A stretch of 64,000 nt of DNA from Cyprinodon diabolis (Eukaryota; Chordata; Actinopteri; Cyprinodontiformes; Cyprinodontidae): positions 36,627,111 to 36,691,110 of the forward strand of contig CM060081.1 in assembly GCA_030533445.1 (NCBI GenBank). The letters run 5' to 3'. Below, one piece after another: positions 1-64,000 of this stretch; the stretch's first letter is position 1; every line of letters begins with the position of its first letter. A program made the position numbers and the translations under genes. The notes below the pieces were generated by a model. The model had not been told where the DNA came from and ran no database searches. It saw only the letters and a program-made list of their open reading frames with translations.

Positions 1-950
1 GCTCAAGGAAGATCAGAGTCAGATTACAGAATCAGTCATTGTTTAAGCCAAATTGGACTTAATGGGAGACGATCAAGCAGGACACCATTGTTGAAAACCA
101 GTCCTAAAAAATCCAGACAGGCATTTGACAATCTGAAACTTCTTGGAGAATGCCCTATGGGCAAATGAGACAAAAGAACTTTCTTGCGTATCAAGAGAAG
201 AACAATGTCCCTAATGTGAAAAATTTTATGTTCTGGGGCTAGTTTACGTCATCTGCCACAGGGTCTCTTGAATATCTGCGGGGTAAAATAAAATATCAAA
301 ACTACCTGGGAATTCCATTAAAAAATATGCTCTCCAGTGTGATGGGTCTTGCAACAAGATAATGACCCAAAACACACAGCTAGAAACAGCCAAGACTGGC
401 TGAGAGGAACACATTGGACCATTCTACACTGCAAAAACCATCTAGAAATGAGTAAAAATGTCTTAAATTATGTTTATTTACTCCAAATTTGAGCAGGTAA
501 ATAATATAGTTTGCCAATAGAATTAGTATTTTTACTCTTAAAATAAGATCATTAGATAATATGCACTTGAAATAAGACAATGCAAAAGTTTTTTCTTATT
601 TTAAATGTAAATTATATTGTTCTATGGCTATTGGTTCTAAGTGTCTTACTTACCACCTCAACTCAAGAAACAAATCCTTTATTTTAAGAAAAAAATGACT
701 TCTTTAGATTTCATTTTTTTTGCAGTGTACAGTGGTTTTCTATGAAACCTAATCTAAATCGTATTGAACATCGTACCTATGGTAACTGGAGCTGTTTGCT
801 CATCAGGAGTGGACCAAAATGCCTGTTGAGAGGAGCAGAAGTCTCATTGATAATTACAGGGATCATTTGGTTTAGAGTGATTACCCAAGTTATGGATACC
901 ATTATTTTTGTCCAGGCCTGTTTCATAAGTTGATTTTTTCAGATCATTCT
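1..950 (+). pseudogene. Tc1-like transposase relic (left-truncated, interrupted)
   Basis: Decayed Tc1/mariner-superfamily transposase read left to right. Scattered in-frame stops are present, but family blocks remain: an LNGRRSSRTPLLK-like stretch near 60-105, a [13 protein letters not shown] block at about 340-390 that carries the second catalytic Asp, and NLNRIEH at about 750-770 that corresponds to the final Glu block. A 301-bp MITE (427-727) splits the coding relic between the last two blocks; the reading resumes directly after it. The left end lies outside the window and the right end is indistinct. It cannot make a functional transposase. Confidence 0.8.
427..727. mobile_element. 301-bp MITE with CACTGCAAAAA termini and TA target duplication
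   Basis: Starts CACTGCAAAAA and ends TTTTTTGCAGTG, flanked on both sides by TA (425-426 and 728-729). The inner 30 bases of each end are also imperfect inverted repeats. The host Tc1 coding relic is continuous across the insertion, so the boundaries are well supported. No coding capacity. The TA duplication points to mobilisation by a Tc1/mariner-superfamily transposase. Confidence 0.8.
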
Positions 951-1586
951 GTCAGAGAATGGTGAAAAGCAATGTCTTATTTATTTGTTCATTTTCATAA
1001 ATATATTATCTATCACCTTTGTCACATTCAAGTTGTTCCTGATACTATAGTGAGTTTTTCCTTTATAAGTGATACCAACATCCGATCACATGTGTACAGT
1101 TTTTAGGGGCTTTCCATCAATTTCCTTCTGCCTTAATCCAATCTGTGTATTCTGAATATATTTTATTGATGAGAGTGATTCGATATTCCAAAAGTAAATA
1201 AAAAAAAATAAAAAATGTAACAGGACATTTTTGGATCATTCTATGAAAAGTCAACATATAATTGTTAGTTAAAATTAGCAGTTTCAAATACCCAGAGTAG
1301 CTGGAAAGAAAATCATGCCATGATGAAAATCCCTTTAATCCACTTTCTTCCTCATTCCAACATGTCTAGATGCTTATATTCATTGAGTTGCTTCCATGTG
1401 ATTGGCACAACTTATATTTTAATTGACAATCTGGTCAAATCAATTAATTTAAAAGTCACAATAGTCAGGAATTTGAAACAAACAGATGCCATTTATAATT
1501 AACTCTAAAAATCACAGCACAATGCCCTTGGAGCCAAAGTGTTACAGATGTTGGGTGTCATGCTTCCCACATAATTTCCATTAATT
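951..1586. other. intergenic, no gene seen
   Basis: AT-rich sequence downstream of odorant receptor OR-A. The first part may be the decayed tail of the Tc1 relic. I see no convincing exon, RNA gene or clear repeat here. Confidence 0.5.
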
Positions 1587-2379
1587 TCACCTGCAAGTTT
1601 CTTTTAAAGCTTTTGGCTGGACCCGAATGATCTTCTGACAGGACAGATACCGGATCCAGTACTTCCTGAAAAGCTCATCCCTGAACCCATAGATAACTGG
1701 ACTCATGAAGCGGGGGATGATGTAGACGAGCAAGAAGAAGATGTAGCGGATCTCCAGGGACAGCTGGGGGAAAAGGGAGATCAGAGCAGCCTGGAGGGAA
1801 GGAACCACGAAGGCGAGCATGCACAGCAGCAACTGAAAATAAGGAATGAAAAAACAAAAGATTTAAGGACATTTTATTTGTAAAAGAAAAGGCAAATCAA
1901 GTATAAGACCAAGTAATATAAACTAAATCAGGTAGCAACATTTTAGTATCAAAATGGTATTTTCCTTAAATAACCTTTTCATGCACTTAAAGAATAAAAC
2001 AGTAAAAGAAAAGCAATATCAAAGAAAATAAATAAATACACAGAAAAAAATCAGCTTATTAAAAAAAAAATATTGAAACAAAGAAATAAAATCAACAAAA
2101 AATACATATTATGTTATTTAGAAATGCATACACTTGTAGCAATATGTAAAAAAAAATCAAAGTATCAAAGTTTTGATACCATCTTTAACAAATTTGGTTA
2201 AATAGGACAAATAAGTCCCATTATTAAATAAGCTGTACTTTATTTTGCTGATATTTATTAAATAAATAAATTCAAATAAACTTGTAGCAGGAAGACTTTT
2301 TGCAGCACTTCTGCAACTTTCTGACATTTGGAAAGTGGTTTTAATTGTTTTTTATCTAGGTAGGTTTTACTGTTTTACT

Positions 2380-2423
<44 letters not shown>

Positions 2424-4141
2424 CTATGGATATTATCTCTAGTATTTTTATATTTACATAAAGTAGAATCCTACAAATCGGTAAGTGAGTGATGGAATAA
2501 AATCAATTAGATTAAGAAAAAGGATGATATAGTTTAATTAATACTTAGACATCTGTATTTATTGCAGGTCAACTCTTGGTATTGCATTGCTTAATGATTC
2601 TGCTCCTTAGTATTAAGATGTCACCTGCACTCCGTGAAGCAGCACAGTGTTCCTGGCTCTCCTCACGGATGCCAGGCTGGTTGAGGCAGCCTGTGCTGTC
2701 AGCATGATCTTGCAGTAGGTGTAGAGCAGCGTGAGGGCCACAAAGGAGAGGTACAACCCATCAAATACGCTGTTCTTGTAATAGATGGAAGGATCACGAA
2801 AAAGAAAAGAATGGTCACAAAAAATGCCCTTGTGGAAGAAACTCGGAGGCTCCTTGAAGATGGTGATGAGGAGGTCTGTGATTGGAGGGGTGGCAGCAAG
2901 GATGAGGATGATCCATATAAGGTGGAGGGTGCGGGGCACTGTGCACAAGCTGGTGTGGCGCAGGGGGATGCAGATGGCGATGAAGCGCTCCACAGCCATG
3001 CCAGCTAGGATGAGAGGGGTGAAGCGGGTGGTGAAAACAGCTGTCATCACCTGAAGATGGTGTAAATATGTTGTAGAGGTGGTCAGAATAATAACGCAGA
3101 GAGGTACAGATAGTCTATTTAGTTCATTTAATCACAAACTAACAGCAGTTTGTATTCTAATTTCACCTTTTCTTAAAACAATGTATTTGATGCATGGAAC
3201 CAGAGACATTATTGCAAATATTTCTGTTAAAGGCTATAATCAGAAAGTCCTTATGTATTTTACCTTCTATAAAAGACACAAAATAACATAGCAATGTGAG
3301 TTGCATGATCAAGGAAAAGCTTTTTTACACTCAAATGCTTTTTTCCCCCTTCTTTTCACACATTGTATTTTTTATTCTTCACACTTCCAATATTTGGCTG
3401 TGTCAACACTTAAATGATGAAAAACATCTTTTAAATTTCTCCATAAATAGGTAGCTACAGCTGCCTTATTTCAGACATTCTGTGGGAAAAAGCTGATGGA
3501 AAATATACAGAATTTACCAGAAGGCAACAGACTGAGACATTGATCTTTCTGAAGATGTAGCTGATCACATACAGGGTCGTCACGAGCGTGAGCTGCAGAG
3601 CATCGTTGACAACCATGCAGATAAACATGATGTACCGGGAGTTCTCGTAGAAGAGACTAGGGTCAAGAGAAATAAGCTGAGAGAGAAACGGACACTTATA
3701 TGTTCACGTTAGAGAGAGTAGATAAGCAGCTGATGCAAATTACTGATATGATAAAGACTGTCCTGTAATGAATTTTCCAAGTAAAATGTGTTTATTGAAC
3801 AAGAAATGAATTTAATAATATATGATAAAATATAATAATATATTAATTCTTACACATTTATTCATAGTCTTTATCTGTAGTTAAATCACAATAAATATCA
3901 CTTTATATGACAGAAAATTTTTCTCAGAACTCTGTTTCATTTCATATTCTCCAATTTATAAGAAACAGCCATACCTGTGCCGTAAAAAGGTGTGCACCAT
4001 ACTGCTGTTGATGATGCTGAGGACCAGCCACACCATCACAGCCACTATGTTTTTAGTCAGAGCGTTCGAGAAGCTTTCTTTAGGCAGGGCCACATCACTC
4101 CCTGTCTGCATAGAGCTGTTATTACTCATAAGAAGAGCCAT
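1587..4141 (-). CDS. odorant receptor OR-A (OR131-2-like), four coding exons, 325 aa
   Basis: Seven-transmembrane odorant receptor of the fish OR131-2-like type, expected in olfactory sensory neurons. Coding exons on the minus strand: 3975-4141, 3518-3656, 2625-3050 and 1587-1832 (978 nt with stop). All introns have GT/AG ends. The first junction splits a codon (CACAG^GTATGG to CCCTAG^TCTC), giving HS-LFYENSRYIMF. This differs from the phase-0 junction of the neighbouring receptors but restores frame and length exactly. The other two junctions are phase 0 (CCLL/VMTAVFTT and HGVQ/LLLCML). Family signatures: NSSM N-terminus, TM2 VVNDALQLT, TM3 MAVERFIAICIPLRH, TM6 ARNTVLLHGVQ, TM7 PRFMSPVIYGFRD. 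Introns 2 and 3 are not shared with the other receptors here. Intron 3 holds a TA microsatellite. A possible 5' untranslated exon ends at 4431 (AAG^GTAGGTG). Confidence 0.85.
2383..2418. repeat. (TA)n microsatellite in an OR-A intron
   Basis: Uninterrupted TA dinucleotide run of about 36 bases inside the last intron of OR-A. Confidence 0.95.
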
Positions 4142-5335
4142 GTTTTTGGAGAAGGAGGAACAGTTTTTTAATATCTCCTCCTTACTGTCTAAGGAAGCAG
4201 AAAGGTCAATTTATGTTTAGATTTTGAAATCAAGTTCCATTTAAAAAAAAGATTTAAAATTATGCTTGGGAATATTCCCGGTATATCACAGGGAACATGT
4301 TGTAGTAAGAATTAGAAAATCAGTTTGACAAAACATTTTGTTAACTAAACCTCCTTTAAACATATTGATGAAATACTTATAGACAAACAGTTAAGATTTA
4401 TTATAAAATAGGTCATTGTCATACACCTACCTTATGGAGAGGCTTCCAAAACTCATGTTTTAGACTCTTAAAAGGAGCTGTAATAGAAAACAAATATATC
4501 TCAATATGTCACTGTTGTAAAAAGATGATATATATAAACAAAATGAGCATAAAATTCTGATTCATTGTTGACATTCTTAGCCAAACACAATCATTTCTGT
4601 TCTTAAATAATCTTTAAGATGTGGATAAATGCAGTTAAACTGACGAGATTGGTATTCAAGAGCTTCTACATTCAATAACAAATAGTGTTATATACTCACA
4701 TCTATAAACCGAAGACTGAAATCTCACTTTGTGAGATTGTAAGATACATGTTCTTTCCTATTTATCAGAAGTCTGACAGTGCTTTTATCCATGAGTCAGT
4801 ATTACTGAGTTATAGGGATAGGCTGAAGGCTATGATGTAACAGATTAGATAGTTTCCTCTAATAAGCATATGCAAACAGTGTGCTTTGTAATCCTCCTAT
4901 AAATCTGAAATAATGATTTTGTTTCAGTTTTCCAAAATTTTACTGATATATTTGGAATATTCTTCAGCACATTTATTGCCTTTTTATAAGTCTATGAGAA
5001 GGAATGTTTTGGGAAGCAGTCAAAGCAAACTAGACCTTCACCAGAATGTTATATTTAACAAGAGAAAAGCCCAATATTTTCTAACTGTTTATTCGTTTTT
5101 TTTGTTGATTTACGACTTTCACTTTCAAGATGACAAAAATGTCAGGTATAGGACTTGTTTGTCCTGTTAAATGGCCTTTAAAGCACATATTTAGACTATT
5201 AAAGCACAAAGTAATTTTTATTGTCTGAAGGGTTGGCTGATTGATTGATTAATTTAACTTTAGTAAATAATTCAGTGTGTCTATTTGATAATGCATTGTA
5301 TTAATAGTTATTAATATGAAATTATAGAATTTTGA
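4142..5335. other. 5' flank of OR-A, no other gene seen
   Basis: Non-coding region upstream of OR-A. It contains a plausible untranslated first-exon splice donor at 4431 and a matching acceptor near 4195 (CTTAG). Beyond that the AT-rich sequence shows no exon or recognisable repeat. Confidence 0.45.
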
Positions 5336-6600
5336 TTGCAAACTATAATTTATAATTCCCCATTAGTTAAAAGCCTTAAACTGATCCAAAATGCTGCAGC
5401 CATAATTCTTATGAAAATTACAAAGAGAGATAATATCTCTCCTATCCTGGCTTCTTTTCCTTGGATTCCTGTTAAACCCAGAATAGAATTTAAAATCCTC
5501 CTTCTCACACCAAAAGCCTTAAATGGCCAAGCTCCATCTTATATCAAAGATCTGATTGTTCCTTATGTTCCTAGCAGAGCAATTCGCTCTCAATCTGCAG
5601 GTTTACTAGTGGTTCCTAGAATTTCTAAAAGTAGAATTGGAGGCAGATCTTTTAGTTATCAGGCTCCTCTCCTGTGGAACCAACTACCAGTTTTAATCTG
5701 TGAGGCAGACACCCTGTCTACTTTTAAGGGTAGGCTTAAAACTTTCCTTTTTTATAAATCTTATAGTTAAAAACAGTGATGTGCGCTTAGTCGCTGGGTA
5801 AGTAGAGAGGTAGGTGGAGATAGAGCATTAACAGCCCGATCCGGTGGCGGAGAACTTCAGTTTGGATAGGCCTTTCTACTTGGCTCTGCCTTGACCACAC
5901 TGTGGCTCTACTTTTCTTATACCTCATCCAAAATATTTAGGTATCCCAAGTTATTTTCTCCATTTGTGCTGCTATAGGCTTAGACTGCTGGAGGAAATAA
6001 AGACCCCTCTTCATCACTATATCTCTATTTTCGTATTCTGCAGTACTTGTTAGTTAAATATCTAACGTTATGCTCTCTGCCTTTTCTCATCATAGTAGTT
6101 TCATCTGGTCTGTTGCTGTTTGGCTGTGACTCCATCCTGGAGAGAAATATCAGCTGGGCTGCTGCCATCAAAACCTTTGTTTATAGATGTTCGAGCTTGG
6201 CATGTTTTTCAGTGTAGTCCTGTTTCTCTTACTGTGACTAACTGTATGCGCCCTTTTTCATCCTCTGACATTGGACCTGGCTGGAGATTATCTGCCTGGC
6301 TGTGTTTCCTGGACGGGGCCACCTGTGAAAATGGTTGACAGTTGCCTGTGTATCTCTGCTTCTTTTTCTTTGTCTGCTTTTGTCTCTTCTACAGAAGCAG
6401 ACAGTCTCGGTAGATGGCCCCTCACTCTGAGCCTGGTTCTGCTGGAGGTTTCTTGCTGTTAAAAGGAGGTTTTCCTCTCCAATGTTGCGACAAGGATGCT
6501 TGGTGTGAGGGATTGCTGTCAAGTGAATAAGGCAACGCAATCATTTGGTTTTCCCTTAGATGGAAAACTTTGGACCAATCTGACTGTATGATCTAGGCAG
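5336..6600 (+). mobile_element. 5'-truncated LINE (L2-type), C-terminal coding part plus 3' tail
   Basis: The open stretch 5336-5770 encodes the region after the reverse transcriptase of an L2-like non-LTR element: LIQNAAAIILMK, then LASFPWIPVKPRIEFKILLL, then KALNGQAPSYIKDL, LLVVPR and LWNQLP blocks, ending in STFKGRLKTFLF. After about 600 bases of 3' UTR comes a tail segment, roughly 6390-6600 (CTGGTTCTGCTGGAGGTTTC, then AAAAGGAGGTTTTCCTCTCC). That segment recurs at 41025-41290, 41990-42245 and 56830-57000. The N-terminal endonuclease and RT are missing. Assignment to L2 rests on motif recognition; a Rex1-type element is the alternative. Confidence 0.65.
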
Positions 6601-7512
6601 GAACAGTACAGGAATCCAGGAGTTCTCAGTTTAATCAGAGGTTCCGATCAAAGCAGGAACAGAGGGATCCAGCTTCCAGGAATCCACAGAGCATGAAGGC
6701 AAGTTCAGATGCAGACGGGTCCAGAAGCGTGCCCAGACAGACAGGTACAGATGAAGACAGGCAGGCTCAGTGGTTGAGGGAAGCTGAGACAAGACGTGGT
6801 ACCAGGGTTTCAGCAGGACCTGGTCTCCTCCTAGGGGCCAGACTTACGGAAATAAAACTGACTCTCTTGGCGTTCCGAGCCAAAACGCTGAGGGCTCTGA
6901 GGAGAAGGATCAGGAAACGATCAAAAGGCAGGATAAAAACCAAAACCCTCTCGCTCCACTGGCTGTCGGGAACCAGGACATGCACCATAGAATAAACTAA
7001 ACAGACAAACTAACAGGCATAACCAAAAAGACAGCAAAAAATTATCTGGCCCCAATAGCTCGGGCTGAACTGAATATAAAGGAACTGACACAAGTAGATG
7101 AGATGAGTGCTAATTAGAAAACCAGGCAGCGTTAGACAGGTGAGTTAAATAGAACAATTAAGGTTAGCTATCAGGGCAGATCATGACACTTGAAGGTTTA
7201 CTGGAGGATGTTTACTGGAGATGACCAAAATAAGTGGTCCTCCTAATTGTCAATCATTCTGGTGATATGTTTATGTAAGGCCGTCCTACATACCCGTCCA
7301 CATTTTCACTTACCAGTGGTGAGTCTGACATAGTGGAAAAATTTCAAATCTTCTTTTAGAAAGTAAGCTTGTATGAGCGATGCAAACAGCAACTTTTAAA
7401 CAGAGCGTGAACATGAAGAAAAGGGCTTGTGCACGCTCTTGCACACGTTTAATAGGCGTTCCCTCCCTGGAGTGGGTACAGGGTTGTTCATGTGCACTCT
7501 TTTTTTTTTTGA
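6601..7512. other. unclassified repeat-like sequence, no gene seen
   Basis: Mixed-composition DNA between two LINE fragments. It looks repeat-derived (purine-rich stretch 6600-7000, short poly-T run at 7500-7511) but has no protein motif I recognise. The short open frames at 6693-6995 and 7380-7616 show no family signature. Confidence 0.35.
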
Positions 7513-7559
7513 GTGGAGAGGGTGGGTCTTTTCAAAGATGGTGCTGCTCCCTCCACATT

Positions 7560-8175
7560 TCCCATGTTTGTATCTATAAGTCAAGTGAGGAGACAACTGG
7601 AGAGACTGAATCGTAATAAGTCACCAGGCACTGATGGTGTCAGCCCCAGAGTCCTGAAGGCCTGTGCAAAACAGCTCTGTGGGATTCTACAGTACCTCTT
7701 CCACCTTAGTCTGACCCAGGAGACACTCCCAGTGATGTGGAAGACCTCCTGCCTTATTCCAGTACCAAAGAATAGTCAGCCAACAGTCCTCTGTGGCTAA
7801 AGACCTATTGCACTGACATCCCATATAATGAAAGTCATAGAAGAAGTTCTGTTGGTTCACCTCAGCAAGCAAACAAGCAGCTATCAAGACCGCCTGCAGT
7901 TTGCTTATCGCCATGGAGTTGATGATGCCATCATACACCTGCTTCAACAAACACACTGTCACTTAGACAAGGCAGACAGCACTGTGAGGATCATTTTCTT
8001 TGATTACCTCCAACCTCCATCTCTTCAGTAAGAGGCTCCTTCAGATCCGGTGGAAGACAAACCACTACAGAAGATCCTTCCTGCCTACAGCTATCAACAC
8101 CTGGAACAACTGTTTAGAATAATAACTCATCAGTTAATGTACCGTTTAAGTTTTGGATCAATAAAATATCTTTGA
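7560..8175 (+). pseudogene. LINE reverse transcriptase fragment, internally deleted
   Basis: Encodes the fingers region of a non-LTR retrotransposon reverse transcriptase: VRRQLERLNRNKSPGTDGVS, then VMWKTSCLIPVPK, a stop at about 7798, and RPIALTSHIMKV. The frame then passes through YQDRLQFAYRHGVDDAII to DSTVRIIFFDY. It jumps at about 8010 to a C-terminal piece (RSFLPTAINTWNN) and ends in ATAAAATATCTTTGAAT. The catalytic palm motif is absent. The KSPGTDGVS block is typical of several clades, so I leave the family open (Rex1/CR1/L2 group). Confidence 0.7.
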
Positions 8176-8378
8176 ATAGAACATAATTGAATGGATGAAG
8201 TCACATTTTAGTGTAATGGCGATCTGTACAGTAACAGTACAGTTGTAAGTTCGGTGATGTCATAGCACAAAAATGTCTACTGTAGCTCCATACAAACCTA
8301 TGTAATTTTAAATAGCAATTTTTAAGGGAAAAATAAAGCTGGAGACCTTTTAGTTCATGGACGATTAGGAATAACATA
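8176..8378. other. short non-coding flank left of ERV1
   Basis: About 200 bases without recognised features. Its last four bases, CATA (8375-8378), form the left copy of the ERV1 target duplication. Confidence 0.6.
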
Positions 8379-9331
8379 TGTCGTGTATTATCTCTCTTCT
8401 TAACGACTTAAAGATTGGGACTAAGTTTTGTAAAAATTCAAAGTTCTTAAAAGCTGTAGAAAAAGTCTTCAGACACTGATAAAAAATTAGGCAGAGGCAA
8501 CTGAGTCCAGGTCCAGATTGTTTTATTGCAAAATACAGATAAAACACCCGAGATGCGTACCGGTCCACATCTGACTTCCAAACGGAGACAGTCCCACTTA
8601 TATTCACTCCCGGGGCTCGGGGCTCTTTCATCTTGGTGGAAGACCCTCCTCCAAACCATATTTTATATTTTTAATTGAAGCCTTTCTTTGATATATCAAA
8701 GCTTTTTCTTTCACAAGTCCTAGTGACATTACTTGTAGATCATGATGACATTTATTGCTACTACATCATAGTCTTAATCATCAATATGTCCAAACAATGT
8801 TTTCATCCAGTATGACTTATGATCATAACATCACATCAAAAAAGGTCAGCATGAGTTTAAAACTCAAGGTCCCAGTAAAACCCTCACTTTCTGTGCGACC
8901 AGTACTGCATAGTGTGCTTTGACGATGACAACTCACTTTATCACAATTAGTTCAGCTTAGCTGTGCAGCCCTGAACAACCCATCCTCAATGCGTCTGACT
9001 TACAAACAGGACTCATTTCTGCACCCTGGTTTTCAGAGGCCTCAAATGGCTTCAAATTCCCTGCAATGCTCCTGTTCTTTCGCTCACTCTAGGTATTTTT
9101 CCCACCCTGGCCTTATCTTACAGACTTCAAGGTTGCGCCCCACAGCTGCAGCTGCAGAAGCCTTTTACACACACACACTGCTTCTGTATCTCTTCATATT
9201 CGGTGGCGCACATTCTTTTGGACTCTGTGACCTGTATAACATAAATGTATTTAGTGTAAAACATTTATTCAATATGTAAAACATGTATCCAATATATTCT
9301 AATCATTGGTGTAGATTAATTTACTTCATCA
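8379..9331 (-). repeat. ERV1 3' LTR (953 bp)
   Basis: Minus-strand U3-R-U5 beginning TGATGAAG at 9331 and ending GACGACA at 8379. TATAAG box at 8597-8602 and AATAAA at 8522-8527. It carries a 114-bp segment (8653-8766) that the 5' LTR lacks; the rest is collinear. Confidence 0.95.
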
Positions 9332-9342
9332 TTCCCCCCTTT
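9332..9342 (-). other. ERV1 polypurine tract
   Basis: Minus-strand AAAGGGGGGAA directly abutting the 3' LTR, the primer for plus-strand DNA synthesis. The same tract abuts the 3' LTR of ERV2. Just upstream is a perfect 7-bp hairpin stem, TTGATCC/GGATCAA. Confidence 0.9.
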
Positions 9343-9960
9343 GATCCTAAAAAGGATCAACTCAGTGATTGTCAAAGTGAAATACTATACTATAAATGTG
9401 AAGTTTCAAAAATAACTGCTGTTTATATATTTTGCACACCAAACTAGAAGTGAGACCAAAACACACCATATACTTATAGTGAGTGATATAAAATGTGGTG
9501 ATTACATGATAAAATGTAAAAAATGGAGAACGTCTTCAAAAAAAGAGGGATCTCCCCCCCCCTGGGCTCACTTATGAGGATCTTTTCGTCGTTGCTTACT
9601 TTTTTTTTGTAGAAAGGTTTTCTAACTTCGTTTTTTCGGCAGAGGAAAATGTCAATGCCCAAGCAGACTCTTGTGCCCCGAGGTCACCGCATTCCCTCTG
9701 CACGGGTGTGGTTAAACACCCATAAATAAACCAAGAAAAGCTTCATCATTCCTAGACTATGCCAGGAAAAGCACATCATCCAATGGTCAATTGACCTTCA
9801 ATACAACCAACCTAGGAGTAACCATGTGGCACTCTCCTGCACAGTACTTGTACTGTCACATATATTACACAATTATTTTGTCAGTTATTTTTAGCATTGG
9901 TATTCATAATCCTCCATAATCCCATTGTCCTTTATATCCAGTATGGTGTTGTAGTTGAGA
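9343..9960 (-). other. ERV1 3' untranslated region
   Basis: Non-coding stretch between the accessory gene and the polypurine tract. No significant open frame. It contains the hairpin next to the tract and otherwise nothing I recognise. Confidence 0.6.
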
Positions 9961-10596
9961 TTAATAATAGTGCGGGCCCCCGTTTGGGCCCCCATGGGGA
10001 TAGGGAGCCATATGCCGTTGATCAGTGGTCAGCTGCAACAGCTGCCCTTGCAGGTTGATAATGGTCTGCCGTGCCTCTTGAAGTTGTTGTCTTAGCTCCA
10101 AATTTTCTCGGGTCAAACGCTGATTCCCAGCCTTTACTTTGCGTTTGTACATGGTGCGGCGCAACAGTTCACAGGGTCGACGTGAGTAGGTGTGCATCAG
10201 ACCCTTCATTAACTTGGAATAAACCTCCGTGCTCATAGAAGTGATTTCAGGCTTAAGGTCATCGTCGGTTTTGTACAATTCCAAAGGATGAGCCAAGAAC
10301 TTTGCAACATGGCGAGCTTCCGCAGGGGTAAGCACTATGTCATCTGCTATGACAACAGGAGGTGGAGTGATAGGCCGCGTTTCGTGTAACTCAGCCAGCA
10401 TGCCTGAAGTGGATGGCAGCTCCTGAAGCAATCTGAAGGGCGGTGGTGGTCGTCGATCCTCCGGATTCTCGGGACTGGCAGGGGTGCTGTTTGGGCCGAA
10501 ATCGATCCTGAGGTTCCCAGGTGATGGCGGGTTGGACAGTGGCTTCCCTGTAGGTGATGGTAGTTGATCATCTGGCTGCCTTTTGGGTGTCATCAT
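9961..10596 (-). CDS. ERV1 3' accessory gene, bZIP-like protein (211 aa from first ATG)
   Basis: Open reading frame between env and the 3' LTR, a position used for regulatory genes in complex retroviruses. The N-terminal 80 residues are rich in Pro/Ser (SPENPEDRRPPPP). A central block, VIADDI to PEITSMS (83-122), is conserved with ERV2. The C-terminus has a basic stretch (146-160, RRTMYKRKVKAGNQR) followed by heptads: d positions L161, L168, A175, L182, L189; a positions N165, L172, I179, L186. This is a leucine zipper with an a-position Asn, and the whole resembles a bZIP, although the classical N-x7-R signature of the basic region is not exact. The tail is Gly/Tyr-rich. The frame is open upstream to a likely splice acceptor (AACAG^G at 10654), so translation may start earlier. 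Function unknown; a nuclear regulator is my inference. Confidence 0.75.
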   Translation of the reverse strand: MMTPKRQPDDQLPSPTGKPLSNPPSPGNLRIDFGPNSTPASPENPEDRRPPPPFRLLQELPSTSGMLAELHETRPITPPPVVIADDIVLTPAEARHVAKFLAHPLELYKTDDDLKPEITSMSTEVYSKLMKGLMHTYSRRPCELLRRTMYKRKVKAGNQRLTRENLELRQQLQEARQTIINLQGQLLQLTTDQRHMAPYPHGGPNGGPHYY

Positions 10597-11003
10597 AGGT
10601 TTGTTCCAACCCGAAGGTGCGACGCCTGGCCCCCCTGCCGGGTCTTCTGGCTGCCTGTTGGGAACATAGGGGCCTGCAGCCTCCTCTACTTGTGTGCCTA
10701 CTGACGCCTGTGTAAAGTATCTCTCTCTATTGTTCTCTAGTCATTCCTTGGGGTAATAACCTTCCTTCATAAGTTTTCTCCATTGTCAATCAATCTGCAT
10801 TTGGAGACATAATAAGGCATTCTTAGATTCCATCTTAAGGCATATTATCTCCTAAATCTATAGATGAGTCAGCATGCAAATTACTGTATCTTCGTGAGTA
10901 AGTATATGAGTCTTTGTTATGCAAATTAATTTACATATATACAATGTTGTTATTAAAGAAATGCACGTACCTGGTGAGGGTGGGATGTGATCATGGTTAT
11001 GTT

Positions 11004-12986
11004 TTATATCTCTTGGTCCAATTGTATCTCTACAACCGGGAACTGACCAGTTAAACTTACAACCAGTCTTGAGACCAGTCCCCGAACAAGGGGTATGATG
11101 CAACAAATAACTATCAATATGATCAATATTACTGCTCCTAGAATCACCCCTGCGGCCTTAAGATATTTTCCCCATCCAAGCTTATTGACCCAATCCCAGA
11201 ATCCCTTCAACTGAGTGTTCCAATTAGATCGTAGCACATGCTCATCTCTCATGCGTTTCATTTCCTGTAGGACTCCTGTGAGGCTGCCATTTACATCTGT
11301 ATGCATAGGAATCAAAGTACAACAATCTTCTCCTATATGATCGCATATCCCCTAATCCCCAGCCATACAGGATTCTAGCACGAACCTGTTTTGCAGAACC
11401 ATTAGTGAAGTGGCATGCAATTGTTCCTTCACCAGATCCATGCCCTTTATTGTAAAATTTATAAACCTTTGTTGATTATACCATAGGAGATTCACCCATC
11501 TACTATTTCGAGCTGTGTACTGTGCATTGACGATATTTCCCCAAATTGGTACCGCACCAGCCGCTCTTCCACTTTCTATCCAATCACTCCCTATGGCAAC
11601 CTGTTCTTCAGGTACTCCATATGGGATCTGATCCCAGGTAATATATACCTCATCTGATGTTTTCCACTCGTGTTTGACGGGAGTACTTCTTTTAGCGCGG
11701 TTGGTTATTTCGTTAGATGTTTCTTTAATACCTTCTGGATTAGTTACTATTAACTTTAGTTGTCCTGTCAGCATTACTGGTGCACAGATGCCTTCCCACA
11801 GAGGGGGCAGTGTGGCTAACATCTGTGTTTCTTTGTGACACATCCAAAAAATGTCACCCAAAGGGGCAGATCCCTTTGCCATGCTCAGTATTCGATATTG
11901 AGATACGCTTGAAGGTTGGAACTCATAGATGACATGACCCCCATCTGGTATTACTTGTTCACAACACATGGTAGCTTTTAAACTAGTTTTACAAAACTTA
12001 ATGTGGTGGGTGGAGTTTCCATCCTCAGTCGGTGGGAACCATGTTCTATTACTACATATCACCAGTCTATCTGCTGTCCACATTTGGCTAGAGGTCCTTT
12101 TAGTCATTTCTTCCAATTCTTCCCCTCGGGCTATACAGAACGGAAAAATCAGGTTAGCCGGTTTTTGTACTACTGGTGGGAGGGAGAACCTACTCATTAC
12201 ATCGTTCACTGAGGTGGTCAGCGCTCTAGGGCATATTGTGTGATCTTTTGACAATGATGCAAGACCTCCAGCCATCTGCATGGCACAGTGAGCAAAGCAT
12301 TCCGTTACGTCTGGGCAGTCGCCTATTTTACTTCCGGGTATTATCTGAAGGGCTGGTAATTTTTTAACATTATAGCAGGCTATGCAATCATCTCTAGGGT
12401 GCTTTTTAGCTATGAACATTGTCTGGACAGAATACTGAATCCATTGTTGGAACATGTTGTTTTCCCAGTAAGCCGTTTTTAATTTATCTAGATCCCTTTT
12501 CTGTCTTCTATTTACTAATTGTACCACACTATGCGCTCTTTCTACTGTCATTATCTGTTTTGTTAATATGTTCTGGCATATGTTTGTTTTGCATCTTACC
12601 TCAATGATCACCATCCCATCCCCACGACAGTCCATGCTTCGTGGAATTCCAAGCCAATGTTTCCCCATTGACTTCCCTAAAATTTCTTCAGACATTACAT
12701 AATCATACCCTTTGATTTGCACATGCATTAGTGATATATTCTCTCCATTATTATTACTGATTACCCCTTGGTTAGTGGCTAGTGTTACCATTGCTAAGGT
12801 GCATGTTTGTGTTTGACGCATTAAATGTGAGTGTGTATTGTTAGTAGTAACCTTAATAAGATCCCCACTTGTTAACCCACAAAGGGTTAACAAAACAAGA
12901 AAATTAGTCAGAGTTGGAAGAAGACGCATGCGAGTAATGCCCAGACGGCGATGGAGTGGGCGGGGCCGAGACGATCGACGGCCCAC
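11004..12986 (-). pseudogene. env: ERV1 env (envelope), one nonsense mutation
   Basis: Envelope glycoprotein gene. It opens with a basic leader and hydrophobic signal (FLVLLTLCGLTSG). The surface part is Cys-rich, with two dibasic protease-type sites (NRRQKR about residue 165 and NRAKR about residue 435). The transmembrane subunit has an LQNRFVLE immunosuppressive-domain-like stretch, a CX6CC motif (CDHIGEDCC) and a membrane anchor (GVILGAVILIILIVICCII). The frame is interrupted only by TAG at 11352-11354, just before CX6CC; downstream it stays open to 11004. Without the stop the length is typical of class-I retroviral Env. The start overlaps the end of pol by about 80 bases in another frame, so expression would need a spliced mRNA. 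Confidence 0.9.
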
Positions 12987-15900
12987 TTGTCGCGGAGGAG
13001 GAAGAGGAAAGGGAAGGGATCAGAGGGGATGGTGCAGGTGAGGGATGGGAAGGGGACAGGACTCCACCAGCATCTGATGGGTCAGAAGGAAGAAGTTCGT
13101 CCAATGCCTGAATGACGGATGGATCAGGGTCAGACCCATTAGAGCTCTGAGCGGCAGAAGGATCATCATCATTGCCACCAGAGTCAGAAGGCGGATGGGA
13201 AGCATAAGAATGAACACTGTCATCCTCAGAGTCCCCTGGCATTGGTGATTGGCGGGCTGCCAAGCGTGCCGAGCGTCTTTGGACGCCGGACGTTGAGGGG
13301 AGTGGGGACGCATCAGTGCCCGACACCGGTGCAACATCTAAAGTCTGTGAGCTAGTGGAGGGGTGCTGCGGAGGGAGACTTGTTGCTGCCCTGTCAGCAT
13401 GCGCAGAGCCCGTCGGTCCTGGAGCAAGGCCAGGTGGGTCTGGAGGCCGATGCCTGGTGCAGTGGTTCTTGTGGAACCAGAAGGGCTTACCTTCAACTTT
13501 CAGGGCAGTGGGAGTGGTAAGTACAACTTTAAAGGGGCCTTCCCTACGAGGCTCGTTCCACTGACGTCTAAAGACTCGTATGAACACACTGTCACCAACT
13601 TGAACGTCTCTGACGTCCACTGGAATGTGTGTCTCGTCCCGGCTGTGGGCTGCTTTCACCTGTTGAAATATAAGTCTGTGAATGCGGGTTAAGGATCTGA
13701 GGTAATCCCCTAGTTCGCGTTCAAGCTGTGCCAAGGAGACCTCCTGCAGCAGGGGTCCACGAACCTGTGGGAGAGGCATCGGTCGACCTGTAAGCATTTC
13801 ATGAGGGGTAAGATGGGTTATGCGGTTAGTTTGGGAACGCATTGCCATCAATGCAACAGGCAAGGCGTCAACCCAAGTCAAACGGTTGTTGCTGTCAGCT
13901 ATTATCTTAGCTATCTTTGATTTCAGCACTCCGTTAGCTCGTTCCACGGATCCCTGTGACTGGGGATGATACACACAACCAAACTTTTGTGTTATGCACA
14001 ACAGTTTGAACATTTGCTGGATCACCTGTGAAACAAAATGAGGTCCATTATCAGATGATATGGTATCAGGCATGCCAAATCTGGGAAAAACTTCTTTACA
14101 CAAAAACCTTGCTGCTGCTTTGTGGTCATTCTTAGCAGTGGGGCATGCCTCCACCCATCTGCTAAACCTACAGACAACCACCAACATATACCTCTTTCCC
14201 TGAACCCGAGTTATCATGTCAACGTAATCCATCATCAGATGGCGGAACGGACCGTCTGGCATGGGGATATGTTTTAAGGGCTGGGTAAACATTTTACGCA
14301 CATTATACTTAGGGCAATGTGGGCATAAGGCCAATTCTCTGTCTACCATAGATGTCATATAAGGTGACCACCAGACTGCCTGTAACTTTTGGACAACTTG
14401 GGCTCATGAACAATGATCAGGTCCATGCATTATTTTAATGGCTGTTGGTAATAAGGACAACGGTAGTACAAAATGTCCTCGAGAACTACGCCACAACCCA
14501 GCGTGGGGGTGTGTTAACCGAGCCGCCCCCCTTTGTACCCACAGGCATTTCTCTGCTTCAGATACGTTATTTTGGGCCTCTATTAATGAGGCTAGATTAG
14601 TAATAGGTTCACATTCAGCTACATGAACCATTGGTCCCTGCACTACTGATCCTGCGGCTTCTTTAGCTGCCTCATCTGCCAAGTTGTTTCCTATGGGAAT
14701 AGGTGTTTTTGCTGTCTGATGGGCTGCACATTTTACAATAGCTAATGCAGATGGAAGTTGCATAGCTTTAATTAATTCTACTACAGCTTGTCCATTTGTC
14801 ACTGGGGTGCCATCTGTTCTAACGAACCCTCGTTGTTTCCAGATGCTAGCATTTATACGGCATACCCCATATCCATATGCACTGTCAGTATAGATTGTCA
14901 CTCTTTTACCAGTAGCCAGTTTACATGCTGCTGTTAATGCTTTTTTTCTCTGCCAACTGGGCAGAGCAAGGTTGATCTAAGCTCATTGATTGTACTTTGG
15001 TAAAGGTCCCATCGGGGTTTAGTTGGACTATTCCATATCCAGCTCTATTCCCTGTCTCACCTCTGACACATGATCCGTCTATGAACAGTGTCAAATCAGA
15101 TGGGATTGGATGATTGTATAAGTCCTCCCTTACCTTCATGAAGGTGTCCGTCTCCTGGAGACAATCATGGGGCTCACCTTCTGTGGGCAATACCATTCTT
15201 GTGGCTGGATTAATGGTGGTACAGCGTTGTATTGTTAAGTCAGGTCCTGAAAGCAGAACTTCATAACCTGTTCGACGAGCTTGGGTTATCACAAAGCGTG
15301 GACTGGTGAGCAGTGCATGTAATTGATGTGATGTGTACAAAATAATAGGGTGGCCCATAGTAATAACTGAGGCCTTTTTGTATGCGAAGGCTGCTGCTGC
15401 CAAGCCCTGGTAGCAGGGAGGCAGACCTTCTTCGACACCATCTAATTTTGTGCTGTAATAATAAATTGGCTGTTTACCTGTGGGGGTGTCTTGCATCAAT
15501 ACTGCACATGCATACCCTTGTCGCTCAGCCACATAGAGATGGAATGGTTTGCCATAATCTGGATTGGCCAGAGCAGGAGCAGTTTGGAGATCTTGTTTCA
15601 GCAGCTGGAACGGACCTTCTGCTTCATCTGTCCATTGTAATTGAGCCGACTGGTGTCCTTGACCTGCGGCTTTAATCAGTGCTCTCAGTGGAGCCGTTTT
15701 GATGGCATAATCACACACCCACGGTCTGCTGTATCCTGCCATGCCAAGGAAAGACAACATGTGACCAACAGTCTGAGGTTTGGGCATTTGAGTTATGGCT
15801 TCTAGTTGGGACGGTGCAATACACCTCTTGTCCCCACTGAGTTGCCTGCCGAGATACTCCACTGTTTGCTGGCAGAATTGCAATTTTTGTTTACTTACTT

Positions 15901-17557
15901 TGTGTCCTCCTTCTGCCAAAGCAGTCAATACTGTAATGGAGTCTCTTTCACACTGCTCTTTAGAAGCAGAACAAATCAAAATGTCATCAACATACATCAA
16001 CATTGTGGATGGTATGTCAAGGTGATTTAAGTCATTTGCCAGTACACGATTGAAAATTGATGGTGAGTGTACAAAACCCTGTGGTAATCGTGAATAAATA
16101 TATTGTTGGCCTTTGTACGTAAATGCAAACAAATACTGGGAATCTGGATGGACCGGTACACTGAAAAATGCTGAACACAGATCTATCACAGTAAACCATT
16201 TGGTGCCTGGGGGTATATTACTCAGTAGTGTGTGTGGGTCGGGTACTACTGGTATCTCTTCTGCTACAATAGCATTAATCAATCTTAGGTCATGCACTAA
16301 TCTGTAGTCATTACTGTTGGGCTTTCTAATGGGAAAAATTGGGGTGTTACAGGGGCTTACCTTTTGTTTAAGGACTCCTGCTGTTTCTAATCCTGTAATA
16401 ATAGGCTGTATTCCTTCTACTGCCTCTCGTCTAAGTGGGTACTGTCTCTGAAAGGGTAATTTAGCATTTGATTTGATGGTAAATTTGATGGGGTCTGCTG
16501 ATTTTACTAACCCTACATCTGTTTTACTTTTGGACCATACCTGCTCTGGGACCTGTTCTAATAATGATTCATGTTCTGCAGCCACTGCCATTTGTCTTTT
16601 CCCAGGAACTTTAATGTGTTCTGCTATTACTTCATCAGCTTGTGTACATGAGATTTTGAAGAATAGTCCATCTTTTGATATGCTGATGCTGTCCCATGCT
16701 GTGTCGACCCATTCGGTGACTTGCTTGGCTTCTTGAACCATGGGTCCCAGGTCATGTGACTCATATTTGTCTGCAATCAGTAATGTGACATGTGGTGCTG
16801 AGTTGGTTACCTGGAACCATTCTGCTACATCTTTATCAGGAAATGTGACAACAGCTGGAGCTCCTTGTGGTCCAACCATTATGTCAGCGTATTGGATGAC
16901 AGTTGTTTTGTTGTTAATTTCTTCATCCCAACTTTTCTCGTAGTCTTCGTGTGTTTTGCCTTTGTCATAAAACATGGTACAATGGAGAGGAAGAAAAGGT
17001 TCTTTAGATTTCTTGTAGTGATTCATTATCAGGGGTCTCCATGTTTCCCACTCCAGTTGGAGGAAAGAGGTTGGTGATGTGAGTTTCAGCCAAAATACTT
17101 GGTCTTCTGGCTCATGACTTGTTATCTGGGGGGTCATTTGCAGGCCCATTGGCATCATGTAGGCTTCATTCTTGTCTGTTGCTTCAAACGAAATTCCATT
17201 AGGGGTACATTTAATTTTTGCATTAAGCTGGCACAGCACATCTCTACCCAGCAGATTTATGGGCGTATCTTCTGAGTAAAGTAGTGGTGCATACACAGTC
17301 TTTTCACCTATGATCATGAGAACTGGCTCAGTCATGGGTATTATTTGGGTTTTCCCAGAGAAACCTACTGTTCGAATCTTTGATGCTGAGAGAGGCAGGC
17401 CAATTCCACTCTTTCCTATACAGGAGTAAGCTGCTCCTGTATCAATCATGAAGCGATGATGGCTGTCATATATAGTGACATCAATGGTGGGTTCTGTTTG
17501 TGGTCATTGGGTTAATACAGGTAGAATGGCCTCTCCATCAGGTTTCTCTGGGCACCC
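12904..17557 (-). pseudogene. pol: ERV1 pro-pol (protease, extra 2H-like domain, RT, RNase H, integrase), broken
   Basis: In frame with gag after its UAG. Taking the Met at 17449 as residue 1, the order is: protease (DTGA at 3-6, LLGRD 66-70); an unusual domain at about 118-285 with LHCT (155-158) and PHVT (219-222); reverse transcriptase (LPQGF 455-459, YVDD 486-489); connection; RNase H; integrase with an HHCC zinc region, a DDE core (MMDYVDM, SSDNGPHF, GSVERANG) and a GPF module. A Ser/Pro/Asp-rich tail of about 170 aa follows the integrase and overlaps env. Lesions: TGA at 17504-17506 between gag and protease, one extra base in a seven-T run (14941-14947) inside RNase H, and TGA at 14404-14406 in the integrase zinc region (CGA in ERV2, a CpG transition). 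It cannot make full Pol. Confidence 0.93.
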
Positions 17558-19975
17558 CTATTGCCAATACATTTCTTGTCCTGCTCCATAGGTGGCTGGT
17601 CCAGCAGTAGGGGGCTGAGGTCCCATCCATGGGTTAGTGGGGCAGTCTCTTTGCATGTGTCCAACTTGTCCACATCCCCAGCATTGGAGTCTCCCACGCT
17701 GTTGTCCCATGTCTGGACCTGCCTGGGGCATCTGCTGGTATTGGCCTTGAGGGGGTCTTCTTGGGGCTCCTTGTGATCCCCTCCATCTTCCCCTCACGGG
17801 TGGCCCCCCTCGTCCCCCTCCGAATGTTGCTTGTTGGGGACCTCCTCCTTGGTTTAGATGCACATGAATAGGAGGGACTGGTTGAGGCTGGGTCTGCTGT
17901 GGCAGGGCTCCTCCCACAGGTGGCGCTGTTGGATATTGCATCTGCTGTGTGGGCGGAGGAATGACAGGAGACACTACTGGTGCTTGTACAACTGCCTCCC
18001 CTGTTGGTGCACCCTCAGTTGGGGGTGTGGCAGCCACAGTCAGTGCTGCTTGATGTTTAGGCTTTTCTTTTTCTTTCTTTGCCTTGGACAATTCCCCAAT
18101 CTGCAGCTGGGTTAACTTGGTGGCCAGCATCTTGCTTTGGTCCTCAAAGGCCCGTTTTTCGGCCCGATGCATGTTTACATAGTGTATAACATGCTCAGAG
18201 AAAAGAGGCCAATCCATCTTCATGAGCCCCACAACTCCATCCAGTTTGGCTTGTACTTCTTTGGGCATGGCCTCCCTGATGTAGGTTCTGAACAGGGGGC
18301 CAGATGTTTTCAGTTCATTCCCATCACTTCCAGTCTCTGTTTTCCATTTCTGTTGGAACCTGTGCAGAAACTGGGCGGGGCTTTCATCATCCTTCAGACA
18401 TTCCTGTCTCAGCTTGGTTGGATCGCTGCAGGTGGGGTATTTGTTCTTTAAGGCTTCCCACACCTTGGGTCTTATTTGGTTGAATGGTATCTTGTCATAC
18501 TGGTGTGAGGTCATGACCCTTGGAAGCTGGGCTTCGTCAAACACCTCTCTGGCCGCTGAGTGTCCTGCTGTTTTGATTAGCAGCGCCTTGATGTCTCCAG
18601 CTGCCAGATTGATGCCTCCAGTGATTTCTTCCAGCTTTTCTATCCATCTGTCAGCACCATCTGCCAATGGGGTCAGCCTTCCAGCAAGTGTGATCATGTC
18701 CATAAATGACCATGGCACATATCTGTCTTCATGAGGTCCTTTAGACAGCAAGGGAGCCATATAGGCCCCTCCTTGATCTTGTTCTGTCTTCTGCTGTCGC
18801 GCTTTGGACCTGGTCACCATTGGTCTAGGGCCGCTTTTTACTATTTGCAGATCCACGTCACATTCAGCTGCGAGTGGCTTCTGTTCTTTTGCCACCGGCC
18901 TGCTTCTTCCCTTGGACCCCTCATGGACTGGGTTTGCTGTTGGCAGTATGTCTGAGCCTTCAATGTCCTCCCATTCAGACACATCATCTCTTTCCTCCTC
19001 ATATTCCATGTCTTCTCCCCCTCTCCTTCCTGCCTCTCTGATCAGGGACAAATTCCGTGGGCTTGGCAGGTCTGGGCAATTAGTTTTGGCCTCTATTATA
19101 AGCTGCTCCGCTTCCATTCTCTTCAATTTTTCCAATTCTTCATCTCGTCTTTTCTTCTCCTTTTGTTTTTCTATTGTCTCTTTTAAATTTTTTAATTGTC
19201 TTTTTTGTGCTTTCTCTTCCAACTCTTGCTCCCTGAGTCGTACAAATGTTTCCGTCAATTCCACCAAGTCCTGGTTTATCATTTCTGCCAGTGATTCGGT
19301 TTCATCCAAAACTAACTCGGTCTTGGGATCTGAGTGGCTTTTATATGTCGACTTGGTGCTGGGCTCTGAGCGGCATGTGGAGCCTTTTGGAAATGGTGAA
19401 TGTCTGCGACGTACTGGGGGTAGGGAACGGCTAAGGGTAGATTTTCTCCTTACTTCTGTGGTTCTATTCCATTCGTCATAGTCACTGCTGTAGCCATACT
19501 CTCCCTGCTGTGTGTTACTCATTTCTTTTTCTGTTTCTTCCTCTTCTTCTTCTAAAACTAATTTAAGTTGTCCTGTAATCTTTCCCTTGCTACCTGACTC
19601 TATCACTACTGGGTACTGACCTGTAACGCTAGGGCGATAAGGTGGTGATTGATAATCAGTGTAGTCAGGGGCTGTTGGGCTCTTTTGGTGTTCTACTTTA
19701 AAATATCGCAGGATGTCTCTCTGTTCAGCATGTTTCTGTTTTTTATGCAAATGCATTCGGTCCCGTTTCTTATCTTTATTTCTCAATCTTTCTTCAACTT
19801 CATCACAGCATGAAGGATCAAAGCTGCCCTCTTTAGGCCAACGATTTTTCCCAGATGTCATCTTATGCCATTCGGTCATGCATTTTTGAATTTTGCGTTT
19901 ATTAGATGGGTGTGTCATTATTACCAGTTTGGGAGGCGTCAGCCCCCCAGTCTGTTTGCTCATATTGGTTCCCAT
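17558..19975 (-). CDS. gag: ERV1 gag polyprotein (805 aa), intact
   Basis: Structural polyprotein. MGTN start with Gly2 available for myristoylation; basic matrix-like N-terminus; PTAP late-domain motif at 100-103 (the nearby SPPY is a broken form of the PPPY found in ERV2); acidic run EEEEEE about 142-147; charged coiled coil about 226-297; capsid about 405-640, resembling gammaretroviral p30 by its position and the QFLHRFQQKW stretch; Pro/Gln- and Arg/Gly-rich linker; one CCHC zinc knuckle at 765-778 (C-X2-C-X4-H-X4-C). At 805 aa it is longer than typical gammaretroviral Gag, mostly because of the charged segment before capsid. It ends in UAG followed by GGG in the same frame as pol, which fits stop-codon readthrough. 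The whole frame is open even though pol and env are damaged. Confidence 0.93.
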   Translation of the reverse strand: MGTNMSKQTGGLTPPKLVIMTHPSNKRKIQKCMTEWHKMTSGKNRWPKEGSFDPSCCDEVEERLRNKDKKRDRMHLHKKQKHAEQRDILRYFKVEHQKSPTAPDYTDYQSPPYRPSVTGQYPVVIESGSKGKITGQLKLVLEEEEEETEKEMSNTQQGEYGYSSDYDEWNRTTEVRRKSTLSRSLPPVRRRHSPFPKGSTCRSEPSTKSTYKSHSDPKTELVLDETESLAEMINQDLVELTETFVRLREQELEEKAQKRQLKNLKETIEKQKEKKRRDEELEKLKRMEAEQLIIEAKTNCPDLPSPRNLSLIREAGRRGGEDMEYEEERDDVSEWEDIEGSDILPTANPVHEGSKGRSRPVAKEQKPLAAECDVDLQIVKSGPRPMVTRSKARQQKTEQDQGGAYMAPLLSKGPHEDRYVPWSFMDMITLAGRLTPLADGADRWIEKLEEITGGINLAAGDIKALLIKTAGHSAAREVFDEAQLPRVMTSHQYDKIPFNQIRPKVWEALKNKYPTCSDPTKLRQECLKDDESPAQFLHRFQQKWKTETGSDGNELKTSGPLFRTYIREAMPKEVQAKLDGVVGLMKMDWPLFSEHVIHYVNMHRAEKRAFEDQSKMLATKLTQLQIGELSKAKKEKEKPKHQAALTVAATPPTEGAPTGEAVVQAPVVSPVIPPPTQQMQYPTAPPVGGALPQQTQPQPVPPIHVHLNQGGGPQQATFGGGRGGPPVRGRWRGSQGAPRRPPQGQYQQMPQAGPDMGQQRGRLQCWGCGQVGHMQRDCPTNPWMGPQPPTAGPATYGAGQEMYWQ

Positions 19976-20635
19976 GGCTACCAGCAGTCACTCAACCGTC
20001 AGGTCCTGTGATTTATTCACCAGCCTTTGTAATCCTTAGTTAATTTTATCTTAACTGGTTCTGCTCTCTCCAATACAGATTGTGTTTATTTTTCTTTAGT
20101 TTCTTTTTCTAGTTAATCTACTTCCTAATTTTTAGATCTCTTCAATTTTGAGTTAAGATCTTTAATAAAAAAAAATTGTAATGTTATTTTGCACTTCCAC
20201 TAATTTTTATACCTTATATATTTTATTTTATGTAGACTATAGTTTGTAATAATATATGCTTATAATATCTTTATCTTATAATGCTTACAACTTTTTCCAA
20301 TCTTATTTAGGAGCTTTGTTAATTTATTTCATTCTCATAACTCTGTGTTTTTCAGTTACCAATTCTGTTTTCCAATCCTTATTAATTTTCAGGTTATTCT
20401 TTTTAACTATATTTTGTAATAATTAATTCTGTTAATTTATTAGTATGCCTTTTAAGTCTTGTCTTATTCTTAATAATAAATAACTCTCCTATTTATTATT
20501 CTTATTCTTTATTCTAATTCTTCTTATTTCTATCCCCTCTCTCTTACTCCCTCTTAATAGTTAACTCTTTCACACTTCACATAGACAAAGACACACAAGA
20601 CAAATGATTATATATTTTACAGTGCACTTCTATTT

Positions 20636-21010
20636 TTCCTCACTGTTTCCTACAGTGGCACATACGTTTTCCCTGCTGCCCGGATTCACCCAGATAACTG
20701 GAAATGAATAGACGTCCTCCGGTAGGTCGAGCGGTACTATTCTCCGATTATCGCTTAATCGGTAATATTCTGGCTATCCCTTAGCCTGGCTATCGCTTAG
20801 CCTCTCAATACCTAATACAACACAAATTCCTCACTGTTTCCTACAGTGGCACATATGTTTTCCCTGCTGCCCCGGATTCACCCAGATAACTGGAAATGAA
20901 TAGATGTCCTCCGGTAGGTCGAGCGGTACTATTCTCCGATTATCGCTTAATCGGTAATATTCTGGCTATCCCTTAGCCTGGCTATCCCTTAGCCTCTCAA
21001 TACCTTAATA
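20636..21010. repeat. 191-bp tandem duplication in ERV1 leader
   Basis: Two head-to-tail copies, 20636-20826 and 20827-about 21010, both beginning TTCCTCACTGTTTCCTACAG and nearly identical. Each contains short repeats of TAGCCTGGCTATC type. ERV2 has one related copy in the equivalent place. Confidence 0.9.
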
Positions 21011-21470
21011 CCAATACCTAATACTACATAAGCCGTCTCGTGGAGCACGCCGACTACCTTAGTCACCGATACCCTCACGTAACACGCGTACCTATATGTT
21101 CCGGATTTATGGCTTCCACAGGCTATGTCAAACGCTTTGACCAATCTGTCCCTTTACCAATTATCCGCTCAGAACATCACGTGTTAAGCTTAACTTATTC
21201 ACAAAATAATTCCAACAGTTCAAATACAGAATAACACAATCATTAATAACACTCAAACCATGCATTCACATATACATTCATACGTACCTGGACCCTTCCT
21301 CAGCTTAGTCTGCCTTTGGCATATTCTTATATAAATTCTTATCAAATTTGGAAATTACTTTATTAAATTTGGAAAACTAGGTTCTTTTAGAAGAGCTTTG
21401 TGACGCCTGACACCCACAAGCAGTCGCCGGAGGCTGGTTCCCCACTAATTTAGAATATTACAACAAATTA

Positions 21471-21480
21471 GCTCACCTTT
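21471..21480 (-). promoter_or_regulatory. ERV1 leader splice donor
   Basis: Minus-strand AAAG^GTGAGC with the exon ending at 21477, about 90 bases after the primer site. ERV2 has GAAG^GTGAGT at the equivalent place. This would generate subgenomic env and accessory mRNAs. Confidence 0.7.
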
Positions 21481-21563
21481 AACCGGTGAATTTCTGGGCC
21501 CGTTTGGGGGTTCCCCGCCTCCGACTGCCGTCTGCAGGTTGGTCCGACGCCGGTAGCTTGCTT

Positions 21564-21581
21564 CTCCTGGCTGGCTCGCCA
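21564..21581 (-). other. ERV1 primer binding site, tRNA-Arg
   Basis: Minus-strand TGGCGAGCCAGCCAGGAG, three bases after the 5' LTR. It is fully complementary to the 3' end of vertebrate tRNA-Arg(ACG), ...CTCCTGGCTGGCTCGCCA as I recall it. It sets the priming of minus-strand DNA. Confidence 0.8.
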
Positions 21582-21584
21582 AAT

Positions 21585-22505
21585 TGTCGTGTATTATCTC
21601 TCTTCTTAACGACTTAAAGATTGGGACTAAGTTTTGTAAAAATTCAAAGTTCTTAAAAGCTGTAGAAAAAGTCTTCAGACACTGATAAAAAATTAGGCAG
21701 AGGCAACTGAGTCCAGGTCCAGATTGTTTTATTGCAAAATACAGATAAAACACCCGAGATGCGTACCGGTCCACATCTGACTTCCAAACGGAGACAGTCC
21801 CACTTATATTCACTCCCGGGGCTCGGGGCTCTTTCATCTTGGTGGAAGACCCTCCTCCTGACGATGACAACTCACTTTATCACAATTAGTTCAGCTTAGC
21901 TGTGCAGCCCTGAACAACCCATCCTCAATGCGTCTGACTTCATAGTCTTAATCATCAATATGTCCAAACAATGTTTTCATCCAGTATGACTTATGATCAT
22001 AACATCACATCAAAAAAGGTCAGCATGAGTTTAAAACTCAAGGTCCCAGTAAAACCCTCACTTTCTGTGCGACCAGTACTGCATAGTGTGCTTTGACGAT
22101 GACAACTCACTTTATCACAATTAGTTCAGCTTAGCTGTGCAGCCCTGAACAACCCATCCTCAATGCGTCTGACTTACAAACAGGACTCATTTCTGCACCC
22201 TGGTTTTCAGAGGCCTCAAATGGCTTCAAATTCCCTGCAATGCTCCTGTTCTTTCGCTCACTCTAGGTATTTTTCCCACCCTGGCCTTATCTTACAGACT
22301 TCAAGGTTGCGCCCCACAGCTGCAGCCGCAGAAGCCTTTTACACACACACACTGCTTCTGTATCTCTCCATATTCGGTGGCGCACATTCTTTTGGACTCT
22401 GTGACCTGTATAACATAAATGTATTTAGTGTAAAACATTTATTCAATATGTAAAACATGTATCCAATATATTCTAATCATTGGTGTAGATTAATTTACTT
22501 CATCA
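21585..22505 (-). repeat. ERV1 5' LTR (921 bp)
   Basis: Starts TGATGAAG at 22505 and ends GACGACA at 21585 on the minus strand. Identical to the 3' LTR over the first 274 bp of the plus-strand view. An 82-bp copy (21859-21940) of its own downstream sequence (22094-22175) then stands where the 3' LTR has 114 unrelated bases. The remaining part has two substitutions. 953-114+82 equals 921, so no other net length change exists. Confidence 0.95.
21803..21808 (-). promoter_or_regulatory. ERV1 5' LTR TATA box
   Basis: Minus-strand TATAAG within AATATAAGTGGG. The polyadenylation signal AATAAA lies about 75 bases downstream (21728-21733), a layout expected for U3-R. Confidence 0.65.
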
Positions 22506-22583
22506 CATACTCATGTATAATATATTACACTTCTTCAGTAATTATAACACACTGAAGCTTTAGTATCTGGTTATACATATACA

Positions 22584-22586
<3 letters not shown>

Positions 22587-22617
<31 letters not shown>
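22587..22617. repeat. (TG)n microsatellite
   Basis: About fifteen TG repeats between ERV1 and the 3' end of OR-B. Confidence 0.95.
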
Positions 22618-22619
<2 letters not shown>

Positions 22620-22763
22620 ATAAATTGACAAGTGTCTTGTAAACATAAAATAACTTCTTAACAGGAGGTAAAAAAAAAACAATCAATTATAATATCCTTA
22701 AATTTTAATTAAACTTTATTTTCTTAGGAAGCACAAATACAAAAACAAAAGTAAAAAGTATTT

Positions 22764-25700
22764 TCACATTCTTTCCTTGTTAAGTGGGGCCACTGGCTTT
22801 ACAGTGTACTTACAGCGGCATCTCAGCAAAGTCTTCTTGAAATATTTCCTAAACTTGTTGTCTCTTGCACCATAGATTATTGGGCTCAGGAACCGAGGCA
22901 GAATATAAACAAGTAGGTAGTTTGCGTATCTGATTTCAAGAATTCGACCAGGAAAAATTATGAGTAGAACAATCTCCACACTTGGAGATATGTAGGAGAG
23001 CAGGCACATGGCCAGCTGGACACCATGAAGGAGTATAGTGTTTCTGGCTTTCTTGGCTGAAGTGTTAGCTGATGAGAGGCCCCGGGCTGCAAACATGACC
23101 TTCAAGTAGGTAACAACCAGGGTAAGAAACACACAGGAGAAATAAATTATATCAAAAGCTTTCCGCTTCTGAGCCAGGATCGGGTCTTTGAACACATTCT
23201 GACGTAAACAGAACACAGACTCATGAAAGAAACTTAATGGTTCAGTTGCTAAGGTCACAAACAGATCTGTTATATCTGGGGCAACACATATAAACCAAAT
23301 CATTCCAATAACAGTGTAGGTCCTCCTCACAGTGCAGAGTTGAGTATAATGCAAAGGCTTGCAAATGGACAAGTAGCGCTCTATAGCCATTGCAGCCAAA
23401 TTTACTGGGGTGTTTCTCGTGGTGAAGACTGCTACCAGGATAAAGAAGCAGCAAAACGAGACATTGATCTTGTATATTATGTAGCTAAGGATTAATAGTG
23501 TGATAGTCACAGTCAGTTGAATGCCGTCATTGATTACCATGTGGATAAAGAGGATATAACGAGGGTCTTCATAGAAGATCTGTTGGAAGACACACAACAA
23601 TAAAGATATAATGTTAGATGGTAGCAACAAAGAAGGCTGAATTAAACCTGATTTCATGACTTGATATGATGTCAGTAAAGATATTAGCAAAATCTATCAC
23701 AATCTATAGTCCTTGAAACCCAAAACGTCTATTTCAATATTTGTTTAAACCTTAAAATTATACTTTGCAAATGCTTTCAGGTCTTCTTACTCTGACGCAC
23801 CTTTTCCTTATTTTACAAAGAAACTAGTTTCCAACTCCAAACTAGTTGGAATTATAATATGAAAGAAAGATGACCCTAAATCTACAGCCAGAAAAACAAT
23901 AAAGTGATTTAAATCAGACCATCTTCATGGCTTAATCTGGCTAAAATCAGGAGCTTAATACAATTAAGAATTTATTTAATGACCTACAGTATGGAAAATA
24001 AGTATTTGAACACCCCACTATATTGCAAGTACTACCACTTAGAAATCATGTAGGGGTCTGAAATTGTCATGATAGGAGCATGTCTACTGACATAATCTAA
24101 AAAAAAAGTCCAGAAAACGCCTTCCAGCTTTCATGAACAGTACCGCAAAGAGGCGACCAGGCCAGAGGGTGCTGTTGAACGGGATTCCCAGTGACAACGC
24201 ACAGCTGGTGCATAGGTGTCTCAGCGGCTCAGACAGTGAAATAATTTTTGAAGGCAGGATCAAAATCTTGATGAAGTGCAGAGTTTCTCACTTAAAAACT
24301 ACTTTTTAACCCACTGATCACAGAAAATATAGCTACCATTGTTACAGGCAAAGAAAGGATAGGGTAACTTTGCCCAACGCACATCAGACCCCCTTTTCAA
24401 CCGCTGTCGTGGGAAAAAAGTATTCAACTATTCATCCTAGTCAAATAAATGAGGATCGATGGATTTCACTCAGTCGGCACATTTATAAATAAATCTTTGC
24501 AAAGAGAGAACAGTCATGCTCTGTTCTGATCTGGGCAGGGTTCGTCCCCCCTACTTACAACAATGGAAAGCAGTCAGACTCATAACAAATTACACACACT
24601 TTGGTTTACAGTAACATTTAATGAATAAACCTTGAGAAAGAACCTGATTTGTTATGGGAAGAAGCAATGTCTGGTCTACAAACACCAGCCTGGAAAGAAA
24701 TGTGTGGCCTTGAGAGAGAAACAGACTGAGTGAAAACTTTTATAGTGAGTAAATATGAATATTAATATATAATAGAGGAAAGATTAAAAAAAATTCCGAC
24801 AACACCGTGCAGCTAGAACACCAAAGATGCTTCAGGTGTGCTGCAGAACTAAACTTGTACAAGCATAAAAAATAAAGCAGCACGTGCATTTTTGCTGCTT
24901 CTGCTGCTTATGGTCTGAACGTAGCATTAGAAGCATATCTAGGTTCTGGTGTGCCCTCGCCAGTCTCCAAACCTAAACCCAAGAGATAATCTTTGGAGGG
25001 AGCTCAAACTCTGTGTCTCTCAGCAACAGGCGAGAAATCTGAGTTATCTAGAGAAGATCTGTGTGGAGGAGTGGGCCAAATTCCCTCCTGCAGTCTGTGA
25101 AAACCTGGTAAAAAATTACAGGAAACGTTTGACCTCTTTATTTGGGAACAAAGGCTACTGTACCAAACATTGATTTTCTCAGGTGTTCAATTAGATTTTT
25201 ACAGCTGTATTATAAAAATAAATAGCTAAAAAATCATAACTTGTGATTTCTGAATTTTCTTTTTTTAGATTATGTCTCTTACAGTGGACATGCACCTACG
25301 TTGACAATCTCAGACCCCTCCATGATTCCTCAGTGGGAGAACTTGCAAAACAGCAGGGTGTTTAAGTATTTAGTTTCCTCACTGTAAATATTGATAATCA
25401 CAGAGACTCTATTTAATTCTGGTGTAGCCTTACCTATTTTTAAATTTTAAAAACATAGAAAAAACAAACAAAAAAATTGTAAAAATGAATCATCTACTCA
25501 TTTTCCCTTAGTCCATAATCATGTGCAACTTGATTTTGATCTATCAAATTTATTACCTATTTTGAGGTTATAATCTGACAAAATGTGAATATTTGTATTT
25601 ACATTCAATGGTTAAATGCATAACGTCAACACAATTTTAGACAGTCAAATAAATAAGTTATTTATATACTGTAGAAAAAAATTATATCTGATTTGTCTAT

Positions 25701-26534
25701 AGCAAATATAATATAAATAGATGTGCAAATACAGTTTTTAAAAAAAGCAGAACTTGGTTTTTTTTAAAGCTGATAGCTATGTGCAGGTGAGTACCTGGTG
25801 TCTAAAAAATGTGGCAATCAAGATACTGTTGATGTAAGTGAGGGTGAGCCAAACCAGAACAACAATCAGGTTCTTCACAAAGGCTGTGGCGAAAGTATCT
25901 CTAACCAGCACTGGCTGAAAAAAGAGAAGGAAGGAAACATGACTCAGTAAAAACAGAAAAGCTGATACCTGCTTTAACCTCTTTTGCGGTCGTCTGTCAA
26001 GGTTATGACAATTGTCGATTAGAAAAAAGAAATATAAGAAAAAAAACAACTCTTCCTATAAACCTAGATATGCCTTTAATAGTTCAATGTGTCAAAATGA
26101 AAGTTAAAACTACTTGTTTGGCTTAGAAAAAGTGAGTTCTTTAATTAATAAAACCCGAAAACACTAAGAATTTTCATTATCACTCTTTAGACCTTGCTTC
26201 TGAACTCCTATAAGTTCTTAAATCCATTTTTAAAAACAAAACAAAAACTAACAGTGCAGATTAATTCTCAAAAAATGTTAAACTAAGAGTTTATAAATTT
26301 AAAAATACTTTCAATTTCATAACAGTGCTTTATTGTAGAAACTAAAAAACACAAAAAAATCCCCACAAAGTTTTCATTGGGTTTACAAAATAAGTGTCAT
26401 TATCTAAAAGAAACACTACTACTACTCATAAAAAATAAAGCCAAACAGTATATTTCAGTAATATTCCTTTCAATGTGCCACCCAACCTGATTAGGGGAAG
26501 TCATGTTGCTCGTGAGACTCAATATTGAGCTCAT
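22764..26534 (-). CDS. odorant receptor OR-B (OR131-2-like), three coding exons, 327 aa
   Basis: Intact seven-transmembrane odorant receptor. Coding exons on the minus strand: 26487-26534 ([16 protein letters not shown]), 25795-25914 ([15 protein letters not shown] to TFFRHQ, TM1) and 22764-23579 ([11 protein letters not shown] to the stop, TM2-TM7). Junctions are phase 0 with CAG^GTTGGG/TTTTTTCAG and CAG^GTACTC/CAACAG ends, 984 nt in total. Signatures: TM2 [12 protein letters not shown]3 [17 protein letters not shown]6 [13 protein letters not shown]7 [13 protein letters not shown]. The first short exon supplies an initiator and an N-glycosylation site (NMTS) that the second exon lacks; this extra 5' intron is absent from OR-D, OR-E and OR-F. 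The 2.2-kb second intron contains a Tc1-type element. The start at 26534 is chosen by similarity of MSS termini among neighbours. Confidence 0.85.
23987..25384 (+). mobile_element. Tc1-like element with long inverted repeats, in an OR-B intron
   Basis: Begins CAGTATGGAAAATAAG and ends with the complement of CAGTGAGGAAACTAAA, flanked by TA at 23985-23986 and 25385-25386. The terminal repeats extend about 120 bp, imperfectly, to the ACATAATCTAAAAAA stretch on each side. Only the C-terminal end of a transposase remains on the plus strand (24949-25173: [14 protein letters not shown] then [13 protein letters not shown]), with NPRDN in place of the usual NPIEN. The middle (about 24110-24900) does not look like transposase and may be another insertion. 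Non-autonomous. Confidence 0.85.
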
Positions 26535-28491
26535 TCTTCCATGAGACCTCAGAGAGAAGCCAAATAGAAACAAAATGAAAGTAAACATTAATAAAAGTGC
26601 ATAAAAAATTGTTAAAAATGTTTAAAAAGTTGTTTTTAACTCTTATCTTTGCATTTTATTTTGAATCATTAAGCAAAAGCTTTTCATTTATTCTTTATTC
26701 CCCCCCCCAAAAAAAAGAAATATATATATTACTACTTATATGTAGCACAAATTTGAAAGCAGACCCATCTGATGTAAACCATGCATAATAATAATAATAA
26801 TAAAGATAATAATAGCAACAGTAAGGCAAAGATATGGATATATTCAAATAAATATAAAAGCATATTATTTTTGCTCAATGAATGGTTAAAACCAAAGCTC
26901 AGGTTTTGATAAATATAAATTCTGCAGCTGTTTATCTAAATGCAAATTCAAGTCCTGCATCTCACCTCTCAGGCACTTATCTGTCCCCAGATAAGACACA
27001 GGCAGCAAGGAGCTGCAGATACCAGCCCCTTATAAATACATCGGTGTTAATCACTGAGCAGAAAATATGTGATAATAATGATGTGATCCTGCTGTTGGTG
27101 CAATATTAATGATATCACTACCTATGTATTTCTTCCATCTTTTTTATCCCCAGTTTTTATATATGTTTTAAACTAACAGCCCTCTGTTATTTGACCTAAG
27201 ATTTCAAAATAGTTTTTAAAAGTTCTTAATGAAAAATATACTCTTCACTCATTCAAATGAGGCACTGAATGATCATCAGATAGATCTATTTAGTGTCTTT
27301 GTTTATGACATTAATATATATATTTTACAGAAGATAATCATAGAAGAATATATTCTTATTATGCAGAGTGAATGAGCAATGAGTACAAACTGCTTTTTAA
27401 AAGGAAAGGTGTTTATTTGGCCTGAGCAGTCGAAGTGCCGCAAAGGCCTTTTGTATCCGTACCACTAAAGAATGCTAATACAAATATTTAAAAATATATA
27501 TTTCTGACTTCTAAGAGGCAATTTTGATGCTTTTTATTATTGCATTTTATTACATTACATTTTTTATGATTACATTTTCTCTGTTAAACTACTTGTCTGA
27601 GGTCATCATCAGACATGCACAGAGTAGTCCGGCAAAAAATGATTAAACCATTTTTATCTGCATTTTAGTTTTTTCTTTCTTTAGGTTACGCACTATATTC
27701 CATAAGTTTAACACGAAAGGAAATAGTAAAACTCAAAACGAATAGATTTCATTTTAAATCCAAGGCCAAGAACAATGCATTTATTATCTAATTTAATATT
27801 ATTAAACTTTAACAGATTGGAGTTTAGAAATGCTTGCTGTTTTTAGGGAAGGAAAAATGTATTTAGGTCTATTTTACAAAATACAATCAAGGGCGACCCG
27901 GATGTATATCTGGTGGTGCATGCGCAAATGACTTGATTGTATGGATAGTGCTACTGGTAGTGACATCGGTCTTGTGAATTGGAACAGTGCTGGGGTTGAG
28001 GCTTATATTTCACGAGCACATCAGAAGACAAAATTACACATATTGAGAAGTGGTCAGTTTTATTCAAAATGCTTGCTTGGGCATACAAACTTTAAATTTA
28101 GTTTTACCATGTGCCCTACTTTTAGCATGTGCCCTAACAAAGATCTGGAAAGCAGAGGTCTCAACCCCCTTTAGTTCTGCAGATAAGCACTGCAGTCTTT
28201 TATATTCATGTATTAAAACTTTAAATTTGAATGATAATTGATAATCTGAACATTTGATGGAAACCAGTAATGCTATAAAATGGGTCATTAGCATACATGA
28301 AATGACTGAATGTTGTGGCAGGTTTATAACATATCACTAGCGTATTGTTATTTTTGATGTGATGCCAATATAGTAATCAATTTTTAATGTTATAAATATG
28401 CTTTGCAAACACACCATGAGAGATAGTTTACTGCTTTAATTCATTATTACAAAAAACTCAAAGTTTATTAAGCATCATTGAATCCATCAGC
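26535..28491. other. intergenic between OR-B and OR-C, no gene seen
   Basis: AT-rich sequence with a short ATA repeat (26785-26803). Small open frames such as 26882-27109 and 27941-28174 carry no recognisable domain. It would include the OR-B promoter, which I could not place. Confidence 0.45.
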
Positions 28492-29008
28492 CTAACAGTG
28501 TTTTTCATTTTCTTTACAGATGAATAGGCAGCCTGTGATGTAGGTCAATAGTATTCTGAAATGTGCATAAAAAAAAGAATGACTTGACCATATAAATGGC
28601 TGGATATTTTTTTTCACTTTAGGGGGCTGTAAAAGTATTTGCACAAAACTAGAAAATCCTGGAGATAAAATACTCAGCAGGTCTTGTTGCCACAAGTACA
28701 AGTAGATCTGGCAATATTGTTAGGAACCATATGAGAGTGGTTATAATGTATGTTTTCTTGATCATACAGATCTGAGGGAGGCAAATAGGGAAGCATATGG
28801 TCAGGTAACACTCTAAAGCCATCGCAGCAATCATGAAGGGATTTTTTAGATGGGAAAATATGGAAATCATAATCACAATAATACAAAATAAGACATTGAA
28901 TGTGGAAATGTAGCCCAGGAACATGAGAGGAGTTATCATTGTAAACATGATGATGTTGTTGATCACCACATGGATGTAGAGGACGTAACCAGAGCTCATG
29001 TTGAAAAC
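28492..29008 (-). pseudogene. odorant receptor pseudogene OR-C (OR131-2-like)
   Basis: The acceptor TTTCAG^GTTTTCAAC at 29008 opens an exon that reads VFNMSSGYVLYIHVVIN through TM2, TM3 (MALECYLTICFP) and TM4 to EYFISRIF, then meets a stop at 28649. Beyond it the homology to OR-D continues in shifted frames (SPPK/KKN and AHFRILLT pieces) down to about 28492, where it ends in TM5. TM6, TM7 and the N-terminal TM1 exon are missing. Closest in wording to OR-D, so probably a decayed tandem duplicate. Confidence 0.85.
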
Positions 29009-31614
29009 CTGAAAGAAAAGACAAGATGCTCAGGTAATAAGAGGCAAAAAGGTAAAAAAAATGTTTATGACAACCCATCATACAAATATTATAAAAAGTT
29101 CTTCTTCTTCTGTGTTGTTGTACACAGGTTTCTTCCATATGACTGAGATAAACTGCTTTTCTTTCTGCTTCTTGTCCTCCCTCTCTAATCCTCCAAGTAT
29201 GAATGTTTACTCAAGTGATGACTTCAAATGTTAGGTTTCCAACAGAAACTGATTGTATACTGTTCTGCCCCCTCTCGTTCGCTCTATCTGTATTTAAGGA
29301 AAAAAGTCTGAATATTCATGTTGAACTTATTAGGGTGACCATAGCTGCCTCAACCTGTAGTTGGCTAGGATGTTAGCTTGATTGGATGAATTGTAGGACT
29401 GACAAATTGGAGAAAGATAGAAAGTTAAGACAAAAAATAAAAAAAAATAAACTTTTACATTTTTGTTACCTTAATTACCAGATGCTTTTGTGAATGCAGA
29501 AACTCCTTAACCAAGGATTTTTGTGAAGCATGTCAGTGGTTGTATAATAATCTGGACCAGTTTTATAATACTTCCAGTAAAATGAAATTTTTATTTTTTA
29601 CTTCAGTATTGGTCAGTCCAATATGTTTCATTATTTTAAATACAGTGTTAAAAGAGGGGCTGTCCATGAATAAAATAAATCAAACCTGAATTGACTGACT
29701 TTACCTTAACAAAACTAAGATGGGGACATAATCGAGATCACACGCACTACCAATGTAACCATTAGTCTTCTCATTTATCAAAGTCTTTTGATGTAGAAGT
29801 ATAAAATCATCTTGCTGTACTGCTGAAAGCAGGACGTTTGAATATATTTGATTTATATATAAGAACTCAGGTAAATAAGAATTAAGAGGAGAGATTTTTT
29901 CTATTATCATTTTGGTAGCTGTGTGTTCTTGATTATGTTTCCAGAACAGTTTTGCATTAGGTTGAGTTATAAATTACTAAACATGTTTACTCAAGGAAGG
30001 CATGTCCAAAGTCGGTCCTCGAGGGCTGCTGTCCTGCAGGTTTCAAAGGCGCACGGCTGATTCTTATGATAATAGTTCAGCAAAAGCTCATTGGTCAGAA
30101 CTCAATAAAAAAATCAACTGTGCTGCAGCAGGGAAACCACTAATATCGGCAGGACTGCGGCCCTCGGAACACTAGAGGGAAAATTTGGAAGAAGCTTTTC
30201 GTGACTCGCTTTGTTTTCTCTCTTTTCTTTTTAAGAACAATTCACTTGTATTTATTTTTTATAATTTTTATTTACTTTTTTTTACTCGCTTTCACAGTGT
30301 TGTGACACTCTTTGCTTGTGGCCTTTGGTGGCGCTAAATCTGGAGGTTAAAGTTCAAAGGCCCCTGTTGGCTAAAAGTTACACAGTATTGCATTAAAATA
30401 ATAGGGGAGCAGATGTTTTTGGGTTATTTTTTCTGTGCTTCTTTCATTGGGGATGCATTGCAGAATTGCTTGTTTATGGAACTAATGTAACACCATAAAC
30501 CCACTAAAACCCTGAAAGCTACCTAAAAGTCCAATATAACAAAGAAACAAAGATAAAAACCCTCTGCTGACTGAAAGATTTGTTTTGTTTCTACAGACAA
30601 AACCTCAAATTTGTATTGAATTCAGAACTTTGCACTGTTCCATTAATTTTAACAACTTTTTTTTCTCTCCTAAGCAATATGTAAAGTACCTCAGTTGAAG
30701 TCTTGCTTTTGCTACAAGACATTTTGTAGTTATTTTAAAAATGACTACACTGGAATCATTTTTGTTATTGCAAACTGAAACACAAAAGAAACCTTATACT
30801 AAGCTGTTAAAAAAAATAGTTTGAAGAACTTTCTATAACCAAAACTCATTGTATTTGGTTCTTAAGAATGTGTAAATGACCCAAATGACTGTACCACATA
30901 TTACTTCCAAGGTTTAAGGGTTAAAGACCAAATAAGGTTACCAGATTAAAAGACTATCTCAGAAAGCTGCATGGTTGGACCTTTGTGCTAAATCCCCAAA
31001 GGGAAAAGGGTAGCAGATAATAAAAAAAAATCCTTATTGGTTGATTATTTTAGCATTCTAAACATCTTTACATTTTACTCTTTGCATTACTTACAGTAGT
31101 ATTTGGCATTCTTTCGTTTGCAAACAATACAATTAAACCCTACCACTTGTGTGATGGTCATGAATTTGAGCACTTTTTACATTCAAAGAGATAGAAAGAA
31201 AAATCTGTTTTTTTTCACATTTAATTTATTTTGGAGTGGAATTTTGACTTTGTATGTAGTTGAAAAAAGAAAAAACTAACATTCTAATCAAAGCCACTTT
31301 TAGGTTTTAAACCAGCAACATTTTTATATTTTACAGGGCTTATAGTCAAAGAACGTTAGCAAAATGATCAGATGTTTGATTTAAGGAATGTCGAGCTGTA
31401 ACAGTTAAGTGTTTGGGTGATAAATAGGGTTTCTCCCGACGGAGGATCTCAGCTCCTCTGAATAAAAAATTTGCATCAGCAAGTTATCTAAACATTTGGT
31501 AAAATATTTTTAAACCTGAGCTGTTTTCGTTTTTTTACTGATGTAGTGAAAAAAGGTTAACATAGAATGTCCTCCCAGAAAAATCGTCTATATTGAAAAC
31601 GGTTCTTTCACATT
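29009..31614. other. intergenic between OR-C and OR-D
   Basis: No TM1 exon for OR-C could be found here. One degenerate MITE at about 30001-30173; otherwise AT-rich sequence without recognised genes. Confidence 0.5.
30001..30173. mobile_element. degenerate MITE, hAT-like termini
   Basis: Left end GTCCTCGAGGGCTGCTGTCC and right end GGACTGCGGCCCTCGGAA are imperfect inverted repeats about 170 bases apart. The sequence resembles a common fish hAT-type MITE (CCTCGAGGGCCGCAGTCCTG). No clean 8-bp target duplication was visible. Confidence 0.55.
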
Positions 31615-33399
31615 TTAATTTGGCCCTTTTTTAATCTGTTTTGGATGCACAATTGATTTTTTTGGTAAGAAGTATTGTTTCAAGTACCCTCTGAACACTT
31701 TGTCCCTTATGCCGTATACCATTGGACTGATGAGCCGGGGAAAAACCTGAATCAGTAGTGAAATGACATATCGAATAGCTACAGCATCTTTCGGAAACAA
31801 ACTTGACAGGCCCTGTATCATTATACTGTGAAGATAACTTAACATGCATAACAGCAGCTGGAAGCCATGAAGTAGGACGGTGTTCCTCGCTTTCTTTGCA
31901 TTTGCTGAAGCAGCTTTTGCAGTAAAAAGAATCCTAAAGTATGTGTAGAGAATAATCAGCCAAACAATGACTAGATACAAAATGTTGGACACTTCTTTCT
32001 TTTTTTCAAGGATAGGACTTGAGAAAATATTAGCCCATAGGCAGAAAATCCTGGAATGAAAGTATCCTGCAGGTCTTGTGGCCACCACAATAAACAGATC
32101 TGGCAGGACTGTCAGTAAAGTTAGGAGCCATATCAAAGCCACAGCAATGTAGGTTTTCCTGACAGTGCAGATCTGAGGGTGGCGGAGAGGGAAGCATATG
32201 GCCAGGTAACACTCTAAAGACATGGCTGCAAGGGTTAAAGGGTTGTTTAGGTTTGCAGGTAGGGCAATCATTAGCATAATGATGCAGAATGACACATTGA
32301 GTTTGAACAATATGTAACTCAGGACTTGCAGCAGGATCATCAATACTAGCATGATGATATTGTTGATTACCAGGTGGATGTACAGGATGTAACGAGAGTT
32401 TGAGTTGAAAACCTGAAACGGAGGATGACATCTTTCAGAACACAGAGAGACAGATTTATTGGTACATTAGCAAGCCCAAATTTACATTGAAAGTTCTTAA
32501 GAAATACTGTAAAAGAAGCTGGATAGCATTTGTTAGCAGTATTTCCTTTTATTTTTCTGGCATTGTATTTGAAAATGTTATGTTCCTTTTCAAAACAATA
32601 TTGTTGCACATTTAACCTTTATATTTTCATGTTGTGAGTCAAAACTATATATATTCTTTATTTTTTCCATCTCTTGTTGCTATGTAGGTCTTGATTTTGA
32701 CAAATATAATAAGATATTTTCAAATTAAAAACATTTAGAAAAATCTTTACCCTGAAACATTTTATTCATATTGATTTATCATTATGTCATTTTAACACAT
32801 GGACTAAAATATGTCATGAACTTGTAGAAAGAAGGTTTAATCCCTTCTTAATTAAAGATAAAGTACAGTCTCTGCAGTTGTTCAATCACATGCTTTTGAT
32901 TATTAATGTGTTGTATGAAAAATTTATTTCTGAAATATTCTTAAAAAGATTTTGCCAGACCAAACAGACAGCAGAAATTTAAAACAGTTGTTTTGCAGCT
33001 AGTTGAAAATGATATTTTTTTTTTACTGTAGACTGTATAATTGTTTGAATATACAGTTTGAGTCTCATTCCCTGCTATTTTCTTTTCTTCTGCTGTCATT
33101 TCTTTGGAAAAATCCCTTTAAAAACTTTGAGAATAACACATAGAAATGTTTTTGAAATAGTTTCCCAACTTCACGCTATAGCACTTTTTACCTTTAACTT
33201 TTTATAGCAACAGAGCTATTATACAGAAAACACAGCAGATATTTAGTATGATGGACAACATTTGTACCTGATGTTTTCTGAATGTGTGAACTAGAGTCCC
33301 ATTAATATAGATGATAGCAAGAGAGAGGACGACAGTGATCACATTCTTGATGATGGCTACGTATAGCGGGTCCCGACTGACGGTTGTAGTAGTATTCAT
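31615..33399 (-). CDS. odorant receptor OR-D (OR131-2-like), two coding exons, 309 aa
   Basis: Intact seven-transmembrane odorant receptor. Exon 1 33268-33399 (MNTTTTVSRDPLY to HTFRKHQ; glycosylatable N-terminus and TM1). Exon 2 31615-32412 (VFNSNSRYILYIHLV to the stop). The donor is CAG^GTACAAA and the acceptor TTTCAG^GTTTTC, phase 0. TM3 MSLECYLAICFPLRH, second loop with conserved Cys, TM6 ARNTVLLHGFQLLLCML, TM7 PRLISPMVYGIRD. One of the shorter proteins in the cluster. A probable untranslated first exon lies upstream (donor at 34025, acceptor about 33450), with a TATA-like box at 34086-34094. Confidence 0.88.
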
Positions 33400-34017
33400 A
33401 CCAGTATTTAGAGGGCTTATAAATCATCTGATATTGTGTGCCAAACTGCAGAGAAATGTTCAACAGGTGAATGTTAAAAATGAATAAATTATTTTCTTAT
33501 AAAATTAGAAACATATAGCAGTTAAACTGTGAGCAAATAATATGCATTGTATGACCAAAACAAATACAATCACTCAATATAGATTAATTAATAATCTAAA
33601 GTTGTTTAGGTATAGTGTTTCTTATCTGGTTTTGGTGTAATTCTCATCCTGTAATCATCCAGTTCGTCATTTTAAACAAATTCACTGAAGCCCATCTTCA
33701 CAGATGACAGCAATTTTTTTGCTTTATTTAAATTATTATTTTTGTTTTTTACTGAAAAGTTGTTAATGTTAATAACACAGCATTTACATTTTGAAAAACA
33801 CTTTCACACCACACTGTAGTCTATGACAATAAGTATTACAATGTAAAAGTTTACAGATGCTTTTTTGTTTGTTTTTCTTTTTGGCTAATAGTAGCAGTAA
33901 AATAGAAATATTTTAAATGACAATCAATGTATTATATATGTTACATATTATATATGTTTTAAATGTTGAATTAATATTAGGCAGTCACCAGTTTAAATGA
34001 GAACAAGACAAAGAACA

Positions 34018-34094
34018 GACTCACCTGGTTCTGGTCATACAGGTTTATACTGCAGACAATAAGTCAGGTCTGCTTGACTTATCCCCATATATAG
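34018..34094 (-). promoter_or_regulatory. candidate OR-D promoter and untranslated first-exon donor
   Basis: Minus-strand TATATATG at 34086-34094 lies about 60 bases ahead of a consensus donor CCAG^GTGAGTC (exon end 34025). This fits a short untranslated first exon spliced to the region just upstream of the OR-D start (TCTGCAG acceptor about 33450). No experimental support. Confidence 0.35.
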
Positions 34095-35929
34095 TTTATA
34101 TGCAGGACGGCCATGGGAATAGAAACATAAAAAGGTCAGCGGTGTAATGCCTGTGGGTGTGTATGTTTTTGTGCTTGCATGTATGCATGTGAGTGGCAAT
34201 TTGTTTGTGTGTCCGTAGGTGGCTGCTTGTTTAGTTGCTCTGTAAGCTCATCGGGATGAAGATGGAAGTTTGTGTTTATTGCAAACTTATCAACTGACTT
34301 CACTTCCCAACCTAAAATAAAATTTAAACTTATATAAACTAAACTGCAAAAAGTGAGGGGAAATATTTTGGAGGATAAAGATGCTCTATTGAAACCAGAG
34401 GCATGGCAAAAAATGTAGAAACTGACAAAATAATCAAAAAAAAGTTCAGAGAAAAGTTTTCAAGTACATCCTCTGGTACATTTGCAGACAATTGATGGCT
34501 AAAATACAAAATATTGTCACACTATACACATTTCCAATATATCTTTTGCAGTGTATCTTACACTTAAAAAGAAAGATGTCCTTTGTCTAAATGTGAAAAG
34601 AATTGTGCTTTTAAAGTTTACATGACTCCTTTGATGTGGTCTATTCTAGCAGCCATTAGGTTATGTTACAATCTAATTTTTTTCCCAGTTCAAATTGCCA
34701 GCTGATCACCTAAGAAAACCATCTCAGTATTCTATGATGCCCACCATAGATGTCAGATAATTGTTAGCTAAATCAATCACATCCAGTGATGCCTTCTGTT
34801 TTAACCCTCCTAACGTGAGTTAAGTTTACATAGAATAACAAGAACATATTTAATAATATTATCAGATCTTGTGATACTGGAGTCACATTTGTGTTGATTC
34901 TGTGGCAGTGGTTTTAATGTGCGTTTATACATGAGTGTAGCACTCATATGGCAGAATCATTCAACAATTTCAAGTTAATCTCAGCATGCTGATTTAGATG
35001 GTGATACAATTATGTATGCTATGGAATTTCAATCAGTTGGACTCTGCAATGGGAGCATTTTTATAAAAACGTCATTGGTATACTGACATTGACTGTCATT
35101 ACTTTGTCCCTTTTAAATTATGAGGAAATGCTTCAATATGCTTTTCCAGGAAACCTAATCTTGCTGATTTGTTTTCATTTCTCATTTAAAACCATGCTGG
35201 ATAATAGCAAATTTGGAGTACCTTATTTTATTATGAAGGAGTCGTGTTACATATGACTTATCAACCACAAAAATATGCAAAACAAAATACACACATTTTC
35301 ATTTTGTCATTCAATATGTTTTGTTGTTTTTCTCTTTGCAATAAATAGTACAATATTGTTATGTTTTTGCCACCGATTTTGTATGAAAAATATATTATTA
35401 AGTATAACCGGCATATTCAATGCATGGAATGGCCGACATGGCAGGCAAACGCCTCCTAGAATAGATTTTAATATAATCAGCTCATACTTATTCGACCACT
35501 TGGTGGCACTCATAGTGTGCATAAAACTGCAACTTCAAGACTGTTAAATGTCCATTAGATTGAAAAAAGAGAGTCACAAGCAAAGTAAGTCATTCCATTC
35601 TCATATATTAGCCAGCTGTAAATGTTACACACTTATGTTAACAGACATCTTTATACAAAATAGGTAAATAGGTATAGTTCAGAAGTTATCACTTGAAGTT
35701 AACAAACAAACTAAACTTACTGGCTGACTGGTTCTGTAGTGATATAATAGCAAATACACATTTTTTTTCCTTCAGTGATACAAACACATGAACACACAAA
35801 CGCATCATTTCCTCTGAATAAAACAGGGAACAAGCACGGTGGAAGGAGTCCAGCAGACAACATTTTTACAAACTTCATTCTACAAATTTGGAATACATCC
35901 ATGATGTTAAAGGAAAATACCTCAAATGC

Positions 35930-36172
35930 ATGGAGTTAGCATTGTCTCCCCATGCAAGCGTGGGTTCTGGTGAGCTTCCTCCCACTGTACAAAAACATTT
36001 CTGTTAGGTTAATTGGGGTCTCTAAATGGCCCTTAGCTGTGAGCACATGCATGGTTGTATGTCTCTTTGCTGTGATGGACTGTCATCCTGTCCAGGGTAT
36101 ACTGCTGGAGGTAAGCACCAGACCCACTCGGACTGATGGCCAAGCAGAGGAACATGGATGGATGGATTGTAT
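35930..36172 (+). repeat. LINE-type 3' tail fragment ending in GGATGGAT
   Basis: Contains TGTGATGGACTGTCATCCTG, then TCCAGGGTATACTGCTG, and ends in a GGATGGATGGAT-like run. This pattern is common at the 3' ends of fish non-LTR elements. Strongly truncated; family not assigned. Confidence 0.5.
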
Positions 36173-37628
36173 GTAAATAAATTTGAAATCATAGGTCAGA
36201 CATAGAGGATTAACTCTGGCCTCCAGGAATTATATTTTAATTTTGTTCCTTTGCCATCATGGTATAGAACCAGACATTGAAATACTTTATTAAAGTATTT
36301 ACCTTATTAAAAAGGTTATTGAAAGGTTGGTGAAAAGCAATAAGGATATCATGCATATCTGACAACTTGTTTACTTATTAAAGAAATAATTTCCAGCTAT
36401 TTTAATTATTATTTTCTTCTTTTTAATACCAGCTCACAGTACAATAAACTATGCAAGCATTAAAAACAGCACAGCAGGAATCACACTGTACATTTGTAAA
36501 TGCCTAAGTACTACTAATAACCAAAGACAATATGTGCCTACCTTTTATATGTAAAACCACTTTTATTATTTATAGAAGAAAGGATGAGAGCACTGAAAAT
36601 GTGCCATTAAAATGTTGATGCAGTGTTTCAAATCTTAAATCACACCTAGACATAACTGATCACTCCAATATTCCTTTGATTTACATCATAGTTTAAAACA
36701 TCTTATGTTACAGAAAAAAGGGTTGTTGAACTATTACAATAAATGAATGCTATTTAATTAAAAATATTGAATACATATTTAAAATGTCATTGTCCTGGGT
36801 ACAACCTTGCCTGCTAATTGAAAAATAAGCAAATTAACCCAAAACAAAGCCATTCGTAACTCAGAGCCATACACAGTGCAATATAGTGAATATAGATAAT
36901 CATTCAAAGTGGTTCCAAGGGGGATGTGATTGGCATAGTTTTTTGTTCCATTTCAAGCTTAGGATGACTGACAACAAAATGAAAAGTGACAACAAAAAAT
37001 TTGTCCATCCAAATAATGCAAATCAGACACTTAAATCAAAGTGGACATCAGCAGTTTGCATGATAAGTGCTGTCAGTAAGGGTGTATATGCTCTGTTACA
37101 CCTCAAGGAGATTAACAGATAATACATGGTTTCATTATCTGTGCAGACACAACACACCTAGATATGTTTTGGGTTTTATAACGGAGAGCTCCACCTGTAA
37201 TCTACATTTGTATTACTGTAATTTGAAAAGCATCATCCAGCAATGTGTTCTATCACCTAATGACATCAGGAAGGTAAAAGGCTGCTCAGGTTCAGCATAG
37301 TGTTCCTTTCCTCCCCATGACAGCATTCTTACTGTTGGAAAAAGAGCAAGGAACAGATGCTAGGAGCAAAATTTGCACATTTTGGATCAGGATAATATTT
37401 CTCATAGGTCCTGCCTCAAGGCCGTTAAAAAAAGACCGTTAAGATATATTTAGCGATATAGTTTTTAGATTTGAAAATACTTTGATTTATGGTATGATTC
37501 ACAAAATGTTTAATTGTGAAATTACACGGATCTATTTCTTTCCCATATTTGAATGATTTAAAAATCATTTGTTTGATTGATTTATCTAAGTACAGGACAG
37601 GAAACCACGTGCTTTAAAAAGATCCAAT

Positions 37629-38717
37629 TCAGGATATTGAAAGCTTCGCTGATGGATGCAGTTTATTGGCTGCTCCAACAGTACACAGAAAATACTTCCC
37701 CAAGTACTGTTTGAATGTGCAGTCTCGTAGCCCATACACAATAGGACTGACCAACCTGGGCAGAATCTGGATCAATATGTACAAAACAAAAAGGATCTGG
37801 ACAGAGTATGCAGGAGCCAGGAACAAAAAGATATTTTGTTCCAAAGGAGCTACATATGTTAGCATACACAAAAGCAGCTGAACTCCATGAAGCAGGATGG
37901 TATTTCTGGCACTTTTTGCTTTTCCTTTGGCTGAGTTAGCAGCTTGAGCAACAAAAAATATCCTGAAGTAGGTAAAGAAAAGGGTGAACCAAACTCCAGT
38001 TAAAAAAATTATATGAGAAACATCCCTTTTTTGTATATTTATTGGGCGTCGGAACAGGTTGTCTCTTTGGCAAAATATTGTGGCGTGAAATAACCATAGA
38101 GGTTCTGTTGCAAGGATAATAAATATGTCTGGTAAAATCGATGCTGCACTCAAAACCCAAATACAACCTATGAGAAAATATGTACGTTTTATGGTGCAGA
38201 GTTCAGCATGTCGCAACGGGAAACAAACAGCAATGTAGCACTCCACCGCCATCAGAGCTAAATTTAAAGGAGTATTGACAGTGGTGAAAACAGCAAAGGT
38301 TACGATAAAGCAACAGAAGGAGGCGTTGATTTTGTAGAAGACGTAACTAATGACAAATAGGCTGATTGATGCAGTCAACTGGATCATATCATTTACCACC
38401 AGATGGATGAAAAGGATGTAACGAGGATTCATGTAAAATATCTGGAAGAGAAGGAAAGTTTATTTTTAAGTTATTTTCATTCATAAAGCTGGGTTTTATT
38501 CAAACACTTTGACAGGAATAACTCATAGTGAAGGATGACAAAAACTGACTTGGTGTTTTCTGAAGGTGTGAATCAGTGTTCCATTAATATAGTTGATGGA
38601 AATGCCCAGAGCCATGATGAGCACATTCTTTGCCACAGCAGTGCCTGGAGAATCTCTGTAAGTCAGGGTCCTGGACACGTTGAAGTTCAAATATGAGGAA
38701 TTCATTTGGGAGCTCAA
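37629..38717 (-). CDS. odorant receptor OR-E (OR131-2-like), two coding exons, 326 aa
   Basis: Intact seven-transmembrane odorant receptor. Exon 1 38550-38717 (MSSQMNSSYLNFNVSRT to HTFRKHQ). Exon 2 37629-38441 ([18 protein letters not shown] to the stop). The donor is CAA^GTCAGT and the acceptor TTCCAG^ATATTT, phase 0. Two Asn-linked glycosylation sites in the N-terminus. TM2 VVNDMIQLTASISL, TM3 MAVECYIAVCFPLRH, second loop FHATIFCQRDN, TM6 [19 protein letters not shown]7 PRLVSPIVYGLRD. This is the most family-typical member. A further donor at about 38905 (ACAG^GTAAAA) suggests an untranslated leader exon. Confidence 0.88.
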
Positions 38718-41024
38718 ATATTCTTTTTAATTAGAATAGAAAAATCTGTTAAAAAACAAAATCCATTTATAAAAGGGTTAGATTTGCATTGCATACTGAT
38801 ACAGTGTTTAAATAAAAGATTTGGTGTCTGTCTTGTCTGTTACACAAAACATGCTGTATGTTTTCTATTGTATTTTTAAACATTTTCAGTATTTTGTGTA
38901 TTTTACCTGTGTTCTAAGACTTTGAGATTGAGCTCTGAACCAGATTATCTTGATAAATATTCTGTAGAGCAGATGTGAACCCCATGCTTCACTCTGTCAA
39001 TTCCCTTCCTGTTGCAAATGAGTAACCATGTTGAGAAGCAAATGGTAGTTGTATAAAAATGTCAGTGTAACCTATTTTGCCCTGTGTTTACATGCAACAT
39101 TTGATTTGTTATTATCTTAGAGGTTAAATGTATGTTTCTTTATTTTTATTTTGGCCGAAGCTGTTGGATATCCAGCAGACATCTACAGTATAAGCCTTAA
39201 AGGGCTCAGCCCATATTGATGAGCTGGACTTATTTGTGAATATTTATGAAATGGTCATCTTTAAAGCAAGCTTTTTCACTAGCACTGAATTCCTTTCTCA
39301 GGAGTTTCTTTCTCCTAATTTGCTGTTTATGATGGATCAAAAGGACAGTGAAGTAAGCTTTCCATTGTCAGCTTGCATAAAGGTGTTTTTACTACTTTTA
39401 ATGTACATAGACTACCTAAAATCAGCTCAAACTCAAGTTTAGAATTACCTGACAATATCAAAACTACTCCCTTTTAATGAATGTAGGAGAGAAGAACTGT
39501 TTTAATTCAAACACATTTTGACTATTTGATTTCTGCTATTCCACAACTAAGAATTAACTAAACTAGATCATGTTATGTCATGATAATACTAAAAAAAAAT
39601 AATAATAACTTTTTTGGAACAGAAACATAAAATTATAAAGCGGGGTCTGAATCTGCCAAGTTTAATCTGAAAGAATATTTTTCTTTTACTCAAGAAAATA
39701 TCCTACTGAATTTATGTATAAATTATTTTATAGATGTTTTTTAGGAGTAAAATATACAAATATATACATAAAAAGGCAGGTGATACTTGCTGAATAAGAG
39801 AAAATGTACAAAGGATTTGAGAACAGTAATGGACACTTTTTAAGGCAGTAGAGTCAGGAAAGGATTTCACCTGAATACACTCTGTTTTTTATTAACATCA
39901 CAGAAGTTTTCCTCTCTCTGTTGCAGTTTTAATATCTTCTGCTGCACAACTTAGCTTCTAAAATATTCTTTATTTTATGTTATTTAGTCTTGTCTAGCAT
40001 AAACCTCTCTTCTGTCTACTTTTTTACACAAGCCAACTCTTTCACTACTCCTATTCTTTTTATCTGTCTCTATCAAACAAGCATAGAAAGATTTGAAACG
40101 CATATTGGGGAGAACATAGAAAAATGCAGGCTGGCTGATATTATAATTGAATAAATCAGACATTTGGACCTGTCTAAGGTTTCACAAGCTGTATTTACAA
40201 CAACCACATTTTGTTAATTGAGATATATTTGGGGAACTTAATACTTCGTTGTGGTGACATGTCTGCCCTCCTGTCATAGAGTGACAGCTATCAGTGCCCC
40301 TAATTTATTTACGGTACTTTTGTAAGTTTTTTTTAGATCAAATGTTTTCATTTAACTATCCATGTCTGTAGATGAACAGCCTGTGTAGCAAGTCTACCCT
40401 AGGAAATAATTTGTCAGCAGTTTTTTTAGGAAAACCCAGCTTTCAGTAAAATTAAGACAAATTACCTTTTGTTTAAACACTTGGTATCCTTTTGTGTTTT
40501 AGTCAAGACAATAAAGAGGTAAAAGTTTGAACCTAAAGCATTTTAATACACCACATAAATAATCAGTATTTAAAATGGAGCTGAATTTGTGATTTCCTTG
40601 AGATAATCAAAGTTTGAGTTTGAAAGAAAGAACTCTTAGCTAATTGTTACCTATATTTATATTACTATGTTCATCATTTTTCATTAATAAAGCTAATTAG
40701 AGAAAATGGGAAAGCTGAAACGTTATACTACGGATAAAAGGTACAAAAGATTTCCTACCTCAGATGTATCACTGTTGGATCTATTTGTCCAGTCAAAAGC
40801 TATGAGGGAAGGTTTCTAATTTTATATGAAGGTTAAGTTCTGCAGAAATCTGATTGAAGTATGTTTTTCTCCTGGGTATCAATTAGTTGTCTGATGTAAT
40901 CAAATCAGAAATAGGTAAACTTTTTAAACTAACTTTGTTGTTGAATCATGCTAAGTATTAAATACTATTTTTTTAATATATGCATAATGTTATTTTTGAC
41001 CAGCACACACTTTAATTTCAATTT
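38718..41024. other. intergenic right of OR-E, no gene seen
   Basis: AT-rich non-coding DNA containing the OR-E 5' flank. Small open frames carry no recognisable domain, and no odorant receptor remnants were found. Confidence 0.45.
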
Positions 41025-41290
41025 ATTTATATTTATATAGCGCCAAATCACAACATATCTCAAGCCAATTTATGGACACAATTCAACCAGCTCATACAGT
41101 CAGATTGGTTCAAAGTTTTCTGCCTAAGGAAAACCATCTGATTTCATAGACTCACTGACTATCTGCCATCCCTCACACCAAGCATGCATGCAGCGCATGT
41201 GGAGAGGAAAACAGCAAGAACCTCCAGTAGAACCAGGTTCAGTGTGAGCAGCCATCTGCTGAGGCCAGCTGGCTTTACACCTTTATACCT
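41025..41290 (-). repeat. L2-type LINE 3' tail, reverse orientation
   Basis: Reads inward from a terminal TTTATATAGCGCCAAATCAC block. It includes GGAGAGGAAAACAGC and CCAGTAGAACCAGG, the complement of the tail seen at 6390-6600. Only the 3' tail is present. Confidence 0.65.
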
Positions 41291-41989
41291 GTCTCAGAAA
41301 ATGTCATTTAGAATATGTTTTTCTGTACCTGGACAGTATTACCACCTTAAGGACTATTGTGTCCTAGAAAGATATTGAACAAACAAGCAATCAATTTATT
41401 GCTATAAATCAAGACAAAGTTTTAATTTTTCATTTCCTTTTTTTCCCGAAAGCCCTGTGTATCAGTAAAAAATCTTAGGCAGATTATTTATGTTTAACCT
41501 AATGGAAATGAAATTGAGAGACAATAGTTGAAATTTGATGGAGAACATTTCCTGATTCTATTTCTCAATGGCACATTAAATTAAAAATTGTTAAAAACAC
41601 GGATGGAGAGCGCTTACATTCTTTTTCTAATTTCTTTTTGGGCTCTTATAGCGTCTCATCTTTATGAGCACCATCAGAGATACTCTCATCCTGTTGGACT
41701 CTATAAATATGCAAGTTAGCTTTATTTTACAAATAAACAAAATCAACTGATCTCCCACACAATCTACCCTATATTCCTAAAAAGAAAGTTGACAAAATAT
41801 CTTTCAGCACATTTCCTCATGCTACAATTGGAGAAATAACCCATCAGGAAAACCAACCCATTAGTTCAAAGTTTAGAATAAAGACTGGTTGTGAGTGTTA
41901 CATTTCATTTATTTCATATTAATTTTGTTTATTAAAATTGAGAATTCATTAAATACACTTAAAATGCATCTCTGCTTCTGTCTCCTTGA

Positions 41990-42245
41990 ACCCCAGTTGG
42001 CCTCGGCAGATGGCCGCTCACACTGAGCCTGGTTCTGCTGGAGGTTTCTTTCTGTTAAAAGGGAGTTTTTTCCTCTCCACTGTCGCTACAAGCATGCTTA
42101 GTGTGAGGGATTGCTTTTGAGTCAATGAGTCGATGCAGTCAACTGGTTTTCCTTACATAGCTAACTTTAAATCAATTTCATTATATGATCTGGTTGAACT
42201 GTTGTGAATTGGCGCTATAGAAATAAACTGAATTGAATTGAATCT
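41990..42245 (+). repeat. L2-type LINE 3' tail, forward orientation
   Basis: CTGGTTCTGCTGGAGGTTTC, then GGGAGTTTTTTCCTCTCCAC, and a terminal GGCGCTATAGAAATAAACTG followed by GAATTGAATT repeats. It lies opposite the copy at 41025-41290, making a widely spaced inverted pair about 700 bases apart. Confidence 0.7.
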
Positions 42246-42399
42246 TTGCATTGACAAATAATCTTCGTTTCATGCCCTTCGATCTTACAAGACAGTTTGC
42301 TTGATACATGATCACTATGGAATAATATTTCAAACAAAGATCTTAGATTAAATAAAAATCGATCTCATAGATCTTTTCAGTAGATGACCTTTTATGCCA

Positions 42400-43000
42400 T
42401 TAACAGACATTGGTTGATGGTAGAGGAGTATGGTATACTGTATCATTCAGATCAAGTTTATATACTTGTAGATCTGAAGAGTCAACGACACAATAGAAAG
42501 CAAATGCCACTACAAGCTCATCCAGAGGGAGCTAAACATACAAATTTTGTGAGAGTAAGAGTGATGTACATCAGAGAGAATGAAATGAGAAATGAGATTC
42601 TCTGCTGTTAGGATGAAGAGAGCGCCATACATTAAATAATTCCTCATGTACCACTTATCTATATTTATTTACCTGCCAACTGCATTGATTACCTGTTCTA
42701 ATAAGCCTGTTTCTTTCTTCATTTAGGCTAAAGTTGAAATCACCTCCGATAATAAGGTAGGTATCTAAATATTTCAATAGAGCTGTGAAGAAAGAGTAAA
42801 AGAATATGGGCTCATCAACGTTTTGGGCAGTAATGCTAAAAATGTGGTTATAGATATCTTTATTATCATATATCTACCCTCTAGGTATAGACATGTGTCT
42901 AATACTGTGAAATGTATATTTTTTTAAGCCAGCTACTCTTCTTGGCTTAGTGTTATAGCAGGCAGAGAACACATGAGAGGATTAAGGGGATTTAAGATAG
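42400..43000 (-). pseudogene. L1-type LINE endonuclease relic
   Basis: Minus-strand reading gives PIFFYSFF, then YLDTYLIIGGDFNFSLNEE (the GGDFN motif of apurinic endonucleases) and, 80 bases on, ELFNVWRSLHPNSRE, which corresponds to the VWR..NP block that follows it in L1-type elements. Stops and shifts are frequent. Only an endonuclease portion survives. Confidence 0.65.
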
Positions 43001-43382
43001 TTTGCAATTGCAGCTGTTTTATGAGACTCTTCTAATGAGATAACAACTACCTGTAATCGTGGAAGCTGGTTAAAACTCTGTTCCCATCTCTATTCACATT
43101 CCTACATGTTGATGAGTTTATCCATATTGAAGTGAGAATGGATAATGTTAGGCAGCTACCATAAAACTGTAACTGGAGTGTGTAACAAAAGTAATTTCCC
43201 TCTGGGATTATTAAAGTATTTCTGATTCTGATAAGTGGGCTGGTGTAGATGTAAATACTGTAAATGCCAGGGCCGAAAATCGTTCCCAGTCTGACCCAGT
43301 GAAATCGTGCTTAAAACCTGTGGTTGTCTAGATATTGTTATAAAGGCAGAGTTACAGGAAGCAGAAAGAAAAGAGAGTCTAA

Positions 43383-43480
43383 GGGCCAGATTTATCAAGA
43401 TCCAATTTTGCGTGCAATAAATTGGGCTCGCAAACTGGAATTTTGCGCGAGGGGCTGAACCATAGGCTATATATATATAG

Positions 43481-43572
<92 letters not shown>

Positions 43573-43850
43573 TATATACAGTATTTTTTTTTGGAGGGGG
43601 TGGGGGTGTCACTGTAAGATTTCAATTTCTTAATGCACTAGTTTGTACAAACTACAAACTACTTTGCCGCAAACCACAAAACGCGCAAAACCATCATTTA
43701 ATAGGGCGTGTCCAACAGTTTTACACCTTCCACCAGTTACGCAATCACTCTTGTTAAATCACCCGCAAACCATGGTTCAGCCCGTTGCGCAAAATTCCAG
43801 TTTGCGAGCCCAATTTATTGCACGCAAAATTGGATCTTGATAAATCCGGC

Positions 43851-43852
<2 letters not shown>
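43383..43852. mobile_element. Harbinger-type MITE with 85-bp inverted repeats and TA core
   Basis: The left 85 bases (GGGCCAGATTTATCAAG, then GCGTGCAATAAATTGGG and AACTGGAATTTTGCGC) recur inverted at 43770-43852. In between are a TA microsatellite (about 43468-43575) and a GC-richer stretch. Left flank TAA, right flank TTA, consistent with the 3-bp W-centred duplications of Harbinger elements. The termini match those of the larger element whose right end is at 56550. Confidence 0.7.
43468..43577. repeat. (TA)n microsatellite
   Basis: Long TA run inside the Harbinger-type MITE. A second TA run follows the MITE at 43853-43920. Translated open frames here consist only of Tyr-Ile repeats and are not genes. 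Confidence 0.95.
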
Positions 43853-43894
<42 letters not shown>

Positions 43895-44013
43895 CCTATA
43901 TATTTATATCTATATATATATACTAAAAAAAACTTTATTCCCTAAGGTGGTATGTGGCTGAATTTCTACTTCACTGCAGTAAAAAAAAAAAAAAAAACAG
44001 GTGTAGAAAAAGG

Positions 44014-44078
44014 CACATACCAAATGGCTCACAAGAAGTGACTGTGGATGAGATTACTGCGCGTACGCATCCCCGCAG
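44014..44078 (-). pseudogene. Harbinger transposase relic, C-terminal end
   Basis: Minus-strand continuation of the relic at 55827-56279 across ERV2. The codons GMRTRSNLIHSHFL and a TGA stop follow directly after the sequence ending VEQHANAA on the far side of the provirus. GCAG at 44075-44078 is the left target duplication. Confidence 0.65.
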
Positions 44079-44870
44079 TGTTGTGTATTAATCTGCACTA
44101 AACATAAGATAAAATAAAGTTAATGTTTTATAAGTTTAAAGTTGTTTTTCACAAATGAGAAAAACAGAGCAGTTCAAGGCTAAGAGGAGAAGTGCAGAGT
44201 AGTGAGTGTGTGTATCCATTGCGCCTGGCCCCAAGAGGAGGTTTGCAGGACAACGCAGGGTTAAGGCCCCTTAGTGATAAGAAAAGCACCCGCACTAAAA
44301 ATGAAATATTTGACATCCCAAGGTAGTCCAGCTCAGCAAAAATCTGGCCATACAAAGGAGTTGTTATTTTCAGAGCACATGGAGCAGTAATGATCCCACA
44401 AAGGGTGATGAGACGAGGGGGGAGCAGCATGGTCGTCTGACATGACCTGAAGCAAGGGCTGACATGTTTTTGACTAAACCGTCATAAGTTTCTGATTTGA
44501 ATGCACCAGATGTTTTCATGGCCTGAGAGAGTGCTCTCACAAGTATGAGATGTGTCTATGAATGTCACCGTGTTTTGCAGATAAATATCAATGTGACCTT
44601 TACCAATGACTGAAATATGTTCTGAAGGGGGTTTTTCCACCGATAAGAAATGTATAAAAGGGAGCTGGTTTCACCATTTGTCAGCTTCGGCTCATCAGCT
44701 CTGTGTAAATATGTAGTGTTTAGCAATAAACTCACTGGACCTGGACTCAGCGGCCTCTGTCTAAATTTTTTGATCCTTGTTTGAGACTTTTTCTGCTTTT
44801 TAAGAACTTTGAATTTTTATAAAACTTAGCTTCAATTTTAAGTCGTCAAGAAGAGAATTATAGGACGACA
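44079..44870 (+). repeat. ERV2 5' LTR (792 bp)
   Basis: Begins TGTTGTGTATTAATC and ends GGACGACA. TATAAAAG at 44653-44660 and AATAAA at 44725-44730 mark promoter and polyadenylation sites. The last about 150 bp (R-U5) resemble ERV1, but U3 is unrelated to it. Confidence 0.95.
44653..44660 (+). promoter_or_regulatory. ERV2 5' LTR TATA box
   Basis: Strong TATAAAAG in U3, about 70 bases ahead of the AATAAA signal. With nearly perfect LTRs this promoter could still be active in the host. Confidence 0.7.
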
Positions 44871-44874
44871 TAAT

Positions 44875-44893
44875 TGGCGGAGCTAGCCAGGAG
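44875..44893 (+). other. ERV2 primer binding site, degenerate tRNA-Arg
   Basis: TGGCGGAGCTAGCCAGGAG, four bases after the LTR. Compared with the 18-base ERV1 site it has one inserted G and a C-to-T change. Confidence 0.7.
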
Positions 44894-45566
44894 GAAAGCA
44901 AAAAGGGGACGTCGGACGATCTGCAGGCACCAGCTGGAGAGCGTGAAACCCCAAGGGCCCATAATTCACCATTTGAAGGTGAGTCAATTCGTTATAAGTT
45001 TCTAAATTAGTGGGGAATCAACCTCCGACTGCTGCTTGTGGGGGTCAGACGTCACAAAGCTCTCCTAAAAAAACCTAGTTTTCCAAATTTAATAAAGTAA
45101 TTTCCAAATTTGATAAGAATTTATATAACAGTATATAAAGGCAGATTAAGCTGAGGAAGGGTCCAGGTATGTATATATGTATATATGAATGTATGTTTTA
45201 AGTGTTATTAATGTTTGTGTTAAACTGTTCTGTGTTTGAATTATTTTGTAAATAAGTTAAGCTTAACACGGGTTGTTCTGAGCGGATGATTGGTAAAGGG
45301 ACAGATTGATACATAGTCTGTGGAAGCCATAAATCCGGAACCAATAGTGTACGCGTGTTACGTGAGGGTATCAGTAGGGAAACAGTGAGGAAAAGGTATT
45401 GTGCCACTGTAGGGAAACAGTGAAGAAAAGGTATTGAGAGGCTAAGCGATAGCCAGGCTAAGGGATAGCCAGAATAGTACCGCTGACCATCCGGAGGACG
45501 TCTATGCATTTCCAGTTATCTGGGTGCAGCCGGGGCAGCAGGGAAAAACGTAGAAAGAAGAAGTGC

Positions 45567-45712
45567 ACTGTAAATATATATATATAATCATTTGTCTTGT
45601 GTGTCTGTGTTAGTGTGTAGAGTGAAAGAGCTGAGTAACTGTAAATATGTATATATAATCATTTGTCTTGTGTGTCTGTGTTAGTGTGTAGAGTGAAAGA
45701 GATGAGTAACTG
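45567..45712. repeat. 71-bp tandem duplication in ERV2 leader
   Basis: Two copies beginning ACTGTAAATAT, at 45567 and 45638, each containing ATAATCATTTGTCTTGTGTG and differing by a few bases. Confidence 0.88.
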
Positions 45713-46245
45713 AGGGGAAGTAAGGGGTGGGTGATATTAATAAATAAAGACTATAATATAGATAAAGCTTAAAGATATAATAATAAATTAATAGAAGTAA
45801 TTAGTACAGAATATAGTTAAAAGGAATAACCTGAAAATTAATAAGGATTGGAAAACATAATTGATAACTGAAAGAAACACAAGAGTTATGAGAATGAAAT
45901 AAATTAACAAAATTCCTAAATAAGATTGGAAAAAATTGTAAGCTTTATAAGATAAAGATATTATAAGTATATATTATTACAAACTATAGTCTACATAAAG
46001 TAAAATATATAAGGTATAAAATTAGTGAAAGTACAAAATAACATTACAAATTTGTTTTATTAAAGATTTTATCTCAAAATTGAAAAGATCTGAATTTAGG
46101 AAGTAAATTAACTGGAAAGAAACTAAAAGAAAATAAACACGATCTGTATTGAAGAGAGCAGAACCAGTTAAGATAAAAATTAACTGAGGATTACAAAGAC
46201 TGGTGAATAAGCACGGACCTGACGGTTGAGTGACTGCTAGTAGCC

Positions 46246-48612
46246 ATGGGAACCAATATGAGCAAACAACAGTCTGACGGCCTGACGCCAGCCAAATTGG
46301 TGATAATGACACACCCATCCAATAAACGCAAAATTCAAAAATGCATGACCAAATGGCATAAGATGACATCTGGAAAAAATCGTTGGCCTAAAGAAGGCAG
46401 CTTTGATCCTTCATGCTGTGAGGAAGTTGAAGAACGATTGAGAGATAAAGATAAAAAACGGGACCGAATGCTTTTGCATAAAAAACAGAGGCATGCTGAA
46501 CAGAGAGACATCCTGCAATATTTCAAAGTAGAACACCAAAATAGCCCAACAGCCCCTGAGTACATTGATCATAAGCCACCACCTTATCACCCTAGCGCAG
46601 CAGGTCAGTACCCAGTTGTGATAAAGTCAGGAAGCAAGGGAAAGATTACAGGACAACTTAAATTAGTTTTAGAAGAAGAAGAGGAAGAAACAGAAAAAGA
46701 AATGAGTAGCACACGGCAGGGAGAGTATGATTACAGCGGTGACTATGACGCATGGGATAAAACCCCAGAAGTAAGGAGGAAAGCTCCCCATAGCCGTTCC
46801 CTACCCCCAGTACGTCGCAGGCATTCACCATATCAGAAAGGCCCCACATGCCACTCAGAGCCCAGGACCAAGTCATCTTTGAAAAAATCAGCAAAACACT
46901 CAGAGCCTGTGACCAAGTTAGTCTTGGAAGAACCGGCAGAACTGATGGAACAAATAAACAAGGAGGTGGAGGAGCTGACGGAAACATATGTAAAACTCAT
47001 AGAGAGGGAGAAAAAGTTGAAAAAAGAAGCACAAATGAGACAACTAAAGAATTTAAGAGACATTGAAAAAACGGGACGAAGAATTAGAAAAACAGAAAAA
47101 AATGGAAATAAAGCAGCTTATACTACAGGCCCGAGATGACGCCCCAGATCGGGCAAGTCCACGGACTAAGGCCTTGATTGAAGAAACAAAAATAAGAGAG
47201 GGAGAAGAGAGGGGAAGTGAGGAGGAAGCCCTGATAGAGAGTGATGGAGCTGACTGGTCACATGATGAAATGGAAGATGAGGGCTCAGACATGCTGCCGT
47301 CTACAAACCCATTCCATGAGGGGTTCAAGGAGAAAAGCAGGCCAGCAGCAAAAGAAAGGAAGCCACTCACAGCTGAGTGTGACGTGGGACTACAAATAGT
47401 AAAAAGCGGCCCTAGCCCAATGGTGACCAGGTCCAAAACGCGACAGCAGAAGACAGGACAAGATCAAGGAGGGACCTATATGGCTCCCTTGCTGTCTAAA
47501 GGACCTCATGAAGACAGATACGTGCCATGGTCATTTATGGACATGATAACACTGGCTGGAAGGCTGACCCCATTGGCAGATGGTGCTGACAGATGGATAG
47601 AAAAGCTGGAAGAAATCACTGGAGGCATCAATCTGGCAGCTGGAGACATCAAGGCGCTGCTAATTAAAACAGCAGGACACTCAGCAGCCAGAGAAGTGTT
47701 TGACGAAGCCCAGCTTCCAAGGGTCATGACCTCACACCAGTATGACAAGATACCATTCAACCAAATAAGACCCAAGGTGTGGGCAGCCTTAAGGAACAAA
47801 TACCCCACCTGCAGTGATCCAACTAAGCTGAGACAAGAATGCCTAAAGGATGATGAAAGCCCCGCCCAGTTTCTGCACAGGTTCCAACAGAAATGGAAAA
47901 CAGAGACTGGAAGTGCATCAGGGAGGCCATGCCCAAAGAAGTGCAAGCCAAACTGGATGGAGTTGTGGGGCTCATGAAGATGGACTGGCCTCTGTTCTCT
48001 GAGCATGTTATTCACTATGTAAACATGCATCGGGCCGAGAAACTGGCCTTTGAGGACCAAAGCAAGATGCTGGCCACCAAGTTAACCCAACTGCAGATTG
48101 GGGAATTGTCCAAAGCAAAGAAAGTGAAAGAGAAGCCCAAGCATCAAGCTGCACTGACTGTGGTGGCCACACCCCCAACCGAGGGAGCACCAACAGGGGA
48201 GGCAGTGGTACAAACACCAGTAGTGTCTCCTGTTATTCCTCCACCCACACAGCAGATCCAGTATCCAGCAGCACCACTCGTGGGAGGAGCCCTGCCACAG
48301 CAGACCCAACCCCAACCAGTCCCTCCTATTCATGTGCAACCAAACCAAGGAGGAGGTCCCCAACAAGCTACGTTCGGAAGGGGACGAGGGGGGCCACCCA
48401 TGCGGGGAAGAAGGCCCCCTCAAGGCCAATACCAGCAGATGCCACAAGCAGGTCCAGACATGGGACAACAGCGAGTGAGAATGCAATGCTGGGGATGTGG
48501 ACAAATTGGACACATGCAAAGAGACTGCCCCACTAACCCATGGATGGGACCCCAGCCCCCTACTGCTGGACCAGCCATCTATGGAACGGGACAAGACACG
48601 TACTGGCTATAG
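46246..48612 (+). pseudogene. gag: ERV2 gag, two frame disruptions
   Basis: Same layout as ERV1 Gag. MGTNMSKQ start, PTAP at 101-104 and an intact PPPY at 111-114 (tandem late domains), charged coiled coil, capsid, and a CCHC knuckle (CWGCGQIGHMQRDC) near the end. The first frame runs 46246-47139, the second picks up near 47063 and runs to 47977, and the third covers about 47893-48612. The first break is a small indel in the lysine-rich coiled coil; the second is a 43-nt deletion before REAMPKEVQ. Ends in UAG-GGG in frame with pol. Confidence 0.9.
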
Positions 48613-51600
48613 GGGTGCCCAGAGAAACCTGATGGAGAGGCCATTCTACCTGTATTAACCCAACGTCCACAAACAGAACCCACCATTGATGTCACAATAT
48701 ATGACAGCCATCATCGCTTCATGATTGATACAGGAGCGGCCTACTCCTGTATAGGAAAAAGTGGAATTGGCCTGCCTCTCTCAGCATCAAAGATTCGAAC
48801 AGTAGGTTTCTCTGGGAAGACCCAAATAATACCCATGACTAAGCCAGTTCCCATGATCATAGGTGAAAAGACTGTGTATGCACCACTACTTTACTCAGAA
48901 GATACGCCCATAAATCTACTGGGTAGAGATGTGCTGTGCCAGCTCAATGCAAAAATTAAATGTACCCCTAATGGAATTTCTTTTGAAGAAACAGACAAGA
49001 ATGAAGCCTACATGATGCCACTGGGCCTGCAAACAACCCCCCAGATAACAAGTCATGAGCCAGAAGACCAAGTATTTTGGCTGAAACTCACATCACCAAC
49101 CTCTTTCCTCCAACTGGAGTGGGAAACATGGAGACCCCTGATAATGAATCACTACGAGAAACCTAAAGAACCTTTTCTTCCTCTCCATTGTACCATGTTT
49201 TATGACAAAGGCAAAACACATGAAGACTACGAGAAAAGCTGGGATGAAGACATAAACAACAAAACAACTGTCATCCAGTATGCTGACATAGTGGTTGGAC
49301 CACAAGGAGCTGCAGCTGTTGTCACATTTCCTGATAAAGATGTAGCAGAATGGTTCCAGGTAACCAACTCAGCACCACATGTCACATTACTGATTGCAGA
49401 CGAGTATGAGTCACATGATCTAGGACCCATGGTTCAAGAAGCCAAGCAAGTCACCGAATGGATTGCTACAGCATGGGACTGCATTAGCATGTCAAAAGAT
49501 GGACTGTTTTTCAAGATCTCATATTCACAAGCTGATGAAGTAATTGCAGAACACATTAAAGTTCCTGGGAAAAGACAAATGGCAGTGGCGGCAGAACATG
49601 AATCCCTATTAGAACAAGTCCCAGAGCAGGTATGGTCTAAAAGTAAGACAGATGTAGGATTAGTGAAATCAGCAGACCCTATCAAATTCACCATTAAACC
49701 AAATGCTAAATTGCCCTTCCAAAGACAGTACCCACTTAAACTAGAGGCAGTAGAAGGAATACAGCCTATCATTACAGGATTAGAAACAGCAGGAGTTCTT
49801 AAACCAACAATAAGCCCCTGTAACACCCCAATTTTTCCCATTAGAAAGCCCAACAGTAATGACTATAGATTAGTCCATGATCTAAGATTGATTAATGCTA
49901 TTGTAGCAGAAGAGATACCAGTAGTGCCCGACCCACACACACTGCTGAGTAATATACCCCCAGGTACCAAATGGTTTACTGTGATTGATCTGTGTTCAGC
50001 ATTTTTCAGTGTACCGGTCCATCCAGATTCCCAGTATTTGTTTGCATTTACGTACAAAGGCCAACAATATACATATTCGCGATTACCACAGGGTTTCGTA
50101 CACTCACCATCAATTTTCAATCGTGTACTGGCAAATGACTTAAATCACCTTGACATACCATCTACAATGTTGATGTATGTTGATGATATTCTGATTTGTT
50201 CTGTTTCTAAAGAGCAGTGTGAGAGTGACTCCATTACAGTGTTGACTGCTTTGGCAGAAGGAGGACACAAAGTTACAGCAGACCGTGGGTGTGTGATTAT
50301 GCCATCAAAACGGCTCCACTGAGAGCAATGATTAAAGCCGCAGGTCAAGGACACCAGTCGGCTCAATTACAATGGACAGATGAGGCAGAGGGTGCGTTCC
50401 AGCTGCTGAAACAAGATCTCCAAACTGCTCCTGCTCTGGCCAATCCAGATTATGGCAAACCATTCCATCTCTATGTGGCTGAGCGACAAGGGTATGCATG
50501 TGCAGTATTGATGCAAGACACCTCAACAGGTAAACAGCCAATTTCTTATTACAGCACAAAATTAGATGGTTTCGAAGAAGGTCTGCCTCCCTGCTACCAG
50601 GGTTTGGCAGAAGCAGCCTTCGCCTACAAAAAGGCCTCAGTTATTACTATGGGCCACTCTGTTATTCTGTACACATCACATCAATTACATGCACTGCTCA
50701 CCGGCCCACGCTTTGTGATAACCCAAGCTCGTCGAACAGGTTATGAAGTTCTGCTTTCAGGACCTAATGTAACAATACAACGTTGTACCACCATTAACCC
50801 AGCCACAAGAATGGTATTGCCCATAGAAGGTGAGCCCCATGATTGTCTCCAGGAGACGGACACCTTCATGAAGGTAAGGGAGGACTTATAAAATCATCCA
50901 ATCGCATCTGATCTGACGCTGTTCGTAGACGGATCATGCGTCAGAGGTGACACAGGGAATAGAGCTGGATATGGAATAGTCCAACTTAACCCCGATGGGA
51001 CCTTTACCAAGGTACAATCAATGAGTCTAGATCAACCTTGCTCTGCCCAATTGGCAGAGATAAAAGCATTAACAGCTGCATGTAAATTGGCTACTGGTAA
51101 AAGAGTGACAATCTATACTGACAGTGCTTATGGGTACGGGGTATGCCATATAAACGCTAGCATCTGGAAACAACGAGGGTTTGTTAGAACAGATGGCACC
51201 CCAGTGACACATGGGCAAGCAGTAGTAGACTTAATAAAAGCTATGCAACTTCCATCTGCGTTAGCTATTGTAAAAGGTGCAGCTCATCAGACAGCAAAAA
51301 CACCTATTGCCATGGGAAATAACTTAGCAGATGAGGCAGCTAAAGAAGCCACAGGTTCAGCAGTGCAGGGACCAATGGTTCATGTAGCTGAGTGTGAACC
51401 CATTACTAATTTGGCCTCCTTAATAGAAGCCCAAAAATAACGTATCTGAAGCAGAAAAACGCCTATGGGTACAAAGGGGGGCAGCTCGGTTAACACACCC
51501 CCACGATGGATTGTGGCGTAGTTCTCGAGGACATTTTGTACTACCTTTGTCCTTATTACCGACAGCCATTAAAATAATGCATGGACCTGATCATTGTTCA

Positions 51601-52236
51601 CGAGCCCAAGTTGTTCAAAAGTTACAGGCAGTTTGGTGGTCACCTTATATGACACCTATGGTAGACAGAGAACTGGCCTTATGTCCACATTGCCCTAAGT
51701 ACAATGTGCGTAAAATGTTTACTCAACCCTTAGCACATATCCCTATGCCAGACGGTCCGTTCCGCCATCTGATGATGGATTACGTAGACATGATAACTCG
51801 GGTTCAGGGTAAGAGGTACATGTTGGTGGTTGTTTGTAGGTTTAGCAGATGGGTAGAAGCATGTCCCACTGCTCATAATGACCACAAAGCAGCAGCACGG
51901 TTTTTGTGTAAAGAAGTTTTTCCCAGATTTGGCATGCCTGACACAAAATCATCTGATAACGGACCACATTTTGTTTCACAGGTGATCCAGCAAATGTTTA
52001 AACTGTTGTGCATAAAACAAAAGTTTGGTTGTGTGTATCATCCCCAGTCACAGGGATCCGTGGAACGAGCTAACGGGATCCTGAAATCGAAGATTGCTAA
52101 GATAATAGCTGACAGCAACAACCGTTTGACTTGGGTGGACGCCTTGCCTGTTGCATTAATGGCAATGCGTTCTCAAACTAACCGCATAACCCATCTTACT
52201 CCTCATGAAATGCTTACAGGTCGACCAATGCAATGA
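48613..52236 (+). pseudogene. pol: ERV2 pro-pol, broken
   Basis: Follows the gag UAG in the same frame; no TGA is found here, unlike ERV1. Protease DTGA at 48727-48738. The extra H-x-T domain is fully conserved (LHCT and PHVT, about 49072-49575). RT up to YVDD is intact. A 163-nt deletion removes RT thumb sequence after GGHKV and shifts the frame (stop 50322). The next frame (50289-50891) covers connection sequence and ends in a TAA where ERV1 has TAC. RNase H (51021-51440) ends by one extra A. Integrase zinc region and core (51511-52236) lack the C-terminal module because of a deletion of about 0.6 kb at 52234. Confidence 0.9.
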
Positions 52237-52475
52237 TGATGATCCTTCTGCCACTGAGACTTCTTCTGGGTCTCACCCAGATCCATCCATCGTTCAGGCA
52301 CTGGACGAACTTCTTTCTTCTGGCCCATCAGATGCTGGTGGAGTCCTGTCCCCTTAACATCCCTCACCTGCACCTTTCCCTCTCATCCCCTCCCTTTCCC
52401 CTTCCTCCTCCGAAGCAAGTGGGCCGCCGATCCACTCGGTCCCGCCCACCCCATCGCCGTCTGGGCGTCTCCCGT

Positions 52476-53325
52476 ATGCGCCTTCTTCAGACTTTGATTA
52501 ACTTTCTTGTTGTGTTAACCCTTTGTGGGCTAACAAGGGGGGATCTTATGAAAATTAATACTAACAGTTCACACACACAGTTAATGCGTCACACACAAAC
52601 ATGTGCACTAGCAATGGTAACACTAGCTACATGTGCACTAGCAATGGTAACACTAGCTACTAACCAAGGGGTAATCAATAACAATGATGGAGAAAATTTA
52701 TCACTAATGCATGTGCAAATCAAAGGATATGATTATGTAATGTCTGAAGAAATTTTAGGTAACTCAATGGGGAAACATTGGCTTGGAGTTCCACAAAGCA
52801 TGGACTGCCGTGAGGATGGGATGGTGATCATTGAGGTAAGATGCAAAATTAACATATGCCAAAATACATTAACAGAGCAGGTAATGACGGTAGGGAAAGC
52901 GCATAGAATGGTAAAATTGGTAAACAAAAGGCAGAAAAGAGATCTAGACAAATTAAAGACTGCACACTGGGAAACCAATATGTTCCAACAATGGATTCAG
53001 TACTCTGTCCAGGCAATGTTCAAAGCCAAAAAGCGCCCTAAAGATGATTGTATAGCCTGCTATAATGCTAAAAAATTACCAGCCCTTCAGATTATTCCCG
53101 GCTAATTGGAACACTCAGCTGAAGGGATTCTGGGATTGGTTTCACAAGCTTGGAAGGGGAAAATATCTTGAGGCAGCAGGAATGATTCTAGGGGCAGTAA
53201 TGCTGATTATATTGATAGTTGTGTGTTGCATCATACCCCTTGTTCGGGGACTGGTCTCAAGACTTGTTGTAAGTGTAACTGGTCAGTTCCCAGTTGTAGA
53301 GATACAATTGGACCAAGAGATATAA
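52476..53325 (+). pseudogene. env: ERV2 env, large internal deletion
   Basis: Starts MRLLQTL with a signal peptide like that of ERV1. It carries a 30-bp tandem duplication (52601-52660, CALAMVTLAT twice) and follows ERV1 Env up to the IIPG stretch (53103). About 1.1 kb is then missing (most of SU, the second protease site, CX6CC), and sequence resumes at NWNTQLKGFWDW and the membrane anchor, ending LDQEI at 53325. The junction produces a stop. No functional envelope can be made. Confidence 0.88.
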
Positions 53326-53543
53326 AACATAACCATGATCACCTTCCACCCTCACCAGGTACGTGCATTTCTTTAATAACAACAGTGTATATATATAAAT
53401 ATTTTGCATAACAATGACTTATATACTTACTTACGTAGATATAGCAACTTGCATGCTGAATAATCCATAGATATAAGAGATAATATGCCTTCAGATGATG
53501 CCTAAATTTGCCATACTATGTCCCCACAGGTAGATTATTGAAC

Positions 53544-54380
53544 ATGGCAGAGGCTAGTTATGATGAATATGAAGAAAACCAAATGAATTTACGAGCTTCA
53601 CTGGCGTCGTTAGGCCCGTCACTAGGGGTAGGATGCCCATATCTTCCTCCCAGGCACCTACTAGATCCTGCAGAGGGGCCAAGCAGTGCACCTTCGGGTT
53701 GGAGCAAACCAATGATGACACCCAGCAGGCAGCCTGAGGATCAACCGATGATGACACCCAGCAGGCAGCCTGAGGATCAACCACCATTACCTACTGGGAA
53801 GCCACTGTCCATCTCGTCATCACCGGTGAACCTCAGTATCGATTTTGGCCCAACCAGCACCCCTGCCAGTCCTGAGAATCCCGAGGATCGACGACCACCG
53901 TCACCCCACCAATATAATTATCCGCCACCACCCATTCCAGGCGTACTGGCTATGTTCATGGTCATAGCAGATGACATAAAGCTAGATCTTGCCGAAGCTC
54001 ATCATGTTGCAAAGTTCTTGGCTCATCCGCTGGAGTCCTATGATACCAACGCTGACCTTAAGCCTGAAATCACCTCTATGACCACAGCAGTTTATGCCAA
54101 ATTCATGAAGGGTCTGGCGCACCCCGAGCCACGTCGGTCCTTTGAACGAATGCGCCGCACCATGTACAAACGCAAAGTAAAGGCTGGGAATCGGCAGCTG
54201 ACCCGAGACAATCTGGAACTGAGGCAGCAACTTCGGGATGCACAGCAGACCATTATCGACCTACAAGAGCAAGTGATGCAGCTGACCGCTGATCTGCAGC
54301 ATATGGCTCCGTATACCCAGGGGGGCCCGAACGGAGGGCAGAATTATGGACAGAATTATGGAGGCCATTATTATTATTAA
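53544..54380 (+). CDS. ERV2 3' accessory gene, bZIP-like protein (278 aa from 53544)
   Basis: Counterpart of the ERV1 accessory gene and, unlike gag, pol and env of this copy, fully open. A likely splice acceptor, CCCCACAG^GT (exon from 53530), lies just before ATG 53544 (MAEASYDEYEE). The ORF is open from 53508, so an earlier start is possible without splicing. The N-terminal part has a Tyr/Glu-rich start that ERV1 lacks, a 13-residue tandem repeat (MMTPSRQPEDQP twice, 39 bp), then Pro/Ser-rich sequence. The conserved core (VIADDI, HHVAKFLAHPLE, PEITSM) is followed by a basic region (RRTMYKRKVKAGNR) and leucine heptads with L/L/A/L/L at d and N/L/I/V at a. The tail is Gly/Tyr/Asn-rich. Function unknown; a DNA- or RNA-binding regulator is my inference. 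Confidence 0.75.
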   Translation: MAEASYDEYEENQMNLRASLASLGPSLGVGCPYLPPRHLLDPAEGPSSAPSGWSKPMMTPSRQPEDQPMMTPSRQPEDQPPLPTGKPLSISSSPVNLSIDFGPTSTPASPENPEDRRPPSPHQYNYPPPPIPGVLAMFMVIADDIKLDLAEAHHVAKFLAHPLESYDTNADLKPEITSMTTAVYAKFMKGLAHPEPRRSFERMRRTMYKRKVKAGNRQLTRDNLELRQQLRDAQQTIIDLQEQVMQLTADLQHMAPYTQGGPNGGQNYGQNYGGHYYY

Positions 54381-55022
54381 TATCAACTTCAACGCCATAC
54401 TGGATATAAGGACAATGCTGATTATTGATGATTATGCATACCTATGTTAAAAATATTGGTAGAATTGTATACTTTATGTGACAGTACAAGTACTGTGCAG
54501 GAGAGTGCCACATGGTTACTCCTATGTTGGTTGTAATGATGGTCCTTTGACCACTAGAAGATGTGTTTGCCTGGCATAGTCCGGGCCTGATGAAGCTTTT
54601 TGTTTATGTGTGTATTTATGGGTGTGAAAGACCACCTATGTAGGGGATAAATGCAGTGACCTCGTAACACAAGATGCTGCTTGGGCATTGGTATTTGCCT
54701 CTGCTGAGAAAACAGAATTAGAAAATCTTGCTAAAAAAAAAAAAAAGTAAGCAACGAGGACGGGTCCTCTTAAAGGAGCCAAGAGGGGGATCCCTCTTTG
54801 TTTTTGTATATTCCGTTTTCTGCATTCTATCAGTTTAACATTTACACATTCTCCACCATGTTTTATATTACTCACTTCAACTATATGGTGTGTGTTTAAT
54901 CTCACGTTTAGTTTAGTGTGCACAATATATATATAAACTTTTGTCACTTGGGTGAGTTCACATTTAAAGTGTTTTAGATTAGTTATCACCTGCATAATCA
55001 CGTAAATTGATCCTTTTAGGAT
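54381..55022 (+). other. ERV2 3' untranslated region
   Basis: Between the accessory gene and the polypurine tract. Contains a poly-A run (54733-54747) and the hairpin next to the tract (TTGATCCTTTTAGGATCAA at 55009-55027). No gene. Confidence 0.6.
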
Positions 55023-55023
55023 C

Positions 55024-55034
55024 AAAGGGGGGAA
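55024..55034 (+). other. ERV2 polypurine tract
   Basis: AAAGGGGGGAA directly before the 3' LTR, identical to ERV1. Confidence 0.9.
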
Positions 55035-55826
55035 TGTTGTGTATTAATCTGCACTAAACATAAGATAAAATAAAGTTAATGTTTTATAAGTTTAAAGTTG
55101 TTTTTCACAAATGAGAAAAACAGAGCAGTTCAAGGCTAAGAGGAGAAGTGCAGAGTAGTGAGTGTGTGTATCCATTGCGCCTGGCCCCAAGAGGAGGTTT
55201 GCAGGACAACGCAGGGTTAAGGCCCCTTAGTGATAAGAAAAGCACCCGCACTAAAAATGAAATATTTGACATCCCAAGGTAGTCCAGCTCAGCAAAAATC
55301 TGGCCATACAAAGGAGTTGTTATTTTCAGAGCATATGGAGCAGTAATGATCCCACAAAGGGTGATGAGACGAGGGGGGAGCAGTATGGTCGTCTGACATG
55401 ACCTGAAGCAAGGGCTGACATGTTTTTGACTAAACCGTCATAAGTTTCTGATTTGAATGCACCAGATGTTTTCATGGCCTGAGAGAGTGCTCTCACAAGT
55501 ATGAGATGTGTCTATGAATGTCACCGTGTTTTGCAGATAAATATCAATGTGACCTTTACCAATGACTGAAATATGTTCTGAAGGGGGTTTTTCCACCGAT
55601 AAGAAATGTATAAAAGGGAGCTGGTTTCACCATTTGTCAGCTTCGGCTCATCAGCTCTGTGTAAATATGTAGTGTTTAGCAATAAACTCACTGGACCTGG
55701 ACTCAGCGGCCTCTGTCTAAATTTTTTGATCCTTGTTTGAGACTTTTTCTGCTTTTTAAGAACTTTGAATTTTTATAAAACTTAGCTTCAATTTTAAGTC
55801 GTCAAGAAGAGAATTATAGGACGACA
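55035..55826 (+). repeat. ERV2 3' LTR (792 bp)
   Basis: Same length as the 5' LTR and nearly identical to it. TATA box at 55609-55616 and AATAAA at 55681-55686. Confidence 0.95.
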
Positions 55827-56279
55827 GCAGCATTGGCATGTTGCTCCACAGGCGCAGGGGGGAGGTCGGGGTTCTCCGGTAGGGTGTCAAGGGGACATGG
55901 CATTTAGAACGTCGGACAGCACTTCTGAAAAACGAGATTGGGAGATCCCAGATGCAAAAAAGTGCAATGTTGCAAGGAGTTTTGTGATATCTGGTATTAC
56001 GTGGGTCCTCCTTGTGGCTGGCTCCAAATCCATTCGGAGTTCCCCCAACAGCTTCAAAATGGCAATACTGGATAAACGATATGTTTTGATGATCGTTTCC
56101 TCGTTCATTCCAAAAATATTCACACGGAGTGAAAAAATGCTTTCTCTGCGTCTCCTTGCTTCATTTCGATGTCTCCTTCTTGCGACATTAACCGCTGCCA
56201 TGTGTGCGCAATTACGCATACAGACCATTTGCACCTTCTTTTGAAACATGTTAAATATAGAGTCAGATACCGTTAGCAA
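55827..56279 (-). pseudogene. Harbinger (HARBI1-like) transposase relic, N-terminal part
   Basis: The minus-strand frame 55887-56279 reads a basic N-terminus, then FGMNEETIIKTYRLSS, LEPATRRTHVIPDITKLLAT and ISQSRFSEVLSDVLNAM. These are signature blocks of the Harbinger transposase helical N-terminal domain. A short piece after LHFFASG is missing, the whole nuclease domain is deleted after LNAM, and C-terminal residues LPENPDLPPAPVEQHANAA follow at 55827-55885. These join the tail on the other side of ERV2. Not functional. Confidence 0.8.
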
Positions 56280-56550
56280 AATTGCTTTCAGGTTTGATAA
56301 ATCACTTTGCGAGTGCTAAATTAATATATTTACATGTTCTCCTCCCACAAGACGCACTTTTGCGTGTAAACGTCCCATATTGCATATCCATTGCAGAAAA
56401 AGTACTAAATGGATAAGAGGCGCTATTTAGCACGTTTTAAAGATCAAATCCTTTTAGCACGCTGTTGATAGATCAGTTTGTACATTTTTTAGCTTGCGCA
56501 GTGAAATAGCTCACGTTTTTATACATGCAAACCTTTGATAGATCCGGCCC
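56280..56550. mobile_element. right terminal region of the Harbinger element hosting ERV2
   Basis: Non-coding end of the element, closing with GATAGATCCGGCCC at 56550 and flanked by TAA (56551-56553). The complement matches the left end at 43383 (GGGCC[A/G]GAT[T/C]TATCAA), also flanked by TAA. The whole host element may therefore span 43383-56550. Confidence 0.6.
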
Positions 56551-56829
56551 TAAGTGTTTTTGCATAGAATCTGGTGGACCAAGTCGGTTAGCATCTCCCT
56601 GTGAAGTTCTTAGAATTATAAAGAAAAATCCAAGATCCAATTTGAAAACACTGAAAAAAAAATCCTTAGTTTTTTTTATTAACTTCATTAAAATCCTTAT
56701 GCGGATTCTGTATTCCTGTTGTGTTTGGTGGGAACATGAATTTTCTATTTCAACCTGCAGAGACTCACAAAGAGAAAGGTTGCTATTAGAAAATATTTCA
56801 TTTATTTATACAGGTAACATGATCATATT

Positions 56830-57000
56830 CTTCAACATATTTTTATCCAAGGAAAACCAGCTGATTGTGACTCATTGACTCTCTGCAATCCCTCGCACTG
56901 AGCATGGGTGTAGTAACAGTGGAGAGGAAAACAGGAGGAAACCTCCCGGAGAACCAGCCTCAGGGTGAGCGGCCATCTGCCGGGGCCAACTGGCAGATGG
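56830..57000 (-). repeat. L2-type LINE 3' tail, reverse orientation
   Basis: Contains CAGTGGAGAGGAAAACAGGA and GGAGAACCAGCCTCAGG, the complement of the tail at 6390-6600, directly left of the DIRS element. Confidence 0.6.
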
Positions 57001-57592
57001 CCAGATTCAAGGAGACCAAAGCAAAAAGACATGAACAAAATAAGTTCTCTTTCATAGCATTCGTTTCGTGTCTCACATTGGGAACGCCTCCAGCGTGACC
57101 TCATCAGAAGCTCCTTTTACATTACGACATCCAGGATTGGCTGGAAAATAAGCCTGTCAGTGTCAGAGAGGGCAAGGTCCCTCCCCCTATAAATAGGGCT
57201 GACACTGTGCTGCTTGTTATTCAAAAACCTCTTCTCGCAACAAGCAGAAGTTCCCAAATAGCTCTCTCTTGGATACCGTCTCTCTTGGAGCCTAGCTTAA
57301 CAGTCCAAAGACTCGCGCGCAAGCTCGGTCGCTGGGCGCTTTGCTCCGAACTGGTTCGGTATCAAGGGGAGACGTTTTCCTGGTAGAAATACCATAAAAC
57401 GAGTAGTAATACTCGAGTCAACGCACCGCCTCACGGCTGTACGTTGGTCGACACTGAGTAGCAATACTCCGTAGCTACACCCCGGGTGGCCGAAACGCCG
57501 TCCCCAACCTAGCCACACCTGGTTAGCTTAGCTTTCACAAGCTAATTCCCGTGTAGCCCCAAAGCCAATCTCCAAAATAAAAAAATAAAATA

Positions 57593-58900
57593 ATGGAGAC
57601 TGCTAAATCCTCTGCTAAAGCGGAGGGGAGCCCCAAGGGACGAGCCTGCCCGTGTGGCAATAAAATTTCAAGCTGGGACACCAACCCATCGTGTGTGGTA
57701 TGTCTCGGTCTGAAACACACCCAGGCAGCCCTCCAATCTACATGGGAGTGCTATCACTGTAGCCGGTTCTCCCTGAAGGTGCTTCGCCGCTGCCTGGCTC
57801 GTCAATCGACCATGTCCGGTAATGACCCGGTGATGGCCTCCTCGGCACCGACACAAGAACCAGCCGACCAGGCTGTCTCTTTACCCACCGATGCAGAGGC
57901 CGGACCGAGCTGGGGAGAAATCCTCGATTCCGTGGACCCATTACCATGGGAAATGCCCGAGCTAGGTATCGCTTCGAGTCAGCTCGATTTGCTGTTTGAG
58001 GGGGACGAGAAGCTCTCTGACTTGGAGTCGGAGCTACCCTTCTCGGACAACGATGAGGACTATGACCCGGCCCCGGCGCCCTCGGTTCGGATTGCAAAAC
58101 CCGCACCCCCGGGCTCGGAGCAATCCGGTCAGGAAGGTTCCCCATCAGAGCTGGTTTTTGACTTGCATGACGTGTGTAAACGCGCTGCTGCAAAGCTCGA
58201 GATCCAGTGGCCAGAGGTCCAGGCAGAAGCTGCCCGCTCCCGCTTTGACGGGAAAAGGCTGCCTAAGAGCCGCAAGACATCCAGACAGCTCCTACCAATT
58301 TTCCCGGAGCTGCTGGAAGAATTGGCCGTCTCCTGGTGCAACAAGCCGTTTAAGGAGAAGCACCCAGTAGCCGGCAGTTCGGTACTGGATTGTGATGGGA
58401 TGGAAAATTACAGCCTTCGCCAAATGCCACCTGTCGAGCCGGCCGTTGCAACACACCTGTACCCGAAGACTTCCATGTCAGCGGGAGGTCCCGCCCTTCC
58501 ATCGAGAGCGGACCGCTTTCAGTCAAGCCTCACTGATAAGTGCTACAGACCAGCCGCGCTCTCAGTCCGCGCTCTAAATGCCTCCTCTATGCTGATGGCC
58601 TATCAAGCAGAGCTGGAAGAGCAAATGACTGCCGCACCAGATACTGCGCTCTGGGAGGAGGTGTGCGTCATTACCGACCATTGCCTGCATCTCCATAAGG
58701 TGGCGATCCAAGCGATGGGCAGATCTATGGGACTAATGGTTTTGCAGGAGAGAGCCAGGTGGCTGAATCTCACTACCCTGGCAACTAAGGAGAAGGAGGA
58801 CCTCCTGGACACACCCATATCAGCTCAAGGGCTGTTTGGGGAAGCAGTAACCTCATGCAAAAGAGATGGGAGGAGAAGAAGAGGGATGATGAAGCCCTAA
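57593..58900 (+). CDS. DIRS ORF1 (Gag-like), 435 aa, frameshifted at its end
   Basis: N-terminal cysteine cluster (C19, C21, C34, C37, H42, C53, C56; CVVCLGLKHTQAAL then CYHC), which is typical of fish DIRS ORF1 and may bind zinc. An acidic central region (SDLESELPFSDNDEDYD) and a helical C-terminal half (LNASSMLMAYQAELEE, LQERARWLNLT) follow. After FGEAVT a shift near 58852 moves the expected continuation (QKRWEEKKRDDEAL) into another frame, so the last 30 residues listed are not native. Expected role: particle formation. Not known to be expressed. Confidence 0.7.
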   Translation: METAKSSAKAEGSPKGRACPCGNKISSWDTNPSCVVCLGLKHTQAALQSTWECYHCSRFSLKVLRRCLARQSTMSGNDPVMASSAPTQEPADQAVSLPTDAEAGPSWGEILDSVDPLPWEMPELGIASSQLDLLFEGDEKLSDLESELPFSDNDEDYDPAPAPSVRIAKPAPPGSEQSGQEGSPSELVFDLHDVCKRAAAKLEIQWPEVQAEAARSRFDGKRLPKSRKTSRQLLPIFPELLEELAVSWCNKPFKEKHPVAGSSVLDCDGMENYSLRQMPPVEPAVATHLYPKTSMSAGGPALPSRADRFQSSLTDKCYRPAALSVRALNASSMLMAYQAELEEQMTAAPDTALWEEVCVITDHCLHLHKVAIQAMGRSMGLMVLQERARWLNLTTLATKEKEDLLDTPISAQGLFGEAVTSCKRDGRRRRGMMKP

Positions 58901-59699
58901 AGATGTGCCTTCCCAGACGTACCTTTGCCGCTGCGTCTGCGACCCCCGCACCCCAGCGCTAAACCTTCGCCCAGGCAGCAGCCTGCTTCCCTCCTGCCTT
59001 CAGGATCCCAAAACTGCCGAAGACCCAAGCAGCACCGCAAGGTGCGCATAAAACATCTGCCCCCAAGGCTTACTGGCAGAAAAAGCCTGAAGGCCCTCGC
59101 ACGGACCAACCATCCCCCACCTCCACACCGGCGGTGAGGAGAAGGAAGCGGTTGGCCTAACACCGTTCCAGAAAGGAGGAAGCGAGCTGGGATCGCCCTC
59201 CTCCGTGGCTCCGTTCCTGAGCCTGTTCAGAGAGTTCAGCCAAATACAGCGTGTGACCGACAGGATGTTCCGGCCTGCTCACCACGCCAGAAAGTCAAAA
59301 GACTCTGTTCAATGCGGGGATATCCAGAGCGAACCCAGAACATGTTTCACAAGCACTTCTTTGTGTTCAACAGAAATAAATGTTTCCAGACTGACGCATC
59401 CAGGTCGAGAACCAAGGGCGCAGTCAAAAATGTTGAAAAACATAAACATTTCACTCGGGGAGCCGGTACCTTCTTTTTCAAAAGAAGTGAGACCTCTCCC
59501 CAACATGAGCAGCTCTGTAGCGCACCAGACGCTACGCGCATGCGCAATGCAGTACGGAGCTGTTTATGTCCCTCCACCCATAGAGGGCGCTCGCAGCTCG
59601 CTGTCAGACTGGCCAGTCAGCCAGCTGACAATGAACATCCACCTTTGGGAAAAATGCACAGACTCAGAGTGGGTGTTAAGAACGCTCAGGAGGGGATAC

Positions 59700-60570
59700 A
59701 GACTGCAGTTCACTGCAGTTCCTCCAAGCTTCAGGGGAATAGTCTAGTCACACGCGGAGGGACAAGCCGCTCACTTCTTAAAGGAAGAGATTTCCTCTTT
59801 GCTGGAAAAGAAAGCGATACGGCTGATTCAACCAGAGCACAGCAGCGAGGGGTTTTATTCACGTTATTTCCTTGTGCCAAAGAAAGGCGACCGAGGCAAT
59901 TCTAGACCTCAGAGCGCTGAACAGGCATCTAAGAAAATACAGATTCAAGATGCTGACAAACGCGTCCCTGCTGCGCTTCCTGCGTCCAGGCGATTGGTTT
60001 ACATCAATCGACCTCAAGGATGCTTATTTTCACATCCCAATTTACCCCCCACACAGAAAATACCTCAGATTCTCTTTTCACGGGAACTGTTACGAATACC
60101 TTGTCCTCCCTTTCGGACTCTCTCTGAGCCCGAGGGTGTTTGTAAAATGCACAGAGGCAGCGGTGGGTCCGCTCAGGAGGCGGGGAATACATGTGGCAAC
60201 ATATATAGACAATTGGCTGATCACCTTGTCCTCCCACCAGGAAGCCTCACTTCACACAGCTATGATAAAAGAGCACCTGATGGATCTGGGTTTCAAAATA
60301 AACCTGGAAAAGAGTTTCCTGTTCCCTCTCAGAGAATAGCTTTCATCGGTCTCTCTCTGGACTCTATCCTTGCCAGAGTAAGCCTAACGGAGGACAGAGT
60401 GAAAACAATGCTCAATTGTTTGTCCAGGTTTCAAAGAGGGAACCTGGTATCATTCAGTCTCTGCAGGAGGCTGCTGGGACTGACCCCTTGCTCACACTGG
60501 CTCCGGTGCGGTTACCGAGCCGACGGAGACCGCAACTCCCGCACACCCCCTCTCACACCGCCCTTTTGAC
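59700..60570 (+). pseudogene. DIRS reverse transcriptase/RNase H, broken
   Basis: Blocks in order: EGFYSRYFLVPKK, LDLRALNRHLRKYRFKML, DWFTSIDLKDAYFHIPI (first catalytic Asp), LRFSFHGNCYEYLVLPFGLS and YIDNWLI, where DIRS elements normally have YIDDWL. The codon AAT at 60211-60213 thus replaces a catalytic Asp. Frame breaks near 59750, 59885 and 60338. The RNase H start (RRLLGLT) is cut by the MITE at 60484; its continuation (AAALVVIPLGRLHM) follows at 60890. Confidence 0.8.
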
Positions 60571-60886
60571 TACGGTGCGGTGCGGCTCTGCGGCTCCGGC
60601 AACAGGTCCGGAGATTTAACTCGCGAGAACAGAAGTTCACGTAACTTCACGCGATAACACGGCCCCAATAAGGATATTTGCGAGAGCTTGTTGCGGAGGG
60701 CTCCGGCACGCCGCAAGGATAGCTTTCTTGCGTAATTTTCTGCAGCGTCGGAGTGTCTCGGTAACCGCAGCCGGACAGCTCAGCAGCCGGTGAGAGAGGT
60801 TTACGTCTTTTTAATGACTTGGAATCACTGAGGTGCCGCACCCACCGCACCGCAACGGTAAGACCGGAGTCGGTGTGAGCCGGGGG
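60484..60886. mobile_element. 403-bp GC-rich MITE with TGA target duplication
   Basis: Left end CCCCTTGCTCACACTGGCTC and right end the complement of CCCCCGGCTCACACCGACTC form about 24-bp inverted repeats continuing with CGGT. TGA flanks both sides (60481-60483, 60887-60889), and the DIRS coding sequence is collinear once it is removed. The 3-bp duplication suggests PIF/Harbinger-type mobilisation, but the target TGA is not the usual TWA. No coding capacity. Confidence 0.75.
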
Positions 60887-61125
60887 TGATGGCCGCAGCA
60901 TTAGTGGTGATCCCTCTGGGACGTCTCCACATGAGAGGAATCCAATGATGGGTAGCCTCTCACAGGTTAAAGTCACATACCCCCCCATATGCTAAGAGTC
61001 ATGGCAGCCTGAATGGCTGCACTGCGCCCATGGCGGAGCAAAGAGACACTGACACAGGGTGTCCCAATGGGAGTGGTGCAGAGCAGAAAGGTTGTCACAA
61101 CAGATGCCTCTCTGTCAGGTATATG

Positions 61126-62617
61126 TTAGAATTGTACCCTCGCTGTCTTTACTTGTAAACATATAAAATACTTCTTATAATACTTTCTGAATGCCTTGTC
61201 TCGCAATCCATAAACAACTGGACTAAGAAACCTAGGAAAGACCTGAATTAACACAAAAGTAATATTTTGTATAGATTTTCTCTGATTGGGAAGCAAGTAT
61301 ATCAAAAGCTGCTTTAGAAGAGGTTGCACATACACCATAATGCACAGCAGTGTTTGAAAACCATGAAGCAAGATAGTATTTCTTGCTTTTCTAGCATCTG
61401 AATTTACAGCTTTTGCCGCAAACAGAATTTTGAAATATGTCTAAATCTCTTAGTTGTACCGTAGCTGTTTCTGAACACAGATTCCCTGTCACAGAACAAT
61501 CTCATTTTCATGAAATGCAGCTCCTCTGTGATAAAAAGAGTGAAGACATCAGGCAGGACAGCGAGCAAGCTTATTGCCCATATAAGAGCTTTCATAATAT
61601 AGGTTTTCTTTACAGTGCATATATTTTCATAGCGGACAGGAATGCAAACAGAGATATAAAACTACTGCCATGCACGCCAGATTTAATGGAGTGTTTGTGT
61701 TTGTGAGAATAGAGGGCAAAAGGAGGACGATGCACACGGAGACGTGGATGGTGTAGAAGGCATGGGCAAAGATGTAGAGGGAAATGCTTGCTGTCAACTG
61801 GATCATGTCGTTCAGCACCAAGTGGATAAAAAGGATGTAGCGAGGACTGAACCTGAAGATCTAAAGTACAGAAATCCAGAGTTAAACTCCAAGGTTATTA
61901 AAATTACTGGAAACTAATTTACACATAAAAGAAAATCAAATTAAGAACTTATTAGGAAGAAAAACATCTTTTGGGAAAAATTCCCACAAATCCCTTTTTT
62001 ATGATATGAGATATGATAAAAAGAAATAAAAAAATCCATGAATCTAAGTCTATATATATTTCTGAACAATTCCTGCTGTGACTTGCATGTGTTTGCTATC
62101 ACATTGTATCAGTGTAGACATCCAAGTCTATTTTTATATTTTCAAGAGTTGTACATTTTTCTACTAAATTAGCTTAAGCAAAGCCTGATATTTGATGTAT
62201 TACAGTGCCATAGGTTTAGGGCTTAGAATAAATAAAGATAAGCCTCCATACAATGTTAAATTCAATCGGTGATAGATCAAATAGAAATTTGAGAGTGAAA
62301 TTTAGATAATGAGGTTGACACGAAAGCTGGAAAAGTTGCAAACTCTCTCAACTTTATCTTTTTACCCCACTAGTGAGATCCAAAAAAGAAAACAAACAAA
62401 CTGTAAGCTACTGAAAAACAGTATAATAAATCCATACTTGATGCTTTTGGAATGTATGAACCATTGAAGCATTAATGAAGCAGATGATGATGCCCAGTGA
62501 GATAACAAACACATTGCTCATAACAGTAATGAAAGGAAACATGCCCAGTTCCACTCCAGCTCCAGTTAAGTTGCCTTCAGGATGTGTGAAATTTGTGCTG
62601 GTAGTTAAGGACGACAT
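61126..62617 (-). pseudogene. odorant receptor pseudogene OR-F (OR131-2-like)
   Basis: Exon 1 62438-62617 (60 aa, MSSLTTSTNFTHPEG to HTFQKHQ, donor CAA^GTATGG) and exon 2 61126-61860 (acceptor TTTAG^[24 protein letters not shown]). Two lesions: a frameshift just after TM3 ACMAV (near 61668), and a second disruption near 61436 where KR passes straight to TYFKILF sequence, removing most of TM5 (about 17 residues). TM6 ([11 protein letters not shown]) and TM7 (PRFLSPVVYGLRDKAF) are otherwise well kept, so inactivation is probably recent. Confidence 0.87.
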
Positions 62618-63232
62618 CTAATAAGAAAGTAAACATTCAAAAACCGTTTATATTACAGCAAGAAAACAAAAAATTCAGAAAAATGTTTGTTAAAGATTAA
62701 AAGTTATTATTAAATTAGATCAAACGGAAAAACCTTAGATCTAAGCATGTAACATGTAATCCCTGTTCAGGAGGTTGTTCTCTTTGTAGTATTAAATAGG
62801 ATTCAAGTGTGGTTATTTATCGTTGTATCTTTGCTCAAACCCACCCTCCGGTGTGAAGGCGAGGACCAGTGATGCATAAATAAATATTACAACCAGATCC
62901 TTTAGTATTAAACTAGACATAACAAAAAGTAGAATAGATCATTTTAACGTAACTTCAACACTAATAAATATATTTTGATAACCATTATTTTAAAAAAAGG
63001 TAACCATAAACATGCACAATCTCTTTAATTAAATTTAGAATTTAACCAAAAATGAATATCTCATGTCTACAGAAAAATATAAAATGTCAAAATATTTAAA
63101 ATGCTCTGTCCATTATTAACCACCGGATGGTCAAGAGATACAACTTATGGGGAAAACAGGATCACAGAACAATTAAAGTTTTTTTTTTTATTGTAAGAAC
63201 TGGTTTAGTTCTCTCTCAAAAGTGCTCTGAAA
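62618..63232. other. 5' flank of OR-F, no gene seen
   Basis: AT-rich non-coding sequence without recognised features. Confidence 0.5.
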
Positions 63233-63233
63233 T

Positions 63234-63311
<78 letters not shown>

Positions 63312-63336
63312 GTATATATATATATACATATATACA
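63233..63336. repeat. (TA)n microsatellite
   Basis: TA run with a few interruptions (GTATA, CATATA). It directly adjoins the Tc1-type transposase sequence. Confidence 0.95.
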
Positions 63337-64000
63337 GCAGCAGAAGACCACACCAGGTGCCACTCCTTTCAGCTAAGAACAGGAAACTGAGGCTATAATT
63401 TGCACAAGCTCATCGAAATTGGACAATAGAAGATTGGAAAAACGTTGCCTGGTCTGATGAGTCTCGATTTCTGCTGCGACATCTTCGGATGGTAGGGTCA
63501 GAATTTGGCATCTACAACATGAAAGCATGGATCCATCCTGCCCTTTATCAACGGTTCAGGCTGGTGGTGGTGGAGTCATGGTGTGGGGAATATTTTCTTG
63601 CCACTCTTTGGGCCCCTTGGTACCAATTGAGCATCGTTGCAACGCCACAGCCTACCTGAGTATTGTTGCTGACCATGTCCATCCCTTTATGACCACAATG
63701 TACCCAACTTCTGATGGCTACTTTCAGCAGGATAATGCATCTTGTCATAAAGCTGGAATCATCTCAGACTGGTTTCTTGAACATGACAATGAGTTCACTG
63801 TACTCAAATGGCCTCCACAGTCACCAGATCTCAATCCAATAGAGCATCTTTGGAATGTGGTGGAACGGGAGATTCGCATCATGGATGTGCAGCCGACAAA
63901 TCTGCGGCAACTGTGTTATGCCATCATGTCAATATGGACCAAACTCCCTGAGGAATACTTCCAGCACCTTGTTGAATCTATGCCACGAAGAATTGAGGCA
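63337..64000 (+). pseudogene. Tc1-like transposase (different family), cut by the window edge
   Basis: The plus strand encodes the catalytic part of a Tc1-type DDE transposase: [21 protein letters not shown] (first Asp in SDES), then a 2-base insertion near 63485, TMYPTSDGYFQQDNASCHKA (second Asp) and SPDLNPIEHLWNVVEREI (Glu, 34-residue type spacing), with MSIWTKLPEEYFQHLVESMPRRIEA at the window end. Better preserved than the relic at 1-950 and from a different family. Frameshifted, so not functional. The C-terminus and right repeat lie outside. Confidence 0.85.

Follow-up and report, generated by a model that had tools for sequence, protein, structure and literature searches.

A segment of Pol that lies between the protease and the reverse transcriptase (RT) of an endogenous retrovirus (ERV) in the genome of Cyprinodon diabolis is, we are confident, a 2H phosphoesterase-like domain closest to CNPase. 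An earlier note, made from the letters alone, had placed a 2H-type domain related to CNPase and RICH at this point, and conservation among relatives, profile comparison, and the predicted fold all agree with that assignment. Capture from a cellular gene is a plausible origin, with a divergence too great for the donor to be named. Extra enzymes within retroviral Pol are few, dUTPase being the usual example. The present CNPase-like domain, conserved in a large family rich in near-identical copies, offers a clear and testable case of a vertebrate retrovirus that has acquired an enzyme for processing RNA or nucleotides.

Provirus and position of the domain

The window, the whole 64-kb stretch of DNA analyzed, contains a minus-strand provirus that extends from about 8379 to 22505; all proviral features given below lie on that strand. 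The 5' LTR (21585..22505) and the 3' LTR (8379..9331), whose extents were taken from the repeat match, share 569 matching bases with 3 mismatches and a further 274 bases with none, and this near identity over the matched bases indicates that the insertion is young. An 82-base stretch is present twice in the 5' LTR, 235 bases apart, and once in the 3' LTR, and a stretch of about 110 bases of the 3' LTR is mostly missing from the 5' LTR (window 21859-22175 and 8653-8762). Adjoining the 5' LTR, positions 21564-21581 resemble a primer-binding site that begins TGG and presumably fits the 3' end of a tRNA-Arg. The region from the 5' LTR to the gag frame holds two copies of a 135-base stretch, 192 bases apart (20679-21005).

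Pfam matches delineate a gag frame with a zinc knuckle (PF00098) at 17558..19987, a frame with an RNase H match (PF00075) at 14404..14976, and a frame with an integrase core (PF00665) and an MLV-type integrase C terminus (PF18697) at 12904..14403, while an open frame of 860 codons at 14921..17503 holds the protease, the 2H domain, RT, and an RNase H-like match. The pol region of this copy is split across several frames, and the Pfam order of gag zinc knuckle, protease, RT, RNase H, and MLV-type integrase C terminus is that of class I elements. Two further proviral frames, at 9961-10740 (259 codons) and 11352-13019 (555 codons), are without a convincing Pfam match; the longer of them may be env.

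Within the 860-codon frame, the retroviral aspartyl protease (PF00077; 17213..17497) matches residues 3-97 (E value, 8.2e-9), and the RT match (PF00078; 15842..16330) starts at residue 392 (E value, 1.5e-31). The two Pfam matches are 294 residues apart, where the earlier note counted about 170 residues between protease and RT; the core of the domain takes up about 167 of the 294 (Pol residues 134-300; 16604..17104). The motifs on which that proposal was built are all present in the minus-strand Pol frame: LHCT (16976..16987; His codon 16982-16984, Thr codon 16976-16978) is followed by YDKGK, and the histidine of PHVT (16784..16795; His codon 16790-16792, Thr codon 16784-16786) lies 64 residues from that of LHCT. 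The domain thereby carries the two H-x-[T/S] motifs that are the hallmark of the 2H superfamily. A second copy of the domain is located in the window on the opposite strand, at 48940-49596 (+), with 93% protein identity.

Relatives, genomic copies, and selection

A protein search with the domain alone recovered sequences from Takifugu rubripes and T. flavidus; a search from the Takifugu protein additionally recovered a protein of Sparus aurata and two of Epinephelus coioides, and a third homologue search yielded no further proteins. The five relatives are 60, 55, 47, 45, and 41% identical to the window domain. The earlier note had let its proposal depend on conservation of the motifs in relatives, and both H-x-T motifs are kept in all six family sequences. 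By Pfam, the order protease-domain-RT is found in the Takifugu protein P0002 and the Sparus protein P0004; in a further protein, P0003, RT lies downstream of the domain and Pfam gives no protease match, and neither Epinephelus protein, one of which terminates with the domain, has a Pfam protease or RT match at an E value of ≤0.001. The placement between protease and RT is seen in at least three fish lineages.

The C. diabolis genome that was searched comprises 1.22 Gb in 936 contigs. A search with the window domain gave 797 candidates, and each of the 150 that were scored matches the query at 91% identity or more; in 146 of these 150 the matched stretch is free of stop codons, and more than 30 of them share one open frame of 1550 codons that encloses the domain, which points to a recent burst. 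When the Epinephelus domain served as the query, 150 of 750 candidates were scored; all of these lay at 49-52% identity and gave no hint of a second family. A search with a CNPase profile found three exons on one contig and no ERV copy; we take these exons to be the host CNPase gene, in which a long exon frame (L033, 1456-3060, minus strand) shows PEPEKPAESV-type repeats upstream of the kinase-like part.

For the analysis of selection, 60 copies were fetched, of which 43 were distinct (903 pairs). The domain has a dN/dS of 0.145 (mean dN, 0.030; mean dS, 0.210), a value below 1 that is biased downward by the choice of copies on protein similarity. The four catalytic residues are retained in 58/60, 60/60, 60/60, and 60/60 copies, tyrosine replaces the first histidine in two copies, and both Thr codons show synonymous change among the 60. 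In a run of 30 copies, likewise chosen by protein similarity, dN/dS was 0.14 for the domain, 0.125 for its core, 0.331 for the linker, 0.267 for the protease, and 0.45 for RT, the last of which may be inflated by flank indels. The domain has been held by purifying selection while the lineage multiplied.

Resemblance to CNPase and other 2H proteins

No curated family reaches its cutoff for the window domain. Single-sequence scans of Pfam, NCBIfam, and PHROGs returned weak matches or none, and the CNPase family PF05881 was absent from the Pfam results at an E value of ≤10 for the window domain and its relatives, for which reason we file the segment as a CNPase-like 2H domain and not as a member of the Pfam CNPase family. 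The weak 2H-type profile matches were to PF08302 and to TIGR02258, the latter aligning the first-motif part of the domain to the second half of the profile, and non-2H families appeared at comparably weak E values (PF14972, 0.047; a reductase model, 0.098). Sequence searches of the PDB with the single sequence and with a profile gave no 2H protein, a scan of viral contigs gave 26 pattern matches and no confirmed relatives, and a phage search gave eight records at chance level, the five listed having an E value of 6. The absence of any 2H family above the cutoff in single-sequence searches would be in keeping with two H-x-T motifs having arisen by chance in an ordinary protease-RT linker, but recurrence of the motifs in 6/6 family sequences and 58 to 60 of 60 copies, the profile controls, and the predicted fold make that explanation extremely improbable.

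Profile comparison with CNPase aligned both motifs in register, and the similarity runs through the stretch between them. Single-sequence windows served as a weak control: the four highest-ranking of 59 windows were ones that overlap the Sparus domain, and the best window of the Takifugu domain tied with a Gag window. An AF2 prediction made with full-length rows had a pLDDT of 31.9; in a second run, four of five models scored 30.0-32.8 and one gave a usable, medium-confidence model. The earlier note would have yielded to a fold other than the two-lobed 2H fold, and this single model matches that internally duplicated fold. The folds closest to it are those of CNPase, RICH, and an RNA-ligase domain; of the solved structures with which it was compared, CNPase (score, 11.9) and RICH (10.6) rank first, and the next family scores 8.7.

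The viral domain has in common with CNPase and goldfish RICH the two H-x-T motifs, LHCT as the first of them, an aromatic residue five positions after the first histidine, and a predicted fold that agrees across almost all of the domain. It differs from CNPase in its shorter intermotif region and in being embedded in Pol, and in the structural alignment its identity to the CNPase and RICH rows is just 10-16%. This low identity, together with weak profile matches to PF08302 and TIGR02258 and not to PF05881, could point to a different branch of the superfamily, of the tRNA-ligase phosphodiesterase or LigT/ThpR type, as the source of the domain. We regard such a derivation as rather unlikely, since the fold scores place CNPase and RICH first and the profile comparison, made with CNPase alone among 2H families, aligns both motifs in register.

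Possible function and viral counterparts

According to PMC4643303, the two His and two Thr residues of CNPase convert a 2',3'-cyclic phosphate into a 2'-phosphate, and mutants affected in these four residues are almost inactive; Phe235 forms a stack with the base, and the R307Q mutant retains its kcat with a higher KM (Table 1 of that source). The viral counterpart of Phe235 is Tyr88, found in 6/6 family sequences and 60/60 copies, and the position of Arg307, two residues before the second histidine, is occupied in viral domains by A, T, or S. A structural or binding role for the 2H fold, as a Pol spacer, an RNA-binding module, or a decoy for a host partner, with no need of catalysis, would accommodate the unconserved Arg307 position and the two copies with Tyr for the first His; it is made improbable by fish domains 41-60% identical to the window domain, whose invariant positions include all four catalytic residues and the aromatic at the base-stacking position. 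Because these residues are kept and R307Q CNPase keeps its kcat, an active phosphodiesterase is the likeliest reading, and as judged from the sequence the segment is probably both a 2H domain closest to CNPase and catalytically active.

An active domain of this kind, situated between the protease and the RT of Pol in a lineage of class I fish retroviruses, would be translated within Gag-Pol and would therefore reach the particle together with RT. With its two His and two Thr residues it would, like CNPase, hydrolyze RNA or nucleotides that carry a 2',3'-cyclic phosphate (or a related 2'-linked phosphodiester), leaving a 2'-phosphate and a free 3'-OH. The most likely use would be the processing of 3' ends that nucleases create on RNA in the course of infection; we slightly favor this role, given that CNPase and an RNA-healing enzyme have the closest folds, and we advance it tentatively. 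The main alternative use would be cleavage of a host signaling nucleotide (2-5A, cGAMP, or similar), which would dampen innate signaling, as has been proposed for some RNA virus 2H proteins. Purifying selection is compatible with any active role, this one included, but the nearest folds of the model are not immune evasion 2H proteins, and we think an immune nucleotide target unlikely. To our knowledge, teleosts lack OAS, and 2-5A would therefore be an improbable substrate. A broader proposal, in which a CNPase-type enzyme is fixed in Pol, between protease and RT, throughout one lineage of epsilon-like fish retroviruses, is borne in particles, and acts there on RNA ends that bear a cyclic phosphate or on a nucleotide signal of the host, is possible but doubtful. 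Were it true, a retroviral polymerase polyprotein would have a built-in RNA-end or second-messenger hydrolase. Conservation of the domain in a large family prompts the question of which substrate in the fish cell makes it worth keeping.

The earlier note knew of no described retrovirus of this kind, but fish ERVs have already been credited with CNPase: PMC4977317, citing Basta 2009, states that epsilon-like sequences of ray-finned fish occasionally have open reading frames for CNPase or macro domain proteins, and CNPase/2H domains in fish retroviruses were noted in 2002 and 2009 (Mazumder 2002 and Basta 2009, via PMC4977317 and PMC9503650). These reported domains are likewise of cellular type and encoded by fish retroviruses; the reviews refer to them as extra open reading frames or leave their position unstated. 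We identified no description of the order protease-2H-RT in the literature searched, and it is absent from the portions of PMC4299795, PMC8672886, PMC4746887, and PMC2684134 that were available. The kind is known, and the present case is not a first. Since these reviews date its first notices to 2002 and 2009, the value of our data lies in the placement in at least three fish lineages, the conservation, the selection, and the predicted fold, together with the family in the C. diabolis genome.

Among viral proteins in BFVD, the best fold match is Q2VF30_1 (E value, 3.9e-9; 31% identity; TM score of 0.76 over the query), which on these values is probably the same domain and which may be Pol of salmon swim bladder sarcoma virus. 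Torovirus polyproteins and coronavirus ORF2, from other virus groups, gave weak fold matches that are not significant (E values, 0.35-1.3). Virus-encoded 2H domains of the same superfamily are present in nidoviruses and rotaviruses, according to PMC9503650. Fold matches were also obtained to walleye dermal sarcoma virus (A4GTG3; E value, 3.3e-6; 17% identity to the domain) and walleye epidermal hyperplasia virus 1 (Q9WHI8; E value, 3.7e-6; 16%), in agreement with the 2H report for walleye dermal sarcoma virus that the reviews cite. Both walleye proteins are labeled Envelope polyprotein in BFVD, and if that label is right, the walleye virus 2H domain would sit in Env and not in Pol.
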